A program made the position numbers and the translations under genes. A stretch of DNA of 64,000 nucleotides from Flexithrix dorotheae DSM 6795 (GTDB lineage: Bacteria > Bacteroidota > Bacteroidia > Cytophagales > Flammeovirgaceae): contig NZ_KB903476.1 in the NCBI RefSeq assembly GCF_000379765.1, forward strand, positions 248,204 to 312,203, in the 5' to 3' direction. The notes beneath the pieces were generated by a model, which saw only the letters and a list, made by a program, of their open reading frames with translations, made no database searches and was not told where the DNA came from. This document shows, piece after piece, positions 1 to 64,000 of the stretch (its first letter is position 1; the number at the start of each line of letters is the position of its first letter).

Positions 1-464
1 AAGAAATTGACAAGGTACTGGGACTGGAAATTGGAGCAGATGATTATTTAACCAAACCCTTTAGTATCCGAGAATTTATTGCCCGGGTAAAAGCTATTTT
101 CAGGCGGGTACAAATGCAGGATAAGACAGAGCAAAACGGAAAAAAAACTAAACCATTGAGTTATCAGGGCCTGGAAATAGATGTAGAAAACAGGAAGATA
201 CTGCTTGACGGAAAAAGAGTAGAATTGACGCCAAAAGAGTTTGATTTATTATTGTTAATGGCCTCGCATCCTGGAAGAAGCTTTAGCCGGGAAAAATTAC
301 TCAATCTGGTATGGGGATATGAATTCAGCGGCTACGAACATACTGTAAATGCCCATATCAACCGATTAAGAGCAAAAATTGAACATAACCTTTCAGAGCC
401 TAAATTTATTCTGACCACCTGGGGAGTTGGTTACAGGTTTTCTGATGAATTGGTAAATAATTAA
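1..464 (+). CDS. OmpR/PhoB-family response regulator (5' end outside window)
   Basis: This is the C-terminal part of a two-component response regulator. The reading frame is open from base 3, before any start codon, so the gene begins upstream of the window. The first codons give the end of a receiver domain, including GADDYLTKPF with the conserved lysine. A short linker follows and then a winged-helix DNA-binding domain of the OmpR type, with ELTPKEFDLLLLMASHPG and a C-terminal wing WGVGYRF. The phosphorylated aspartate lies outside the window. The sensor kinase starts about 30 bases downstream on the same strand, so the pair is very likely co-transcribed and the kinase is the cognate partner. 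The target genes cannot be read from this sequence. Confidence 0.93.
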   Translation, partial: EIDKVLGLEIGADDYLTKPFSIREFIARVKAIFRRVQMQDKTEQNGKKTKPLSYQGLEIDVENRKILLDGKRVELTPKEFDLLLLMASHPGRSFSREKLLNLVWGYEFSGYEHTVNAHINRLRAKIEHNLSEPKFILTTWGVGYRFSDELVNN

Positions 465-495
465 TAATGACCACCTGGTCTGATTGAATACGTTT

Positions 496-1986
496 ATGAA
501 AAAAATATGGAATAGTTTGTATTGGCGGATGTCCGCAATTTTATTATTACTTCTCGTATTTCTTGGTCTGGCCTATGTAGTCATCACTGCCTATTCTGCT
601 AATCTGTATTTCCAGGAAACCAATCAAAGATTAAGTAAGGAAATTGCACCGCATATAGTAACAGAAGTTTCCCCTTTCCTTCAGGATGGAAATGTGAGTG
701 AAGACAATGTGCATGAAATTATGGTGAGGATGATGACCATTAACCCCAGTCTTGAAATTTATATTTTAAGTAGTGAGGGCAAAATTCTCGATTATGTGGC
801 GCCTTACAAAAAGATCAAACTCAATTTCGTAAGCACCAAACCCATTAAAGAATATCTGGAAAATGAAGGAAACATTTTTATTTCAGGAGATGATCCCAGA
901 AATCCCGGAAAAACTAAAGTATTTTCAGCAGCCGAAGTAAATCAGGATGGGAAAACCCTGGGGTACGTTTATGTTATTCTTGCCAGCGAGGAATATGAAT
1001 CTGTTGCCAACATGTTATACAATAATTACATGCTTAAAGTAGGCTCTCAGGCATTCCTTTTTACCCTGGTTGCGACCTTCATTTTAGGTTTAATTTTTCT
1101 TTGGTTTATTACCAGAAACCTAAATAATATCATCCAAACTGTAAAGCGGTTTAAACAGGGAGATTTACAGGCCAGAATTCCGGTAAAATCCAAAGATGAA
1201 CTTGCCCAGCTTTCCATTACTTTTAATGATATGGCGGCTACGATTTTAAAGCAAATAGAAGACCTTAAAACCATGGGTAATTTGCGAAGGGAATTGGTGG
1301 CAAATGTCTCCCATGACCTTAGAACACCTATTTCGGTGATCCATGGCTATATTGAAACTTTAATCATTAAGGAAGGGAATATAACTGAGGAAAACAGAAA
1401 AAAATACCTGGACATTGTTTTGGAAAGCACCGATAAACTTAAAAACCTGGTCACTGAATTATTCGAATTATCCAAACTGGAAGCAAGGCAAATTAAGCCA
1501 AATATTGAACCTTTCTTTATAGCTGAGATGGTGCAGGATATTGTGCAAAAATACCAACTACTGGCCGAGGAAAAGAAAATTAAAATTAAGTCGGAGATAC
1601 TGGCTGATAATTCCCTGGTATATGCGGATATTGCCCTTATTGAAAGAGTTCTCCAAAACCTGATTGATAATGCACTGAAATTTACACCTGAAGAAGGAGA
1701 AATTGTGATTGCAGTTCACCAAACCGAAACAAACCTTGAAGTAAGGGTGAAAGATACCGGGCCGGGAATTCCTGAAAATCAGATTCCTTTTATTTTCGAT
1801 CGGTACCATAAAGTTTCTGATGAAGTGGTTACCCCAAATAAGAATGGAACCGGGTTGGGCCTTGCCATTGTAAAGAAGATCCTCGAAATACACAATACCA
1901 CCATTCATTTATCCAGCAAATTAAATGAAGGTACTTCTTTTTCATTTTCTTTACCGAAAAGTCCAGTTCCTGTGGAAACAGTTTAG
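496..1986 (+). CDS. Sensor histidine kinase (HAMP-HisKA-HATPase)
   Basis: This is a membrane-bound sensor kinase that should phosphorylate the response regulator just upstream. It has an N-terminal membrane helix, a periplasmic sensor region of about 130 residues, a second membrane helix and a HAMP linker. The dimerisation/phosphoacceptor box is ANVSHDLRTP with His273. The ATPase domain carries NLIDNALKFTP, DTGPGIP and GTGLGLAIVKK (N, G1 and G2 boxes). I chose the ATG at 496; an in-frame TTG at 484 would add four residues. No strong Shine-Dalgarno sequence is visible before either, which is usual in this phylum. The signal it senses is unknown. Confidence 0.93.
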   Translation: MKKIWNSLYWRMSAILLLLLVFLGLAYVVITAYSANLYFQETNQRLSKEIAPHIVTEVSPFLQDGNVSEDNVHEIMVRMMTINPSLEIYILSSEGKILDYVAPYKKIKLNFVSTKPIKEYLENEGNIFISGDDPRNPGKTKVFSAAEVNQDGKTLGYVYVILASEEYESVANMLYNNYMLKVGSQAFLFTLVATFILGLIFLWFITRNLNNIIQTVKRFKQGDLQARIPVKSKDELAQLSITFNDMAATILKQIEDLKTMGNLRRELVANVSHDLRTPISVIHGYIETLIIKEGNITEENRKKYLDIVLESTDKLKNLVTELFELSKLEARQIKPNIEPFFIAEMVQDIVQKYQLLAEEKKIKIKSEILADNSLVYADIALIERVLQNLIDNALKFTPEEGEIVIAVHQTETNLEVRVKDTGPGIPENQIPFIFDRYHKVSDEVVTPNKNGTGLGLAIVKKILEIHNTTIHLSSKLNEGTSFSFSLPKSPVPVETV

Positions 1987-2041
1987 GAAAAACTACAGTC
2001 CCTTTATTAAGCAATTTTCTCGGAACAGGACTTAAAATAAT

Positions 2042-2068
2042 GCAGGGTCATGAAAATGCAGACCCTGC
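2042..2068. repeat. Dispersed 27-bp palindrome, copy 1
   Basis: The arms GCAGGGTC (2042-2049) and GACCCTGC (2061-2068) are perfect 8-bp complements around an 11-nt centre. The same element occurs at 61944-61970 in the opposite orientation with only two differences in the centre. It lies between two converging genes, so it could form a hairpin at both 3' ends, but no T tract follows it. Confidence 0.8.
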
Positions 2069-2106
2069 TTAAACCAACACGAAATGTGGCTTCTGTCAAT
2101 TCTATT

Positions 2107-3210
2107 TTAAACTTCATAAATTACCTCGCATGCTTCGGAAACAACCGGAACTTCCAACTTCCCAGCCAGCTTTTCCATTATGTTATCAGGAACGATGTCT
2201 TCCCTGTTTGCATTTTGTTTTCTCAGTTGTGAAAAGGGCACCTCAAGATAAATGAGTTTTACCTTTCCTCCGTAAGACACAAATAAATCAATGAGTTGGG
2301 AACGAAGTTGCCTGGTAATATTAGTGGCATTCCAAACAAAAGACTGATGCTTTCTCATCAACACTTTGGCAGCTTCCTTGGCTTCCTGAATTACCTTCCC
2401 ATTTCCAGATTTATCCGTAGGACTTATCTTCAATTTGCTCCTGATTGCATCTAAAGAAATTACAGGAAAATCCTTCAAATGCTTTTTGATATAAGTATCC
2501 TTACCAGAGCCTGGTAGAGCAGACATTAATATTACCTCAAATTTCGTATCGTCATAAGCCTGATAATCAGGAACTGTATTTTGCTTGTTAAAATAGAAAA
2601 ACCGTGAATAATTATCGGGAAATTCATAAGCCTTTCCAAAGCAATTATGCTCTTTACACAATTCACTGAATAATTCAATTTTATAAAGCAATTCCTCCTG
2701 ATCATGACAAATTCTGCCTAAAACATCTGCCTTAGCCAATAAGGCCAGCAATTTGGTATTCACTTCAGTACTTGCCTGAATAACTGCTTTTTGAGGATCA
2801 GGCTTTTCGAATATCCAAAGTGGCAATCCATGATAGCGCACCAGTTTAGCGATCATTTCCCTTATTCCAAAAGGTGTTTCAATTTCTCTGTATAAAATAC
2901 TTCTGGTTGTAAATTCTCCTTTTTTGGCATGACCTCTTGAAGTAATTCTTCCATTTTCCTCAATTACTGTGGTTGACCTTTTTTCCACATCGTGTAACAA
3001 TGCTGAAGCCACAAGTACATGTTGTTCCTGTTCCTTTAGTTCATTAAATTCTTTGAGGTCCATTAAAGCCTCCATCACCATTTGGGTATGCGTTTCTACA
3101 TCACCCTCAGCATGATAAATTTCATCCTGAGGGACCTCCTGCATGTCTCGTATCCAGGAAAATTTTTCCCGAATTAATTCCCATTTATATTGATCTGTTA
3201 TCTTCCACAT
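2107..3210 (-). CDS. HD-Pnk: HD phosphoesterase / polynucleotide 5'-kinase
   Basis: This protein is predicted to heal RNA (or DNA) ends. The N-terminal half is an HD-type metal phosphohydrolase, with candidate ligands H41, H73-D74 (LLHDVEK), H94 and D162. In characterised HD-Pnk enzymes such as that of Runella this domain removes 2',3'-cyclic phosphate or 2'-phosphate. The C-terminal half is a P-loop polynucleotide kinase with ALPGSGKDT at about residues 231-239, an acidic SLDAIRSKL segment and a downstream arginine-rich region. Together the two domains would leave 3'-OH and 5'-phosphate ends, the substrates of a ligase. The RNA ligase gene lies only 11 bases upstream on the same strand, which supports a repair operon. 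The 367-residue length fits a complete two-domain protein. Confidence 0.88.
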   Translation of the reverse strand: MWKITDQYKWELIREKFSWIRDMQEVPQDEIYHAEGDVETHTQMVMEALMDLKEFNELKEQEQHVLVASALLHDVEKRSTTVIEENGRITSRGHAKKGEFTTRSILYREIETPFGIREMIAKLVRYHGLPLWIFEKPDPQKAVIQASTEVNTKLLALLAKADVLGRICHDQEELLYKIELFSELCKEHNCFGKAYEFPDNYSRFFYFNKQNTVPDYQAYDDTKFEVILMSALPGSGKDTYIKKHLKDFPVISLDAIRSKLKISPTDKSGNGKVIQEAKEAAKVLMRKHQSFVWNATNITRQLRSQLIDLFVSYGGKVKLIYLEVPFSQLRKQNANREDIVPDNIMEKLAGKLEVPVVSEACEVIYEV

Positions 3211-3221
3211 TTTTGTTCAAT

Positions 3222-3929
3222 TTAAATTTTTTCATCCTTTTTTTTCCTCTCCCATATTAATGGAGCCCTTTTCCAATTTCTGGTCCAGTGCTCATCCGTT
3301 TTCACATGTCCTTTTCGTACATATTTAAATACATTTTGCCTGAAATTTTCCACAGCATATTCTGCCACATTTCTGGTGACAATTCCTTCCATTGTGCAAG
3401 AATTACAAGTGCAGACATCCACAGATCCAAACCAACTGGGCTGATTAACGATTTCCAAAACCTGTTTTTCGAATTTATCCCGTTCCGTTACTTTCGGAAA
3501 TTCTATTTCTGGAACAAGGGGAAAATCCAATAAATCAGCATAAAATCTGGTTTCTTCCCAGGATAGCCATTTGTCGTGCTCACGAATTCCAAATACAAAA
3601 AAGTGAGTTTCCAAACGCTGATATTCAATGGAATGGATGGCATATAAATTTTCACCAAAAATTTCCAAATCACCCAGGTCGTTCCTGATCAAGTCCCATT
3701 TCTGTTTCAGGTAATTGGCCCAAGGATGTACCGTGGGAGCGGCATGTGAACGGGCAAATACCCCAAATTTATTCAGGCAGGTGTTTTCCCCATCCAGTTT
3801 TTCTGTATGTACTATCTTTTTTATTCCTTTTAAATCTTCCCAGTAGTCGTGATTGATTCTGTCATCACTTGTAGTTCCTGGAGAAAAGGGATAATGATAG
3901 GTTCTTCCATATTTTCTTGAAAGTGCCAT
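3222..3929 (-). CDS. RNA ligase (Rnl-type nucleotidyltransferase)
   Basis: This is an ATP-dependent polynucleotide ligase, very probably acting on RNA. Nucleotidyltransferase motifs appear in order: motif I EKLDGENT with the AMP-accepting Lys44, motif III IFGEN at about 90-94, motif IIIa FVFGIRE at about 111-117, motif IV MEGIVTR at about 180-186 and motif V FKYVRK at about 201-206. I chose the start at 3929 (MALSRKYGRT). An upstream ATG at 3977 would add 16 hydrophobic residues outside the conserved fold. A small cysteine group (CTCNSC, residues 173-178) lies just before motif IV and is unexplained. It is the first gene of a two-gene operon with HD-Pnk, so the ends healed by that enzyme would be sealed here. 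The natural substrate is unknown. Confidence 0.88.
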   Translation of the reverse strand: MALSRKYGRTYHYPFSPGTTSDDRINHDYWEDLKGIKKIVHTEKLDGENTCLNKFGVFARSHAAPTVHPWANYLKQKWDLIRNDLGDLEIFGENLYAIHSIEYQRLETHFFVFGIREHDKWLSWEETRFYADLLDFPLVPEIEFPKVTERDKFEKQVLEIVNQPSWFGSVDVCTCNSCTMEGIVTRNVAEYAVENFRQNVFKYVRKGHVKTDEHWTRNWKRAPLIWERKKKDEKI

Positions 3930-4150
3930 TTGTATATATAATAAGAAATCACCCAATAGTATAAAAACTACCGGCAACTCAATAAAACCATAAGTAATAT
4001 GCTTCTGTCCACTTCAGGGATTGAAGTGGGAGCTTTAAAAAGAAGGGAGAATTAAAGCATTACATGATTTCTGTTAAATCTAAAAAATGGCAAATCTATT
4101 TCTGGCTAATATAAAGGGAATATTCATACAAGTCCAGTTTTTATAACAAG

Positions 4151-4183
4151 AAAGCCTTTCCTGATCGAAAAAGGAAAAGCTTT
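4151..4183. other. Imperfect inverted repeat downstream of the 4206-4856 gene
   Basis: AAAGC plus TTTCCT (4151-4162) pair with AGGAAA plus GCTTT (4172-4183), with a single mismatch between the two blocks. It lies just past the stop codon of the minus-strand gene and could act as a 3' end hairpin. No T tract follows on the minus strand, so termination is uncertain. Confidence 0.35.
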
Positions 4184-4205
4184 GATCTTAGAAAAGAGCT
4201 AATTT

Positions 4206-4856
4206 TTAATTCACCCGGTCTTCAAACCTGAAAATATCACCAGGCTGAAGGCTATTGTAGTAGGTGATATATTGCAGCAAATAAAATGTAGGATTTGGAT
4301 CAGATTTTCCTTTCTCCCAAAAAGCCAACAAGCGTTCATCCTCTTTATTCAATTGAGGAAGAATATTTTTCCTAAAATCTGCTATTTCCACTAAATCCTC
4401 ACCTATTAAAATGAAATAATCATAACCCACGAATTTTGGCTGATAATTTCCTTCAGCAGCTTTTGAAGCTTCTATTTCTGAAAAATCCTCAAACTTCAGT
4501 TTTCCCAGAATTGGTAAATCACCCCAGGCGAGTACTTCGTAAAAAGAAGATTTTGTATAGTAGGATTTTTTTGAATTGATGGAAATAAAAACACGGTCGA
4601 TTTGAAAAGTTTCATCGAAAAACCGGAATTTTTTGATCTGCTCGGGTGTATAAACTTTTATTTTCCCCTCGGTAGTTTTGTATTGAATAAGCTCAAGTTT
4701 GTAATTAAACTTAATTTCACCGAGTTTTTTTTCTCCGGTTTGTAAAATTATCCAACCGGCTTTCCATGAATTTTTATTGATTTTGGTAAAGGCTTGCAGA
4801 TGGCCCGCCATCATGCAAAAGGCAATTACCGCCAAAGTAATTTTTAGCGATTTCAT
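4206..4856 (-). CDS. Secreted protein of unknown function
   Basis: I do not recognise this 216-residue protein. It begins with a clear signal peptide (positive start, then LKITLAVIAFCMMAGHLQA), so it is exported. The mature part starts with a short beta-rich segment resembling a conserved Bacteroidota pattern: GWIILQTGEKKLGEIKF, then a stretch that reads as turning a quantity into a surface or wall value. No catalytic motif is visible. It stands alone on the minus strand with a long upstream region that contains nested inverted repeats. It may be an envelope protein; nothing in the sequence gives a more exact function. Confidence 0.75.
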   Translation of the reverse strand: MKSLKITLAVIAFCMMAGHLQAFTKINKNSWKAGWIILQTGEKKLGEIKFNYKLELIQYKTTEGKIKVYTPEQIKKFRFFDETFQIDRVFISINSKKSYYTKSSFYEVLAWGDLPILGKLKFEDFSEIEASKAAEGNYQPKFVGYDYFILIGEDLVEIADFRKNILPQLNKEDERLLAFWEKGKSDPNPTFYLLQYITYYNSLQPGDIFRFEDRVN

Positions 4857-5208
4857 TATGTATCTCAGGTTATTGGTGATAGTTTGAAAAAAATAAACCA
4901 GGCTTTATTTAAATGTGGTATTTAATTGCAGCCACTAAGGTTGTTAGTAAAAAATTGTGTCCTGTTTCTTTCAGATTTCACTTAAAAAACAGGAATCTGA
5001 TAATTGTAGTTTTGGATAATATCTTCAAAGGTTTTTTAAACCTTTGAATAGACCTGACTTTATAGATCAAACTTAAAAAAATTATATTTTTTGCACGAAA
5101 AATTGCGCATCTTATTGGTAATTTCTAACAAGAAAAAATGCAGAATAGTTATATTTTAATAATAATTTCATACTGGCCTGCCTTCCAATAAGTATTATTA
5201 CTTATCCT
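4857..5208. other. Intergenic region with nested and simple inverted repeats
   Basis: There is no convincing coding frame here. Two 7-bp pairings interleave: CCTGTTT (4961-4967) with AAACAGG (4987-4993), and TCAGATT (4971-4977) with AATCTGA (4994-5000). A separate perfect hairpin, TTCAAAGGTTT / AAACCTTTGAA with a TTT loop, spans 5024-5048. All lie upstream of the minus-strand secreted protein gene and downstream of the minus-strand GT-C-like gene. Confidence 0.6.
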
Positions 5209-6360
5209 TCAATTCATACAATTTATTTCATGCCAATGAAAAGTATGATAAATAATTCTTACAACAGGATAAATAAACCATAAACCTAAACCAGCAATCA
5301 AAATTTTTTCTCCCACTTTCCCAAGTTTCCCTTTTAACTTATAGACCTGAAAAATCACTGAAAGCAGGAAAAACGGCATTATTATCACCGGATAACGATG
5401 GGCATCATTAAAATGCATGGTGAGCAGAGAACTCATATAAAGCAGAAAAACAATCCACATAACTTTGTGGAAAACAGGCAACTTAAAATGTAGGCTAAAA
5501 AGAATAAATAATATCCCTAAACCTATCCAGACCAAATAGACCGCTCCGGGAATTTGGAGAGGAAGAAAATAGGTAGCGATGGAGGAAAAATAAATTTTGG
5601 CATTCTCCGGATTTCTCGGTGTATTGGAAAAGAAAAAAACAGCCTCCTGCTCTCCTCTAATGTAAAAATTATAAATCAACCACCCACACCAGCCTGAAAT
5701 CACTAAAATTCCATGGATTAAAATCGCCCAGATATTTTTCAACAACAATCTTCTATCAAATAAAAGTAAACCGATAAAAAAACCTGTGATGATAAACAGA
5801 CCTGTGGTTCTTTGGAGGACCATTAAAAAACCAAAGGGAATGGCATATAAAATCATTTTCGTTTTCCCTTCCTCCATAAATTTTTGGAATACTAAAATGT
5901 AAACTCCGGACAAGATTAGGAAGAATGGTTCTGACCAGACAAAGAGGTGAACCATAATGAAAGGTGTAGAGATTGTCATTAAAAGGAAATAAAATTTCCC
6001 CCAACCCAAAGGAAGATATTTTTGCCCAATTTTATTCCAGACGAACAGACTGGCTATTAAACAAATCAGATTGAAAACTCTTAAAAAACCATGCGGATCG
6101 GGCTGAAAAAATGAAAGAATAATTGGGTACAACGGTGGCCATAAAATATATGGCTCATTATCAGGTCCCATAAACTCAAAAGAACTGGCAAAACTTTTTG
6201 CTGCAGCCAGGTAATACAACGAGTCATTTGTCCTCCTTATCCCACACTCAGTTGCAAACAAATAAATTAGAATAAGAACCGGAATAAAAATATACTCAAA
6301 ATATTTATACAGGATATTTTTATCACTTGTAATATCTTTCAGCTTTAGAAAATTAGCCAT
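5209..6360 (-). CDS. Multipass membrane protein, GT-C glycosyltransferase-like
   Basis: This 383-residue protein has about nine to ten hydrophobic helices. After the first helix comes a loop with acidic and aromatic residues (TNDSLYYLAAAKSF) and then a proline-rich WPPLYPIILSFF segment. This order, a first luminal loop with an Asp followed by PPLYP, is typical of polyprenyl-phosphate-dependent GT-C sugar transferases of the GT39/ArnT/PMT-like group. I infer that it transfers a sugar from a lipid carrier on the outer face of the inner membrane. Donor and acceptor are unknown. It stands alone and is not next to the exopolysaccharide genes. The family call is moderate because membrane proteins of this kind diverge strongly. 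Confidence 0.65.
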   Translation of the reverse strand: MANFLKLKDITSDKNILYKYFEYIFIPVLILIYLFATECGIRRTNDSLYYLAAAKSFASSFEFMGPDNEPYILWPPLYPIILSFFQPDPHGFLRVFNLICLIASLFVWNKIGQKYLPLGWGKFYFLLMTISTPFIMVHLFVWSEPFFLILSGVYILVFQKFMEEGKTKMILYAIPFGFLMVLQRTTGLFIITGFFIGLLLFDRRLLLKNIWAILIHGILVISGWCGWLIYNFYIRGEQEAVFFFSNTPRNPENAKIYFSSIATYFLPLQIPGAVYLVWIGLGILFILFSLHFKLPVFHKVMWIVFLLYMSSLLTMHFNDAHRYPVIIMPFFLLSVIFQVYKLKGKLGKVGEKILIAGLGLWFIYPVVRIIYHTFHWHEINCMN

Positions 6361-6607
6361 TCAATAGATTTAATTATAAAATTATGAAGAGAATATTTAA
6401 GCATTGAGTGAAACTGAAATATAACTATTCGTAAAATAAATTAAACTTTTTAAATAAAAATTGTGGATAAAAGAGGCTAAGGTTCCATCCGATTTTATTT
6501 TAAGTTAAATTCAGGTTGGAAACGTGGGGATTTCTTTCCTTTTAAATAAATAATTGTTTATCCATAAGTTTAGATTTCTCCAAATTTGACTACTTTTTTT
6601 CACATAA

Positions 6608-8950
6608 ATGAGAAATATAGAGCCAGAAAAAACTGAGGTAAACACGGATTTAGTTCTTTATTGCAATTTTCTTCCGACAGGAGAAATTAAAGCTGTAAAT
6701 GAAACCTTTGCTAGTTATTTACAACTTACTGAAAAGGAATTAATCAATCAACCACTGCACAATTTCATTCATAGTGAAAGTTATCAAACCATAATCGGAT
6801 TTACCGAATCCATTTCAGAGTCTCAATTTTTTCAGGCAGGTCATTCAGCGGTTCCATTATTCCAGAAAGATTCCTCCACTTTTAAGCTATTTGTGCAGGG
6901 CAATTTCCATAAAAAAAAATTAAAAGGTTTCAGTTTGTTTGCCTTTCCTCAAAAAGAGGAGATAAAAGTAAAAAAAGAGGGCATTCTGGAGAAAATTTTA
7001 AATGAAGGGAATACGGAAATCTGGTTCTGGGATTTTAATAAAAACGGCCAAAACAGTTACGATAGTTTTTATAAAATTTCTGGGTTTCAGCATCAGAATT
7101 TTGATAAAGAAGCTTTTGGTTGGGTAGACAATATTTATCAAAAAGATAAAGCCAATGTTTTAGAAAGTCTATCGAAATTTCAGAAGGAAAAAGCAGAAGG
7201 TAAAATTCTGGAGTGCATTTTCAGAAAAATAAATCCAAAAGGGAAAATTTACTGGGTAATTTCCAGAGCAATGATTTTTTCCACTGATAATGGCGAACCT
7301 TCAGGAATTATCGGAGTTGATACCGACATCACAAGATTCAAAGAATCCGAAGAGACTTTATTAAGGGTAAAAAAGGAAACCGAAGACAGCATGCGGGAAA
7401 AAGAGGAGTTTTTCTCCATTATGACTCACGAAATCCGCACACCCATGAATGCTGTGATTGGTATGACACATTTGCTATTACAGAATCATCCGAGGGAAGA
7501 TCAAAAAAACTTCCTAAACTCTCTGAAATTCTCTGCTGATAATTTATTGGCACTGATCAACGATATCCTTGATTATAACAAGATACAGGCGGGAAAGCTG
7601 GATTTTGAAAACTGTAACTTCGATTTGCATGATCTGCTCTGGAGTATCCGGATGAGTCATAAGCCACTGGCTACTGACAAAGCATTAAAAATTCGACTTT
7701 TTATTGATGATGAAGTTCCCAAACTTGTATGCGGGGATTTCACCAGGCTAAGCCAGATTTTAAATAACCTACTTAGTAATGCGGTGAAATTTACCTCTGT
7801 GGGAAGTGTAGATATTAATGTGGAGCAAGTTACCCAAAATGAAGTGAATACTGATCTTGTTTTCGAAATAAAAGACTCGGGAATAGGTATTGCAGAAGAC
7901 AAAAGGAAGAAAATTTTCGAGCCTTTTCAACAGGGGGAAAAAAATACTACCCGAAATTTTGGGGGAACCGGCCTGGGCTTATCAATCGTGAAAAACCTGG
8001 TGGAACTACAAGGGGGAAGAATTGAGCTTCAGAGTAAATTGGGAAAAGGTACTACCTTTAAAATTTATCTTCGGTTTGATAAAGTAGCAGAAGACCAGAA
8101 AATTAATAAGGTTGAAAGCAATATTCACGGGCTGAATATCGGGCCCAAAAAAGAATTGCACGGAGCGCGAATTTTATATGTAGAAGATGTAATCCCCAAC
8201 CAAATTCTAATGGAAGGATTTTCTGCCAATTGGGGAATTAAACTGGATTTGGCTTCAGATGGATTCGAAGCCATTCATAAAATCCAGCAAAATGATTACG
8301 ATCTGGTATTAATGGATATCCAAATGCCTGAAATTGATGGTTATGAAACAACCGAAAGAATCAGAGCCATTGAAGATGAATTTTATAAAAACATACCCAT
8401 TATTGCGCTTACAGCTGAGCTTTCCAAAAATACAAAAGAAAAAGTGGTCACCTCGGGGATGAATGACTTTGTGCTTAAACCCATTAATCCCGATAAACTT
8501 TATGAATTACTGAAATCCTATTTCTCTACTCAAAAGAAAAAAGGAATTAAGAAAAGACCGGCAAAAGAAAGTTCTAAGGTGGTCAAAAATAATTTCCTGA
8601 CCATTGATTTTTCTGAGGCAGACAAGTTATTTGGCAATAATGCTGAAACTTACCTTCAATTCATAAAAATGACTCAAAATGATTTCAATGACAGTAAAGG
8701 AAAATTAATTGAAGCGGTAAGATACAATAATTACGACTTATTCAGACGTGTTCATCATAAACTAGCAGGGGTTTTGATTTTACTGAAACTCAGTCATTTC
8801 AATAATCATCTGATTAGTATAAAAGAAGAAGTAAGGGCAAATAAATTCAATGAAAAAAGCCGAAAAGAAAGAATAGATTCAATTTTTGTGTTTTTTGAAA
8901 ATGCCGACCTATTACTTAATCAAAAAATGAAGGAAGTAGTTAATGTTTAA
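6608..8950 (+). CDS. Hybrid sensor histidine kinase (PAS-PAS-HisKA-HATPase-REC-Hpt)
   Basis: This is a large cytoplasmic phosphorelay kinase of 780 residues. Two PAS-like sensor domains occupy about residues 10-110 and 125-245. A short coiled coil leads to the H box FSIMTHEIRTPMNA with His274, followed by an ATPase domain (NLLSNAVKFTS, DSGIGIAEDKR, GGTGLGLSIVKN). A receiver domain with Asp570 (LVLMDIQMP) follows, and the C-terminal Hpt domain has HHKLAG with His717. The phosphoryl path would be His274 to Asp570 to His717 and then to an unknown response regulator. There is no signal peptide or membrane segment. A possible promoter box CAAATTTG lies at 6581-6588. No response regulator gene is adjacent. 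Confidence 0.93.
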   Translation: MRNIEPEKTEVNTDLVLYCNFLPTGEIKAVNETFASYLQLTEKELINQPLHNFIHSESYQTIIGFTESISESQFFQAGHSAVPLFQKDSSTFKLFVQGNFHKKKLKGFSLFAFPQKEEIKVKKEGILEKILNEGNTEIWFWDFNKNGQNSYDSFYKISGFQHQNFDKEAFGWVDNIYQKDKANVLESLSKFQKEKAEGKILECIFRKINPKGKIYWVISRAMIFSTDNGEPSGIIGVDTDITRFKESEETLLRVKKETEDSMREKEEFFSIMTHEIRTPMNAVIGMTHLLLQNHPREDQKNFLNSLKFSADNLLALINDILDYNKIQAGKLDFENCNFDLHDLLWSIRMSHKPLATDKALKIRLFIDDEVPKLVCGDFTRLSQILNNLLSNAVKFTSVGSVDINVEQVTQNEVNTDLVFEIKDSGIGIAEDKRKKIFEPFQQGEKNTTRNFGGTGLGLSIVKNLVELQGGRIELQSKLGKGTTFKIYLRFDKVAEDQKINKVESNIHGLNIGPKKELHGARILYVEDVIPNQILMEGFSANWGIKLDLASDGFEAIHKIQQNDYDLVLMDIQMPEIDGYETTERIRAIEDEFYKNIPIIALTAELSKNTKEKVVTSGMNDFVLKPINPDKLYELLKSYFSTQKKKGIKKRPAKESSKVVKNNFLTIDFSEADKLFGNNAETYLQFIKMTQNDFNDSKGKLIEAVRYNNYDLFRRVHHKLAGVLILLKLSHFNNHLISIKEEVRANKFNEKSRKERIDSIFVFFENADLLLNQKMKEVVNV

Positions 8951-8991
8951 TACACTTTACTTCCATCATCAAGGCATTTGTATCAGCATCC

Positions 8992-10281
8992 TTAACCAAT
9001 CAAAAAGGATTTAAACTCATTAAAATCTATTCCAAGGTTATGTGCTTTTTTCTCCTTATTCAAAAATACTTTTAACCTTTCGGGAATCTCCGAATCAATT
9101 TTCAATGTATCATCCACTACATCCTTAAACTTTGCCGGATGTGCGGTTTCGAAAAATATGCCTGTTTCATTTTCCTTAAGCAACTCCTTCAAGGCTCCAT
9201 AGCCAACTGCCCCATGAGGATCAGCCACATAATGGTATTGCTCATAAATTTCTTTCATGTAGGATCTGATCCCTTCGTCATTCAACCGATATCCCTGAAT
9301 CTCAGCAGACATTTTTTCGTGGGAATTTTCGAATAAATCCAGCATACGGGCAAAATTACTTGGATTCCCCACGTCCATGGCATTGGCGATAGTTTTAATG
9401 GACGGCCTTGGATTAAATTCTCCATCATTCAAATACTCCGGAACCACATCATTCACATTTGTGGCTGCAATAAACCTTTTTATTGGTAAGCCCATTTTCT
9501 TGGCAATCAAACCAGCAGTTAAGTTTCCAAAATTCCCACTGGGCACAGCCATTACTACTTCTCCGGGATTTTGTCCTAACTGTCCATACCCGGAAAAATA
9601 ATAAAAAGACTGAGGTAAAAACCGGGCAAGGTTTATCGAATTAGCCGAGGTCAGTGTGAGCTTTTCATTAAGTTCTTTATCCAGAAATGCCGTTTTCACA
9701 AGTTTTTGGCAATCATCAAAAGTCCCGTCTATTTCTATTGCGGTAATATTCCCGCCATAAGTAGTAAGTTGCTGTTCCTGTATATGGCTTACTTTTCCCT
9801 TTGGGAACAAAATGAAAACATTAATTCCTTCTACATTATAAAATCCACTTGCCACCGCACTTCCTGTATCTCCTGAAGTAGCAGTAAGCACATTAATTTC
9901 ATTATCTTCTCCTCTGGTTAAATGCGCCATCAAACGGGCAATAAATCGCCCACCGACATCCTTAAAAGCACAAGTTGGCCCATGAAATAATTCAAGTGTT
10001 TTAATATTTTCGCTTAAAGAAACTAATGGAATTTCAAAGCTTAGGGCATCCTCATTAATTTCTTTTAATGTTTTAAGGTCAATTTCATCCTCAAATAATA
10101 ATTTGGTGACCTCAAAACCTATTTCAGGAAGTGATAATTCTGGCAATTTCCTAAAAAATTCAGTAGACAAACCTGATATATAATCGGGCATATAAAGACC
10201 ATTATCAGGAGCTAATCCTTTTAGCACTGCCTCTTTAAGGCCAACTTCCGGAGATTTTAAATTTGTACTATAATATCGCAT
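8992..10281 (-). CDS. thrC: Threonine synthase
   Basis: This PLP enzyme converts O-phospho-L-homoserine and water to threonine, the last step of threonine synthesis. The PLP-binding lysine is Lys107 in GPTCAFKDVGGRF, and the phosphate-binding segments ATSGDTGSAVA and VPSGNFGN are present. The 429-residue length fits the bacterial/fungal class that starts with MRYYSTNLK. It stands alone, not next to thrA or thrB, and converges with the hybrid kinase gene only 41 bases away. Upstream on the minus strand, AACTTTGTGG near 10305-10314 resembles a -7 box. I see no leader peptide or attenuator. Confidence 0.96.
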   Translation of the reverse strand: MRYYSTNLKSPEVGLKEAVLKGLAPDNGLYMPDYISGLSTEFFRKLPELSLPEIGFEVTKLLFEDEIDLKTLKEINEDALSFEIPLVSLSENIKTLELFHGPTCAFKDVGGRFIARLMAHLTRGEDNEINVLTATSGDTGSAVASGFYNVEGINVFILFPKGKVSHIQEQQLTTYGGNITAIEIDGTFDDCQKLVKTAFLDKELNEKLTLTSANSINLARFLPQSFYYFSGYGQLGQNPGEVVMAVPSGNFGNLTAGLIAKKMGLPIKRFIAATNVNDVVPEYLNDGEFNPRPSIKTIANAMDVGNPSNFARMLDLFENSHEKMSAEIQGYRLNDEGIRSYMKEIYEQYHYVADPHGAVGYGALKELLKENETGIFFETAHPAKFKDVVDDTLKIDSEIPERLKVFLNKEKKAHNLGIDFNEFKSFLIG

Positions 10282-10908
10282 CTTAATCGTTTTCTGCTAC
10301 AAGCCACAAAGTTGGAAATAAAAAATTGATTTTTAAATTTTTAAAAAATTAAGTAACTTAACTAGGCTAAATATTACCTATTTGTTACCTGGAAAAGTGT
10401 CAATCAAATAAAATTAAATACCTAATAGGAATTTTACATTTTAGCAAGAATTTTGCGATATATTAGCAATATAAAACTTTGTATTTTTTTAAGTATAAAA
10501 ACCAGGTTATAGAACCACCTTCTTCAAACCAGCCCAACCACCTTTCAGTACTTTATTACAAAAAAAACAATATACTCAAAACAAAAAACTATATTTTATA
10601 TCAATTATACAGTTTTTTAGAATTATCAAATTCTTTATACTCCAGTACCACTAACATGTGATTTTTCTTTTCAGCAGTTATGGAATATTCATTTTTCAAT
10701 AATAGTATTTTTTGATGGCTATTAACTTTTGTTAAGTTTATATTAACCTATATTGATTTTTAAAAATTGAATTTGACCGTAATTGTATCTAATTTTACAA
10801 TCTAATCTTACATATGCAATACTAAATTGCAATCAAGCGGCAAAAGTTAGATCTTCAATAAATTTTATTTTAACTATTTTAATTAACTAAATTCCTAAAT
10901 TATTGACC
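10282..10908. other. Upstream region of the exopolysaccharide block
   Basis: This 627-bp AT-rich stretch separates thrC from the first exopolysaccharide gene. It must hold promoters for both, but I cannot fix either confidently. A 60-codon frame at 10479-10661 looks spurious: it is lysine/tyrosine/asparagine-rich by base composition and has no recognisable motif. No tRNA or strong hairpin is visible. Confidence 0.6.
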
Positions 10909-12303
10909 ATGGAAAGAAAATTCCAATCAGTAAATCTGCCTTTTTTCATTATTGGCATTATCGATTTAGTGCTACTGAACTTCTCTTTCAGGTTGGCTTA
11001 CTTTAAGCAAATCAGTCATTATCTGGTAATTAGTGATTATTACTTCACATTACTTGTAGTATTTAATCTTTCATGGTTAGTATCCGCCCTATTGAATAAG
11101 GTCGATACCATAGAAAAATTTGCAGACCCAAAGCAGGTGGTTTTTAGTCTTGTAAAAACCATATTTGTTCATGCCTTCCTGATTCTTGCCTACATTGTTA
11201 GTTTTCAGGTATGGGACTATTCAAGGTTATTTTTATCCTTCACTTATTTGTTTCTTACTATATTCACTTTGTCCTTTAGATTTCTATTTGTTTACATCAT
11301 TAAGAAATATGGAAACCTGGGCCTGAAATCAAATAAGGTAGTAATAGTAGGTGCTGAGGAATCAGGAAAAGCGCTGTACAACTACTTTAATACTTATAAG
11401 TACTTTGGCTACAAATTCATGGGTTTTTTCGACAATAACCCAGATACTGAAGGATTAGATAAATCGCTAATTAAAGGAGATCTGAATAAACTAAAAGACT
11501 TTTGTATTGAGGAACAAATTGATGAAATATATTTTACACTTCCACTTACAGATAAAATATTAATTAACGATTTGTTAAAATTTGCTGATGAGCAATGCAT
11601 TTATTTTAAAATGGCTCCTGAAATGAGCCTGATGGGCCATAAGGAGCTTAATTTTAAATTTTACGGAAATATTCCTGTTATGACCCTAAGAAAGGATCCT
11701 TTAGGATATACTTTTAATAAAATTGTTAAAAGGGCATTTGATATTGCATTCTCATTTTTCGTAATCAGTTGTATCTTCCCATTCATTCTTCCTATTATTG
11801 CGATTGCCATAAAGCTGGAATCAAGGGGACCAATATTTTTCAAACAACTCAGGCCGGGCAAAAAGAACAGACTTTTCGTGTGTTATAAATTCCGGACTAT
11901 GAAAGTAAATACTTCCGGACATGTTCAGGCAACCAAAAATGATTCAAGAATTACTAAGACCGGAGGTTTTTTAAGGAAAACGAGTTTGGATGAACTTCCC
12001 CAATTTTTTAATGTATTACTGGGAGATATGTCTGTAGTAGGACCGAGACCAAATATGGTAAATCAATTGAAAACTTATTCGAAGTTAATTGATAAATACA
12101 CTGTAAGGCATTTTGTAACCCCTGGAATTACAGGATATGCTCAGGTTAATGGATACAGGGGAGAAACCAAGGAGATTGAGGCGATGGAAAAAAGAGTAGA
12201 GTATGATGTGAAGTATATTGAAAACTGGAGCCTTTTCCTTGATATTAAAATCATTTTCCTTACCGTATTTAATATTATAAAAGGGGAAGAGAACGCCTAC
12301 TAA
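10909..12303 (+). CDS. Undecaprenyl-phosphate sugar-1-phosphate transferase (WcaJ-like)
   Basis: This enzyme starts exopolysaccharide synthesis by moving a sugar-1-phosphate from a nucleotide sugar to the lipid carrier undecaprenyl phosphate. The N-terminal third has four predicted membrane helices. A nucleotide-binding-like segment (VVIVGAEESGKALYNYF) follows, then another hydrophobic segment and the C-terminal catalytic domain with KLESRGPIFFKQLRPGKKN, KFRTMK, LRKTSLDELPQFFNVLLGD and VGPRPNM. I chose the ATG at 10909 over the TTG at 10903. The 464-residue length matches full WcaJ/WbaP-type proteins. It leads a run of six sugar genes. Whether the sugar is glucose or galactose cannot be told from sequence. 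Confidence 0.92.
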   Translation: MERKFQSVNLPFFIIGIIDLVLLNFSFRLAYFKQISHYLVISDYYFTLLVVFNLSWLVSALLNKVDTIEKFADPKQVVFSLVKTIFVHAFLILAYIVSFQVWDYSRLFLSFTYLFLTIFTLSFRFLFVYIIKKYGNLGLKSNKVVIVGAEESGKALYNYFNTYKYFGYKFMGFFDNNPDTEGLDKSLIKGDLNKLKDFCIEEQIDEIYFTLPLTDKILINDLLKFADEQCIYFKMAPEMSLMGHKELNFKFYGNIPVMTLRKDPLGYTFNKIVKRAFDIAFSFFVISCIFPFILPIIAIAIKLESRGPIFFKQLRPGKKNRLFVCYKFRTMKVNTSGHVQATKNDSRITKTGGFLRKTSLDELPQFFNVLLGDMSVVGPRPNMVNQLKTYSKLIDKYTVRHFVTPGITGYAQVNGYRGETKEIEAMEKRVEYDVKYIENWSLFLDIKIIFLTVFNIIKGEENAY

Positions 12304-12539
12304 TTTCCCAAATCGGGACTTATTTTTTATTTTATTCCAAATTTGATTCGTAAATTTAGATAGGAAATTTTTCAAGACTTAAAATGAAGGGACTGTATTA
12401 TTTATTTTCAAAATATTACATGGTTGGTTCCTGCCTTATTTTAAGTAAACATTGTTTTTGAATGTTAATAGCCTGCATTTATGTATGGTTTTTATTAAAT
12501 ATTTATAGAAATATAACATAACACTTAATATCCAATTTG

Positions 12540-13655
12540 ATGAAGAAAAAAGCACTTATTACAGGGATAACTGGCCAGGACGGAGCATATTTAACTGAGT
12601 TCCTTTTGAATAAAGGTTATGAGGTACATGGTATTAAAAGAAGAAGTTCTTTGTTTAATACTGAAAGGATTGACCACTTGTATCAAGATCCACATGAAAC
12701 TGGGGTCAGAGTTCATTTGCACTATGGTGACCTTTCTGATTCTACCAATATTATCAGAATCATTCAGGAAGTGCAACCAGACGAAATTTACAATCTTGGT
12801 GCAATGTCCCATGTAAGAGTTAGTTTTGACAGCCCGGAATATACTGCTAATGTAGACGGCCTAGGAACGCTAAGAATACTGGAAGCTGTTAGGATTTTGG
12901 GCCTTTCAGAAAAAACTAAAATTTATCAGGCTTCTACTTCAGAGCTTTATGGTTTGGTTCAGGAAGTTCCTCAGTCAGAGAAGACTCCATTTTATCCAAG
13001 ATCACCATATGCAGTGGCAAAAATGTATGGGTATTGGATTACTGTAAACTATAGAGAAGCTTATGATATGTTTGCAGTAAATGGTATTTTATTTAACCAC
13101 GAATCACCCCTAAGAGGCGAAACTTTCGTAACCAGAAAAATTACCAGAGGTGTAGCCAGAATCGCATTAGGATTACAAGAAAAAATATTCTTAGGAAATC
13201 TGGATGCAAGAAGGGATTGGGGACATGCCAAAGACTACGTAGAAGCTATGTGGAGAATTCTTCAGCAGGATGAACCGGAAGATTTTGTTATTGCTACAGG
13301 AACTACCACTTCAATTAGAGATTTTGTAAAAATGGCCTTTGCCGAAGTGGGAATTGAGTTAGAGTTTTCAGGTGAAGGTGTAGATGAAGTAGCCAAAGTG
13401 GTGAAATGTACCAACCCGGATTATAAAGTGGAAGTTGGCAAAGAGGTTATTTCAATTGACCCAAGATATTTCCGACCTACAGAAGTAGAATTATTGATTG
13501 GTGATCCTGCCAAAATGAAAGAAAAATTAAATTGGGAACCAAAATACGATTTAGCTGCGCTTGTAAAGGATATGATTTGGTCTGATGTTGAATTATTTAA
13601 CAGAGACAAATACCTGAAAAAAGGAGGACACAAAATCTTGAATTATCACGAATAA
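12540..13655 (+). CDS. gmd: GDP-mannose 4,6-dehydratase
   Basis: This short-chain dehydrogenase-like enzyme converts GDP-D-mannose to GDP-4-keto-6-deoxymannose, the first step toward GDP-fucose. The N-terminal Rossmann motif is [11 protein letters not shown], followed by [17 protein letters not shown]. The catalytic region has STSELYG and the YxxxK motif in [10 protein letters not shown]. The segment [17 protein letters not shown] is characteristic of Gmd. I chose the ATG at 12540 rather than the overlapping TTG at 12537. Its stop codon overlaps the start of the next gene by one base (TAATG), so the two are translationally coupled. At 371 residues it is full length. Confidence 0.96.
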
Positions 13656-14599
13656 TGGATAAAAACGCAAAAATTTATATAGCCGGCCATAGAGGAATGG
13701 TCGGTTCTGCTTTACTTAGAAAATTACAAAAAGAAGGTTACAATAACCTTGTTTACCGAAAATCTGCAGAACTTGACTTGAGAAACCAGCAAGCCGTTGC
13801 AGACTTCTTTCAAGCTGAAAAACCAGACTATGTAATACTTGCTGCAGCAAAAGTTGGAGGCATTAATGCCAACAATATTTACAGGGCAGAATTCCTTTAC
13901 GATAACCTGATGATTCAAAACAATATCATTCATCAGAGTTATTTGAATGGTGTTAAGAAATTACTTTTCCTTGGTTCTTCATGCATTTATCCGAAAATGG
14001 CACCTCAGCCACTAAAGGAAGAATATCTGTTGACCGGTACATTGGAACCTACTAATGAGCCTTATGCTATTGCCAAAATTTCTGGCATAAAAATGTGTGA
14101 AGCTTATAGGAGCCAATATGGTTGTAATTTTATTTCGGCTATGCCAACAAATTTGTATGGGCCGAACGATAATTACGATTTAGCCAATTCGCACGTGCTT
14201 CCTGCATTACTTCGAAAATTCCATACAGCCAAAATTAATAATGCTGATTCAGTGGAAATTTGGGGATCAGGTTCACCAAAAAGGGAATTTCTTCATGTAG
14301 ATGATCTTGCTGATGCATGTTTTTATTTACTCTTGAACTACAATGAAAGCGAATTGGTAAATGTTGGAACCGGAGAAGATATTTCCATTAAAGACCTTGC
14401 TCTTTTAATAAAGGATACTGTAGGTTTTGATGGTGAATTAACTTTTGATTCTTCTAAACCAGATGGAACCCCAAGAAAACTTATGGATGTAAGCAAACTC
14501 CATGGAGTAGGATGGAAACATAAAATATCACTTGAAGATGGTGTAAAAAGTGTTTATGAAGGTGTAAACTGGGAGGAAATTTTATATTCTCCTGCTTAA
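13655..14599 (+). CDS. fcl: GDP-L-fucose synthase
   Basis: This is the epimerase/reductase that turns GDP-4-keto-6-deoxymannose into GDP-L-fucose with NADPH. Key features are [14 protein letters not shown] for cofactor binding, [15 protein letters not shown] with the catalytic Ser/Cys region, [15 protein letters not shown] with the YxxxK motif, and [15 protein letters not shown]. At 314 residues it is full length. Its ATG shares one base with the gmd stop codon. The pair supplies fucose for the glycosyltransferases downstream. A strong hairpin with a T tract follows within 16 bases, so the gmd-fcl transcript probably ends here at least in part. Confidence 0.96.
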
Positions 14600-14614
14600 A
14601 AAGCCTATCAAAAC

Positions 14615-14652
14615 GGGGATCTTATTATGTCTAATATTGAGATCCCCTTTTT
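14615..14652 (+). terminator. Rho-independent terminator after fcl
   Basis: GGGGATCT (14615-14622) pairs perfectly with AGATCCCC (14640-14647), and an inner TATTA/TAATA pairing extends the stem. TTTTT follows at 14648-14652. Confidence 0.85.
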
Positions 14653-14836
14653 ATTTATCTAATAGGATAAGCAATTAACTCTTGAGAAGCTAAGGTGAAA
14701 GCTATTTTTACATTCAATAATCAGCATTTTTTTGATTCATTTTATACAATTACCCTTATTCTATTTTTAGAAAGAATTCTATTTTTAAGTCAACTAAATT
14801 AAACTTCAATATTCCTTCTAAGGCAATCCCTTACCA

Positions 14837-15607
14837 ATGGAAAAAAAATTAGTCTTCAACTCATTAATATCAACAGGTAGTTTCTCAGAATTTGTAAATA
14901 GAATATTTGAGCTTTCTGCCAACAAATTTTCCTCCTATGTTTGTTTCGCCAACGCACATATGGTGGTGGAATCGTATAAGGATCCTGATTTTAATACGGT
15001 TTTAAACAATGCAGATTTGGTAGCTCCAGATGGAGGCCCAATCTCTAAAATGATTAAGGTTTTCCATAAGAAAAATCAGCAAAGAGTTTGTGGAATGGAC
15101 CTTGTCCCTGCCCTGTTGGAAGAGGCTGAAAAAAGAGGTAAGTCAGTTTATTTTTTTGGTACAACCGATGAAGTATTGGATACGATCAGGAAAAAGGCGG
15201 AAACTCATGTCCCCAACCTTAAAATAGCCGGAACATACTCCCCACCTTTTAGAAACTTAAGTCAGGAAGAAAAGGAAGATATTATTAAAATGATAAATGA
15301 TTCCGAGCCAGATTTGCTATTTGTGGCTTTGGGATGCCCTAAGCAAGAAAAATGGATGGCTGAACATATGGGAAAAGTTAATGCTTGTATGTTGGGAGTC
15401 GGCCAGGCCTTTCTTACTTATGCAGGATTGGAACAAAGACTTCCAAAATGGGCAAGAAATCTATCGATTGAATGGATGTATCGGTTTTATCTGGAGCCAA
15501 AAAGGCTTTGGAAAAGGTATCTGGTCACCAATTCCTTTTTTATTTTACTTTTCTTAAAATATAAATTCTTACCGAAAAGCCAGAAAAAAATCAACCAACT
15601 CAGCTGA
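14837..15607 (+). CDS. WecG/TagA/CpsF-family glycosyltransferase
   Basis: This 256-residue protein belongs to the GT26 family, whose members add N-acetylmannosaminuronic acid, N-acetylmannosamine or a hexose to a lipid-linked sugar. Recognisable segments are CFANAHMVVESYKDP, NADLVAPDGGPI with the conserved Asp, VCGMDLVPALLE, and LFVALGCPKQEKWM near the C-terminal half. It probably adds the second sugar of the repeat unit after the polyprenyl-phosphate transferase has acted. The C-terminus is hydrophobic and basic (KRYLVTNSFFILLFLKYKFL), consistent with membrane association. It is separated from fcl by a terminator, so it may have its own promoter. Confidence 0.9.
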   Translation: MEKKLVFNSLISTGSFSEFVNRIFELSANKFSSYVCFANAHMVVESYKDPDFNTVLNNADLVAPDGGPISKMIKVFHKKNQQRVCGMDLVPALLEEAEKRGKSVYFFGTTDEVLDTIRKKAETHVPNLKIAGTYSPPFRNLSQEEKEDIIKMINDSEPDLLFVALGCPKQEKWMAEHMGKVNACMLGVGQAFLTYAGLEQRLPKWARNLSIEWMYRFYLEPKRLWKRYLVTNSFFILLFLKYKFLPKSQKKINQLS

Positions 15608-15674
15608 AAGAAAAGGGCATATTTCAATATAATAGTCTCAAATAACCTAATAACTATCTTAAGGAATTTAACAG

Positions 15675-16850
15675 ATGAAACAGCTAAAAAAGAAAATTAC
15701 CAATCGACTAAAATTGATGGCTGAGCGAGCCATTCCCCACAATATTCAATACCAACCAAATGGGGTTCATCCTGATGCTGTTTCAGATACCGATGTGCAA
15801 TACACCCAGGTTTATTCAAATTATCATAATCCCCTGAAAATCACGGATGATTTATTCGATTTATTATCCGATTATGATAAACCTGATTACAAATCGGTAG
15901 ACATTGATTATTATGTTGCAGAAATTCCTAATGGCCGGGTGTTTTTTGGAAATGTCGCTACTGTTGCCATTATTTCCCAATCCAATAAACTAGTGGGTGA
16001 TATGTCCTTTAGTTATAAAAATGGAGATGTGGTAGAGGCTGAAGAAAACAATATTTTTCAGCAAAAGTATTTTAATGATCCTGAAGAATTTGACGGGACT
16101 GTTTTTTCTCTGCTTACAGGTGGGGGTGGTGGTAAAAATTATGCCCACTGGCTAATCGATTCCTTATCCAGAATACATTTATTGCAAAAAAGTGGAAAGT
16201 TTGATGAAGTGGATTATTTCCTTGTCCCAAGTATAAGATATGACTTCCAGGAAGATGCATTAAAAGAATTGGGTATTACAAAAGACAAAATCATTGAAGC
16301 TGATAAAATTTCTCCTCACATAAAGGCAAAAAAATTAATTGCCTCAACCGCTCCAAGACATAAATATGTCATTATTCCGGAATGGGTAGGTGAATTTTAT
16401 AAAGAGAACTTTCTAAAACCAGGAAATCTGACAGACTTTGATGCACCTAATGTTTACATAAGCAGAGCAGATTCTGGAATACGAAATGTATTGAACGAGC
16501 CGGAATTGGTAGAAATGCTTAAAGAGTATGGGTTTAAATCATTCGAACTAAGCAAGCTTAATTTTAAAGAAAAAATAAGCCTTTTTGCCAAGGCGAAAAC
16601 AGTTCTTTCAGTTCATGGTGCAGGTTTGACAAACGTGATGTTTTGCGAAAAAGGAACAAAGTTTATCGAGCTTTATCCCGATGTATTTGTATTAACTACT
16701 TATGTGGATTTGGCTACAAAAGCAGACCTGGATTACACCTATATGATCTGTAAATCCAGTGCGTTTGCTGATAATGGAAATGATGCACAGAAAGTTCACG
16801 TCACGGTTGATCTACCGGAATTGAAAAAAATTCTTGATACTAAGCTATAA
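15675..16850 (+). CDS. Glycosyltransferase family 61 protein
   Basis: This 391-residue protein matches the GT61/DUF563 family. Supporting segments are GGGGKNYAHWLIDSLSRIHLL near the middle, APRHKYVIIPEW, VYISRADSGIRNVLNEPE and VLSVHGAGLTNVMFCEKGTKFIELYP near the C-terminus. No signal peptide or membrane helix is visible, so it should act at the cytoplasmic face. GT61 proteins include xylosyl- and N-acetylglucosaminyltransferases, but substrate cannot be assigned here. It lies 67 bases after the WecG-like gene and probably belongs to the same transcript. Confidence 0.87.
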   Translation: MKQLKKKITNRLKLMAERAIPHNIQYQPNGVHPDAVSDTDVQYTQVYSNYHNPLKITDDLFDLLSDYDKPDYKSVDIDYYVAEIPNGRVFFGNVATVAIISQSNKLVGDMSFSYKNGDVVEAEENNIFQQKYFNDPEEFDGTVFSLLTGGGGGKNYAHWLIDSLSRIHLLQKSGKFDEVDYFLVPSIRYDFQEDALKELGITKDKIIEADKISPHIKAKKLIASTAPRHKYVIIPEWVGEFYKENFLKPGNLTDFDAPNVYISRADSGIRNVLNEPELVEMLKEYGFKSFELSKLNFKEKISLFAKAKTVLSVHGAGLTNVMFCEKGTKFIELYPDVFVLTTYVDLATKADLDYTYMICKSSAFADNGNDAQKVHVTVDLPELKKILDTKL

Positions 16851-17021
16851 GCTGCCATTTACCTTAATTTTTGTGCTTAAATCACGGAATTTTGGCATCT
16901 TTGCATGCAATCCAAAACCAGCAAAGGGTTAGCTACTAAATAAGTTTTGCATAATAAGGAAGTGTATATCTATCTTCCTGGCTCAAACTGAGATTACAGA
17001 GAAGTTTGTCTTTTAATTGAA

Positions 17022-18140
17022 ATGAAAAAGGTCGCAATTATCCAAAAGTCATTACCTCATTATAGAATTGATTTTTTAAATAAATTGAGGGAAGAATTAA
17101 AGAAAAATGAGGTTGAACTTAAATTGATTTATGGAAAGCCAAAAAACGATATAAAAAAAGATGAGGTAGATCTGGATTGGGCAATTTTAATCTCCAACAA
17201 AACCTTTGAATTTCAAAATAAGGAATTAATATGGCAGCCGTGTCTACCGCATATTGAAGACCAGGATTTGGTGATAGTGGAACAGGCAAATAAGCTGGTT
17301 CTAAATTATTTGCTTATTTCCAAAAGATTGTTTAGCAAACAAAAGTTTGCCTATTGGGGCCATGGAAGGAACATGCAAGCCAATCAGGACGGTTTTAGAA
17401 ATAAATTTAAAAACATTTTCATCAATCGGTGTGACTGGTGGTTTGCCTATACTAAAGGGGTAAAAAAATACCTATCTGAGATGGGGTTTCCTTCTCAAAA
17501 AATTACTGCCGTTCAGAATGCCATCAATACCCAGTCTTTAATAAAAGATTTTGAAAGTATTGAAAATGAGGAAATAAATGAACTCAAAGAAAAATTAGAA
17601 ATTACCTCTGAAAATGTGGGTATTTACTGTGGAGGAATTTATGAAGAAAAGAGAATTCCATTTCTAATTGAGGCTATTGATCAAATAAAAGAACGGATTC
17701 CCGACTTTGTGATGCTGGTTATTGGTGCCGGGACAGATGCTCACCTCATTGAAAAAGCCGCTCAGGAAAGATCCTGGTTGAAATACCTGGGGCCAAAATT
17801 TGGTAGGGAAAAAGTGCTTTACTTTAAATTGTCAAAATTATTCCTAATGCCGGGCTTAGTGGGACTTGCTGTGATTGATTCTTTTGCCTTACAAACCCCT
17901 ATGGCAACAACAGATTATCCTTATCACAGTCCTGAAATTGAATACCTTGAAAATGGAGTTAATGGAGTGGTAAGTGGTAATTCTGTGGGTGAATACGTGG
18001 AGGCTGTTGTTGAAATTTTAACCGATGACACCAAATATGAGAAGCTCGTAAATGGTTGTTTGGAGTCAAAGTCTGTGTATACCTCCGATAAAATGGCCAG
18101 CAATTTTGCTGATGGTATCATACAATGCCTTGCAGAATAA
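17022..18140 (+). CDS. GT4-like glycosyltransferase
   Basis: This is a GT-B fold glycosyltransferase of 372 residues. The N-terminal domain starts with VAIIQKSLPHYRIDFLNKL, typical of the acceptor-side domain. The C-terminal domain has IYCGGIYEEKRIPFLIEA, LVIGAGTD and a donor-binding loop LVGLAVIDSFALQTPMATT. In that loop the usual glutamate of the EX7E motif appears to be an aspartate. It is the last sugar gene of the block and is followed by a non-sugar outer membrane protein gene. The sugar transferred is unknown. Confidence 0.85.
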   Translation: MKKVAIIQKSLPHYRIDFLNKLREELKKNEVELKLIYGKPKNDIKKDEVDLDWAILISNKTFEFQNKELIWQPCLPHIEDQDLVIVEQANKLVLNYLLISKRLFSKQKFAYWGHGRNMQANQDGFRNKFKNIFINRCDWWFAYTKGVKKYLSEMGFPSQKITAVQNAINTQSLIKDFESIENEEINELKEKLEITSENVGIYCGGIYEEKRIPFLIEAIDQIKERIPDFVMLVIGAGTDAHLIEKAAQERSWLKYLGPKFGREKVLYFKLSKLFLMPGLVGLAVIDSFALQTPMATTDYPYHSPEIEYLENGVNGVVSGNSVGEYVEAVVEILTDDTKYEKLVNGCLESKSVYTSDKMASNFADGIIQCLAE

Positions 18141-18509
18141 AATTCATCAAAAACTTTTTTTTGAATTCTTATATCTTCAATCCAAAATAAAGTTTGTTTA
18201 AATTTTCCTTTTCTCTATCTGTATTTTTGGGTCAACGCAAAAAGTTACAATCAGGAAATTTCAAATTGAAGGAAACTCTCTAACCCAGAGAGCCTATTCT
18301 TTAGCATTGCAGCCAAATATGTAAAGCACTAAAAGGCTTTTAAAACTATTTCTTCCTTATTTTGTTCCAATTAGATTAAATGAATACAAAATATTCATTT
18401 AATAAGAATTTGAATTAAGGGGTTGTATTTACAAAAGAATCCTGCTAACTTAAATAAAATATTGAAAGTTGGGAATTTCTCCATTACTTCAAATGAATTC
18501 TTGAAACCC
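18141..18509. other. Intergenic region after the exopolysaccharide block
   Basis: No gene is visible in this stretch. A short perfect inverted repeat, CTCTCT-aaccc-AGAGAG, lies at about 18275-18291 and has no T tract. The in-frame extension of the next gene upstream to a TTG at 18423 is not convincing because a good signal peptide begins at 18510. Confidence 0.55.
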
Positions 18510-19058
18510 ATGAAAAGCAAGTTTAAGTACAATTTATTCTTAATATTCACCCTGTTAATACTTGGTACATCTGGTATTGTGTATGGACAGGGTCATCAGA
18601 ATGGAAAGAATTTTGAAGTTGATCTTGGCTTGGGTTTTCCTGACCTGCTTCATCTTGGCATGAAATATCAATTTACAAATCTCAGCAAAATCGGGATGAG
18701 TTATGGTAGTCTGATCGCCACCAGTAAAACCCGAAATACTTACGCTGTTACCCTGGAGCATGAATATCATTTTGGTAAGCTCACTGAAAAATCCACTTTG
18801 CCGCCTTATTATTTTACCCAAAAAATTACTTATTTAAGGGATTTTAATAAAGAAGCATCCTCCACAGTCTTTTACCTCACTCCCTCTATTGGAAAAGTAT
18901 TTTTTAGTGAAGGTCCATTTGGAATAAACCTGGATGCAGGACTGAATTTTAAACTTCACCAAAACAAAACCATCAATTCGCCAAGTAAGGATAATGTTTC
19001 CAATAATTACCCTGCGGTATTTCCCGCTATAAGATTTCAGTTTTTCTTTATGCTTTAG
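18510..19058 (+). CDS. Small outer membrane beta-barrel-like protein
   Basis: I do not recognise a named family. The chosen ATG gives a clear signal peptide (MKSKFKYNLFLIFTLLILG, then VYGQG), which is why I prefer it to the upstream TTG at 18423. The 182-residue protein alternates polar and hydrophobic residues in short strands: FEVDLGLGFPDLLHLGMKYQ, TYAVTLEHEYHF, VFYLTPSIGKVFF and AIRFQFFFML at the very end. A terminal aromatic residue cluster is typical of an outer membrane barrel. It converges with the K+ channel gene, whose stop codon is only 10 bases away. Confidence 0.72.
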   Translation: MKSKFKYNLFLIFTLLILGTSGIVYGQGHQNGKNFEVDLGLGFPDLLHLGMKYQFTNLSKIGMSYGSLIATSKTRNTYAVTLEHEYHFGKLTEKSTLPPYYFTQKITYLRDFNKEASSTVFYLTPSIGKVFFSEGPFGINLDAGLNFKLHQNKTINSPSKDNVSNNYPAVFPAIRFQFFFML

Positions 19059-19068
19059 TGCATTACAT

Positions 19069-20091
19069 TTACCTGTAGCAGTAATCTTTGAATTTTGTCA
19101 GGTCATTTTCTCCACCCAACACAATCGCAACATCTCCAGCCTTAAAAACTGTATCAGGATTCGGATTAAAAATAAATCCCTCCGTTTTATCCTTATACCC
19201 GATGATATTTACGCCCGTTAAATCCCGCAGATTCATTTGCCGAATACTTTTCCCCTTCAAATCTTCCTTCATGTCTTCAAACCTCAATTTATCCAGCTGT
19301 AGTTTTGTTCCCCCAACACCATTGAGTAAATCCAGAAATTCAATTACCTCGGGCCGGGTAACTAGTGTGGCCATATGATGTCCACCAATGGCATCTGGCA
19401 TTACCACATGATCTGCTCCCGCCCTTTGTAATTTTCGGATGGAGCTTTCCTCTGAAGCTCGGGAGATTATTTTAATTCCCGGATTGAGCTCCTTTGCGGT
19501 AAGCGTAACAAACACATTATCAGCATCTTTTGGTAATGTGGTAATAATAGTATCTGCTTTTAATATACCTGCAGCTATCAATACTTCATCATGGGTAGCA
19601 TCTCCCTGAACCAGGTAAACATTTTTTTCATCTGCATAGGTATCATCTATCAAGTCGTAATCAAACTCGATTAGTGCAAAAGGGACTCTGCTTCGGAACA
19701 GCTCTTCACAGGCTTTTATACCATTTTTCCCATACCCACAAACTATGGTGTGGTTTTTCATTTTATCACCTACCCTGGTTACCATATAAGTCTGAAAAAT
19801 TTCTCTTAGTTCTCCTTCAAATACATATTTCGTGATTACCGAAATAAAGTAGGCGAATATACTTAAATTGAAAATAATGTAAAATGAAATAAAGATTCTT
19901 CCATTGTCACTCAATGCTCCCACTTCATTCATCCCTACTGTGGAGATAATAATGACACTAAGGTAAAAGGCATCCCAAAAGAAAAGCCCTTCAAAAACCA
20001 TTAGCCCGGTTATCCCCACAAACAAGCTGAAAATAAGAAGAATAAAAGCAAAGAAAAGTCTCTTCAACCTTTGCCTTATCTGACCATTCAT
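19069..20091 (-). CDS. Two-helix K+ channel with RCK (TrkA-N/TrkA-C) domains, atypical filter
   Basis: This 340-residue protein has the layout of a ligand-gated bacterial K+ channel: two membrane helices around a pore loop (residues about 10-90), an RCK Rossmann domain (IVCGYGKNGIKACEEL, GDATHDEVL) and an RCK-C domain at the end. The pore loop is odd. Where K+ channels have TVGYGD, this protein has TVGMNE (residues 51-56), so the GYG signature is GMN. The rest of the loop aligns well, including the GRIF segment that follows. It may still pass K+, may be less selective, or may be another ion path. It follows dnaG by 69 bases on the same strand and may be co-transcribed. Confidence 0.85.
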   Translation of the reverse strand: MNGQIRQRLKRLFFAFILLIFSLFVGITGLMVFEGLFFWDAFYLSVIIISTVGMNEVGALSDNGRIFISFYIIFNLSIFAYFISVITKYVFEGELREIFQTYMVTRVGDKMKNHTIVCGYGKNGIKACEELFRSRVPFALIEFDYDLIDDTYADEKNVYLVQGDATHDEVLIAAGILKADTIITTLPKDADNVFVTLTAKELNPGIKIISRASEESSIRKLQRAGADHVVMPDAIGGHHMATLVTRPEVIEFLDLLNGVGGTKLQLDKLRFEDMKEDLKGKSIRQMNLRDLTGVNIIGYKDKTEGFIFNPNPDTVFKAGDVAIVLGGENDLTKFKDYCYR

Positions 20092-20160
20092 TAGTTTATG
20101 TTTTTAGCCTTCCGACTTTTTTCACTTAGAATTTAATTTTCCAGAAAAACATTCCCCTGC

Positions 20161-22083
20161 TTAAGAATAGGTTATTCCTAATTCTTTAGCCAATTCGTTT
20201 TCCTGTTGCTTTAGTTCAAAATAGATTTTTTGATTTTCAATAACTTCATCCTCAGTCGTAGAATTTTTTAACAACTCCATACTTTCTGCACATAGCTTCT
20301 TAATTGTTCTGTATTTAAGCCTTAAAATATTGCTGTACACTACCTTGTGCAATTTCGCATCCTTTTCTGGGACTATTATTTTAAATTTCTTTTCCCAGGT
20401 TTCACTTATAGTGCCTTTCTCTGAAATCAAATTCACCACTTCACTTTTTATATCAGCATCGGGATGATGGATAAAAAACCTGGCATCTACGAAGTTACCT
20501 TTGCCTGTTTCAAGTTTATAAACCTCAAGTATTTTGCGATATACCGGAGTAGAAAAAGAAATCTGATCAATTTCAGAAATCATAAAATCGCTAAGCCTGT
20601 TTTCATCTTCATCCTTTTCTTTGCCATATTCCAACAGAATTCTTATACACTCCCTTTCCTGAAATGCCATTACAGGATCAACACTTTCTTTCTTTTTTTC
20701 TTCAGGAATTAAAGCCTCAACTGAAGGAGGCATACTTTTTCCGCCACCATCATGTCTTTGCTGGTTGTATTTTTTCTTTTGTGCTCTTAATAAAATGGAA
20801 TTTCCCTCTTCTATTAAAACCTCCTCATCAATTTCAAGCAAATTACTGCATTCCTTAAAGAAAACAGATTGCTTTATGCTATCCGGTATTTTGATGATGG
20901 TCTCTACAATATCCCTGATTACCTCAGCCCTCTTTAATGGATCATTTTTAGCCTCATCCAGTCCCAGGGCTGTTTTAAATAGTATAAAATCTTTCTGATT
21001 TTTCTCCAGAAACGCCTTAAATGCCTCCCCTCCTATTTTCTTCACATAGCTATCAGGGTCTTCACCATCGGGAAAAGTAACTATTTTTACATCAAGCCCT
21101 TTTTCCAAAATCAGGTTTACACCACGCATGGAGGCATTTATGCCAGCAGTATCCCCATCATACAAAATGGTGATATTTTTTGTAAACCGGCCAATTAGCG
21201 CGATTTGTTCTTCTGTAAGGGAAGTTCCGGAGGAAGCCACCACATTTTCTATACCCTCCTGATGCAGGGAAATTACATCGGTATACCCTTCTACCAGATA
21301 ACAATTTTCCTTCTCACGAACAGATTTTTTGGCCTGAAACATCCCATACAAAATCTGACTTTTGTGATATACCTCAGATTCCGGGGAATTAATATACTTG
21401 GGTTTTTCATCTTTCTTAAGTGTCCGGGCACCAAATCCTATTGCCCTTCCACTCACATTGTGAATAGGGAAAATCACTCTTCCTCTAAACCTGTCATAGG
21501 ATTTTCCCTCTTCCTTCTTTATAACCAGCCCTGCTTTTTCAAGAATCTCCGATTTAAACCCGTTTTTTAAAGCATTTTCTTCAAAAGCATTCCATTTATT
21601 AAGTGCAAAACCCAGCTCAAATTTTTCTATTATTTCCCAGTCAAAGCCTCTTTCTTTAAAATAACTGGCTCCGACAGCCTTCCCTTCTCCTACTTTTAGA
21701 TTATCCTGATAGAAATTTTTGGCATGGTTAAGTGCAATTAATAGGCTTTCTTTAAAGCTCTGGGTTTCCTGCTGAGCCGGGGTTAATTCTTCCTCCTCTA
21801 TTTCAATCCCGTATTTTTTGGCCAGATATTTTAAGGCTTCAATATAACCAATACCTTCCATTTCCATCACAAACGAAATGGCATCTCCCCCTTTGCCAGT
21901 ACTAAAACATTTATAAATTCCTTTGGAAGGTGAAACAGTAAAGGAGGGCGTTTTTTCATCCACAAAAGGAGAAAGTGCCCACCAGTTTTGTCCTTTTTTC
22001 TTTAATGATACAAACTCCTCTACCACCTCAACGATATCGGTGGCATCATGAATTTGTCTTATGGTGTCATCACTAATTCTCAT
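20161..22083 (-). CDS. dnaG: DNA primase DnaG
   Basis: DnaG makes RNA primers for DNA replication. The 640-residue protein has the N-terminal primer-binding domain (residues 1-95), the TOPRIM catalytic core (YLVEGYTDVISLHQEG with the metal-binding Glu, then ILYDGDTAGINASMRG with the DxD-like acidic pair) and a C-terminal helicase-binding region. The N-terminal zinc ribbon is degenerate. Of the usual C-x2-H...C-x2-C ligands only Cys59 remains; the others are Ser38, Val41 and Thr62. The surrounding fold signature PSFTVSPSKGIYKCFSTGKGG is intact. This loss is known to me in related Bacteroidota primases, so it is probably a lineage trait rather than damage. Confidence 0.96.
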   Translation of the reverse strand: MRISDDTIRQIHDATDIVEVVEEFVSLKKKGQNWWALSPFVDEKTPSFTVSPSKGIYKCFSTGKGGDAISFVMEMEGIGYIEALKYLAKKYGIEIEEEELTPAQQETQSFKESLLIALNHAKNFYQDNLKVGEGKAVGASYFKERGFDWEIIEKFELGFALNKWNAFEENALKNGFKSEILEKAGLVIKKEEGKSYDRFRGRVIFPIHNVSGRAIGFGARTLKKDEKPKYINSPESEVYHKSQILYGMFQAKKSVREKENCYLVEGYTDVISLHQEGIENVVASSGTSLTEEQIALIGRFTKNITILYDGDTAGINASMRGVNLILEKGLDVKIVTFPDGEDPDSYVKKIGGEAFKAFLEKNQKDFILFKTALGLDEAKNDPLKRAEVIRDIVETIIKIPDSIKQSVFFKECSNLLEIDEEVLIEEGNSILLRAQKKKYNQQRHDGGGKSMPPSVEALIPEEKKKESVDPVMAFQERECIRILLEYGKEKDEDENRLSDFMISEIDQISFSTPVYRKILEVYKLETGKGNFVDARFFIHHPDADIKSEVVNLISEKGTISETWEKKFKIIVPEKDAKLHKVVYSNILRLKYRTIKKLCAESMELLKNSTTEDEVIENQKIYFELKQQENELAKELGITYS

Positions 22084-22299
22084 TCGCCAAAATTGCCTGA
22101 AAGGAGATTTAAAAATTAATTAATGGTGAGGAATTTTAACTTCTCATTAATCCTCAAAATTCCATAATAAATAAACATTTTAAAAAAAATCAAACAATGA
22201 ATTTATAATTGGATTTATAAGTTAATACCAATGGTATGAGAACCTGAAACTTATAAATACATACTGCATCGCGGTGGGTATTTAATAGCGAATAATTTA

Positions 22300-22307
22300 T
22301 ATCTTTG
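22300..22307 (+). promoter_or_regulatory. Putative -7 promoter box before mrp
   Basis: TATCTTTG at 22300-22307 matches the Bacteroidota TAnnTTTG -7 consensus exactly and lies 25 bases before the mrp start codon. No clear TTG-type -33 box is visible at the usual distance. Confidence 0.5.
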
Positions 22308-22332
22308 TATCTCCGTGATTTAACTAAAAATA

Positions 22333-23424
22333 ATGAGTATTACAAGCAAGGAAGTATTAAAAGCCTTATCCACTGTAGAGGAACCAGATTTGAAAAAAGA
22401 TTTGGTTACACTTAATATGGTAAGAGATGTGGCAATTGAGGGAAAAGTAGTAAAGTTTACGGTAGTGCTTACCACACCAGCATGTCCACTTAAAGAATTA
22501 ATCAAACAAAGGTGTATAGATGCTATTCACAATGAACTTTCTGAGGATTTACTGGTAATGGTAAATCTTACTTCGGATGTGACTTCATTGAGAGATAACA
22601 CGCCCATTTTACCTAATGTCAAAAACATCATAGCTGTAGCTTCCGGAAAAGGAGGAGTAGGAAAATCAACTGTTACTTCGAATTTAGCTATTGCCCTTTC
22701 AAAAACCGGAGCTAAAGTAGGGATTATTGATGCAGATATTTTTGGTCCGTCAATTCCGGTAATGTTTGATACGGAAAGTGCCAAACCAGGCCTGGTACAG
22801 CAAAATGGGAAAAACATGATCATTCCTATTGAGCAATATGGAGTAAAATTGCTTTCTATTGGCTATCTGACTCCATCTAAAGAGGCTGTAGTTTGGAGAG
22901 GCCCAATGGCAAGTTCTGCTTTAAGGCAATTTTTATCCGATGCGGACTGGGGCGATTTAGATTATTTATTAATAGATCTTCCTCCGGGAACCAGTGATAT
23001 TCATCTCACTCTTGTACAAACCGTTCCGGTTACCGGGGCTGTGATTGTTACAACTCCACAGAAAGTAGCCTTAGAGGATGCGCAAAAAGGGGTTTCAATG
23101 TTCAGAAATGCTCAAATAAACGTGCCGGTATTAGGAATAATTGAAAACATGTCTTACTTTACCCCTGCAGAACTTCCCGAAAATAAATATTATATTTTTG
23201 GTAAAGATGGTGGGAAAGTTTTGGCTGATAGATATGAAGTGCCATTTTTAGGGGAAATTCCATTGGTACAAAGCATTCGGGAAAGTGGCGATAAGGGAAG
23301 TCCAATTGCTATGCAGGATGATGTGGCTTCTGCCGCATTCAACAAAATAGCCCAGGAAATGGCCAGAACTATTGCTTTAAGGAATGCAGGATTGGAACCT
23401 ACCAAAGTAGTGGAGGTTCAATAG
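22333..23424 (+). CDS. Mrp/ApbC-type iron-sulfur carrier ATPase
   Basis: This P-loop ATPase of 363 residues helps deliver iron-sulfur clusters to target proteins. An N-terminal DUF59/MIP18-like domain (residues 1-90) precedes the deviant Walker A motif SGKGGVGKSTVTSN. Further ATPase segments are IDADIFGPSIPVMF, LLSIGYLTPSKEAVVWRGPMAS and YLLIDLPPGTSDIHLTLVQ. The CPxC pair that binds the cluster in many Mrp proteins is absent; its position reads MSYFTPAELPENKYYIFG. The only cysteines are two in the N-terminal domain. The next gene encodes a NifU-C scaffold domain, which supports a shared iron-sulfur role. I leave the symbol empty because mrp and apbC are used inconsistently. Confidence 0.92.
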   Translation: MSITSKEVLKALSTVEEPDLKKDLVTLNMVRDVAIEGKVVKFTVVLTTPACPLKELIKQRCIDAIHNELSEDLLVMVNLTSDVTSLRDNTPILPNVKNIIAVASGKGGVGKSTVTSNLAIALSKTGAKVGIIDADIFGPSIPVMFDTESAKPGLVQQNGKNMIIPIEQYGVKLLSIGYLTPSKEAVVWRGPMASSALRQFLSDADWGDLDYLLIDLPPGTSDIHLTLVQTVPVTGAVIVTTPQKVALEDAQKGVSMFRNAQINVPVLGIIENMSYFTPAELPENKYYIFGKDGGKVLADRYEVPFLGEIPLVQSIRESGDKGSPIAMQDDVASAAFNKIAQEMARTIALRNAGLEPTKVVEVQ

Positions 23425-23526
23425 TGATATTAAACCAAAGATTCATTAGAATTGTTATCTAATTAAACATATTTGCCTTATATCCCTCTTATTATTGAAA
23501 GGATTTGAGCATGCATAAAAAAGTAT

Positions 23527-23799
23527 ATGGAAAACGTATTGGGTAGTTTAAGGGAGAAAGTTGATGAAGCCTTAAAAAATATCAGACCTTATTTGGAAAC
23601 TGATGGTGGAGACTTGAAAGTTCTGGAAATTACAGATGATAATATTGTGAAAATAGAATTGTTGGGGGCTTGTGGCAGTTGTCCCATGTCAACAATGACC
23701 TTAAAAGCCGGTGTAGAGCAGACAATTTTAAATGCCGTTCCGGAGATTAAAGGTGTGGAGGCAATAAACCTTACTGAACCAGATCTCAATAATTCATAA
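23527..23799 (+). CDS. NifU C-terminal-domain iron-sulfur scaffold protein
   Basis: This 90-residue protein is a stand-alone NifU-C (Nfu-type) domain. It carries GGDLKVLEI, then the cluster-binding pair in GACGSCPMSTMTLKAGVE. Such proteins carry 4Fe-4S clusters to apoproteins as dimers bridged by the CxxC cysteines. It lies 102 bases after the Mrp-type ATPase gene on the same strand and is followed by a strong terminator, so the two probably form a short operon. Confidence 0.93.
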   Translation: MENVLGSLREKVDEALKNIRPYLETDGGDLKVLEITDDNIVKIELLGACGSCPMSTMTLKAGVEQTILNAVPEIKGVEAINLTEPDLNNS

Positions 23800-23813
23800 A
23801 ATTTTTTGTAAAG

Positions 23814-23850
23814 AAAAAAGCTTGCAGATTAATTTCTGCAAGCTTTTTTT
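23814..23850 (+). terminator. Rho-independent terminator after the NifU-C gene
   Basis: GCTTGCAG (23820-23827) pairs perfectly with CTGCAAGC (23836-23843). An A run before the stem and a T run of seven after it extend the pairing and make it usable in both directions, including for the converging DUF2807 gene. Confidence 0.88.
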
Positions 23851-23877
23851 ATCTCTATCTACATTTTTTTGCTTCAA

Positions 23878-24570
23878 TTAGTTGGCTTTTGAAAGGTGGC
23901 CAGACCCTGCTACATTTACACTTTTCAAATCAGGATTTCCTTTATATTTTACATCACCTGACCCGGCAATACTTGCAGAAAGACTACCTGAAACACTAAT
24001 TTTAGCCTCTCCTGATCCGGCAATGGCAATTTTGCTATCCACACTTTCCAAATCAAAAGCATCAATATCCCCCGAACCTGAGATATTAAACTCCTGCCTT
24101 TTTGTACTTCCCGACAATTCCATATCACTTGAACCGGAAAGGTGAGCCTCTAATTCCATAGTTTTCACATCCATTTTTATATTCCCTGAACCACTACTGC
24201 TAATGACCAAACTGTTGGAGGTAACTTTGGTTTTTCCTATGATATCAATAGCTCCCGAAATAGCCAGTTTCTCCATCTTCTCGAAATTAAGATACAGAGA
24301 AACTTCCGACTTACCATAATTCCACCTTTTGTCCTTTGGGTAAATTTTTAATGTATTCCCGATTACCTCGGTGATAATTAGTTTGGGATCAGCAGACTTG
24401 GTTTCAATGGTTATTTCCTCTTTACTGCCCTGGCTCATGTAAACTTTGAAAGCTCCACTAATTTCTACTTCATCGAAACTTTCAAGATTTCTGGTTTCTT
24501 TAGTTTGGGCATTGGCAAAAAATGAAATAGAAACCAATAAAAAAATGACGGTTAGAATATTATTTTTCAT
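23878..24570 (-). CDS. DUF2807 (GIN head domain) exported protein
   Basis: This 230-residue protein begins with a signal peptide (NILTVIFLLVSISFFANAQ) and continues as a single DUF2807 domain. The domain is a right-handed beta-helix rich in repeated glycine-serine turns: SGAFKVYMSQG, ISSSGSGNIKMDV, LSGSSDMELSGS, ISGSGDIDAFDL, IAGSGEAKISVSG, VAGSGHLSKAN. At least seven SGSG/AGSG turns are spaced about 20 residues apart. The family is common in Bacteroidota envelopes and is sometimes called an adhesin head, but its function is not established. It converges on the NifU-C gene across a shared terminator. Confidence 0.9.
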   Translation of the reverse strand: MKNNILTVIFLLVSISFFANAQTKETRNLESFDEVEISGAFKVYMSQGSKEEITIETKSADPKLIITEVIGNTLKIYPKDKRWNYGKSEVSLYLNFEKMEKLAISGAIDIIGKTKVTSNSLVISSSGSGNIKMDVKTMELEAHLSGSSDMELSGSTKRQEFNISGSGDIDAFDLESVDSKIAIAGSGEAKISVSGSLSASIAGSGDVKYKGNPDLKSVNVAGSGHLSKAN

Positions 24571-25128
24571 TATTTGTAAAGTTTATATTTTTCCTGTTCT
24601 CCTATAGACATTAATTCTAATTCAGGGTTGCATCAATTTGGGAAAATGGTTGGATCATACCAAAATTTTTATTGGAGACACCCAGATCTTTTGGCTAAAA
24701 AATGCCACAAAAGCATCTTCCCGGTTCAGGAACTCTAGTTCCCGATAAAATTTTCCAAGGTCCGGCATTTCGGTGCTGCTACTCCTGGAATATCAGCCCG
24801 GTAAAAAATTTTATAGCATCCAGAAAAAAACAAATTGACATTTTCCGTATCAAAAAACAAAACTTAAACATGCGCTGAAGTTGTTTGCATTTTTGTATTA
24901 ATTTTGGGGAAATTTTTTAAAAGTTTGTTTAAATTTTAAGTTTCCCGGAATATCGGACCTAAGCGCTTGTTTAAAATTTAATTTTTCAAGCGAAAGTGTT
25001 CAATTTTAAATTCTCACAAAGCAGGAAAATATTTTGGAGTGAGGCTTTATTATCGGACAGATGCTTTGTGGACGTTTGCAGCGAAATATAAATTAAAACA
25101 AATCAAAACAACTAAATTATCTTTCAAC
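24571..25128. other. Structured intergenic region between DUF2807 gene and prfB
   Basis: This 558-bp gap has no convincing gene. It contains a cluster of complementary segments at 24729-24814: GGAAC/GTTCC (24729-24742) and a 10-bp stem ATAAAATTTT (24745-24754) with AAAATTTTAT (24805-24814) enclosing a GC-richer core. A segment at about 24988-25030 is also about 70% identical to 26566-26610 on the far side of prfB. Both may be dispersed repeats or an unrecognised RNA. Confidence 0.5.
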
Positions 25129-26206
25129 ATGAATACATCCCTGTTAAAGGAATTGAAGACAAGAGTCTCTGCCTTGAGGGGGTATCTTTGACTACGATCA
25201 AAAGAATGCCGAACTGCAGAGAGAAGAAGCTTTAACCGCCCAACCTGGTTTTTGGGACGACCCTAAAAAAGCTGAGCAGACCCTTAAGGAAATAAAATTA
25301 AAGAAAAACTGGATTACCAGTTTTGATAATGTCAGTACGCTTTATGATGATCTTGAAACTTTATTCGAGTTCTATGAACTAGGAGAAGTGGATGAAGCGG
25401 AAGTAGAAGAAGCAGAAAAAAAGCTAATTAAAGCCATTGAAGCTCTTGAATTAAAAAAGATGCTGAGCAATGAGGAAGATCCACTGAATGCCATAATGGA
25501 AATTAACCCGGGTGCAGGAGGAACAGAAAGCCAGGACTGGTCGGAAATTCTGATGAGAATGTACATTATGTGGGGGGAAGCCAATGGATACAAAGTAAAG
25601 CAGGTAAACTACCAACCCGGTGAGGTAGCAGGAATAAAATCTGCTACATTAGAGTTTGATGGAGAATTTGCTTACGGCTATTTAAAATCCGAAATTGGAG
25701 TCCATAGATTGGTAAGGATTTCCCCGTTCGATTCGGGAGGAAGAAGACATACCTCTTTTGCCTCTGTATTTGTTTATCCGGAAGTTGATGATTCAATTGA
25801 GATTGATATCAATCCGGCCCACATTACCTGGGATACTTTCAGAGCCAGTGGTGCTGGGGGGCAAAATGTGAACAAGGTTGAAACTGCGGTAAGATTAAAA
25901 CACGCACCAACTGGAATTGTAATTGAGTGTCAGGAATCCCGTTCTCAGCTACAGAATAAGGAAAAAGCGATGAAAATGCTCCAGTCACAGCTTTATCAGA
26001 TGGAAATTGATAAAAGAAATGCTGAGCGTGATAAAGTGGAAAGCAACAAAAAACGAATTGATTTCGGATCGCAAATCAGGAATTACGTTTTACACCCCTA
26101 CAAATTAATTAAAGATGTAAGGACCGGAGTGGAATCTTCAAATGTTCAGGAAGTGCTGGATGGCAATATAAATGAATTTATAAAGGCATTTTTAATGAGC
26201 AGCTAA
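25129..26206 (+). CDS. prfB: Peptide chain release factor 2, programmed +1 frameshift
   Basis: RF2 ends translation at UGA and UAA codons. Translation starts at the ATG at 25129 and after 20 codons meets an in-frame TGA at 25189-25191, in the canonical shift context CTT-TGA-C with an internal Shine-Dalgarno-like AGGGGG just upstream. A +1 shift continues in the frame of GAC at 25190 and gives a protein of about 358 residues. Coding evidence after the shift includes the stop-codon-reading tripeptide in RISPFDSGG, and [11 protein letters not shown] with the GGQ motif. This is normal autoregulation of prfB, not a mutation: low RF2 favours the shift. A simple frame call would begin falsely at 25388. 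A terminator follows. Confidence 0.97.
25175..25192 (+). promoter_or_regulatory. RF2 programmed frameshift signal
   Basis: An AGGGGG Shine-Dalgarno-like run precedes CTTTGAC, where CTT is the slip codon and TGA (25189-25191) the stop that RF2 itself reads. This arrangement is the well-known prfB autoregulation site. Confidence 0.96.
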
Positions 26207-26703
26207 AAAAATTGAATAAAACAGCCTTCTATATAATTTTAGGGCTGTTTTATTCTTTAAATACTCCATTTTTATTTTTTATTAATTGGATTTTTTTACC
26301 ATATTAGGATTATTAATTAATTTAGTAATGTTCAAGGACATTGAACTCAAAACAGGATAATTTCATAGTTTAATTGGTGGTAGTTTTTGCAATATGTTTT
26401 TTTAAACATCATTTTTTAAGGGCAATAAATTACCAATTTTTTACCATTGAATCTGTGAATTTATTTTTTGGTGCTACCTACAAACCGTTACCAGTGCCCT
26501 CCCGTTTTTGAAATTTCTTTTGTCCCAAAGGATGAAAAAATCAATGAAGTTATTTTAACTTTTTGTAAGCGAAAATTGACAATTTAAGGTTCTCAGAAAG
26601 CAGAAAAAGAGGTTCTAAAAATGGCAATTTCAGCCTAAAAAAATAAGTTTGAATCACTTCAATAACATAATTTCCAATACAACACATTTATTACACTTAA
26701 CTT
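26207..26703. other. Intergenic region between prfB and the aldehyde dehydrogenase gene
   Basis: After the terminator this 450-bp stretch is AT-rich with no good frame. The only notable segment is at about 26566-26610, which resembles 24988-25030 upstream of prfB. No clear promoter was found. Confidence 0.5.
26215..26254 (+). terminator. Rho-independent terminator after prfB
   Basis: AATAAAACAGCC (26215-26226) pairs perfectly with GGCTGTTTTATT (26243-26254) around a 16-nt loop, and the stem ends in a T-rich arm. It lies 9 bases past the prfB stop. Confidence 0.85.
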
Positions 26704-28263
26704 ATGATTGTTAATTCAGATAATCAATCAATTAGCCATGTTTTACCTGAATTGGGTATCAGGGAAACAAATCCATCTTTTATTACCGGGCAGGAATCTG
26801 GCGAAAGCCCCGGAGGACAACTACTGGATGTTTTTTCACCAATTGATGGGCAAAAGATTGCCTCTGTCAAAATGATTGAAGAAACCGAGTATAACCAGGT
26901 GGTTGAAAAAGCGCAAAAAGCATTTGACTTCTGGAGAAAAAAACCAGCTCCTTATAGAGGAGAAATTGTCAGGCAAATTGGTGTAGCGCTCCGAAAATAT
27001 AAAGATTCCTTAGGCAAACTGGTCACCTATGAAATGGGGAAAATTTACCAGGAAGGCCTTGGGGAAGTACAGGAAATGATCGATATCTGTGATTTTGCAG
27101 TGGGACTGTCCAGGCAACTGTACGGATTATCCATGCATTCGGAAAGACCAAACCACAGAATGTATGAGCAATATCACCCTTTGGGAATTGTAGGTGTAAT
27201 TTCGGCTTTCAATTTTCCTGTGGCGGTTTGGTCCTGGAATGCCATGATAGCAGCCGTTTGTGGTGATGTGGTCATTTGGAAGCCATCTGAAAAAACACCA
27301 CTCACCGCTATTGCCTGTCAAAATATTATAAAAGATGTATTGAAGGAAAATGATTTGCCAGAAGGGATATTCAATTTAGTGATTGGTGATGCTAAAATTG
27401 GAGCGGCCATTTCTTCAGATAAGAGAATTCCGTTGGTTTCTGCTACAGGCTCTACCCGAATGGGGAAAAAAGTAGGTGAAACTGTGGCTGCCAGAATGGG
27501 TAAATCGTTACTGGAACTTGGGGGAAACAATGCCATAATTGTCACTGAAAATGCCAATATTGAAATGGCTATAAGAGCCGCTGTTTTTGGTGCAGTGGGA
27601 ACGGCAGGGCAAAGATGTACTTCTACCCGAAGGTTAATTGTACATGAAAATGTATTCGATCAGGTAAAGAAAAGACTGTTGGATATCTATCCGTCTCTTT
27701 CCATTGGCAATCCATTGGAGGAAGGAACTTTAGTAGGACCTTTAATTGATAAAGATGCGGTAAATAGTTTTACAGCAGGCATAAAAAAAGCCAAAGAAGA
27801 AGGAGGAGAAGTTTTAATTGGAGGGGAAATTTTAGAAGGACCTGGTTACGAATCGGGTACATATGTAAAGCCAAGTATTGTGATTGCCGAAAGTAACTTT
27901 GAAATAGTGCAGGAGGAAACATTCGCCCCAATATTATATTTAATTAAATATAAAGGAGGGATAGCAAATGCAGTTGAAATACAGAATAATGTACGGCAAG
28001 GTTTATCTTCTTCCATATTTTCTGATAATATCCAGGAAACTGAATATTTTCTTTCCCATCTTGGATCAGATTGTGGGATTGCCAACGTTAACATTGGTAC
28101 TTCCGGAGCAGAAATAGGCGGAGCCTTTGGTGGAGAAAAGGAAACTGGAGGTGGACGAGAGTCTGGATCTGATGCCTGGAAAGTCTACATGAGAAGACAG
28201 ACCAATACCATCAATTTTGGAACGGAACTCCCGCTTGCTCAGGGAATTAAATTTGAGATTTAA
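26704..28263 (+). CDS. ALDH7-type aldehyde dehydrogenase (aminoadipate-semialdehyde-like)
   Basis: This NAD(P)-dependent dehydrogenase of 519 residues oxidises an aldehyde to an acid. The catalytic Cys is Cys305 in GTAGQRCTSTRRLIV and the general base Glu271 is in LLELGGNNAIIV. The N-terminal region and the C-terminal GGAFGGEKETGGGRESGSDAWK match the ALDH7 (antiquitin) subfamily, whose members often act on alpha-aminoadipic semialdehyde in lysine breakdown. The cofactor region VISAFNFPVAVWSWNAM is also typical. The subfamily assignment is good; the physiological substrate is inferred. It stands alone, with no lysine catabolism genes nearby. Confidence 0.92.
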   Translation: MIVNSDNQSISHVLPELGIRETNPSFITGQESGESPGGQLLDVFSPIDGQKIASVKMIEETEYNQVVEKAQKAFDFWRKKPAPYRGEIVRQIGVALRKYKDSLGKLVTYEMGKIYQEGLGEVQEMIDICDFAVGLSRQLYGLSMHSERPNHRMYEQYHPLGIVGVISAFNFPVAVWSWNAMIAAVCGDVVIWKPSEKTPLTAIACQNIIKDVLKENDLPEGIFNLVIGDAKIGAAISSDKRIPLVSATGSTRMGKKVGETVAARMGKSLLELGGNNAIIVTENANIEMAIRAAVFGAVGTAGQRCTSTRRLIVHENVFDQVKKRLLDIYPSLSIGNPLEEGTLVGPLIDKDAVNSFTAGIKKAKEEGGEVLIGGEILEGPGYESGTYVKPSIVIAESNFEIVQEETFAPILYLIKYKGGIANAVEIQNNVRQGLSSSIFSDNIQETEYFLSHLGSDCGIANVNIGTSGAEIGGAFGGEKETGGGRESGSDAWKVYMRRQTNTINFGTELPLAQGIKFEI

Positions 28264-28385
28264 GTATATTTAAAAATAAAAACATTAATTTTTCGATAAA
28301 CTTATAATTGAGGAATTAAAATGTATATTTGAATTCTGTTAACAAATTATATTAATTTTTAGCAACTAACTTTTTTACGTAAGAT

Positions 28386-28799
28386 ATGTCAGATAAAAAA
28401 TACCATTCAGTGATGTTGATTGATGATAATGAGATAGATAACCTTATCAATCAAAAGATGATAGAAGCATCGAATATCTGCAAAAATATTTATGTACATT
28501 CTGGAGCAAGAAGCGCCATTGAATTTCTGAAGAACATTGAAAAAATTTCTCACCTTGACCCAATGCAAATTCTTCCTGATGTTATATTTTTAGATATTGA
28601 CATGCCATTGATGGACGGATTTCAGTTTTTGGATTTATTCGACAAACTTAATGAGGAAACCAAGGGAAAATGCAAAATTGTAATGCTTACTTCCTCAATC
28701 AACCCTCAGGATATTAATAAGTCGAAAAATTATATCTACGTAAAGAAATATATTAATAAACCACTTACTCAGCAAAACCTGGTAAGCCTGGATATTTAA
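28386..28799 (+). CDS. Stand-alone response regulator receiver protein
   Basis: This is a single receiver domain of 137 residues with no output domain. The acidic pair is in LIDDNEIDN, the phosphoacceptor is Asp70 in PDVIFLDIDMPLMDGFQF, the conserved Thr/Ser is in VMLTSSINPQD and the lysine is in INKPLTQ. The N-terminal sequence is typical of small Bacteroidota receivers. It could be the phosphorelay target of a hybrid kinase such as the one at 6.6 kb, but nothing in the sequence links the two. Confidence 0.92.
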   Translation: MSDKKYHSVMLIDDNEIDNLINQKMIEASNICKNIYVHSGARSAIEFLKNIEKISHLDPMQILPDVIFLDIDMPLMDGFQFLDLFDKLNEETKGKCKIVMLTSSINPQDINKSKNYIYVKKYINKPLTQQNLVSLDI

Positions 28800-28852
28800 A
28801 AAAATCTCAGAGATTCCGGATCAATGGTCCTGATTTTTTTTAGGATATAAAA

Positions 28853-28890
28853 AGCCACCACAAATTTCCATCAAAAAGTTTGTGGTGGCT
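28853..28890. terminator. Convergent terminator hairpin
   Basis: AGCCACCACAAA (28853-28864) pairs perfectly with TTTGTGGTGGCT (28879-28890). On the minus strand the stem is followed by TTTTT, so it should stop the LOG-family gene. On the plus strand the tail is weaker. Confidence 0.82.
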
Positions 28891-28925
28891 GTGTATTTTA
28901 TAGATATTAATTTTTATTTCGAGAA

Positions 28926-29519
28926 TTAGCTCTTTTCTCCATCAAACCATTTACCCATCTTATTGGGAATATAGTGATCAAACTGCTCCAGCAATCCTTC
29001 AGGAGTTTTATCCACTAAAATCAAAGACCTGTTCACCTTATTTAAAAAGCCATCTTCCACCATTTTATCAAAAAATTGAATTAAAAGATCAAAATACCCG
29101 TCAGTATTAATTAGTCCAATTGGGCAATTGTGTAAGTCTAACTGGGACCAGGTAAGGATTTCGCAAAGTTCATCCATTGTACCAAAGCCTCCGGGCAAAG
29201 CTATAAATGCATCAGACTTTTCAGCCATTATTTGCTTCCGTTCATGCATGCTATCCACAGTTATGATTTCAGTAAGACCTTTATGTGCTACTTCCTTTTC
29301 CACCAGAAAATTGGGAATAACACCAGTAACTTTGCCTCCATTTTCCAAAACTGAATCGGCAATAACACCCATCAAACCAACATTTCCTGCCCCATAGACC
29401 AGGGTATGATTTTTCTTTGCCAATAATTTTCCCAAATCCCAGGCTATTTGTTCAAACACGACCTTATTTCCTGTTCTGGAGCCACAAAACACACAAATAT
29501 TTTGAACCTTATTTTCCAT
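28926..29519 (-). CDS. LOG-family (TIGR00730) nucleotide phosphoribohydrolase-like protein
   Basis: LOG-family proteins hydrolyse the N-glycosidic bond of nucleoside 5'-monophosphates, releasing the base and ribose 5-phosphate. The 197-residue protein has ICVFCGSRTGN at the N-terminus, YGAGNVGLMG for nucleotide binding, the MHERKQIM segment and the signature PGGFGTMDELCE. These are the conserved LOG residues including the catalytic arginine and glutamate. It is the last of three minus-strand genes after a PARP and a small unknown, with gaps of 51 and 95 bases. Whether this is a true operon is an inference. Related proteins act on AMP or cytokinin nucleotides; the natural substrate is unknown. 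Confidence 0.92.
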   Translation of the reverse strand: MENKVQNICVFCGSRTGNKVVFEQIAWDLGKLLAKKNHTLVYGAGNVGLMGVIADSVLENGGKVTGVIPNFLVEKEVAHKGLTEIITVDSMHERKQIMAEKSDAFIALPGGFGTMDELCEILTWSQLDLHNCPIGLINTDGYFDLLIQFFDKMVEDGFLNKVNRSLILVDKTPEGLLEQFDHYIPNKMGKWFDGEKS

Positions 29520-29614
29520 TTATCAATAATTTTTTTCTTTCAACTTTAAGCTAAAATGCTGAATATTTATCCTGCAATTTAAGTTTATAAACCAAAAGAT
29601 AAACAGAAATCAAT

Positions 29615-29878
29615 TTAATTTTGGGAAGAATACAAATATTGTAAAATATTGTCCATAATTGAAGGCAACTTGTAAATCCGAAACAGGCCATTGTATTCAA
29701 AAGACCATCCATTCTGTTCACAAAGCTCCGCCATAATTGCAGAAATCTCTGATTGAAATGCGATATAACCCAAGCCTCTCAGATAAAGCTTTACTTCCAA
29801 AGTAGTAGTTTCACCATTTTCCAGCATTAAATCTTCTGCTGTAATTCTTATAATATCCAATGTGAGTTTTTTTGCCAT
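29615..29878 (-). CDS. Small protein of unknown function downstream of the PARP gene
   Basis: I do not recognise this 87-residue protein. It is mostly helical in its first half (LDIIRITAEDLMLENGETTTLEVKLYL region) and ends with an aromatic segment that looks like a strand-turn-strand (GWSFEYNGLFRIYKL). That pattern could be a small winged-helix-like fold, but the call is weak. It sits 51 bases after the WGR-PARP stop on the same strand and before the LOG gene. The ATG at 29878 gives a plausible start. Its position suggests a partner or regulator of the PARP. Confidence 0.7.
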   Translation of the reverse strand: MAKKLTLDIIRITAEDLMLENGETTTLEVKLYLRGLGYIAFQSEISAIMAELCEQNGWSFEYNGLFRIYKLPSIMDNILQYLYSSQN

Positions 29879-29929
29879 AGTAACTGAAGTTTTAGAAAGT
29901 TTGATTTTATTTATACTTTGAATGAGTTA

Positions 29930-31171
29930 TTAGTGCCTTACTTCTACCAAATATTTAATTGTACATTGAGATTCATTGTAAACGATATATTCATTATTGA
30001 TTAAATCAGCACCTCCTTTTGCAAAAAGAGAATCGTAATTTTGACCCTTTTCCTTTAGTTTTTTTTCGTTAAAATTATAATGCTCAGGCTGGTGTTTTTT
30101 TACTTTAAACTGGTTTCCGGTGTGTACCTCATAAAGGGCAAGAAAACTTCTTTCCGAGTTTCCCGCAGTCCAATAAGATCCTCTTAAAGAAGTGTAGTTC
30201 AATGACTTTTTAAAACGATCGGCAAAATAAAGCCCATAGCCAAACATTTTCCCGGTTATCACTACATTGGATGGCCGCAATACAAGGCCATTTTCCAGAA
30301 TCGACATCCAGTTTTCGTTTCTGCTTCCGTGCCAAAAAAGCTTAGTTTGTTTATTTTTTCTTTCCCTTAATGACTCGTTAAACTTTTGCTGTGTCCTTAT
30401 GTTTTTCACCTCATAGGCAGCAAAGAATTTCGACTTCTCCCCTTCCATTAATTTCTGAATTTGCTTTTCCACTTTTCTATCCTCTACCTTCGAAACCATT
30501 AACCCCATGGCTTCCAATAGATTTATTTTTTCATTTTTTTCTGTTGCTTCCTTTTTCTGACTGTTAATTTGGACTTGCCCCCGCATTACATCAAGCGTTT
30601 GCTGCTCTTCCAATAACATCTCGTTGATTTCGGCAACTTCTTCAGTAGAATTTACTTTTTCCACCAGATGATCTTTCACATTACCCATTTTTCTGGGAAT
30701 AACCTGATACAGTTCTAAAAGCCTGGCATTAAAATGTTCCGTATTCATATTAGGCTCCACCTTTTTCAACAAATCATCGATAATTAGCTGAGCTTCCTCC
30801 AACTGAGTTTCAGTCACCTGATCAGGATTTACATTGTAATTATACTGAATGGATTTAGTGGCAAATTGCATTAAACTACTGATAAGACTCCTGACTTGTT
30901 CATCAGAAATATCTTCAAAATCGACTTTTTTAGAAGTTGTCGCAAACAAATGAGTCTGGTCTTTATATCCCTTTCTGATTTTTTCCCTGTATTTGGTATC
31001 CCAAAGATTGACCGGATAAATCTGACTGGAAGAACGGCTACCAATCCGGCCATAATTGGTAGTGAAAGTCCCGTCTTCGTTTTCAATCATTTCATAAAAC
31101 TTATTGTTGTTATTGGGGGTAACCATTATTAGTTTGCTGGTTCGAAGGAGTTTGTTTGCTTGTGCCTGCAT
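29930..31171 (-). CDS. WGR-PARP: bacterial poly(ADP-ribose) polymerase-like protein
   Basis: This 413-residue protein has the architecture of a small PARP. Residues about 10-80 form a WGR-like domain (KLIMVTPNNNNKFYEMI, then NYGRIGS in place of WGR). Residues about 85-230 are helical and resemble the PARP regulatory domain. The catalytic domain follows: FWHGSRNENW with His281, MFGYGLYFADRFKKS with Tyr315, and NNEYIVYNESQ with Glu394. That is the full H-Y-E triad of chain-making ADP-ribosyltransferases that use NAD+. WGR domains contact broken or nicked DNA in eukaryotic PARPs, so a damage-response role is a reasonable inference. There are no zinc fingers, BRCT domain or export signal. The start at 31171 keeps the full WGR domain. 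Confidence 0.93.
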   Translation of the reverse strand: MQAQANKLLRTSKLIMVTPNNNNKFYEMIENEDGTFTTNYGRIGSRSSSQIYPVNLWDTKYREKIRKGYKDQTHLFATTSKKVDFEDISDEQVRSLISSLMQFATKSIQYNYNVNPDQVTETQLEEAQLIIDDLLKKVEPNMNTEHFNARLLELYQVIPRKMGNVKDHLVEKVNSTEEVAEINEMLLEEQQTLDVMRGQVQINSQKKEATEKNEKINLLEAMGLMVSKVEDRKVEKQIQKLMEGEKSKFFAAYEVKNIRTQQKFNESLRERKNKQTKLFWHGSRNENWMSILENGLVLRPSNVVITGKMFGYGLYFADRFKKSLNYTSLRGSYWTAGNSERSFLALYEVHTGNQFKVKKHQPEHYNFNEKKLKEKGQNYDSLFAKGGADLINNEYIVYNESQCTIKYLVEVRH

Positions 31172-31300
31172 GTTAAATTAAATTTTTATCATCTGGTTAA
31201 TCTTATTTAATTCAAATTTTATTCTGCAGAACGTAAAGGATTTACGAATTGAATATTTTTTAAAAAAAATGAGGCTTAGTTATAGCAAGGAAAAAATGGG

Positions 31301-31337
31301 CAAAAAAAAAGCTGACCAAAACGGTCAGCTAAAAAAA
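31301..31337 (-). terminator. Rho-independent terminator after the helical-repeat gene
   Basis: AGCTGACC (31310-31317) pairs perfectly with GGTCAGCT (31323-31330) around a 5-nt loop. Read on the minus strand the stem is followed by a run of nine T residues. It lies 31 bases after the stop of the 31362-32810 gene. Confidence 0.9.
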
Positions 31338-31361
31338 TTCAATTAAAAATTGATACGTACT

Positions 31362-32810
31362 TTAGTTACTGGTTACTAATTCTACAAATCTGTCATCCAG
31401 CTCAATGAACTTCGTTGGACTAAATAACCTACCAGCCTGAATTGATTCACTTTTACTTATTAATGTTCTGATTTTCATTGCTTTATCCCTTTTAGCGGGG
31501 CTAATGGCAATTTTCAGTATTTTAATAAATATCACAATATCTTCGCTTGTGTCCTTACCTAGAATCCTCAATTGCCTTTGGATACTATTAATCAACTGCT
31601 GGAATAAATCTTCATCCTTTTTGCAGCAATACATAAGAGCCAGGCAACATTTAATTTCTAACAATGCATATGGATATTTCTTAAGACTTACCTCATTCAA
31701 CAGATTATTTATCCATCTGGCTGCCTCATCAAATTTACCCACATAGTAACAGGCAGTAGCCCTGAACATGATATAATTCAAATATTTTGGGATATCATCT
31801 TTATCACATTCAAAGTACTGGAATAGGTTTTCATTTTCCCCATACAAATCGGCCTCACACTTCAGCCTGATATGTCTTTTCAGCTTGGTACTTAAGAACT
31901 GAGCAGGGTAAGTATACAACCCGTAGTTGGAAAGTAATGAACCTGTTTGTTCATTCACCTCTTCAAAATATTTTTCGGCTTTCCTGAATACTTTATAATG
32001 ATTGTAGTATTCTAATCTCAGGTATTCGAAAACAAGTTTTAAGTGGAAATAAATTGAATCCAGGTAATAATTATCAAATATCTTTTCGATATTTTCCAAA
32101 ATATCCTCAATTGGTTCTTTACCGTCATTTGCTTTTTCCCCATCTTCAATGAACAATCGGTGGAAAATACTTAAGCAATTTTGGTAAACATAGAGTCGGT
32201 GTGAATTGTAAAGATTACACACATTATCCATTTCAGTAGCCATCAGGTTTAGCCCAAACTTGTCAGTTTCATCACCTGATAAGGAATATTCTCCAAATTT
32301 CTTGAAATACTCTGCCAGCAAATCCTCTGCTTTATCCACCGCCAACATATAGGCTACGTGTTTGTTATAAAGCTGTGAATAATGGAAATGTTCCGGAGTA
32401 TTCAGATGTAATTTCTTTAAAGTTTTATAAACTATGGTAAGTTCATTGGAAAGATCATAATCCAACAACTCTTTCTCAAGTTTCTTTAAAGTAGCTATAG
32501 AAATAGCTCTCTTTTTAGTGAAAATTATTTCGTTAATATTCGCTACTTTTTTAAGAAGATCCGTTCTTGGATTCTCCATTTGCTGTAACAAATATTCTTC
32601 AATTTTTTGGTTTAGCCGTGATCTTAAAGTGTAATAAGCATTGGTATTTACATCCAGCTCACTCATGATTTTGCTATCTGAGAGTTGCTTCTCCCGCATT
32701 GATCTTAACAGGTAGGCAGATTTATCTGCATTGCTTTCAATTAAGGATTCATGAATTGACTCATAATCAGATAAAGAGAGCTGCTTAATAATGTGCTTTA
32801 ATTTGGCCAT
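31362..32810 (-). CDS. Helical-repeat protein of unknown function
   Basis: I do not recognise a named function. The 482-residue protein is almost entirely alpha-helical, rich in Leu, Tyr, Lys and Glu, with repeated pairs of helices such as YCCKKDEDLFQQLINSIQ and YVGKFDEAARWINNLL that resemble TPR-type repeats. The N-terminus has a coiled-coil-like stretch. There is no signal peptide, membrane helix or catalytic motif, so a cytoplasmic scaffold or adaptor is likely. It stands alone between the PARP locus and a long gap, and has its own terminator, so it is probably a single-gene transcript. Similar proteins are, to my knowledge, found in Cytophagales. Confidence 0.82.
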   Translation of the reverse strand: MAKLKHIIKQLSLSDYESIHESLIESNADKSAYLLRSMREKQLSDSKIMSELDVNTNAYYTLRSRLNQKIEEYLLQQMENPRTDLLKKVANINEIIFTKKRAISIATLKKLEKELLDYDLSNELTIVYKTLKKLHLNTPEHFHYSQLYNKHVAYMLAVDKAEDLLAEYFKKFGEYSLSGDETDKFGLNLMATEMDNVCNLYNSHRLYVYQNCLSIFHRLFIEDGEKANDGKEPIEDILENIEKIFDNYYLDSIYFHLKLVFEYLRLEYYNHYKVFRKAEKYFEEVNEQTGSLLSNYGLYTYPAQFLSTKLKRHIRLKCEADLYGENENLFQYFECDKDDIPKYLNYIMFRATACYYVGKFDEAARWINNLLNEVSLKKYPYALLEIKCCLALMYCCKKDEDLFQQLINSIQRQLRILGKDTSEDIVIFIKILKIAISPAKRDKAMKIRTLISKSESIQAGRLFSPTKFIELDDRFVELVTSN

Positions 32811-33623
32811 ATCTCATTCAATTTGATTCAATTATTTTTATTTCCGAAAACTACTCAAATTAAAAATGCAATACCTGATGTAGTTTGGATCGGTTAATAA
32901 AACCTAATCTGATGTAATATATTGTAAAAATATTTATTTTATTAACAAAAAAATCAACTTCTCACGCTACAAGAAGGTCCAAAAAGCTGTTGGGTTAGTC
33001 TGTTTAAGGTACTTTGTAAAAGGAAAGAAAGTGGGTGGTATACCTAAAAATCCTATTCTAAAAGCCTATTCATCCCACAATCACCTCAAAAAACACATTT
33101 CCTTTTTTGTGTAAGTATATTAATAAACAGTAATAATATTAGATTATTATCTGCTTCTTTAAATATAATTATTATTTAAATATAAACACGGGAAAATGCT
33201 ATTAAATATGTTCTAAAATCAATAGATTATAAGTTTCCCCTGATTACTCCAAAAACAAAAAATCCGCCCTTCTGGCATACACTAGCCTAAAAAATCAATT
33301 TAAAATTGTACTTTCCCAATATTTAATAAAAGAAATCTGCTTTACACCTATTGGGACTGGTCCAACAAAACCTGATTCTTTTATAATAGTACTATTTTGT
33401 TTTTAAAATTGAAAATTTTTCAATGCAAGTCCGATGTAAGAAATCATTTGATTTTAACGATTTTGTTGAAAATACAGGGTGTGTAGATGGATTACGAACA
33501 AGGCTGGCATTTGAGAAAATTTAAATGGCCGAAATTGAAATTTCCTGTTCAAAATTATGAATGCAACCATTGTAATGATTGAATTAATAATAACCCAGTA
33601 AGCCCAGACTTTAGAAATAAATA
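32811..33623. other. Long AT-rich intergenic region
   Basis: This 813-bp gap between two minus-strand genes has no tRNA, strong terminator or long frame. The only coding hint is a 31-codon plus-strand frame at 33487-33582 that would encode a basic, aromatic peptide ending in CNHCND. It may be spurious. The promoter of the helical-repeat gene should lie near 32811-32900. I see nothing else defined. Confidence 0.45.
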
Positions 33624-34790
33624 TCAGGTAAGTTTTCCTACAGCTTTAAGCCAGCGGTTGGGAATATTTCCTTTATTCGCTTCTTCAAAATCACTATAGC
33701 TGCATGGAAGTACCATATTCCTTCCCAGTGTATCCGATGAATTTTTCTCTTCCAGGTTAATTTCCATCCACCATTTATCCGATATTTTACTCTTATAAAA
33801 AATTATTTCATGGGTATCGCTTACTTCCTTAACATCAATGGGAACTATGTATTTCACATAAAAATTACTTTTGAAACTCAGCTCTTTTTTTCTAAAGGAA
33901 AACCCTTCTATAAAATACCAGACCATAGTAGCCACTACATTGGCAGAGATATTATCCCGATCTAATGAAGAGTGAAAACCATAAAAACCGATAGAGGATA
34001 GTTTTTCATTTAGCCCTGCATACCAACACAACTGACAGGCTTCCTCTCCTGTAAGCCCAAAGGGAAATAGCTCAGGAGTAGCCAAAACTTCGGATTGACG
34101 AAGTGAAGAAATATCAAAACTCAATAAATCTGCTGATCTGATTAGCGGTTCAGTTTCCTTGAAATTGTCTCTAACCTGTCCCAGACTTTTAATTTCAAAA
34201 TTCAGTTTTTGTAATATTTCAATCACGGATTTATCATTGAGATATCGCTGGTAACCTAAATGAATATATTCGAAAAGGTAGTTTGGATGATGCATGAGTA
34301 TCTGGTGCACATGATTTTCCTCCCCTATTTCACTACCCAGATTTATTCTGGAATCCACATTTAGCATGGTAATGATTTTATCCAGATTCTGATAAGATTT
34401 AAACTGACCATAATCAAGACCATGTGCGCCTCCTAATATTACAGGAAGTGTATTATGGCTGATCAGAATTTCGCAAACCTCCGTGAGCCTGTCAATAGTA
34501 TCCTGAAAACTTTCACCCAGCCTTAAGTTACCCAAATCCACAACTTTCACTTCTTTTGAAAATTCCCTGAGCTTATAGAAGGCTTTTCTCAAAGGAGAAA
34601 TACTGTTTTTTTCGATATTTTCTTTCCTTGCAAATTGATAATCATTTACACCAAAAATGGCGATCTCAGCATTTTCCCAGCCGGGGAAAACTTCTCCATG
34701 TATTGAAATGTTTTCAAAAAGGCACTTCTTCCCGGAAATATCTTTTTGCTCGGCTTTACTTAAACTTTCAAAAAATAATCTTAAACTCAT
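33624..34790 (-). CDS. Degenerate ureohydrolase (arginase/formimidoylglutamase-like)
   Basis: The 388-residue protein has the fold signatures of arginase-type ureohydrolases, but the metal site is altered. Where active enzymes have GGDH, DAHxD and SxDxD, this one has GGAHG, NVDSRIN and SFDISS. It keeps one His and two Asp but lacks most of the manganese-binding residues. Bacteroidota proteins of this type are commonly labelled formimidoylglutamase. It may have lost hydrolase activity or use a different site. It starts 46 bases from the divergent DUF3078 gene, with which it shares a promoter region. Confidence 0.82.
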   Translation of the reverse strand: MSLRLFFESLSKAEQKDISGKKCLFENISIHGEVFPGWENAEIAIFGVNDYQFARKENIEKNSISPLRKAFYKLREFSKEVKVVDLGNLRLGESFQDTIDRLTEVCEILISHNTLPVILGGAHGLDYGQFKSYQNLDKIITMLNVDSRINLGSEIGEENHVHQILMHHPNYLFEYIHLGYQRYLNDKSVIEILQKLNFEIKSLGQVRDNFKETEPLIRSADLLSFDISSLRQSEVLATPELFPFGLTGEEACQLCWYAGLNEKLSSIGFYGFHSSLDRDNISANVVATMVWYFIEGFSFRKKELSFKSNFYVKYIVPIDVKEVSDTHEIIFYKSKISDKWWMEINLEEKNSSDTLGRNMVLPCSYSDFEEANKGNIPNRWLKAVGKLT

Positions 34791-34836
34791 TTATATTTGC
34801 GCGATAAACCAATAAAACATCAGTATCCTCTTAAAA

Positions 34837-36018
34837 ATGATTTGTACCATTTTAAAAATTCACGGCTATTATAGAAAATTAATCTTACTTAGCCTTGCCC
34901 TTCCTTTAACTTTTTCAGCATTTGGTCAAATATCAGATCACCCTCAGGATACAACCTTTAAATTAGATGATAAAATTAAAGAGCTTCCCGTTTTTCAATT
35001 AAATGACAGCTTAAAATTTATCAAACTGGATAAACATACTATCCTACTTGAATCTGAGGACTCTGTGGTGGTGCTTGAAATTATAGAGCGATTAAAAACT
35101 TTAGTTCACCAGCAGGAAAAGGACACTTCACTCAGTGAAATTGTTCAGGAGGAAGTGAAAGAAACCACAATAGAAAAAAAATGGTCACATAAAGGGAACC
35201 TCGGCTTTAACTTTTCGAATGTTGGTTTTAACAAGTATTGGTCAACTGGTGGGGAAAGCGCCATTTCCCTTAGCTCTATTGTGCATTACATTCTCAAAAG
35301 AGAATCTGAAAACAGTAATTTCGAAAATATATTTCACCTGGGTTATGGCGTCACTAAGCAAGGAGAAAAAGGTTTCAGAAAGTCAGATGACGAATTGTAT
35401 ATCATTTCTCAGTTTAGCCGAAAAACTACCGGTAAAAACTGGAACCTGTCTGGAAAAATCCACTTCAAAACTCAGATTGACCAGGGATTAAAATATTCTG
35501 AAGATCCACTTACTAATGAAGAAGAAGCTGTAAGAATATCCAACTTTATGGCACCAGGAAGGCTGGAAGTTTCATCAGGAATGCTTTATAAAACCAATGT
35601 GGAAGAAAAACTGGAATTTACGGGAATGTTTTCCCCAATCACCGGTAAAATGACCATGGTGTTGGATGATTCCGTAAAAGGCACTGATTATGGCTTGTTG
35701 GAGGGGAAAAAGGTTTTATCTGAATTGGGTGTACAGGTTAACTCCACTCTCAGTGCTAAAATTATGGAAAACATTACCTTTAAAAATTTTATTAACCTGT
35801 TTGCCAACTATGAGAAAATGGAGAATGTGGACGTAAACTGGGAAACTCTTGTAGTGCTAAGAGTAAACAAATTTTTTCATACCAATTTCTCTACGAACTT
35901 CATTTATGATGATGACGTCAATTTTCAGGGTGTGGATGATAACGGGAATCCTTTTGAATCAGGAGCCAAACCCCAATTTAAACATGTGCTTAATGTGGGC
36001 ATGAACTTTATTTTTTGA
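34837..36018 (+). CDS. DUF3078 outer-membrane-associated protein
   Basis: This 393-residue exported protein starts with a signal peptide (LILLSLALPLTFSAFGQ). After a polar linker rich in Glu and Thr it carries the DUF3078 domain, with WSHKGNLGFNFSNVGFNKYWSTGGE, SGKIHFKTQIDQGLKY, FTGMFSPITGKMTMVLDDS and a closing beta-strand GMNFIF. Alternating aromatic and polar residues suggest a beta-barrel or a beta-rich envelope protein. The family has no established function. It is divergent from the ureohydrolase-like gene and precedes a PfkB-type kinase gene. Confidence 0.88.
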   Translation: MICTILKIHGYYRKLILLSLALPLTFSAFGQISDHPQDTTFKLDDKIKELPVFQLNDSLKFIKLDKHTILLESEDSVVVLEIIERLKTLVHQQEKDTSLSEIVQEEVKETTIEKKWSHKGNLGFNFSNVGFNKYWSTGGESAISLSSIVHYILKRESENSNFENIFHLGYGVTKQGEKGFRKSDDELYIISQFSRKTTGKNWNLSGKIHFKTQIDQGLKYSEDPLTNEEEAVRISNFMAPGRLEVSSGMLYKTNVEEKLEFTGMFSPITGKMTMVLDDSVKGTDYGLLEGKKVLSELGVQVNSTLSAKIMENITFKNFINLFANYEKMENVDVNWETLVVLRVNKFFHTNFSTNFIYDDDVNFQGVDDNGNPFESGAKPQFKHVLNVGMNFIF

Positions 36019-36079
36019 TGTATTAGGTACATCCTTTTATAAAATCAGCCACTTTCTTAAATTAGAACAAAGGCATAGT

Positions 36080-36087
36080 TATCTTTG
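36080..36087 (+). promoter_or_regulatory. Putative -7 box upstream of the PfkB gene
   Basis: TATCTTTG at 36080-36087 matches TAnnTTTG. It lies 117 bases before the start codon, so any transcript would have a leader of about 110 bases. No clear -33 box was found. Confidence 0.35.
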
Positions 36088-36204
36088 CTAATATTTTGAA
36101 AAGCTTTTAAAAAACATTTTCTTTCCGAAGAAAATTATCAAATCTGAATATAACTTTTTAATAACGGGATTCATCCCATTTTTTTAATCTAAATAAAATC
36201 CTGA

Positions 36205-37125
36205 ATGAGTCTTTTAACTGTAGGATCTGTAGCTTTTGACGCTATTGAAACCCCTTTTGGAAAAACTGATAAAATTATAGGTGGAGCAGCTACTTACATT
36301 TCTCTGGCCTCTTCTTATTTTATAAAAGAAGGCAAACTGGTTGCTGTAGTGGGAGGAGATTTTCCCAAGTCTGATATTAAATTACTGGAAGATCATGGAA
36401 TTAATACCGAAGGTCTTCAAATAAAGGAAAATGAAAAATCCTTTTTCTGGTCTGGAAAATACCATAATGATATGAATTCCAGAGACACCCTGGTTACAGA
36501 GTTGAATGTACTGGAAAATTTCGATCCAATCCTACCTGATTCTTACCAGGGAGTGGACTTTCTTATGTTGGGAAACCTGGCTCCTACAGTTCAAAGGACA
36601 GTAATTGAAAGGCTTGAAAAAAGGCCAAAACTCATCGTGTTGGATACCATGAATTTCTGGATGGATATCATGCTGGATGAACTGTTGCAAACACTTAAAC
36701 TGGTAGATGTACTATCCATAAATGATGAAGAAGCCAGACAACTGTCAGGAGAATATTCTTTAGTGAAAGCTGCCAAGAAAATTATGGGAATGGGCCCTAA
36801 AACACTAATTATAAAAAAAGGAGAGCATGGTGCATTATTATTTCAGAATGACAATGTATTCTTTGCCCCTGCTTTACCCCTTGAAGAAGTTTTTGACCCT
36901 ACCGGAGCTGGTGATTCTTTTGCTGGTGGCTTTATTGGTTATCTTGCAAAAACCAACGATATTTCCTTCAATAATATGAAAAAAGCCATCATCTACGGTT
37001 CAGCTATGGCTTCATTCACTGTGGAAAAGTTTGGCACGGAAAGGCTGGTAAATCTGGATGAAGATGACTTGGAAATCAGATTCCAGCGTTTCATCGACTT
37101 GGTACAATTAGAAGCAAAAATCTAA
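36205..37125 (+). CDS. PfkB-family sugar or nucleoside kinase
   Basis: This 306-residue ribokinase-type enzyme phosphorylates a sugar or nucleoside with ATP. It starts with LLTVGSVAFDAIETPFG and has a GGAATYISLASSYF segment with the substrate-binding GG. The C-terminal signature DPTGAGDSFAGGFIGYL includes the catalytic base. Its stop codon is six bases before the deoC start, so the two are very likely co-transcribed. The neighbour suggests a role in pentose or deoxynucleoside use, but the substrate cannot be read from the sequence. Confidence 0.93.
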   Translation: MSLLTVGSVAFDAIETPFGKTDKIIGGAATYISLASSYFIKEGKLVAVVGGDFPKSDIKLLEDHGINTEGLQIKENEKSFFWSGKYHNDMNSRDTLVTELNVLENFDPILPDSYQGVDFLMLGNLAPTVQRTVIERLEKRPKLIVLDTMNFWMDIMLDELLQTLKLVDVLSINDEEARQLSGEYSLVKAAKKIMGMGPKTLIIKKGEHGALLFQNDNVFFAPALPLEEVFDPTGAGDSFAGGFIGYLAKTNDISFNNMKKAIIYGSAMASFTVEKFGTERLVNLDEDDLEIRFQRFIDLVQLEAKI

Positions 37126-37131
37126 TCAAAC

Positions 37132-37788
37132 TTGGTTACATTAAACCAATATATCGAACATACCAATCTGAAACCTACAGCTACTCAGGCTGATATTGAA
37201 AAGCTTTTGGAAGAAGCTATTCAATATCAGTTTTTGGGTGTCTGTGTCCCACCTTATTGGGTCAAAAAAGTAAAAAGGGATATTGGTCAAAATGAGATCA
37301 GGCTGGTGACAGTAGCAGGTTTCCCTCTTGGCTATAATATGTCCCAGACCAAATTGGCTGAAATTTCACGTGCCATTGAGGAAGGAGCCGATGAAATAGA
37401 TGTTGTGATGAATCTTTCGGCATTCAAATCGGATGCTAAAGGCTGGGCTAAAGTGGAAGTTGCCCAGTTTGCCAAACTCAGCCATCAGCATGATGTGCTT
37501 TTAAAAATGATATTGGAGACTGCCTATCTTTCCGATGAGGAAATTGTGACAGCCTGTAAATTCTGTAAAGATGCCGGAGCCGATTTTGTCAAAACATCTA
37601 CTGGTTTTGGCCCATTTGGCGCAACACCAGAACATGTAAAATTAATGAAAGATACAGTAGGGGAAACCGTGGGGGTAAAAGCTTCTGGAGGGATAAAAAC
37701 TTTGGACCAGGTGAAGATTCTGATTGCTTCCGGAGCCGAGAGAATTGGCACCTCAAGCGGAGTGGAAATTGTAAAAAACCAGCGATAA
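37132..37788 (+). CDS. deoC: Deoxyribose-phosphate aldolase (TTG start)
   Basis: DeoC cleaves 2-deoxyribose 5-phosphate to glyceraldehyde 3-phosphate and acetaldehyde. The Schiff-base lysine is Lys154 in DFVKTSTGFG and a second conserved lysine is Lys183 in VKASGGIK. The N-terminal HTNLKPTAT, the substrate-binding VCVPPYWV and the acidic EIDVVMN segments are present. The start is TTG at 37132. No ATG lies in frame before the conserved N-terminus, so the unusual start is well supported. The gene follows the PfkB kinase by six bases and precedes an outer membrane protein gene by five. At 218 residues it is full length. Confidence 0.94.
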   Translation: MVTLNQYIEHTNLKPTATQADIEKLLEEAIQYQFLGVCVPPYWVKKVKRDIGQNEIRLVTVAGFPLGYNMSQTKLAEISRAIEEGADEIDVVMNLSAFKSDAKGWAKVEVAQFAKLSHQHDVLLKMILETAYLSDEEIVTACKFCKDAGADFVKTSTGFGPFGATPEHVKLMKDTVGETVGVKASGGIKTLDQVKILIASGAERIGTSSGVEIVKNQR

Positions 37789-37793
37789 TACAA

Positions 37794-38372
37794 ATGAAGA
37801 GATTAATAATTAATACATTATCTATTGTCATCTTAGTTATTTCCTTTCATCAGGCTAATAGTCAGTCTTTTGGAGGACAGATTATTGCCGGATTAAATGT
37901 TTCCCAAATCGATGGTGACGATATTGGAGGATTCGATAAAGCTGGTTTATTACTTGGTGGGGCGGTTACTTTTCCCCTGAGCGAAAAAGTGCAATTACAA
38001 CCGGAAATTTTGTATAGCCAGAAAGGGAGCAGATCAAGAGAGAATGAACCATTTTTCATCTGGAAGTTAAATTACATCGATATTCCCATCACCGTAAATT
38101 ACATTTTTAAAGAGAAATATGTTTTTCAGGGAGGCCTCGGTGGAAATTATTTGCTGGCGGCTAATTCCGATACTGGGTTCGGATTCCAGGATGAAACCGA
38201 GCTTTTTAGCAAAGTAGATTTCACCGCACACCTGGGTGTAGATTTTTTGGTTTTTGAAAATCTCTCGCTTAGGGTAAGATGGACCAATTCCCTTAAAAAT
38301 ATGGCCAAGGAATATTATTATTTCAATAAGGTGTTGTCATTCGCTGTTTGTTATCGAATGGCCGGAAAGTAA
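37794..38372 (+). CDS. PorT-like outer membrane beta-barrel protein
   Basis: This 192-residue protein has a signal peptide (IVILVISFHQANSQ) and a beta-barrel pattern: GGQIIAGLNVSQIDGDDIGGFDKAGLLLGG, VQLQPEILYSQKGSR, YIDIPITVNYIF and LRVRWTNS. This matches the small eight-stranded barrel family annotated as porin family or PorT in Bacteroidota. It begins five bases after deoC and probably shares its transcript, which is an odd pairing with sugar enzymes. Confidence 0.85.
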   Translation: MKRLIINTLSIVILVISFHQANSQSFGGQIIAGLNVSQIDGDDIGGFDKAGLLLGGAVTFPLSEKVQLQPEILYSQKGSRSRENEPFFIWKLNYIDIPITVNYIFKEKYVFQGGLGGNYLLAANSDTGFGFQDETELFSKVDFTAHLGVDFLVFENLSLRVRWTNSLKNMAKEYYYFNKVLSFAVCYRMAGK

Positions 38373-38780
38373 TCATTTTATTCCTGAAGTTTAATTTTAA
38401 AAAATGCTTCTAGGATGGAATTTTAATAGTTAATGGTTAACTTTCAATAAACCACCTATCCTTAATTAAGCCAGTCTAAACTTTGGAATAATTAAATTTT
38501 TTCCTGTTTTCTTTATAATGAAACTATAATTCTATATTTTCAAAACAGAAAATTACGAGCGAAAAAGCAGCAATCATTTACTGAGAGAAACAAAATTAAG
38601 TTGGTTCCCTATTACAGCAAGTTAGTGGGCAGTAGGTCTGAAATTTACATTACCTGTTTTGCCATCCATATTGGAATTTAAACAACTGAAAGTGAGACAA
38701 AATCCCTCGTTTTCAATAAGGTTAATCCAAGTAAAATACATGGTACTTACTCAAAGTAAAAAAGCACAGGGGCTTATCAC
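38373..38780. other. Intergenic region before the AsmA-like gene
   Basis: This 408-bp gap has no good frame. A 61-codon frame at 38659-38844 overlaps the real gene out of frame and looks spurious. No exact TAnnTTTG box was found. Nothing else is evident. Confidence 0.45.
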
Positions 38781-41700
38781 ATGGAAGATAAAAATAAAGA
38801 GGAATTTGAGGAAAACAAGCCTGCCGCGGAAGATGAACCGGTGAAAAAACGGAAATTTCTGAAATGGTTTTCAGGAATTATCGGCTTTATCGCTGTGCTT
38901 TTGATCAGCCTCCAACTTATTGTAAAATACTACTCCAGTGAAATTATCGGGCGGATTCTGAAGGAAGTTGTAATTCTCAAGAGTGACAATCTATATTCCT
39001 TATCCTACGAAAAAGCCGCTTTTTCTCTTCTGGAAAGAGAATATGAAATAAGCAATCTAAACCTTGCCATTAACAATAGCCGGTTAGCGCAATTAAAAAA
39101 CAGTGGAAATCAGCCAAAGTTTCTTTATGAATTTAATGTACCCTTTATTGAACTGAATATCAGCGATCTGCTGGACCTTTATTTTGAAAAAGAGCTCATT
39201 ATTGAAAAATTCCTGATTGATAATCCTACTATAAAACTCAGGCAGTACATTTCAGATCAACATAAATCCAACAGCACCCCTAATGAAAAAGACTTTTTTT
39301 ATCTCATCTCAGGATATCTAAATCTTTTTCAAATTGATCAACTGGAAATAAACAAGGGAAATCTTTATTATGAGCAGGTGAAAAATGATTCCATTCAGCC
39401 ATTAAATATCAATGATTTTTCAATAGGAATTTCTACTTTCAAAATAGATTCTACTTCCCATCAGAATAAAGGCCGCCCATTTTATGTGGACGATTTATAT
39501 GTGACACTTAAGGAGAATGATATAAATCTTCCCAATTCTCCCTATCGGATAAACTTCAAGGATTTCTACCTCTCTACTTCTGAGGAAAAAATTCTTCTTG
39601 ACAGGTTTAATATTAAAAATAAAAATCCTGGTGGAGATTCAATTTCTTTGATGAATATTGATTTTCCCAGCCTGGAAATTTCTGGTCTTAATTTTCCAAA
39701 AGCATACTTCGATTCCACTCTGGTGGTTTCAAAACTTGCGGTTAAAAATCCATTTGTGAGCCTAAAAGGCAATCCTAATCAAAAATCTTCCAGTCAGCAG
39801 CCTTTTAATATAGAAGATATTTACCCACAAATTTCAAAGGTATTTAAATCATTCACTATTGAAAAAGTAGAAATTGACAGTGCTGCTGTAGATATAAATT
39901 TATCCAGACGCGCTAATGAAAAAATCCTTACCAATAATTTTTCCCTCAACCTGATTCACTTCCATGCATCAGCCGACAACTACAGGGAAAGAGCAAAGAA
40001 ATTTTATATTGACGATCTCGATTTTGTCATAAGAGATTATGCCACCAATCTCCCTGATGGCCTCCATACTTTGAAGGTCCGGGAATTTGGAATATCCACC
40101 ATAACTTCCAATGTCTATTGCAACAATATTGTGATTTTGCCGAAAAATGGTATGAATCCTCTTTATCAGCTTCAGGCAAGGGAAAAGGATAAATTGATGA
40201 AAATCTATCTTTCCAGGGTAGAGTTTTTGGGAATCAACCTCTGGAATGCCATTAAAAATAAAACATTATCATCAGGAAGATTTAATATTAAACGGCCAAG
40301 AATTGAAATCAACAAATACCTGAGGGTAAAAGAAAAAGCCGATTCTTTAAAAAGACTCGACTCTCTTTCCCAGGGACTAATTGATACTACCACAATAGAA
40401 CTCCCGCCAGACTCCCTCCTTATACCGATGGATTCTACCCTGATACTTCCTGATTCCTTATTGGCAGACGTCACTTCAGATTCTGTTCAGCTGGTTGAAG
40501 CAGATAACATTCAGGTGAATCCACTGCCGGTTAATACCCAATTTTCTCAATTAATTGAAGACTCTATTTCTGAAAAGACGAGGGTAAAATGGGATTCAAA
40601 CGTAATGACCCTTCCTATTGAAGAAGTTATCGTTTTGGAGAATAATTACAGTTACCTGAATCTGAAATCTATATCCGACTATTTGTCGGAAAATATGAAA
40701 GACTCTCTTTTCCCCGAGTCGGATTCTGTTTTACTGGCTCAGGAAGAAGATTACGAGTTGGATTCTTTATTTTTATTAGATCAGGATTCCTTATTGCTGG
40801 CAAGTATTTATCCTATGGTTTCCAATACTTTTAGAAGGATAAATATTGGACAATTCAATTTGGAAGAAGGCCTTTTCTCCCTAACCGAAATAGACTCTGA
40901 TACACTGGAGAGGATAAAACTGGATGACCTGAAAATTAATCTGGAAAAATTCACTTTAAATCCCTTAGTCCATCTGGACTCGGCAAAAGTTTTATTTTCA
41001 GATAATATTGAATGGAGTTTCAAAAACTTTCAGTATTACATGCCCGATAGTTTGCATTTTGTGCAGGCCGGTGAATTTGAATTTTCATCCAGGGATTCGC
41101 TGTTGCTGGCCAGGCGGATTAATTTTGGACCAATTAGCAGGGAAAGGAGCTTTGTAAGGGAAAATGTAGAAACTAAAGCTGATATTTTTGACCTTAAATT
41201 AAACGAATTATTACTCAGTGGTTTCGACCTGAAGTCGCTTGTTGAACATCAGGAATATAGTTTTAAAAACTTTCAGATTCAGCGGCCCTATGTCACACAT
41301 TTTACATCCGATGAAAGAAAGAAAGTCCGGAAAGATTCCATACCCATTAATCTCGAAACTCAAGAGCCAGTTCCTGCCAAACTGGTTGACTATATTAAAT
41401 ATTTAAGTGTAAAGGATATTAATGTTCAGGAAGGATTTTATTCTCTTGTAAAATTGGGAAATGCGTCCTATAATGTCCTCAATGCCAATAATATTTCGGT
41501 TTGTGGAAAAAGCCTTTTGATGGATACCACAGCCATTCTAAATGATGAGGTAAAGTTTGAAGTTTACGATTTGGAAGTTTTCGCTCAAAATTACGCTTTT
41601 CTCCTCCCAGACAGTGTACATACCGTGGAAGGAAAGGACTTTAGTTTGTCTTTATCCAGTTCCTCCATTTATGGTTACAACCTCACCATTGCTCCATTAC

Positions 41701-43736
41701 CCCAGTACCGAAACAGAAGGCAAACCCAAAACTACAATGTAAGTATTCCTAAAATTTCGCTGGAAGAAATAGACCTGAGAAGAATTTATGACCAAAATGA
41801 GTTGGTCGCCAAAAAACTGACGATTCAAAATCCCGATGGAAATCTTAAATTATTTGAACAGGAAAAAAAGATCACAAAAAACAAAGGAGTTAATCTTTCA
41901 GATTTACACTTAAAAATTGCCTCGGTTTTCAAACTCATTCAAATTGATGATATTTCCTTTGATCAGGGTCAACTTGCCTTTTCCAAAACCAATTTGGAGG
42001 GAGAATCCGACTATGTAAAAATAAATAAGGTACAATTGGATATTAATCAGCTGAAAATTGATTCCACCACCAGAATGTCCAATGATAAAATATTTTTCAC
42101 CAAGGATATCAACCTGAAATTCAGAAATTATATTCACCAGTTTCCCGATAACTGGCATACTCTGCGTATAAGTGAAGCCGGGTTTTCTTCTGCAAAATCG
42201 GAAATTTATTTTTCCCTGATCCACCTGGCGCCTAAGAATTGGGCCGATCCAAATTTTACTTCACGTACAGAGGAGGAGCAAAACCTTTTCGATATTTATA
42301 CTCCTGAGGTAAAATTAAACGGAATAAAGGTGTTCGATCTCATGGCTAATGAGCATCTTTTGATCAATGAAGTTTCAGTTACCAAACCCATGATCAGGGT
42401 GGTAAACTACAACAAAAAAGAAGAAAAGGAAACAAATCTTTTGGATACGCTATCCTATAGAGATCTTTTCCCCTTATTCAGGAACATCTTTCACCAGGTA
42501 GTAGTTAAACATTTCGATATTGATGAAGCCAGTATTGAAGTAACCAACCATGATAAATTATCTTCAGAAACCTATTCGATTGATAATTTCTATACTTCCG
42601 TTACCAATTTTCATGTAGACTCTACGCTCAGGAATGTGGATGACCGCTTGCTCAATGCCGATGATGTGCATATGGCCATAAGAGATTTTGAGCTGGATTT
42701 ACCCGACAGCCTAAATAAAATGAAGGTGGGAGAAATAGGTATCTCCACCGGAAAGTCACTTATTTACATGGATAATATTGATATCCAGCCGAAGGTAGAT
42801 AAATACGCCATAGCCGAAATTACCGGGCATGAGATTGACTGGATACATTTTAAGGGAAAAAGATTTGAATTGGCCGGTTTTAATATTGATGATTTTTTAG
42901 CTTCAGGGGATGTCAAATCCAACCAACTCAATTTTGATGGATTCGATATTTTTGTATTTCGGGATAAACGTCCTCCCTTCCCGGAAAACAGAAAAACAAA
43001 AATGCCTCAGGATGCCTTGAGAGAGCTGAAAACTTACCTGAAAATAGATACTGTCAATATTTATAATTCAAAAATTACCTACGAAGAACTTTCTATTGAT
43101 GGAAAAGCTCCGGGAAGAATTTACCTTGACAACCTGAATGCCTATGGGTATAATTTTACCAATGATACTGCATTGCTCAATGAGGGAATTAATACCCAGA
43201 TTTTTGCCAATACCAAACTCATGGGCGAAGGACAATTAAATGTAGCATTTATCTTTCCACTCAATCACCCAAACAATGCCTTTACTTATCAGGGGGAACT
43301 TGAACCCATGGACATGACCGCTTTAAATGAAATGATGGTGAATGCTGCCGGTTTAAAAATTAATTCCGGTGATTTGAAAAGTCTGAAATTTAATATCAGG
43401 GCTGACAAGGAATATGCTGATGGTATGATGAGAATGTATTATAAGAACCTGAATGTACAGGTTTTGAAAAAACAGCCTAAGAAGGAAGGTAAAATCAAAA
43501 GTTTCATTACCATGTTTGCCAATGTGGTGGTAAAATCGAAAAACCCCCGGTTTTTATTTCTGAAAAAAGGGAAGATTTATCACGAAAGAGATCCAAGAAG
43601 ATCAATATTTAATTATTGGGCCAAATCGGCCTTGAGTGGAGTAAAACACAGCGTAGGTTTCAGCAATGAAAAACCGCCTAAAGAAAGAAGGAAAAGTGTT
43701 TTCGAATTCTGGAAAATTGAAAGGAAAGGGTTTTAA
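38781..43736 (+). CDS. Giant AsmA-like repeat protein (1651 residues)
   Basis: This protein has a short charged N-terminus, one membrane helix at about residues 29-48 and then about 1600 residues that should lie in the periplasm. The body repeats a module of about 175-185 residues. The most visible part, a DDL..(V/A)IRDY..xLPDxLHTL..xEIGISTxxS.IY..NI..xP pattern, recurs near residues 248, 422, 753, 940, 1120 and 1306, with a Ser/Asp-rich linker at about 515-570 where one copy would be expected. Beta-rich groove-forming repeats with one N-terminal anchor are typical of AsmA-like and bridge-like lipid carriers. I infer a role in moving lipids between membranes. It stands alone on the plus strand. 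Confidence 0.85.
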   Translation: MEDKNKEEFEENKPAAEDEPVKKRKFLKWFSGIIGFIAVLLISLQLIVKYYSSEIIGRILKEVVILKSDNLYSLSYEKAAFSLLEREYEISNLNLAINNSRLAQLKNSGNQPKFLYEFNVPFIELNISDLLDLYFEKELIIEKFLIDNPTIKLRQYISDQHKSNSTPNEKDFFYLISGYLNLFQIDQLEINKGNLYYEQVKNDSIQPLNINDFSIGISTFKIDSTSHQNKGRPFYVDDLYVTLKENDINLPNSPYRINFKDFYLSTSEEKILLDRFNIKNKNPGGDSISLMNIDFPSLEISGLNFPKAYFDSTLVVSKLAVKNPFVSLKGNPNQKSSSQQPFNIEDIYPQISKVFKSFTIEKVEIDSAAVDINLSRRANEKILTNNFSLNLIHFHASADNYRERAKKFYIDDLDFVIRDYATNLPDGLHTLKVREFGISTITSNVYCNNIVILPKNGMNPLYQLQAREKDKLMKIYLSRVEFLGINLWNAIKNKTLSSGRFNIKRPRIEINKYLRVKEKADSLKRLDSLSQGLIDTTTIELPPDSLLIPMDSTLILPDSLLADVTSDSVQLVEADNIQVNPLPVNTQFSQLIEDSISEKTRVKWDSNVMTLPIEEVIVLENNYSYLNLKSISDYLSENMKDSLFPESDSVLLAQEEDYELDSLFLLDQDSLLLASIYPMVSNTFRRINIGQFNLEEGLFSLTEIDSDTLERIKLDDLKINLEKFTLNPLVHLDSAKVLFSDNIEWSFKNFQYYMPDSLHFVQAGEFEFSSRDSLLLARRINFGPISRERSFVRENVETKADIFDLKLNELLLSGFDLKSLVEHQEYSFKNFQIQRPYVTHFTSDERKKVRKDSIPINLETQEPVPAKLVDYIKYLSVKDINVQEGFYSLVKLGNASYNVLNANNISVCGKSLLMDTTAILNDEVKFEVYDLEVFAQNYAFLLPDSVHTVEGKDFSLSLSSSSIYGYNLTIAPLPQYRNRRQTQNYNVSIPKISLEEIDLRRIYDQNELVAKKLTIQNPDGNLKLFEQEKKITKNKGVNLSDLHLKIASVFKLIQIDDISFDQGQLAFSKTNLEGESDYVKINKVQLDINQLKIDSTTRMSNDKIFFTKDINLKFRNYIHQFPDNWHTLRISEAGFSSAKSEIYFSLIHLAPKNWADPNFTSRTEEEQNLFDIYTPEVKLNGIKVFDLMANEHLLINEVSVTKPMIRVVNYNKKEEKETNLLDTLSYRDLFPLFRNIFHQVVVKHFDIDEASIEVTNHDKLSSETYSIDNFYTSVTNFHVDSTLRNVDDRLLNADDVHMAIRDFELDLPDSLNKMKVGEIGISTGKSLIYMDNIDIQPKVDKYAIAEITGHEIDWIHFKGKRFELAGFNIDDFLASGDVKSNQLNFDGFDIFVFRDKRPPFPENRKTKMPQDALRELKTYLKIDTVNIYNSKITYEELSIDGKAPGRIYLDNLNAYGYNFTNDTALLNEGINTQIFANTKLMGEGQLNVAFIFPLNHPNNAFTYQGELEPMDMTALNEMMVNAAGLKINSGDLKSLKFNIRADKEYADGMMRMYYKNLNVQVLKKQPKKEGKIKSFITMFANVVVKSKNPRFLFLKKGKIYHERDPRRSIFNYWAKSALSGVKHSVGFSNEKPPKERRKSVFEFWKIERKGF

Positions 43737-43800
43737 TATTTAATCTGCCCGTCCAAATGAAATATTTGTGTCCTCTCCTCAAATTACAGGTTATAGTACT

Positions 43801-44268
43801 CTAATGCGGCAGTTTATTCCGAAGAACACCATAAACAAAAGTCCCTAAAACCGCACTGGCCAATACTACAAGGAAAACCGTAAATCCATTCCCGATTAAC
43901 ACAAATACAGGTCCCGGGCAGGCTCCTGTTAAAGCCCAGCCCAAACCGAAAATTGTTCCTCCTAAAATATAATTGGTAAAACCTTTGGGCTTTGTAGGCA
44001 AATTGATGGGCTGACCAGAATAATCAATCAATGCCCTTCTTTTGATGAATTGCATAATGATTACGCCCAAGCCTAAAGCAGAGCCAATAATACCATACAT
44101 ATGAAAAGACTGAAACCTGAACATTTCCTGAATTCTGTACCAGGAAACGGCTTCAGATTTTGTCATAATTATGCCAAATAAAATTCCTAAAACGACAAAT
44201 TTTGTCCCTTTAAGTAATTGCTGATTTACAGTTGATGTTTTTTTCTTTTCTAAAACCTTTGGTGCCAT
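43801..44268 (-). CDS. YeeE/YedE-family membrane transporter, C-terminal half
   Basis: This 155-residue protein has three or four membrane helices and the conserved TGACPGPVFVLIGNG loop of the YeeE/YedE family. Members such as TsuA carry thiosulfate through a path lined with cysteines, and the cysteine in GACPGP is the family signature. It is encoded 58 bases after the other half on the same strand. The two together resemble the split transporter form sometimes called PmpA/PmpB. The substrate is probably a small sulfur compound. Confidence 0.88.
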   Translation of the reverse strand: MAPKVLEKKKTSTVNQQLLKGTKFVVLGILFGIIMTKSEAVSWYRIQEMFRFQSFHMYGIIGSALGLGVIIMQFIKRRALIDYSGQPINLPTKPKGFTNYILGGTIFGLGWALTGACPGPVFVLIGNGFTVFLVVLASAVLGTFVYGVLRNKLPH

Positions 44269-44326
44269 TTCTAAATCTATTAAAAGGTGTAATTACTTGA
44301 ATTGAACTGAAGGGAATTTTTAAAGG

Positions 44327-44890
44327 CTACAGACTTAAAATGATCGGCATTAATATATGAGTCATTAAAAGACCGCCAATAAAAAAGCCCACAACTGCAA
44401 TTAAAGAGGGAAGTTGCAGATTGGATAAACCTGTGATCGCATGACCCGAAGTGCACCCCCCGGCATATCTTGTTCCAAATCCAATTAAAAAGCCACCTCC
44501 AATTAGCATGATGGCACCTTTTAAGGTAAATAAACTTGACCAACTAAAAAGGTCTGTTGGCACATAAGTACCTGAATTGGCAATTCCCAGCCCTGCCAGA
44601 TCCTGAACAGTTTCTGTTGAAATGGCCACTGGTTCTGAAGTACTTAAAAAGAAATGACCGATAAAGCCCCCAATCACCGAACCGAATATAAAAAGCAGGT
44701 TCCAGATGTTTTCTTTCCAGTTAAAATTGAAAAATTCAACTTTTTTACCAGCCCCCATTATCGAACACATAGTGCGCAAATTAGATGAAACCCCAAAAGT
44801 CTTCCCAAAATAAAGCAAAGTACCCATTACCAGGGCAATTAACGGCCCGGATACGTACCAGGGCCAGGGTTGTTTTATTAAGTCAATCAT
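44327..44890 (-). CDS. YeeE/YedE-family membrane transporter, N-terminal half
   Basis: This 187-residue protein has about four membrane helices and the signature GTRYAGGCTSGHAITGLSNLQ, with the conserved cysteine of the YeeE/YedE family. A second cysteine lies in NLRTMCSIMGAG. It is the first gene of a two-gene unit with the partner at 43801. Single-chain relatives carry both halves in one protein, so a heteromeric transporter is likely here. No sulfurtransferase or sulfide oxidase gene is next to it. Confidence 0.88.
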   Translation of the reverse strand: MIDLIKQPWPWYVSGPLIALVMGTLLYFGKTFGVSSNLRTMCSIMGAGKKVEFFNFNWKENIWNLLFIFGSVIGGFIGHFFLSTSEPVAISTETVQDLAGLGIANSGTYVPTDLFSWSSLFTLKGAIMLIGGGFLIGFGTRYAGGCTSGHAITGLSNLQLPSLIAVVGFFIGGLLMTHILMPIILSL

Positions 44891-45116
44891 TTTTATGTGA
44901 AAAAGTATTTGTTCTAAAAATAGTTATAATGTAGTTAGTCACTCAACCAGTTAATAATAGAATTTGTTCCGGATATTTTATCTGCAGGTTGAATGAAATT
45001 TAATGATAGAATTAGGGTATAAAAATGGATTTTTCAAGCCACAAAAGTGGCCTCAGCAGGTTAGTCAGCAGGCTGGGCAAAAGTAAACTATGATTTTGAA
45101 AGCACCCAAAAAAGAT

Positions 45117-45965
45117 TTAAAGTGATCCATGATTTAGCCCCCAGTCATAATCCAGGTATTCAATTGAAGCTTCCGGGTTTATTTCCAATTTGGTATAAAG
45201 TTTTAAAAAATCGACTAAAGATCCATGCCTGGTAAAATCACTTTTGAACCAATCAAATATTTTTGAAAGTTTTAATTCATTCACGGAAAGTTGATTTTTG
45301 CTTTCATTTCTCAGGAAAATCCTTGTTTGTTCTTCCAGTTGGCGGTCAATTTCCTGACCAATATAGGCTTCTTTTCGAAGATCAGGGCAGGAAATAGAAG
45401 CACAATTGATGGCAAAATGAATTCTGGGTTCATCAAATTTTTTCCTTAAAATTTCATGCTCTATCGTATTCAGGTCAAAATCTACACCTCCAATTTTAAA
45501 GAATTTAATATCCCAGGGAGAATTTACCATAGTAATACTTCCTGCAATATCTTTAATGCTTCCAACCGGATAATTATCTAAAATTAATTTGATGGTAAAT
45601 GCATTATAGGCATTTATCCAATAGGCCAAAGCGGCTGACTTGTCCCAATTTTCTCCCGGAGGATTTTTACTTAACAAATCAAGATAATCATCTAATGTTT
45701 TCTGATCTGTAAGAAAACCTTCGTAATTCACTAATCCGTTTGAAGCAACATGCTTTTTGAGCAGTTTATCCCAAATCTTGTGGCTAATAGGTTGAGATTC
45801 ATGAAGATTGAAATTAGTGGTAGTCACCCGATCGCCTTTCAGGGACTTAAAGGTTTGAAGTCCGGAAAGGGCAATATCATTTATCCCTTTTCCTGAAATC
45901 AAAAGATAGCCCATCAGAATTGTAATGATAACAAGCGGTGTGAAAATAAAAAGTTGCTTTTTCAT
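45117..45965 (-). CDS. DUF547 domain protein, membrane-anchored or exported
   Basis: This 282-residue protein begins with a hydrophobic segment (LFIFTPLVIITILMGYLLIS) that is a signal anchor or signal peptide. The rest is a DUF547 domain with VNYEGFL, AALAYWINAYNAFTIKLILDNYP, the acidic-histidine segment LNTIEHEILRKKF and FAINCASISCPDL. The conserved cysteines and histidine hint at a papain-like fold, and similar plant and bacterial proteins are uncharacterised. It stands alone on the minus strand upstream of the YeeE/YedE pair. Confidence 0.88.
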   Translation of the reverse strand: MKKQLFIFTPLVIITILMGYLLISGKGINDIALSGLQTFKSLKGDRVTTTNFNLHESQPISHKIWDKLLKKHVASNGLVNYEGFLTDQKTLDDYLDLLSKNPPGENWDKSAALAYWINAYNAFTIKLILDNYPVGSIKDIAGSITMVNSPWDIKFFKIGGVDFDLNTIEHEILRKKFDEPRIHFAINCASISCPDLRKEAYIGQEIDRQLEEQTRIFLRNESKNQLSVNELKLSKIFDWFKSDFTRHGSLVDFLKLYTKLEINPEASIEYLDYDWGLNHGSL

Positions 45966-46226
45966 CTTTGAAATTGGTAAATCTCCTGGATTTTTAGCCA
46001 GTAATCCCTTATCTAATTAATCTCATTAACCAAAAGTTCAAAATATTTTCCCATACAGAAGAAAAGTCGTGCTTTTTATTTATTCATTTTCAAAGTCAAA
46101 TTAGCAGTATACAAAAGGGAATATTAAAATTTTCTTTAATCGGCTTATAATTTACACTGAAAGTTATAGAAATTAGTAGAGATTAAAAATTTGTAAAAAA
46201 GGCAAGAATTGAAAATGTAAAAACCC

Positions 46227-47186
46227 ATGGGTAAATTAATTAATAAAATAAAAGTAAAAATCGGTGGAGAGAAAATATTCTCAAAAATTACCAGAAATCT
46301 CACCGGAAGTGAATTTAATTCTCTATTGATTGATATTTTTCGGCAAAGAACTGCTCAGATTACCCCTACAGATTTGATGAAACAATTTGAGGAAAACCGC
46401 TTTGTAAAACCTTCCTCCCTCGATCCCTTAAAGGCCAAATCTTTTGAACTTGAATGGTTGTCAAAAGCCAAAGAAATTGGGTTTAATCCCATTTTGCTTT
46501 CTCCACTGGCCCCACTGGGAAGTTGTGCAGCGGTAGGAACCGTAAGTCAAAATAAAATAATCAGTGCTTCAAGGGGCACTGAAGTATTAGCTGATGCCAC
46601 CAATATGTTGGCTTTGCAAATAGCCAAAGATTTCCGAAAAAATCAGGATAAGACATTACAAGCTAAATATGTGACCACCCACCAGCATGTAAGAGCCCAG
46701 TTTTTCGACAATCCTGCCTTCACTGCTCATTTTGCCATATTCTGTATGGCCTCCGGAGCATACGACAGAGGTAATTATGAATGGGAAGCCCAGTCCCTTT
46801 ATGAGCATATTCATTTCCATTACCAAAACCTTTGTCAATACTTCGATCCCTCCAGATTATCAGTAAAGGTTTATTTTAAGGATAAAGCCGTTCAATTAAA
46901 ATCAGCCTTAGCCAGGCTTTTAGTTGATTTAAATACCATAGCGCAAATAAAATATGAAAGGCCTGAAGAGGATAATAAATATTATCAGGACATCCAGTTC
47001 AAAGTTTTTCTGCAAATAGAAGAAAATAAAATCGACCTGGCAGATGGGGGACTTGTAGATTGGTCTCAAAAATTAATCCCGAACAATAAGCATAAAATGG
47101 TGATCAGTGGTTGTGGAATTGAACTGGTTTTAAAGTTCCTGGAACTTTATCAATCGGAGAAATCATCCAAATCCAATAAAAACTGA
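46227..47186 (+). CDS. Cytoplasmic protein of unknown function
   Basis: I do not recognise this 319-residue protein with confidence. There is no signal peptide or membrane helix. The most conserved-looking part is residues 91-125: LSPLAPLGSCAAVGTVSQ, then SRGTEVLADATNMLALQIA. A second block at about residues 148-180 contains THQHVRAQFFDNPAFTAHF. The combination of a GTEV-D-TN-LAL motif and a following arginine-rich strand loosely recalls class II tRNA synthetase-like folds, but this is a guess and I do not claim it. It stands alone and its upstream gap has no clear promoter. Confidence 0.78.
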   Translation: MGKLINKIKVKIGGEKIFSKITRNLTGSEFNSLLIDIFRQRTAQITPTDLMKQFEENRFVKPSSLDPLKAKSFELEWLSKAKEIGFNPILLSPLAPLGSCAAVGTVSQNKIISASRGTEVLADATNMLALQIAKDFRKNQDKTLQAKYVTTHQHVRAQFFDNPAFTAHFAIFCMASGAYDRGNYEWEAQSLYEHIHFHYQNLCQYFDPSRLSVKVYFKDKAVQLKSALARLLVDLNTIAQIKYERPEEDNKYYQDIQFKVFLQIEENKIDLADGGLVDWSQKLIPNNKHKMVISGCGIELVLKFLELYQSEKSSKSNKN

Positions 47187-47567
47187 GCTAAAAACTTTCC
47201 GGATTTTGTCCTGAATTCCACTTTCCCACCCTCCGTTTAATGGCCTTCCTAAACAATAATTTTATATCTTTGGGCGCTTCGAAAAAAACTGGAATTCAAT
47301 TTGTAGTTACAGGTATTAAGAATATTATTTCTAATAAAATATTAGAATAATATTCTACAAATTTGCCGTTTAATTCCTTAGAAAGTACATAGTCGAAGGG
47401 TAACAATAATTTTTTAAGCATTTATTGATTTTTTATTTCGGCTCATCACCTTTTCACCTTAACAAATACTGATTTTTTCAACTAACAATAGTATTTATTT
47501 TTTAAAATACTAAAAGTCAATTTATTTAAACTTAAAAAGCTAAAAATACTAACAATTTTTACCAGCT
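47187..47567. other. Intergenic region with long leader before the T9SS gene
   Basis: This 381-bp gap contains an exact TAnnTTTG box (TATCTTTG at 47265-47272). It is 295 bases before the start of the T9SS gene, which would give an unusually long 5' leader. No strong hairpin or frame was found in the leader. Confidence 0.5.
47265..47272 (+). promoter_or_regulatory. Putative -7 box upstream of the T9SS glycosidase-like gene
   Basis: TATCTTTG matches the Bacteroidota TAnnTTTG -7 consensus. A distinct -33 box was not found. Confidence 0.4.
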
Positions 47568-50500
47568 ATGAAATCTCCCCAAGTTAAGAAATACATTTTA
47601 CTGTATTTAATTTCATTTTCATGTGTTTATTTGGATATCAGACCACTTTTTGCCCAAAATGATTCTCTGGTTGCGCTCACTGGAGAATTAAAGAAATGGC
47701 ATAAAGTTACACTTACATTTCAGGGGCCTGAAACAGCGGAAAACGCCACTGAAAACCCTTTCCTGAATTACAGGCTGGACGTAACTTTTCAACACGAAAA
47801 CCAAACTTACATTGTACCGGGATATTATGCTGCAAATGGCCTTGCAGGTGAAACCAGCGCAGATTCCGGGGATAAATGGAGAGTACACTTTGCCCCGAAT
47901 AAAATAGGCAAATGGACCTATTCAGTATCCTTCAAGAAAGGGGAAAATATAGCGGTTTCCGATTCAGTGAATTGGGGCGAATCTGTATTTTTTGATGGAG
48001 CTAGCGGGAGCTTCGAAATTGCTGCAACTGACAAAATCGGAAGAGACCATAGAGGGAAAGGACGTCTACAGTATGTTGGGGAACATTTTCTACAGTTTCA
48101 GGAAAGTGGGGAATTTTTCCTTAAAGGTGGAGCCGATGCTCCGGAAAATTTTTTAGCCTACGAAGATTTTGATAATACGCCAAATTATAACAATTACAGA
48201 AAATCATGGGCACCTCATTTACAACACTGGACTGAAGGAGATACCACCTTGCTTTGGAAAGAGGAAAAAGGCAAGGCCATTATGGGCGCTTTGAACTATT
48301 TATCCGACCAGGGTATGAATGCCTTTTCATTTTTAACGATGAATATTAACGGGGATGACCGCAACGTGTTTCCTTATGTAAACTACAATGGGAAAACCTC
48401 CCCTCAGGATGACAGGTTACGTTTCGATTGTTCTAAGCTGGATCAGTGGGAAAGGGTTTTTCAACATGCCGACAAAAAAGGAATGTACCTGCACTTTAAA
48501 TTAATGGAAAGGGAAAATTTCAATTTGCTGGATAATGGAGAATTAGGCATGGAAAGAAAATTGTATTTCAGAGAATTGATTGCCAGGTTTAGCCATCATC
48601 TGGCATTAAACTGGAATTTAGGAGAAGAAAATGAGCAGCATGTAGATAAATTAATTGAAATGGCGGATTATTTCCATCAAAATGATCCCTACCATCATAA
48701 TATTGTAGCTCATTCCCTAACAACCCGGGAGCAACTGGACCGAGTTTACCTCAACATGTTAGGGGATTCTTCGGAACTTACCGGAACATCCATGCAATTA
48801 TATCATTACGATGTTCATAAGGAAACCAAAAACTGGGTGAGTAAATCGGATAGTGTAGGAAAAAAATGGGTGGTGGCCAATGACGAACAGGGCGACCAGA
48901 TGATTGGTATGCCCCATGATGGTTACAGCCCTGAAAAATATACCAATTTACCAGTTGTCATCACACATAACGATGCCAGAAGTAATGTACTTTGGGGCAA
49001 CCTGATGGCTGGTGGTGCTGGTGTAGAATATTATTTTGGTTATATGCTGCCCGAGTCTGATGTGAGTTGCGATGACTGGAGCAGCCGATCCAGAATGTGG
49101 GATTATACCCGCTATGCCCTAACCTTTTTCAATCAGAATCTGCCATTCTGGGAAATGAAGAATCGCAATGATTTGATTGGAAATACTTCCGATGAAAATG
49201 GAAAATATTGCCTTGCCAAAGAGGGAGATATTTATGTTCTTTACTTAAATGGCACTTTGGACAGTACTTATTTAAATCTTAGTGAGGCAGAAGGAACATT
49301 TTTGCAAAGATGGTTTAACCCACAAACAGGAGAATATGCAGATACCACAATTATGGTTTCTGTTTCAGACTCTGTTTTGATTGGCCAGTCCCCAACAGAT
49401 TCTTTGTCAGACTGGGTCACGCTTTTCACCAGCACAAAGGGTAATGATATTCAATTGGTTTCCAATTTTAATGAAGACTCTACTGCCATTTCACTTCAGG
49501 CTTCAGTAAACTTTGTCACTGGTAAAACAACTTCCATTACTTATCATATTAATGGTGATTCCCTGGCCACTGTTTTCTCAGCACCTTTTGAATTTACTAC
49601 CGATAGCCTTGCCAACGGGGAGTATAAAATTATAGCTGAAAGTTTAGATGAAAATGGCTTTACCTCTTATTCAGATACTTTGGAAATTGAAATTTTAAAA
49701 GAGATTCCTGAGCCGGTAATTCCCAAATTACCAGAAGTGGAAATTATTAATCCGATTTCCAGTGAAAAATTTGAGATTTTAAAACCAGTTACCATTGAAG
49801 TCATTGCCAGCGATGAAGATGGTTCTATTGAGGAAATCTTCTATCTTATAAATGATACCATTATTGGAAGTATCCCAGGAAGCGATTCCCTGGAATTATT
49901 CAAATTTGATTATGATTTTAAATATGCCGGAAAACATGCCATTCAGGCAAAAGCTGTTGATGATCATGGGGGAATAAGTTTCTCTAAAAAAGTTACTGTA
50001 AATGTGGTTTCTAATACGGAACCTACCACTCCAACAGAGGAAAATAAGCCTCCTGTGGCTAATATTCTTTTTCCAGAGCACAATACAGAATTCATCCAAA
50101 ACTCAAAAATAGCACTGGAAGCAAAAGCCACCGATCATGATGGAGAAATAGCACGGGTAGAATATTATATCAATAATGAGAAAATATTAGAAGCAGAAAA
50201 AGAAAATATTATTCATGGATGGTTAGCAGAAGAACCTGGAACTTATACCTTTCAGATAAAAGCTTTTGATAATCATGGAGATTTTACAATAAGTGAGGAA
50301 ATTGTATTTACAGTAAAAGAAGCTGAAGTACCCGAAGAGCCCGTATTATTACCCCCAACTTTGAATTTATCCAACCCAGTAGAGGATACCGTAGTTTCTC
50401 ATCAGTCGGAACTAAATGTGAAGGTGGAAATCGAAAATGCTGATTTCCAAATGGTAGAATTCTATCTGGGTGATGAGAAAATTGGAGAGGATGCGACTTA

Positions 50501-50885
50501 TCCATTCGAAAATACTTTTGCTTTAGAAGAAATTGGTATATTCACGCTGTTTGTAAAAGGCCAGGATGAAAATGGGAATTGGTACACTTCTGAGTCAATC
50601 AATGTGATTGTAGAGGTTTTGGGTATTGAAGATGAAAATCCGGCTAACTTGTTAGAAGTCTACCCAAACCCAGGCAATGGCATTATCAATATCAATTATC
50701 CTAATACCAGTCTGCAATTTTCAGGTTTATCTGTTTTCAATTCTTCTGGCCGATTAGTTAGTACCCAAAATTTACCCAACAATGGAAATTTCCAAATGGA
50801 CTTAAGCCAATTGGCACAGGGGGTATATATTTTGAAATTCTCCGGAAATAAAGGTCCTGTAACCAGAAGATTGATAATCAATTAA
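47568..50885 (+). CDS. Secreted glycosidase-like protein with Ig-like repeats and T9SS sorting domain
   Basis: This 1105-residue protein has a signal peptide, then a DUF5060 domain at about residues 33-140. A central TIM-barrel-like region (about 150-600) has ALNWNLGEENEQHVDKLIEM as a candidate acid-base site and WVVANDEQGDQMIG as a candidate second acid. Four Ig-like or Big_17-type repeats follow at about 635-1020, each with a DxDGxIxxVEYYIN-like core. A T9SS type A sorting domain ends the protein (LLEVYPNPGNG, LAQGVYILKFSGN, RRLIIN). It should be exported by type IX secretion and attached to the cell surface. The family suggests action on polysaccharide, but the substrate is unknown. A terminator follows. 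Confidence 0.9.
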   Translation: MKSPQVKKYILLYLISFSCVYLDIRPLFAQNDSLVALTGELKKWHKVTLTFQGPETAENATENPFLNYRLDVTFQHENQTYIVPGYYAANGLAGETSADSGDKWRVHFAPNKIGKWTYSVSFKKGENIAVSDSVNWGESVFFDGASGSFEIAATDKIGRDHRGKGRLQYVGEHFLQFQESGEFFLKGGADAPENFLAYEDFDNTPNYNNYRKSWAPHLQHWTEGDTTLLWKEEKGKAIMGALNYLSDQGMNAFSFLTMNINGDDRNVFPYVNYNGKTSPQDDRLRFDCSKLDQWERVFQHADKKGMYLHFKLMERENFNLLDNGELGMERKLYFRELIARFSHHLALNWNLGEENEQHVDKLIEMADYFHQNDPYHHNIVAHSLTTREQLDRVYLNMLGDSSELTGTSMQLYHYDVHKETKNWVSKSDSVGKKWVVANDEQGDQMIGMPHDGYSPEKYTNLPVVITHNDARSNVLWGNLMAGGAGVEYYFGYMLPESDVSCDDWSSRSRMWDYTRYALTFFNQNLPFWEMKNRNDLIGNTSDENGKYCLAKEGDIYVLYLNGTLDSTYLNLSEAEGTFLQRWFNPQTGEYADTTIMVSVSDSVLIGQSPTDSLSDWVTLFTSTKGNDIQLVSNFNEDSTAISLQASVNFVTGKTTSITYHINGDSLATVFSAPFEFTTDSLANGEYKIIAESLDENGFTSYSDTLEIEILKEIPEPVIPKLPEVEIINPISSEKFEILKPVTIEVIASDEDGSIEEIFYLINDTIIGSIPGSDSLELFKFDYDFKYAGKHAIQAKAVDDHGGISFSKKVTVNVVSNTEPTTPTEENKPPVANILFPEHNTEFIQNSKIALEAKATDHDGEIARVEYYINNEKILEAEKENIIHGWLAEEPGTYTFQIKAFDNHGDFTISEEIVFTVKEAEVPEEPVLLPPTLNLSNPVEDTVVSHQSELNVKVEIENADFQMVEFYLGDEKIGEDATYPFENTFALEEIGIFTLFVKGQDENGNWYTSESINVIVEVLGIEDENPANLLEVYPNPGNGIININYPNTSLQFSGLSVFNSSGRLVSTQNLPNNGNFQMDLSQLAQGVYILKFSGNKGPVTRRLIIN

Positions 50886-50944
50886 TCCAAACTGCAGGAT
50901 TCTGAAGAAACCCTGCCAGGAATTTAGAATTTAAAATAATTACC

Positions 50945-50977
50945 AGCCAGGTCCTCCATAGAAGGTCTGGCTTTTTT
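50945..50977 (+). terminator. Terminator after the T9SS gene
   Basis: AGCCAG (50945-50950) pairs with CTGGCT (50967-50972), with partial inner pairing through G-U pairs, and a run of six T follows at 50972-50977. Confidence 0.75.
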
Positions 50978-51003
50978 ACTTTCACTTAATTTTAAATTAT
51001 GAT

Positions 51004-51354
51004 ATGGAATTAAACTTATTGGTCATCAGAACTAAAAATCCCCGGTTACTTGCTGAATTTTATGAGAAAATAGGGCTACAATTTGAATACCACCAACATG
51101 GCAATGGTCCTTTTCATTATGCCACATCATTGGGCAAAACTGTTTTTGAAATTTACCCCTTTACCAAATCTCAGCAGGAAGCCGACAAAACATTGAGATT
51201 AGGTTTTACTGTCAAGAACCTGGATGAACTAATCGCAAAATTGAAACAGGAAAACATCAATATCCTGACCGAACCAGCCCACTCAGAATGGGGATATTTT
51301 GCTGTAATTGCCGACCCAGATGGAAGGAAAATAGAACTTACTGAGAAAGGCTAA
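51004..51354 (+). CDS. VOC/glyoxalase-family protein
   Basis: This 116-residue protein is a single VOC fold. The N-terminal strand LNLLVIRTKNPRLLAEFYEKIGL and the C-terminal half FTVKNLDELIAKLK, EPAHSEWGYFAVIADPDGRKIELTEK match the glyoxalase/bleomycin-resistance family. The VOC fold uses metal-binding His/Glu residues, but no clear catalytic set can be assigned here. It is 26 bases past the terminator of the T9SS gene and stands alone. The substrate is unknown. Confidence 0.85.
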   Translation: MELNLLVIRTKNPRLLAEFYEKIGLQFEYHQHGNGPFHYATSLGKTVFEIYPFTKSQQEADKTLRLGFTVKNLDELIAKLKQENINILTEPAHSEWGYFAVIADPDGRKIELTEKG

Positions 51355-51610
51355 AAACCAGATGATATCTGAAAATCAGATCTTTCTACAATTCTATATT
51401 GGAAAGGTTTCACCAGAATTTCAACTTGCTTGATTTTAATTATTAAAGCTAAAAATTTCCCCTGTATTCTCGGAATACTGAACCATTCCAGAGGGAAAAA
51501 GTGAATTCTCCCCTGAATTGAGGAGGCTAAGGGAGGGAAAAACAGTTATTCATTTTATTTTTAAATCCTCAATTTGCTTATTTTAGCCTGATCATGAACA
51601 TTTCAACAAT

Positions 51611-52096
51611 ATGAAAATATTAAAATTATTAGTTTTTACCTTATTCCTTTATTCCGCTTCAGTTGCACAGGCACAAGAAGTAGAAGTAATTTCTGTAGAA
51701 GATTTGGACGGTATGCTGTCTAATCAGGAAGACAAATGGCAGGTGATTAATTTCTGGGCGACCTGGTGTGCGCCATGTATTAAGGAAATGCCTTACTTCG
51801 AAAAAGCCAATCAGGAATATCAGGATAAAAATGTGGAATTTACTTTTGTAAGTATAGATTTCCCTCAATTATTAGAAAAAAAAGTAAAACCATTTGTAGC
51901 CAAAAAAGGACTGAAAACAAAAGTAGTTTTACTCGACCCCGAAGGAGATGATTCCTGGATCTCCCATCTGAATAAAAATTGGGATGGCTCCATTCCCATC
52001 ACCATCATTTTCAACAATGCGAAGAAAAAAAGCAAATTCATCCCCAATGGCATAACCTACGAAGAACTGGATGCGGCTTTGAAAGAATTGATGTAA
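51611..52096 (+). CDS. TlpA-like periplasmic thioredoxin
   Basis: This 161-residue protein has a signal peptide ending near AQAQE and a thioredoxin fold with the redox motif WCAPC (Cys53 and Cys56) in VINFWATWCAPCIKEMPYF. The segment FTFVSIDFPQLLEKKVKPFV with the cis-proline region IPITIIF later on matches TlpA/ResA-type thiol reductases. It should act in the periplasm in disulfide reduction or cytochrome maturation. No cytochrome biogenesis genes are adjacent. Confidence 0.9.
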   Translation: MKILKLLVFTLFLYSASVAQAQEVEVISVEDLDGMLSNQEDKWQVINFWATWCAPCIKEMPYFEKANQEYQDKNVEFTFVSIDFPQLLEKKVKPFVAKKGLKTKVVLLDPEGDDSWISHLNKNWDGSIPITIIFNNAKKKSKFIPNGITYEELDAALKELM

Positions 52097-52131
52097 GGAA
52101 ATGCCTAATCAAAAATTAAATTGTCATTAAG

Positions 52132-52752
52132 GTGAATTCAAAAAATTTCTTTGAAACTTGGAAAAGTTTTGTTCGTAAGGAAATTATCAATTTTAGTTTT
52201 TGGCAAAAAGTAGCTTTTATAAACCTTTGTTGTGAAAGAGTTTTGCCTAACTACCTATTTTATGCAAAAGCACAAAAGTTTGGAAACCCAGAATTTTTGA
52301 GAATCCTTTTAAATAAAAGTTGGTTTTGCCTAGAAAAAAAGTCAATCCCTTTTTCAGAAGAAGTATATAAATGTCTTAAAAAATTAGAGACTTCACATAT
52401 AGTCCCCGATTCCTCAGAGTCCATGTTTGCAAACTGGGCTCAGGATTCTATAATTTCAGTTTATGATTTGCTCAGGTATTATCAAAATAAAGAGGATGAT
52501 TTAATAATAAAGATTTCCTTGGTATCTATCGAGACTGTACTAAAATATATTTATGAAAAATTTGGCTACATTGATGATTTCCACCCTGATTACGAGGAAA
52601 TTCTTCTTAGTTATGAAATAATGGAGAACGAAATTTCAAAACAAAAAGATTATTTAAATACCATATCCAATATTAAAATACTGAACGAATTTCAAGTAAA
52701 AGCACTTAGGAAAAATTTTGTTCAGGAAGATAGTAATATAGGATTAAAATAA
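52132..52752 (+). CDS. DUF416 family protein (GTG start)
   Basis: This 206-residue protein resembles the DUF416 family typified by E. coli YjaG. Supporting segments are FWQKVAFINLCCERVLPNY and FCLEKKSIPFSEE, DSIISVYDLLRYYQN. The start is GTG at 52132 (MNSKNFFETW), because no ATG lies upstream in frame before the conserved region. The function of the family is unknown. It follows the thioredoxin gene by 35 bases and probably shares its transcript, though the two have no obvious joint role. The repeat-rich gap at 52.8 kb follows it. Confidence 0.8.
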   Translation: MNSKNFFETWKSFVRKEIINFSFWQKVAFINLCCERVLPNYLFYAKAQKFGNPEFLRILLNKSWFCLEKKSIPFSEEVYKCLKKLETSHIVPDSSESMFANWAQDSIISVYDLLRYYQNKEDDLIIKISLVSIETVLKYIYEKFGYIDDFHPDYEEILLSYEIMENEISKQKDYLNTISNIKILNEFQVKALRKNFVQEDSNIGLK

Positions 52753-52790
52753 TTTTACCGGTTATCCCTCAACTTAACCACTCCCCCGCT

Positions 52791-52889
52791 ATTCCACATT
52801 TGCAATGTGGAATCCCTATCCCTGGATTTGTAATCCAGCTCTTGATATGTGATTTAGCTTCGGAATGTCAAATTCCAAAGAGCTAGTTG
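52791..52889. repeat. Palindromic repeat cluster A (TTTGYAA-core family)
   Basis: Three palindromes stand in a row. ATTCCACATT-TGC-AATGTGGAAT spans 52791-52813 with perfect 10-bp arms. CTGGATT-TGT-AATCCAG spans 52822-52838. GGAAT-GTCAA-ATTCC spans about 52862-52876 inside a longer AGCTT...AGCT frame. The arms differ but each stays self-complementary around a TTTGYAA-type core. Confidence 0.8.
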
Positions 52890-53038
52890 GCCTATGAACA
52901 AAATATTTAAACATAAAACCATTACCATATTAATCAAATATCAAAATAAGCCATTCAATAATCAATATAGTATAAGAATATCATCCATATTCTTCCCAGA
53001 TTTGTGAAATATGAAATTCTTATTTTAATCTAAATATC

Positions 53039-53929
53039 ATGAATCAGGCACAAGACCTTTCCTTAGTTCATAAAATGGTGAGCGAATTTTTCCCGGAATA
53101 TTCCGCAGCAGAAGCCTGGGAGAAATACAAATTAACAGATGATCAGATTGAATTCTTTAATGAAAATGGCTACCTCCATAACATCAAAATTCTGGAAGAA
53201 TCGCAGGTGGACCAGCTCAATAATGAATTGGCTGAAATTACCGATCCCAATCACCCCAAACACCATTTGTTTTATGAATTCCATTCCAACGAATCGGAAG
53301 ACCCCAATGCTACTTTATTTCATTCCCTTGGCCATTGGAGAGTAACCCCAGGCTTTCATGACGTGCTTTGGAGCCCGGCTTTTGTAGTAGCAGCCTGCCA
53401 GTTACTGGGAGGAAAAGCAGTAAGGTTCTGGCACGATCAGTTGTTTTGTAAACCTGCCCACCATGGCGGTGTAGTCGCCTGGCATCAGGATTATTCCTAC
53501 TGGACCAGAACTTCTCCCATGCAACACCTTACCTGCTGGATTGGCCTGGACGATGCCACTACAGATAATGGCTGTCTGCACTATATCCCGAAAAGCCACA
53601 AATGGAATTTGCTGGACAAAACTTCCCTGGCAGGCGATATGGATGGATTGAGCAAATTCCTTACAGAAGAACAGGCCAAACAATACGATAAAAAAGTAGC
53701 CATCGAAATGAAAAAAGGACATGGATCATTTCACCATCCGCTGATGGTACATGGCTCTTATGAAAACCGTTCTCCTATTTCCCGAAGAGCATTTGTACTT
53801 AATGTTTTTGCCGATGGCACAACATCCAACACCAATGAGGAATTGCTAAAAGGAGTACCAGTCATCACCAAAGGAAATAAAATGGAAGGTCAGTTTTTTC
53901 CACTTTTATTTGACCCAAAAGACATATAA
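53039..53929 (+). CDS. Phytanoyl-CoA dioxygenase (PhyH) family protein
   Basis: This Fe(II)/2-oxoglutarate oxygenase has 296 residues. The iron ligands are His149 and Asp151 in WHQDYSYW and His238 in MVHGSYENRSP, where the following Arg should bind 2-oxoglutarate. The segment LTCWIGLDDATTDNGCLHYIPKSH is typical of PhyH. Such enzymes hydroxylate or demethylate small molecules. The alcohol dehydrogenase gene begins only six bases after the stop, and an esterase gene follows, so the three could form a small catabolic pathway. The substrate is unknown. Confidence 0.92.
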   Translation: MNQAQDLSLVHKMVSEFFPEYSAAEAWEKYKLTDDQIEFFNENGYLHNIKILEESQVDQLNNELAEITDPNHPKHHLFYEFHSNESEDPNATLFHSLGHWRVTPGFHDVLWSPAFVVAACQLLGGKAVRFWHDQLFCKPAHHGGVVAWHQDYSYWTRTSPMQHLTCWIGLDDATTDNGCLHYIPKSHKWNLLDKTSLAGDMDGLSKFLTEEQAKQYDKKVAIEMKKGHGSFHHPLMVHGSYENRSPISRRAFVLNVFADGTTSNTNEELLKGVPVITKGNKMEGQFFPLLFDPKDI

Positions 53930-53935
53930 GCCAAC

Positions 53936-55054
53936 ATGACTACAATTAGCAAAGCTGCCATTGCCCAGGGTGATGGCAGCTTCCTCATTGATGACATACA
54001 GGTAGCACAACCTGCTCCTGATGAGGTATTGGTAAAAATGAAAGCAGCTGGTCTTTGCCACACCGATTACGATTCTTTAAGCTGGGGAAAACCCATTGTA
54101 ATGGGACATGAAGGAGCCGGAATTGTTTCGGGAGTGGGTGAAAATATTTCCCATGTAAAAGTGGGAGATGGTGTAATCCTCAATTGGGCGACACCCTGTG
54201 AAAAATGTTTTCAGTGTCATGCAGGCAATCAGCATATTTGTGAAAATAATTCACCGGTGGTAGCTGGTGGAAATGGGTATACACCTGGCCATGCAACTTT
54301 GGAAAGTACCCAATGGCAAGGAAAAAGTATAGAAAGATCATTCAATCTGGGCACTCTTGCTGAGTATGCTTTGGTGAAAGCCTCAGCAGTGGTAAAAATT
54401 AACAGTGAAAACTTATCCTATCCTGCGGCAAGTATCATTTCCTGCGGGGTAATGACAGGAGTTGGCTCTGTGATAAATACCGGAAAAATTGAAGCAGGGG
54501 CCTCAGTGGTTGTTTTAGGTTGTGGTGGAGTTGGATTGAATGTAATTCAGGGAGCTAAAATCGCCAAGGCTGGAAAAATCATTGCCATTGATGTAAATGA
54601 AAACAGGCTGAATATGGCAACACAATTTGGGGCAACTGATTTAATTCTGGCTTCCAGGAATGATAAAGGATTAATCCATGCTTCAGAAAAAGTAAAAAGT
54701 ATGACTGAAGGCAGAGGTGCGGATTATGCTTTTGAATGCACAGCCATTCCCGCATTGGGAGCTGCACCACTGGCAATGGTCAGAAATGCAGGTACTGCCA
54801 TTCAGGTAAGTGGAATTGAGGAGGAAATTACCATCGATATGCGACTTTTTGAATGGGATAAAAAATACATCAATCCACTTTATGGCCAGTGCCAGCCACA
54901 AAAGGATTTTCCAAAGCTGGTCAATTGGTTTGAGGAAGGTAAATTACTTTTGGATGAACTGGTAACTAAAACTTATCCATTGGAAAATTTACAAATTGCC
55001 ATTGATGATATGCTGGCAGGAAAAAATGCCAAAGGAGTGATTGTTTTTGATTGA
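53936..55054 (+). CDS. Zinc-dependent alcohol dehydrogenase
   Basis: This medium-chain NAD(P)+ dehydrogenase has 372 residues. The catalytic zinc ligands are in AGLCHTDY, GHEGAGIVSG and SIISCGVMTG. The structural zinc ligands form CEKCFQCHAGNQHIC. The nucleotide-binding motif is VVLGCGGVGLNVIQGA and the following acidic IIAIDVNENR suggests NAD+. The overall form fits class III-like enzymes that often handle formaldehyde-glutathione or similar adducts, but this is not certain. The ATG lies six bases after the PhyH stop. A palindrome-rich gap of 243 bases separates it from the esterase gene. Confidence 0.94.
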   Translation: MTTISKAAIAQGDGSFLIDDIQVAQPAPDEVLVKMKAAGLCHTDYDSLSWGKPIVMGHEGAGIVSGVGENISHVKVGDGVILNWATPCEKCFQCHAGNQHICENNSPVVAGGNGYTPGHATLESTQWQGKSIERSFNLGTLAEYALVKASAVVKINSENLSYPAASIISCGVMTGVGSVINTGKIEAGASVVVLGCGGVGLNVIQGAKIAKAGKIIAIDVNENRLNMATQFGATDLILASRNDKGLIHASEKVKSMTEGRGADYAFECTAIPALGAAPLAMVRNAGTAIQVSGIEEEITIDMRLFEWDKKYINPLYGQCQPQKDFPKLVNWFEEGKLLLDELVTKTYPLENLQIAIDDMLAGKNAKGVIVFD

Positions 55055-55133
55055 AATACTAAAAATTTTACCCTTTATTACAATACCTGGTTTAAGTATA
55101 AGCAAAGCGACTACTTAAACCTAAAAATCTTGG

Positions 55134-55220
55134 AAAGTTTGTAACTTTTCCCCCTAATACTACTATGCCCTGGCAGTTACAAACTGCCTCATATTTTTAA
55201 GGCTAAAGTTGCAAACTTTA
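55134..55220. repeat. Palindromic repeat cluster C (TTTGYAA-core family)
   Basis: Three more members: AAAGTT-TGT-AACTTT (55134-55148), GGCAGTT-ACA-AACTGCC (55172-55188) and TAAAGTT-GCA-AACTTTA (55204-55220). All arms are perfect. Cores ACA and GCA are the reverse complements of TGT and TGC. Confidence 0.8.
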
Positions 55221-55244
55221 ACCAGCATTGGTAAAAATGATTTT

Positions 55245-55272
55245 CCCCCTCAGCGGGGGGGCCAGGGGGAGG
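55245..55272. repeat. C-rich/G-rich inverted element, copy 2
   Basis: CCCCCT at 55245-55250 is followed by GGGGGGG and then AGGGGGAGG, forming a strong G/C hairpin. A related element (CTCCCCT...AGGGAGG) lies at 51508-51537. I recall similar elements in other Bacteroidota intergenic regions. Confidence 0.6.
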
Positions 55273-55297
55273 TTTTCTAAAATATCTAAATCTACTT

Positions 55298-56104
55298 ATG
55301 CCATCAAAATTCAGAACGACCGAAATATCCGATCCGCAGTTTGAGCAAAATGGATTGCGTTTTATTACCGTAAAAACTCCACATTTAAAAGGCCGGGGCG
55401 ACATCTGTCTTTTTGTTCCGGAAATCGAAACCTCAATTTCTGATCTGCCATTAGTCATTTTAATGCATGGTGTTTATGGAAGTGCCTGGTGCTGGGCTAT
55501 GAAAGGAGGCGCACATCTTACTGCCCAACGATTGATTTCAGAAGGAAAAATTAAACCCATGGTGGTAGCAATGCCTTCCGATGGACTTTGGGGTGATGGT
55601 TCCGGCTACCTGACACATCATTCCCGTAATTTTGAAAAATGGATTTCGGAAGATGTGCCTGCCGCAGTAAAAGAAAATATTCCTTTAGTTACTGGTAAAT
55701 CTCTACTTTTTATTTCCGGCCTATCTATGGGTGGCTTTGGAGCCTTGAGAATCGGAGCAAAATACCCTGAAAAATTCCGGGCAATTTCCGGACATTCTTC
55801 CATCACTGCTCTGGAACAAATGAAGCTGTTTGTAGAGGAACCACTTTCCGATTACAAACAGGATAATGCAATTGATGAGGATGTTTTCAAAACCATGCAA
55901 AGCAACCAAAACCAACTCCCACCTATCCGATTTGATTGTGGGAAAAATGATTTGCTAATTGAACACAACAGACTTTTGCATCAGCAATTGGAAAAGGCAA
56001 ATATTCCTCATAAATATGAAGAATTTGGAGGAGAACATTCCTGGGATTATTGGCAAAAACATTTGGAGGATACTTTGGAGTTTTTTAATGCGCAGTTGAG
56101 ATGA
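55298..56104 (+). CDS. Alpha/beta hydrolase, esterase D-like
   Basis: This 268-residue serine hydrolase has the nucleophile motif GLSMGGFGALRIG, the acid in FDCGKNDLLIEHNRLLHQ and the histidine in GGEHSWDYWQKHLEDTLEFF. The oxyanion segment LILMHGVYGSAWCWA precedes the nucleophile. The pattern matches the S-formylglutathione hydrolase/esterase D group and related carboxylesterases. It lies downstream of the PhyH and alcohol dehydrogenase genes. Together these could oxidise a substrate to an aldehyde adduct and then release a free acid, as in formaldehyde detoxification, but this is inference. There is no signal peptide. Confidence 0.9.
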   Translation: MPSKFRTTEISDPQFEQNGLRFITVKTPHLKGRGDICLFVPEIETSISDLPLVILMHGVYGSAWCWAMKGGAHLTAQRLISEGKIKPMVVAMPSDGLWGDGSGYLTHHSRNFEKWISEDVPAAVKENIPLVTGKSLLFISGLSMGGFGALRIGAKYPEKFRAISGHSSITALEQMKLFVEEPLSDYKQDNAIDEDVFKTMQSNQNQLPPIRFDCGKNDLLIEHNRLLHQQLEKANIPHKYEEFGGEHSWDYWQKHLEDTLEFFNAQLR

Positions 56105-56126
56105 TGTACATATTATCGCTACTCGA

Positions 56127-56225
56127 CTTTTGCAAAGACGAATCACTATCATAGGATTTGTAATCCGATTATACCAGCCGGATTACAAATCCTACGATAT
56201 TGCTTCGGAATTTCAAATTCCGAAG
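56127..56225. repeat. Palindromic repeat cluster B (TTTGYAA-core family)
   Basis: This 99-bp cluster contains CTTT-TGC-AAAG (56127-56137). A pair of 16-bp arms, 56152-56167 and 56179-56194, is perfectly complementary around an 11-nt spacer, and each arm is itself a GGATT-TGT-AATCC or GGATT-ACA-AATCC palindrome. CTTCGGAATTT-C-AAATTCCGAAG (56203-56225) has perfect 11-bp arms. The cluster sits between converging genes and could also act in termination. Confidence 0.85.
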
Positions 56226-56236
56226 GGCCTCCTCTA

Positions 56237-56758
56237 CTACTCCAATTTAATCTTCAGGCCCAGTTCTTTTTTCATGGCTAATAAAGCTTCGGCATTTCCC
56301 CTGGCATCGTCTACCGGATGGTGGGTGTGTTTGGTTTTCCTCAGGTGTTTGAAGTTTTTGAAAACATCTTTTTCCATTCCTTTATACAAACTACCTAAAT
56401 TTTGAGAGCTAAAACCAAAGGGGTTTCTTTTAAGGAATTTATGGAAATACCAGCAGACAAACATCCAGTCGAAACCATTGTTATCGCTAATGAAAATGTG
56501 CTTGCCTTTTGAATTTTCCATTATCCAGTTTTCAAAATTTTCCATAACCTGCTTCGGCTCCTCAAAATCCATACATTCTTTTCTTGAATAACCTGATACC
56601 TGGAGGGCCTCTTCGATCCAGTTTTCGGAAATGGGTTTCAACTGGGCAAAAAAAGTTTTTTGAAGACTTTCTTCTACTACCACAGCCCCAAAGCTCACCA
56701 TGGAATATATGCCGGGAATTGGTCCATCCGATTCTATATCAACCATTATGTATGACAT
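56237..56758 (-). CDS. DEDDh 3'-5' exonuclease
   Basis: This 173-residue protein is an RNase T/DnaQ-type exonuclease. Motif I is MVDIESDGPIPG, motif II is FISDNNGFDWMFVCWYF and the motif III region with the catalytic histidine is THHPVDDARGNAEALL. The four acidic residues and the histidine that bind two metal ions are all present. It could trim RNA or act in DNA repair; the length is close to a bare domain. It converges on the esterase gene across the palindrome cluster. Confidence 0.92.
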   Translation of the reverse strand: MSYIMVDIESDGPIPGIYSMVSFGAVVVEESLQKTFFAQLKPISENWIEEALQVSGYSRKECMDFEEPKQVMENFENWIMENSKGKHIFISDNNGFDWMFVCWYFHKFLKRNPFGFSSQNLGSLYKGMEKDVFKNFKHLRKTKHTHHPVDDARGNAEALLAMKKELGLKIKLE

Positions 56759-56832
56759 GGTTTTAATATTTTTTTTAAATAATCTAAACTCAAGTTAACC
56801 ATTTGCCTTCAATTGGAAAAACAAATTAAAAA

Positions 56833-56868
56833 AGTCGCAATTCTTTTTTGAAGGTAAGAATTGCGACT
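56833..56868 (-). terminator. Rho-independent terminator after the S74/T9SS gene
   Basis: AGTCGCAATTCTT (56833-56845) pairs perfectly with AAGAATTGCGACT (56856-56868) around a 10-nt loop. On the minus strand the stem is followed by TTTTTT. It lies 23 bases past the stop codon of the 56892-58433 gene. Confidence 0.9.
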
Positions 56869-56891
56869 ATTCTTTTTTTAAGCTAAAAAAT

Positions 56892-58433
56892 CTACTTCTC
56901 TAACAACATCCTTTTTGTTTCCACTTTTTCGCCATTCACAATTAAAGAGTACAAATAAACTCCTTTAGTAAGGTGGCTGATATCCACTTCCACCTGCCCT
57001 TTTCCTGTCTGCAAATTATTAAATTGCATTACAACCTCTCCATTTTGATTATACATTACAATAGCTATACTAGAGCTTTCTATAGGGGTTTGGAAATTAA
57101 TGGTAGTTTGGCCATTAAATGGATTTGGGCTATTCTGACCTAAACTGAATTCACTTTCTGAAGTTAAATTTCCCATTCTTTTATTAGAGGAAGTATTCAT
57201 TTGCAACATTAAAACCTTCAATTCTGCTATCTCACTCTCCAGTTTTTCAATTCTTTTTTGATAATTACCAATGCTATCCTGTTTTGATGAAAGTGCTTTC
57301 ACCGCCTCAACTAAAACAGGAATCATTCCAGTATAATTCACCGCTAAATATCCCTCTTCATCCTCTATTACCAATTGGGGGAATACTTTTCTAACATCCT
57401 GAGCAAGTAACCCAATCTTGTCCCCTTTCGGCAATTTCCTTTCCTGGTACGCCTCCCTTTTAAATTGATAGGATACTCCTTTTAGCTGTTGCAGTTTAAT
57501 CAAGCTACTATCAATCTCATGAATATTTTGCTTAAATCGTTCATCTGACGTTTCTACTAACCCGTCACAATGAATTGTACCTGCCACACTTAGCGCATAA
57601 AGTGAGCCTGTATATTTTGTATTGATACTCACAGTTTTATTCACAAAGTTACCATAGATTAAAGGATCGGCCCCTTTAGCAATGTACAGTTTGTTAGAAC
57701 CTAATTCATTTAAACCTGCACCGTATCCCAAACATACATTGTAACTTCCATTTTGATTCCAATAACCACTATGATACCCCAAAAAAGTATTATAATTACC
57801 ATATTTGTTATTTCTACCACTAGCATAGCCAGAGAAGGTATTGCCATAACCAATGGTGTTATCAAAACCTGAATAGTATCCCGAAAAGGTATTAAATGAG
57901 CCTGTAGTATTACTTTCTCCTGAAGATTTTCCTAAAAATGTATTTTTAGAACCTGTGGAATTATTCTTTCCACTCAATGTTCCTAAAAAGGTGTTAAATG
58001 CTGCTGTGTTTTCAAGACCTGCAAAATAACCTATACATACATTTGATTTTCCCGAAACATTAGATTGACCTGCATGAAACCCAATTGAAACATTGTAGTT
58101 TGCTGTTTGGGCTAAATACCCACTAAAATTTCCTATTGATACATTTTTATTTCCAGTAGTATTTCCACCACCACTGTATAGGCCAATGGATACGTTATCT
58201 GATCCTGATGTATTATTGATTCCACTACCAGTCCCCAAAAAGGTATTATTGCTTCCTACTGTAGTAGATTTACCACTATTTATTCCAAACATTGCATTCG
58301 AACTACCAGTAGAAAGCGAACTCCCTGCCCCTGCTCCATATGATGTATTATTTTGACTAAAAGCAGAATAAATAAATGCAAAATTGAACAATAAACAAAT
58401 CAAAAATCCAGGAAAAGCTTTTTTAATTTTCAT
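56892..58433 (-). CDS. Secreted repeat protein with S74 autoprocessing and T9SS sorting domains
   Basis: This 513-residue protein has a signal peptide (FPGFLICLLFNFAFIYSAFSQ). From about residue 48 to 236 a beta-roll pattern with a near-exact 17-residue period is repeated twelve times, built on N(T/V)(F/S)(L/I)G...SG..N. An S74 intramolecular chaperone domain follows, with TSDERFKQNIHEI (Ser296, Lys301), LLAQDVRKVFPQLV and a coiled coil. The protein ends in a T9SS type A sorting domain (SPNPFNGQT, TKGVYLYSLIVNGE, KRMLLEK). The start ATG at 58433 is chosen because it gives a proper signal peptide. It is probably surface-exposed or released. A terminator follows. Confidence 0.9.
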   Translation of the reverse strand: MKIKKAFPGFLICLLFNFAFIYSAFSQNNTSYGAGAGSSLSTGSSNAMFGINSGKSTTVGSNNTFLGTGSGINNTSGSDNVSIGLYSGGGNTTGNKNVSIGNFSGYLAQTANYNVSIGFHAGQSNVSGKSNVCIGYFAGLENTAAFNTFLGTLSGKNNSTGSKNTFLGKSSGESNTTGSFNTFSGYYSGFDNTIGYGNTFSGYASGRNNKYGNYNTFLGYHSGYWNQNGSYNVCLGYGAGLNELGSNKLYIAKGADPLIYGNFVNKTVSINTKYTGSLYALSVAGTIHCDGLVETSDERFKQNIHEIDSSLIKLQQLKGVSYQFKREAYQERKLPKGDKIGLLAQDVRKVFPQLVIEDEEGYLAVNYTGMIPVLVEAVKALSSKQDSIGNYQKRIEKLESEIAELKVLMLQMNTSSNKRMGNLTSESEFSLGQNSPNPFNGQTTINFQTPIESSSIAIVMYNQNGEVVMQFNNLQTGKGQVEVDISHLTKGVYLYSLIVNGEKVETKRMLLEK

Positions 58434-58829
58434 GATATAAAAAAAGTTTGAGTTGAACAAAAAATAAGGAAAGGGTGAAAATTTTGTAGCTACAAACCCT
58501 TAAAAAAAAATATTTTATTGCCCGTATTGGAAGGTATTCAGATTTTTTAGGTATGATAATTCGACTTACGCCTTATTTATTTTTTAGTTATAAATTTTCC
58601 AGTGTTTCTGTTATTTCTATAACCTTTAATTAAAAAAACAAAACTCGTATACGCCTAATTTTCAATCACTTACAAATAATATATTTATTCTTTTTTTGAG
58701 GAGTATTATTTATCAGTTATTAACATATTATATGAGCTTAAAAACCAGAATTAAACAATTCGTTTACCTTATTTTCCAAAAATTAATATTGATAAATATT
58801 AGATTTAACATTACTTTACAATTTTAAAG

Positions 58830-58859
58830 TTGCACAATTGGATTTTTCAATTAACTTTG
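58830..58859 (+). promoter_or_regulatory. Promoter of the membrane protein/regulator pair
   Basis: A -33 TTG at 58830-58832 is followed after 19 bases by an exact TAnnTTTG -7 box, TAACTTTG at 58852-58859. The inverted repeat overlaps the -7 box and the expected start site. Confidence 0.6.
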
Positions 58860-58875
58860 CATCACAAAGTTCTTT
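58853..58875 (+). promoter_or_regulatory. Candidate operator, copy 1
   Basis: AACTTTG-CATCA-CAAAGTT forms a perfect 7-bp inverted repeat (58853-58871), followed by CTTT. The 22-base stretch from 58854 to 58875 matches copy 2 (59995-60016) in 20 positions. It overlaps the -7 box of the 58896 gene, as a repressor site would. Confidence 0.6.
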
Positions 58876-58895
58876 CAATTGCATCTTATACATGA

Positions 58896-59534
58896 ATGAA
58901 ACAGGAAACTGATTACTTAAAAGACATTTCGGAAATTCGCTCTATTATGGAGCGGTCTTCCAGGTTTATATCATTAAGTGGACTTACGGGTGTTTTTGCC
59001 GGCATTTATGCACTCATTGGCGCATATGTAGCCTATGAAATTGCTTATTTGGATGGAAAATGGCTCTACCGAAGGGAAATTGAAACGGGATTTACCGAAG
59101 TATCATGGCTATTGATTTTGGATGGTGTGGTAGTTCTGGCACTTGCCCTGGCCACCGGAATTTATTTCACCGCCAGAAGAGCCGCTAAAAACAATCAGAA
59201 AATCTGGGACAAATCATCTAAAATGATGATTACTCATTTGCTCATTCCATTGGCCACCGGAGGTTGTTTTTCCCTTATTTTAATTTACTGGGGATTTCCG
59301 GGGATGGTAGCCCCGATTACTTTAATTTTCTACGGACTGAGTCTTGTAAATGCAAGTAAATATGTCATTGGAGATATTCAATATCTTGGCTATCTGGAAA
59401 TTGTACTTGGATTAATCGCCAGTATTTTCCTGGGTTACGGACTCCTTTTCTGGGCAATCGGTTTTGGGTTATTGCATATATTTTATGGCCTGGTCATGTA
59501 TAATAAGTATGAGAGAAAAAAGGAGAAAAACTGA
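58896..59534 (+). CDS. Inner membrane protein paired with a winged-helix regulator
   Basis: I do not recognise a named family. The 212-residue protein has about five membrane helices: FISLSGLTGVFAGIYALIGAYVA, LLILDGVVVLALALATGIYF, LLIPLATGGCFSLILIYWGF, APITLIFYGLSLV and IVLGLIASIFLGYGLLFWAIGF. The N-terminus is charged and cytoplasmic. It is followed after 136 bases by a small winged-helix regulator gene. This pairing is, to my knowledge, common in Bacteroidota. A near-identical inverted repeat precedes this gene and the DUF1361 gene. Confidence 0.82.
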   Translation: MKQETDYLKDISEIRSIMERSSRFISLSGLTGVFAGIYALIGAYVAYEIAYLDGKWLYRREIETGFTEVSWLLILDGVVVLALALATGIYFTARRAAKNNQKIWDKSSKMMITHLLIPLATGGCFSLILIYWGFPGMVAPITLIFYGLSLVNASKYVIGDIQYLGYLEIVLGLIASIFLGYGLLFWAIGFGLLHIFYGLVMYNKYERKKEKN

Positions 59535-59670
59535 TTTCTTTGGAATAAGAAGGTGAAAAATAAAATGCAATGTTAATTTTGACTTTTTAAAGGGATTTTG
59601 AATCAACAACATTGTGAAATAAATAGCTAAAAATTACAAAACAGCAGTGTAAGCACATTAAAGGATATAA

Positions 59671-59970
59671 ATGAAGAACATCTTTACCAGATTAAATAAG
59701 GCATTTGAAAACAGAATTAGGTTGGGGGTAATGTCCATTCTGGTGATTAATGACTGGGTTGATTTTAATTACCTGAAAGAAACACTTCAGGTAACAGACG
59801 GGAATTTAGCCAGTCATCTGGCTTCCCTGGAAAAACTGGCTTTTATTGAAGTAAAAAAGCAGTTTATTGGCAAGAAACCAAATACTTCGTATGCCGCTTC
59901 CAAAGCTGGAAAGCAGGCCTTTCAGGAACATATTGATGCACTGGAAGAAATTATAAAAGCAAAAAAATAG
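59671..59970 (+). CDS. Small winged-helix transcriptional regulator (PF13601-type)
   Basis: This 99-residue protein is a single winged helix. The recognition region is DGNLASHLASLEKLAFIEVKK, preceded by NRIRLGVMSILVINDWVDFNYLKE and followed by a wing with KKPNTSYAASKAGK. It matches the small MarR/ArsR-like regulators of Bacteroidota that have no sensor domain. Such proteins usually repress their own operon and nearby membrane protein genes. The shared inverted repeats at 58853 and 59995 are the obvious candidate binding sites. Confidence 0.9.
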   Translation: MKNIFTRLNKAFENRIRLGVMSILVINDWVDFNYLKETLQVTDGNLASHLASLEKLAFIEVKKQFIGKKPNTSYAASKAGKQAFQEHIDALEEIIKAKK

Positions 59971-59994
59971 GATTTAATATTTTTTTATCCACTC

Positions 59995-60016
59995 ACTTTG
60001 AAACACAAAGTTCTTT
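59995..60016 (+). promoter_or_regulatory. Candidate operator, copy 2
   Basis: ACTTTG-AAACA-CAAAGT is an inverted repeat with 6-bp arms followed by TCTTT, 36 bases before the DUF1361 start codon. It differs from copy 1 at two central positions only. A weak -7 box (TCACTTTG, 59993-60000) overlaps its left arm. Confidence 0.58.
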
Positions 60017-60051
60017 AAAAATTATTGATTTATTAAAATAAAAAATAAACC

Positions 60052-60792
60052 ATGACAAAAGTAACCAACATTTTCAATCAAAACCCCATCTTAAAACTTG
60101 TGGGCGTTTTGGCTTTATTTTCCATAACCTGCACATTTTTATTGGGATTCAAAATCATTGAATTAAGCAGGTTTAGAGGATTCTTCCTGATCTGGAATCT
60201 TTTCCTTGCCTGGATTCCCCTTTTTATTTCCCTAATGCTTTATCAAAAAATATTCACATCCAGTGAAAACCCCAAGAAATGGGTATTGATATTACTCACT
60301 TTCGTATGGCTTCTTTTTTTCCCCAATGCGCCCTATATCATTTCCGATATTATCCACATGCGTAAAAGTGTACAATTGGTATGGCTCGATGCACTCATCA
60401 TTTTTGGCTTTGCGACCATTGGCCTAAATGTAGGGCTACTCTCGTTATTTATAGTTCAAAAAAGTGTGAGCAAAATCTATGGCAAGGGATTCGGATGGAC
60501 ATTTATTTCTTCCACCATTTTTCTTTCGGGATTTGGGATTTACCTGGGCAGAGATTTGCGGTACAACAGCTGGGATATCATCACCAGGCCCTGGGAATTG
60601 CTTTTGGATTGCCTTTCACAATGGAATAATCTGCATGCCTGGAATATGTCCATAGCATATGCAATGTTCATTTTTATGGCTTACCTTATGATCAGAAGCT
60701 TTGTGGAGCTTGGGCAACAGGAACAACCTGTAGAGGACACTTCTACTTATTCACAAGGAAATAAGATAAGGTTTTCATTCAATAATGATTAA
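60052..60792 (+). CDS. DUF1361 membrane protein
   Basis: This 246-residue protein has six or seven membrane helices and matches DUF1361: WLLFFPNAPYIISDIIHM with the PNAPY motif and FGIYLGRDLRYNSWDIITRPWELL. The function of the family is unknown. Its upstream region carries the second copy of the inverted repeat found before the 58896 gene, so the same regulator may control both. A large imperfect hairpin lies between its stop codon and the next gene. Confidence 0.9.
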   Translation: MTKVTNIFNQNPILKLVGVLALFSITCTFLLGFKIIELSRFRGFFLIWNLFLAWIPLFISLMLYQKIFTSSENPKKWVLILLTFVWLLFFPNAPYIISDIIHMRKSVQLVWLDALIIFGFATIGLNVGLLSLFIVQKSVSKIYGKGFGWTFISSTIFLSGFGIYLGRDLRYNSWDIITRPWELLLDCLSQWNNLHAWNMSIAYAMFIFMAYLMIRSFVELGQQEQPVEDTSTYSQGNKIRFSFNND

Positions 60793-61109
60793 TCAATTAT
60801 AAAAACTTTAAGGACCAGCGCTATTCAACAATTACTGAATATTTTTAACTCATTATCAAATAGTTACAATTAAACCAAATAATTAATTCAACTTCTTTTT
60901 ATCCAATCGACTAACACTAATTACCATTTCTTTCTGAAATCGGAGATTACCAGAACAGGCATGGGACCCTGTACAAAAAAACTCATGTAGGATGCAACTA
61001 CCAGCTTACAGGGTTCCCATGTTTTCTGTTATTCAATTTTTATGGAGTGAGACATAGTGGGAAGAGTATTTTATAGCTTCTAATCAAAAATTCATAAAAA
61101 AAACAAACT
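60793..61109. other. Intergenic region holding a long imperfect hairpin
   Basis: Between the DUF1361 gene and the ferritin-like gene there is no frame, but 60954-61030 folds into a long hairpin (separate entry). The rest is AT-rich. The hairpin could be a terminator-like 3' structure, a leader RNA for the next gene, or a small mobile palindrome. Confidence 0.5.
60954..61030 (+). repeat. Long imperfect inverted repeat with inner hairpin
   Basis: The arms are AACAG (60954-60958) and CATGGGA plus CCCTGTA (60960-60973) on one side, TACAGGG (61007-61013), TCCCATG (61015-61021) and CTGTT (61026-61030) on the other. The only breaks are a one-base bulge at 61014 and an internal loop of one base (60959) against four T (61022-61025). 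Inside, GTAG (60987-60990) pairs with CTAC (60998-61001). Confidence 0.65.
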
Positions 61110-61883
61110 ATGAACTTTAATTTCTGGACACAATATTTCCAATATAACCAGGATCATTTTGATCATATTGACTGGCTTCAATGCCAACCACTTACGCCCT
61201 ATGAAAGGATGGTGGTAGAGCGGTCTATTCAACAATTCCAAAAGGGAGAATATTCAGAGGGCAAAAACCTGATGAAGTTTGCCAAAGGTTTTGCAAAAAA
61301 ATTTCCCGAACATGGAGAATATGCCAATACTATAAAACATTTCATAAAGGAAGAACAGCGCCATGCCATGGTTTTAGGAAGATTTATGGCGCAGGAAAAC
61401 ATCCCAAAAATAAAAGAACACTGGATAGATGACATTTTCCGGTACATCCGCAAACTCATGGGACTGGAACTTTCCATCACCATTTTGGCCACAGCGGAAA
61501 TCATCTCAGCGGTTTATTATAAAGGGCTGAAAAGGGCCACCAGCTCTCCTATCCTGAGAACAATCTGCCAGCAGATATTAAAAGATGAAGCCATGCACCT
61601 GGCCTTTCAGGCCTATACCAAAAGTATTTTTATGGATAAAAGATCGGGAATTCAAAACTTTTTCCTGAAGCTCGGTCATCATATTTTCACTTCAGGAACC
61701 TCCTTACTGGTTTGGTTTTTCCATAGAAAGGTTTTGATAAAAGGAGGTATTACGCTGGATGTCTATCTGGAAGAAATTGACCAGGAATTCCGATTGCTTT
61801 ATGCAAATGCCAGAAATGCTACTTTGGAAAGGGAAATGATGGGGGAAAAAAGGGATAATTATAATACTGAAATTCGTGCTTAA
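61110..61883 (+). CDS. Ferritin-like diiron protein of unknown role
   Basis: This 257-residue helical protein has the metal-binding pattern of a ferritin-like fold. Two ExxH pairs are present, in EEQRHAMVLG and KDEAMHLAFQ, along with single glutamates in the first helix (VVERSIQQF) and in ATAEIISAVYY. That gives four carboxylates and two histidines, enough for a diiron site. A hydrophobic stretch near residues 190-215 may sit on the membrane. Such proteins include oxygenases and iron-storage relatives. Which of these it is cannot be told from sequence. Confidence 0.82.
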   Translation: MNFNFWTQYFQYNQDHFDHIDWLQCQPLTPYERMVVERSIQQFQKGEYSEGKNLMKFAKGFAKKFPEHGEYANTIKHFIKEEQRHAMVLGRFMAQENIPKIKEHWIDDIFRYIRKLMGLELSITILATAEIISAVYYKGLKRATSSPILRTICQQILKDEAMHLAFQAYTKSIFMDKRSGIQNFFLKLGHHIFTSGTSLLVWFFHRKVLIKGGITLDVYLEEIDQEFRLLYANARNATLEREMMGEKRDNYNTEIRA

Positions 61884-61943
61884 TAGAAAACTACAGTAGT
61901 AAAAAAATTTGCATCTCCCAATTTAGAGAAAATGTTTGTCGCA

Positions 61944-61970
61944 GCAGGGTCTGCATTTTCGCGACCCTGC
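61944..61970. repeat. Dispersed 27-bp palindrome, copy 2
   Basis: GCAGGGTC (61944-61951) and GACCCTGC (61963-61970) are perfect 8-bp arms. The reverse complement of this 27-mer differs from 2042-2068 at two central positions. Confidence 0.8.
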
Positions 61971-61993
61971 GTCATCTATCCATTGCCCATCCC

Positions 61994-62134
61994 AAGGGCT
62001 GTCCGCCCTTCAACCCGACTTGAACGCAAGCACGGCTCCTTTTTTGTCATTGCCACAAAAAAGGAGGCAAAAAAAGTCTAGTCAGAAAGATGCTTCCTCC
62101 TTCAAAACCCTTCACACCTCCCCGCCTTTCTGAC
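61994..62134. repeat. Multi-hairpin element
   Basis: Three perfect inverted repeats follow in order. AAGGGC-TGTCC-GCCCTT spans 61994-62010. CTCCTTTTTTGT / ACAAAAAAGGAG, with 12-bp arms and a 7-nt loop, spans 62036-62066. GTCAGAAAG (62081-62089) pairs with CTTTCTGAC (62126-62134). This order suggests a folded RNA or a dispersed element, not coding DNA. Confidence 0.6.
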
Positions 62135-62586
62135 AACCCTCCCTATTTTCTTATATTAATAACTGACCTTTCTCTTAGAATAAATTTGCATTATTGAACT
62201 AATTTAATGGACCGTAAAAATGCCTTCAAAATTAGTGTGGGAAAGGTTACCAGATATTGGTAATTTTTTTCAAGTCCCAGGTGGGAAAATATTACAGATA
62301 CCTGCTTTTCTTTCCCGGAAAACCTTTTTGAAGGCAGAGATTTTTGGGCGGTCGGCCGCTGCCGTACTTTTCATCGAATGGAAAAGTATCAAAGGTTTCA
62401 TCATCTTGCATAGCTTATAATTTTGTAAAAAGGTTTTTGGGAAAGAAAATCCGATTCTTAACCATATTATAATTAAATTTAATTAAGCAAATTTTCAATG
62501 CGCGAAAAATCAGTTAATAAGCTCTTATTATTAACTTCTTAAGTTGACGGCATTGAAGATATACTTTTGCTATTACTTCCTTTAAT

Positions 62587-63228
62587 TCAAAGCCTTTTCA
62601 AAACCTTAATTATTTCCTCGGGTTCCGCCCTGTTTCTGTATTCTGCATCTAAAAATGCATATTGAATAATGCCTTTTTTATCAATTACATAAGTAGCTGC
62701 AATGGGCAATTCATTTGAACTATCCCCATTGTATTCCTGAAGGCTAAAGTTTTTGGCATAAATTTCAGCAACATCTTCCGGTAATTTGAACACAAGCCCA
62801 TAATCCCAGGCAATTCTGTTTCCCACATCCGACAATACTTCAAATTCGAGCGAATGCTTTTCCTTGGTAGAAAGCGACTTGTCCGGCAATTCAGGCGTGA
62901 GTGCCAGAAGATTTGCCCCCAATGCTTTTATTTCGGGTAAAACATCCTGGAAAGCTTTCAATTCCAGATTACAATAAGGGCACCAGCCCCCTCTATACCA
63001 GATCAGCACAACCGGTCCCCGGGATAAGTACTCAGAAAGTTGAGCTGGTTCGTATAGGGCATTTTTCAATAAAAAATCTTTGGCTTTATCACCTTTTTTT
63101 AAAGCATTTTCAAGAATTCCACTTTTGCGAACAGCATCTACTCCAGCATCATAGGCTTTTATTACCTTAGAATCTGCCTTTTGTAAAAATGATTGTTTGT
63201 GGTTCTCAAGTTGTGTTTTTAACGACAT
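62587..63228 (-). CDS. Peroxiredoxin-like (AhpC/TSA family) protein
   Basis: This 213-residue protein has a thioredoxin fold with the redox motif GGWCPYCNLEL (Cys83 and Cys86) in PVVLIWYRGGWCPYC. The first hundred residues, with a helical leader before the fold, match the peroxiredoxin-like proteins that reduce hydroperoxides or thiols in the cytoplasm. A further conserved stretch is ELPIAATYVIDKKGIIQYAFLD. It lies downstream of an AhpD-type gene on the same strand, with a terminator between. The two may be co-regulated under peroxide stress. Confidence 0.9.
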   Translation of the reverse strand: MSLKTQLENHKQSFLQKADSKVIKAYDAGVDAVRKSGILENALKKGDKAKDFLLKNALYEPAQLSEYLSRGPVVLIWYRGGWCPYCNLELKAFQDVLPEIKALGANLLALTPELPDKSLSTKEKHSLEFEVLSDVGNRIAWDYGLVFKLPEDVAEIYAKNFSLQEYNGDSSNELPIAATYVIDKKGIIQYAFLDAEYRNRAEPEEIIKVLKRL

Positions 63229-63363
63229 AATTAAGGATTTTACAATTGGATAAAAAATCTGATAGTTGCGAGCTAGTTGAAAATATAAACATGCTCTTAA
63301 TTCAATTTACAAACACCTTTTCAAAGCATAAAATTTTTCACATGCCTTTGAAATTTGGAAAAT

Positions 63364-63386
63364 AAAAAAGGACCTTTATCAGGCCC
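63364..63386 (-). terminator. Weak terminator after the AhpD-like gene
   Basis: On the minus strand GGGCC pairs with GGTCC through one G-U pair (63370-63386), followed by TTTTTT. The stem is only five pairs, so strength is uncertain. Confidence 0.55.
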
Positions 63387-63414
63387 ATTTTTAGATTGTT
63401 GTAATTCAATACAA

Positions 63415-63969
63415 TTAAACTGCAACTTCAGTTCCAAGTGGTTTGGCGGTTGGAAAATCAACCGGTACTTGTGTTAATCTGTGGGCAAAGTTAGTAAAAG
63501 TGATATCCACTACAATAGCCAGAAGGTCAATCAGTGCTTTTTCATCATATCCTGCCTCAAAAAAGGCCTGTTTGGCTTCTTCACTGGCTTTTCCCTTTTC
63601 CTGAGCGATTTCCTTTGCCAGCTGGGTGATCACTTTTAATTTCTGATCGGAAATAGAAGCTGCTCTTAAGGCTAAAGTTTCTTCTTCTGTAAATCCATTC
63701 AATTTAGCTAATGCTGTATGAGCGGCTAAACAGTACGCACATTCATTTACTTCCGATACAGCAAGTTTAATTGCTTCAGCTTCTTTCTTATTAAATGCAC
63801 CATTGTCAGTAGCCTGGGAATAAGTAAGATATGCACCAAGGGCATTAGAAGAATAACCGATTGTTGCATACAAATTAGGAACGGTACCCAACGCTTTTTT
63901 CAGGTTATCAAATATACCTTGTGAAGCTGCATCTACCTGGTCTCTGTTTGGAACTTGAATTGTTTTCAT
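63415..63969 (-). CDS. AhpD/carboxymuconolactone decarboxylase-type peroxidase-like protein
   Basis: This 184-residue protein belongs to the AhpD/CMD superfamily. The redox pair and base are in EVNECAYCLAAHTALAK (Cys77, Cys80, His84), the arrangement used by alkylhydroperoxidase D. Helices before and after fit the all-alpha fold. It should reduce peroxides or act as an electron partner for a peroxiredoxin. The next gene downstream is a peroxiredoxin-like gene, which supports this. The start codon is 31 bases from the window edge, so its promoter is mostly outside. Confidence 0.9.
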   Translation of the reverse strand: MKTIQVPNRDQVDAASQGIFDNLKKALGTVPNLYATIGYSSNALGAYLTYSQATDNGAFNKKEAEAIKLAVSEVNECAYCLAAHTALAKLNGFTEEETLALRAASISDQKLKVITQLAKEIAQEKGKASEEAKQAFFEAGYDEKALIDLLAIVVDITFTNFAHRLTQVPVDFPTAKPLGTEVAV

Positions 63970-64000
63970 GATTTTAAAAATTTTAAGATTAATAAATGAT

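Follow-up and report, generated by a model that had tools for sequence, protein, structure and literature searches.

Bacterial PARPs have hitherto been treated as scattered single genes. In Flexithrix dorotheae DSM 6795, one such gene lies in a 64,000-nt stretch of contig NZ_KB903476.1 (the whole of which is referred to here as the window), followed on the same strand by a gene for an 87-residue protein after 51 bases and then, after another 95 bases, by a gene of the LOG family. Does this PARP act alone, or do its neighbors belong to it? An initial annotation had raised the possibility that all three form a linked nucleotide-signaling or DNA-damage module. The three minus-strand reading frames and both gaps are found as it had described them, with its range of 29615-31171 comprising the PARP and 87-residue genes and the LOG gene lying outside this range (Table 1). 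The gene neighbors within the window are housekeeping genes.

Table 1. Features of the PARP locus and their positions in the window.
Feature	Position	Strand	Basis
WGR-PARP gene, 413 aa (WGR, helical and ADP-ribosyltransferase domains)	29930..31171	-	Pfam, profile match to human PARP2, triad
WGR domain, residues 20-73 (Y40-G41-R42; N21-N22-N23-K24 invariant)	30953..31114	-	Pfam PF05406, invariant columns
Helical (PARP_reg-like) domain, about residues 90-225, approximate limits	30497..30904	-	continuous profile alignment to solved PARP2/PARP1
ART catalytic domain, residues 232-412	29936..30478	-	Pfam PF00644
Triad codons H281, Y315, E394	30329-30331, 30227-30229, 29990-29992	-	residue check
Partner gene, 87-aa winged-helix protein	29615..29878	-	homologues beside PARP in dozens of loci; AlphaFold2; Foldseek
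Predicted winged-helix core, residues 7-70 (helices 7-21, 26-35, 42-56; wing strands 59-62, 67-70)	29669..29860	-	predicted model
LOG-family gene (TIGR00730), 197 aa, neighbor judged outside the module	28926..29519	-	in 18/18 family genomes, unlinked to PARP elsewhere
Terminator-like hairpin upstream of PARP, closing the unit of the preceding gene	31310..31330	-	9-bp stem followed by a T run
Hairpin downstream of LOG, likely a bidirectional terminator and the end of the local transcription unit	28853..28890		15-bp stem called on +; T run also on -

The 413-residue protein carries a PARP catalytic domain (PF00644, E 4.9e-27) and a WGR domain (PF05406, E 1.8e-5, 25.2 bits against a cut-off of 22), and a Pfam scan detects no further domain, in agreement with the initial reading of a PARP with an N-terminal WGR-like domain but without the zinc fingers or BRCT domain of eukaryotic PARP1. 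The H-Y-E triad had been placed correctly at His281, Tyr315 and Glu394; it is invariant in an alignment of 40 relatives, as are N-N-N-K and the last two letters of the WGR motif, which is Y-G-R here. Built into a profile, these relatives can be aligned with human PARP2 (E 7.8e-41) and with PARP1 along the WGR, helical and ART domains, and by this alignment a PARP2-type helical regulatory domain is present, for which Pfam PARP_reg gives no call. Judged by its sequence, the protein is a true PARP of the PARP2 type, composed of WGR, helical and ART domains. It has what marks the DNA-repair-type PARPs (PARP1/2/3 clade) at the sequence level, namely an H-Y-E ART domain, a WGR domain and, by profile alignment, a helical autoinhibitory domain. 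H-Y-E is necessary yet not sufficient for poly(ADP-ribose) synthesis and also occurs in mono-ADP-ribosylating PARPs, such as PARP3. Therefore, the label "chain-forming" that the triad had initially earned this enzyme exceeds the evidence, and chain formation is not established. According to a genome-wide search, the protein is both the sole PARP and the sole WGR protein of the 9.5 Mb genome. Three macrodomain proteins in this genome could remove ADP-ribose, while a search of it for a PARG-type eraser gave no match and is uninformative, since its control gave none either.

Compared with human PARP2 (PDB 7aeo, 6x0l and others), its best profile match over the WGR, helical and ART domains, the window PARP shares the minimal WGR-HD-ART architecture but is without the disordered N-terminus, has a shorter ART insertion before the glutamate and is paired with a winged-helix gene. 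Among bacteria, Cytophagales WGR-PARPs were described in 2018 as clade 1.1, with WGR and PARP_cat domains, a modeled helical domain missed by Pfam and mostly a Y-G-R motif (PMC5966428). The window PARP matches this clade in all of these features as well as in H-Y-E, and thus extends an already known group by one enzyme. The PARPs of Herpetosiphon aurantiacus and C. difficile CD160 are also bacterial DNA-type PARPs, the former reported to be DNA-dependent and chain-forming (PMC4245714), but fall in another clade (PMC5966428). What is new here is the 87-residue partner. The word "operon" is absent from the main text of PMC5966428, and no partner was found described there; nor did the literature searched, with incomplete coverage, yield a published account of a PARP/winged-helix pair.

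The pairing of the two genes is conserved. As searches covered whole genomes, it was not built in by the way in which the genes were found. Within the family, four of the 18 genomes have the PARP, and these same four have the partner, adjoining the PARP. Over 395 genomes of the phylum, six have the PARP, seven the partner and six both. The order provides the largest counts, with the PARP (at a threshold of E < 1e-30, three of the 38 being degraded) in 38 of 390 genomes, the partner in 47 and both in 36, a co-occurrence with a Fisher p of 1e-38 when genomes are taken as independent. Counted by genus, PARP and partner each occur in 19 of 129 and together in 18 (p 8e-20); the genera with both span seven families, and 18 of the 19 PARP genera keep the partner. 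The genes are neighbors in 28 of the 36 genomes that carry both, and among the collected loci the linked partner lies on the same strand downstream of the PARP, beginning 1 bp past its stop in 12 of them. In the other eight genomes, the two are unlinked yet both kept, mostly with a long form of the partner. The 87-residue protein thus belongs with the PARP, being kept beside WGR-PARP genes in other Bacteroidota as the initial annotation had anticipated. Two PARP genomes of the order had no detectable partner (G524, which is 81% complete, and G529), and actinobacterial PARPs have no recognizable one. Partner-less PARPs in actinobacteria and in phages (see below) show that the enzyme can exist without it.

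Microscilla-like genomes encode, in addition, a second PARP of 764 residues (L143:748-3039, L144:869-3160), which has an N-terminal repeat region with weak TPR similarity and in which Pfam calls no WGR domain. The idea that the partner is fused inside this protein was rejected, its repeat-like N-terminus being unlike the partner. In one Microscilla record, a macrodomain gene (L017:14560-15012, E 8.6e-20), a possible eraser, lies a few genes downstream of a PARP.

The 87-residue protein had been called unrecognized, and by sequence it is: no family in Pfam or NCBIfam, the named winged-helix families included, is matched above curated cut-offs, and a comparison with the PDB returned nothing significant. 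An AlphaFold2 model built with 43 relatives (pLDDT 86.7, pTM 0.75) shows the three helices and beta wing of a winged helix, and its top Foldseek matches are all winged helices (best E 5e-3), repressors of the ArsR, PadR and BlaI type among them. The partner also weakly resembles the DNA-binding domain of ArgR and an activator of phage late promoters. Its conserved residues are T24-T25-T26-L27, K30, L33-R34, A40, Q42, S46, W58, G64 and R67. In the model, near-invariant positions map to helix 2, to the first part of helix 3 and to the wing, usually the DNA-facing side of a winged helix. Such a predicted placement would fit backbone binding and promoter reading alike and does not tell one from the other.

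In seven of the genome-contig loci, the winged helix forms the N-terminus of a protein of 290-330 residues. In the long partner of L012 and a Microscilla copy, L147, Pfam calls a WGR domain (E 1e-6 and 1.8e-6, above cut-off), whereas others score below the cut-off, and the WGR-like region of these fusions mostly no longer has the W-G-R letters at its core. A fold search with the winged-helix-WGR model gave one match with E < 0.001, the Bacteroides fragilis protein 2ra8, and otherwise weak ones. Two loci (L033, L040) have the winged-helix gene in two tandem copies after the PARP, and a Microscilla-like genome (L148:1602-2168) has several WYL_2 proteins of about 190-215 residues with a partner-type winged helix, as in phages.

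The Spirosomaceae place the pair in a distinct setting, flanked on one side by a divergent WYL-WCX regulator and on the other by one or two matches to pPIWI_RE_Z, a domain that takes its name from a system predicted to act in inter-genomic conflict (PMC3702460). Across loci L032-L059, L119-L142 and L152, this regulator recurs with one or two pPIWI_RE_Z proteins of about 150 residues, the winged-helix gene and an optional PARP, which together look like an uncharacterized island. Seven partner-only genomes examined in this family keep the regulator, the Z proteins and the winged helix without a PARP. Since the winged helix persists there, it has another or an additional role in Spirosomaceae. 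In G266 of the same family, the PARP (L068:1243-2079) is probably decaying or inactive, as its helical domain is lost and the tyrosine of the triad aligns to a histidine.

The LOG gene is not conserved beside the PARP, so that of the proposed three-gene module the link between PARP and 87-residue partner stands while the link to LOG does not. The protein is a clear LOG-family member (Lysine_decarbox, E 1.2e-45; TIGR00730, 197.6 bits against a cut-off of 96.35), though its score does not reach the cut-off set for the cytokinin equivalog model. Each of the 18 family genomes has LOG, PARP or not; in G013 a distance of 1.03 Mb separates it from the PARP, and the PARP carrier G016 lacks a close ortholog. 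It was near no other collected PARP locus, in a search that did find the positive control in the window's own genome. As a conserved module, PARP-LOG is therefore rejected, and what remains is a link specific to this genome: the genes share a strand and a 95-bp gap, and because the window has no terminator-like site between the 87-residue gene and LOG, co-transcription with the PARP is possible in Flexithrix. That PARP and LOG together form a nucleotide-signaling or DNA-damage module has next to no probability left.

Relatives of the PARP are also encoded on 86 viral contigs of up to 500 kb, most of them full-length, with 33-51% identity among the best 80 of the 86. The gene is also present in cultured phages, Cellulophaga phages among them; full-length homologues (phrog_23333) are encoded by Cellulophaga phi17:2 and by XacN1. 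The partner domain was found within 6 kb of the PARP in 14 of 80 phage loci, in several directly after it. In Cellulophaga phage phi17:2, the order is PARP, partner (ALO80433.1, phrog_33401; E 6.5e-10 against the partner profile), DNA ligase and DNA methylase. The phage partner differs from that of the window in being longer, with a WYL_2/phrog_2267-like tail, and many phage PARPs are without a nearby partner; a large middle group, clostridial contigs included, has no recognizable one. In a tree of 111 PARPs, phage sequences surround a single Bacteroidota clade (SH-aLRT 100) of 39 rows, which holds every Bacteroidota PARP but the 764-residue Microscilla paralogue. Some partner-bearing phages are found near the Bacteroidota clade, others in a deep Cellulophaga group. 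Judging from these sequences, the PARP/partner unit most likely entered Bacteroidota chromosomes from large phages. As this is a quick tree whose root rests on long outgroup branches, transfer in that direction is likely, not proven. Three MAG contigs labeled Clostridiaceae, Nanoarchaeia and Clostridium (L053, L054 and L055), with PARPs of 43% identity, also resemble phage contigs, based on dense same-strand small genes, phage-like neighbors and, for two of them, a position among phage PARPs in the tree.

What, then, would the pair do? We put it slightly above an even chance that the PARP is an ADP-ribosyltransferase activated by DNA ends and the winged-helix protein its DNA-binding accessory subunit, the two genes forming a unit shared with large phages. 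The domains, the triad, the pairing, the predicted fold and the nesting among phages are findings, while the activation, the ADP-ribosylation, the accessory role and the direction of transfer are inferred. The WGR domain would bind a DNA end or nick, this binding would relieve the inhibition exerted by the helical domain, and the H-Y-E ART domain would use NAD+ to ADP-ribosylate the PARP itself or nearby targets. The winged-helix partner would be a dedicated DNA-binding accessory that places or activates the PARP on DNA, or else its main substrate. Variants of the partner bear their own WGR domain in other lineages and a WYL_2/SH3-like tail in phages.

The main rival to an accessory subunit is autoregulation, in which the partner would control transcription of the PARP operon and related islands. 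Small winged-helix proteins adjoining enzyme genes are usually regulators. The repressor-type fold matches, the weak ArgR and late-promoter-activator likeness and the persistence of the partner next to a WYL regulator in islands that have no PARP are all consistent with autoregulation. The partner also shares its winged-helix core with MolR-like WGR regulators and ArgR-type winged helices, though it matches no winged-helix family above cut-off, and WGR domains occur in MolR-like transcription factors (PMC7824862) as they do in the fused partners. However, such fusions suit a reader of DNA ends at least equally, a distinct WYL regulator is already present in Spirosomaceae, and the partner is located downstream of the PARP, often 1 bp past its stop, and is retained where unlinked. 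Autoregulation is unlikely on this evidence, if still a serious contender. Next comes a defense or toxin-antitoxin module, in which the PARP would be a DNA-damage-triggered effector that ADP-ribosylates or depletes NAD and the winged helix would restrain it. A gene order resembling toxin then antitoxin, the patchy distribution, the plentiful phage relatives and the company of WYL-WCX and pPIWI_RE_Z in Spirosomaceae would suit such a module. Its improbability stems from the housekeeping neighbors in the window, the partner-less PARP genomes, the many phage PARPs with no partner in reach and PADLOC, in which no model for a known anti-phage defense system was matched. Patchiness and phage relatives could also mean that PARP and partner merely hitch-hike on mobile DNA without functional contact. 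This is very improbable, given their retention in nearly all PARP genera over seven families and the 1-bp coupling; moreover, hitch-hiking is no explanation for the eight genomes in which both are kept though unlinked.

The accessory subunit invites one parallel. HPF1 is an accessory factor of human PARP1/2, and as a small protein in its own right that is adapted to a WGR-PARP it would be a possible functional counterpart of the partner; the parallel is one of function alone, with neither sequence nor fold evidence behind it, and no homology is claimed. A bolder and rather doubtful extension, which we offer tentatively, is that a phage-born two-component PARP system was domesticated by Bacteroidota. 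It would consist of a PARP2-like sensor of DNA ends and an obligate winged-helix (or winged-helix-WGR) partner providing DNA recognition in trans, so that separate proteins would do the work of HPF1 or of the DNA-binding half of eukaryotic PARP1, and would serve phage-host conflict or phage DNA repair. Should the partner change how the PARP is activated or what it targets, a DNA-type PARP would have an accessory factor in bacteria, and the nesting among phages would bear on the origin of the Bacteroidota PARP lineage. Its presence in nearly every PARP genus of the order and in cultured phages gives a concrete handle on the role of bacterial PARPs.

A minor observation concerns another gene of the window, prfB (RF2; 25000-26206, plus strand). 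Its zero frame ends in RGYL and a stop and is followed in the +1 frame by FDYDQK, the classic programmed frameshift site. Because this site joins the two frames, the GTG start listed at 25388 is internal.
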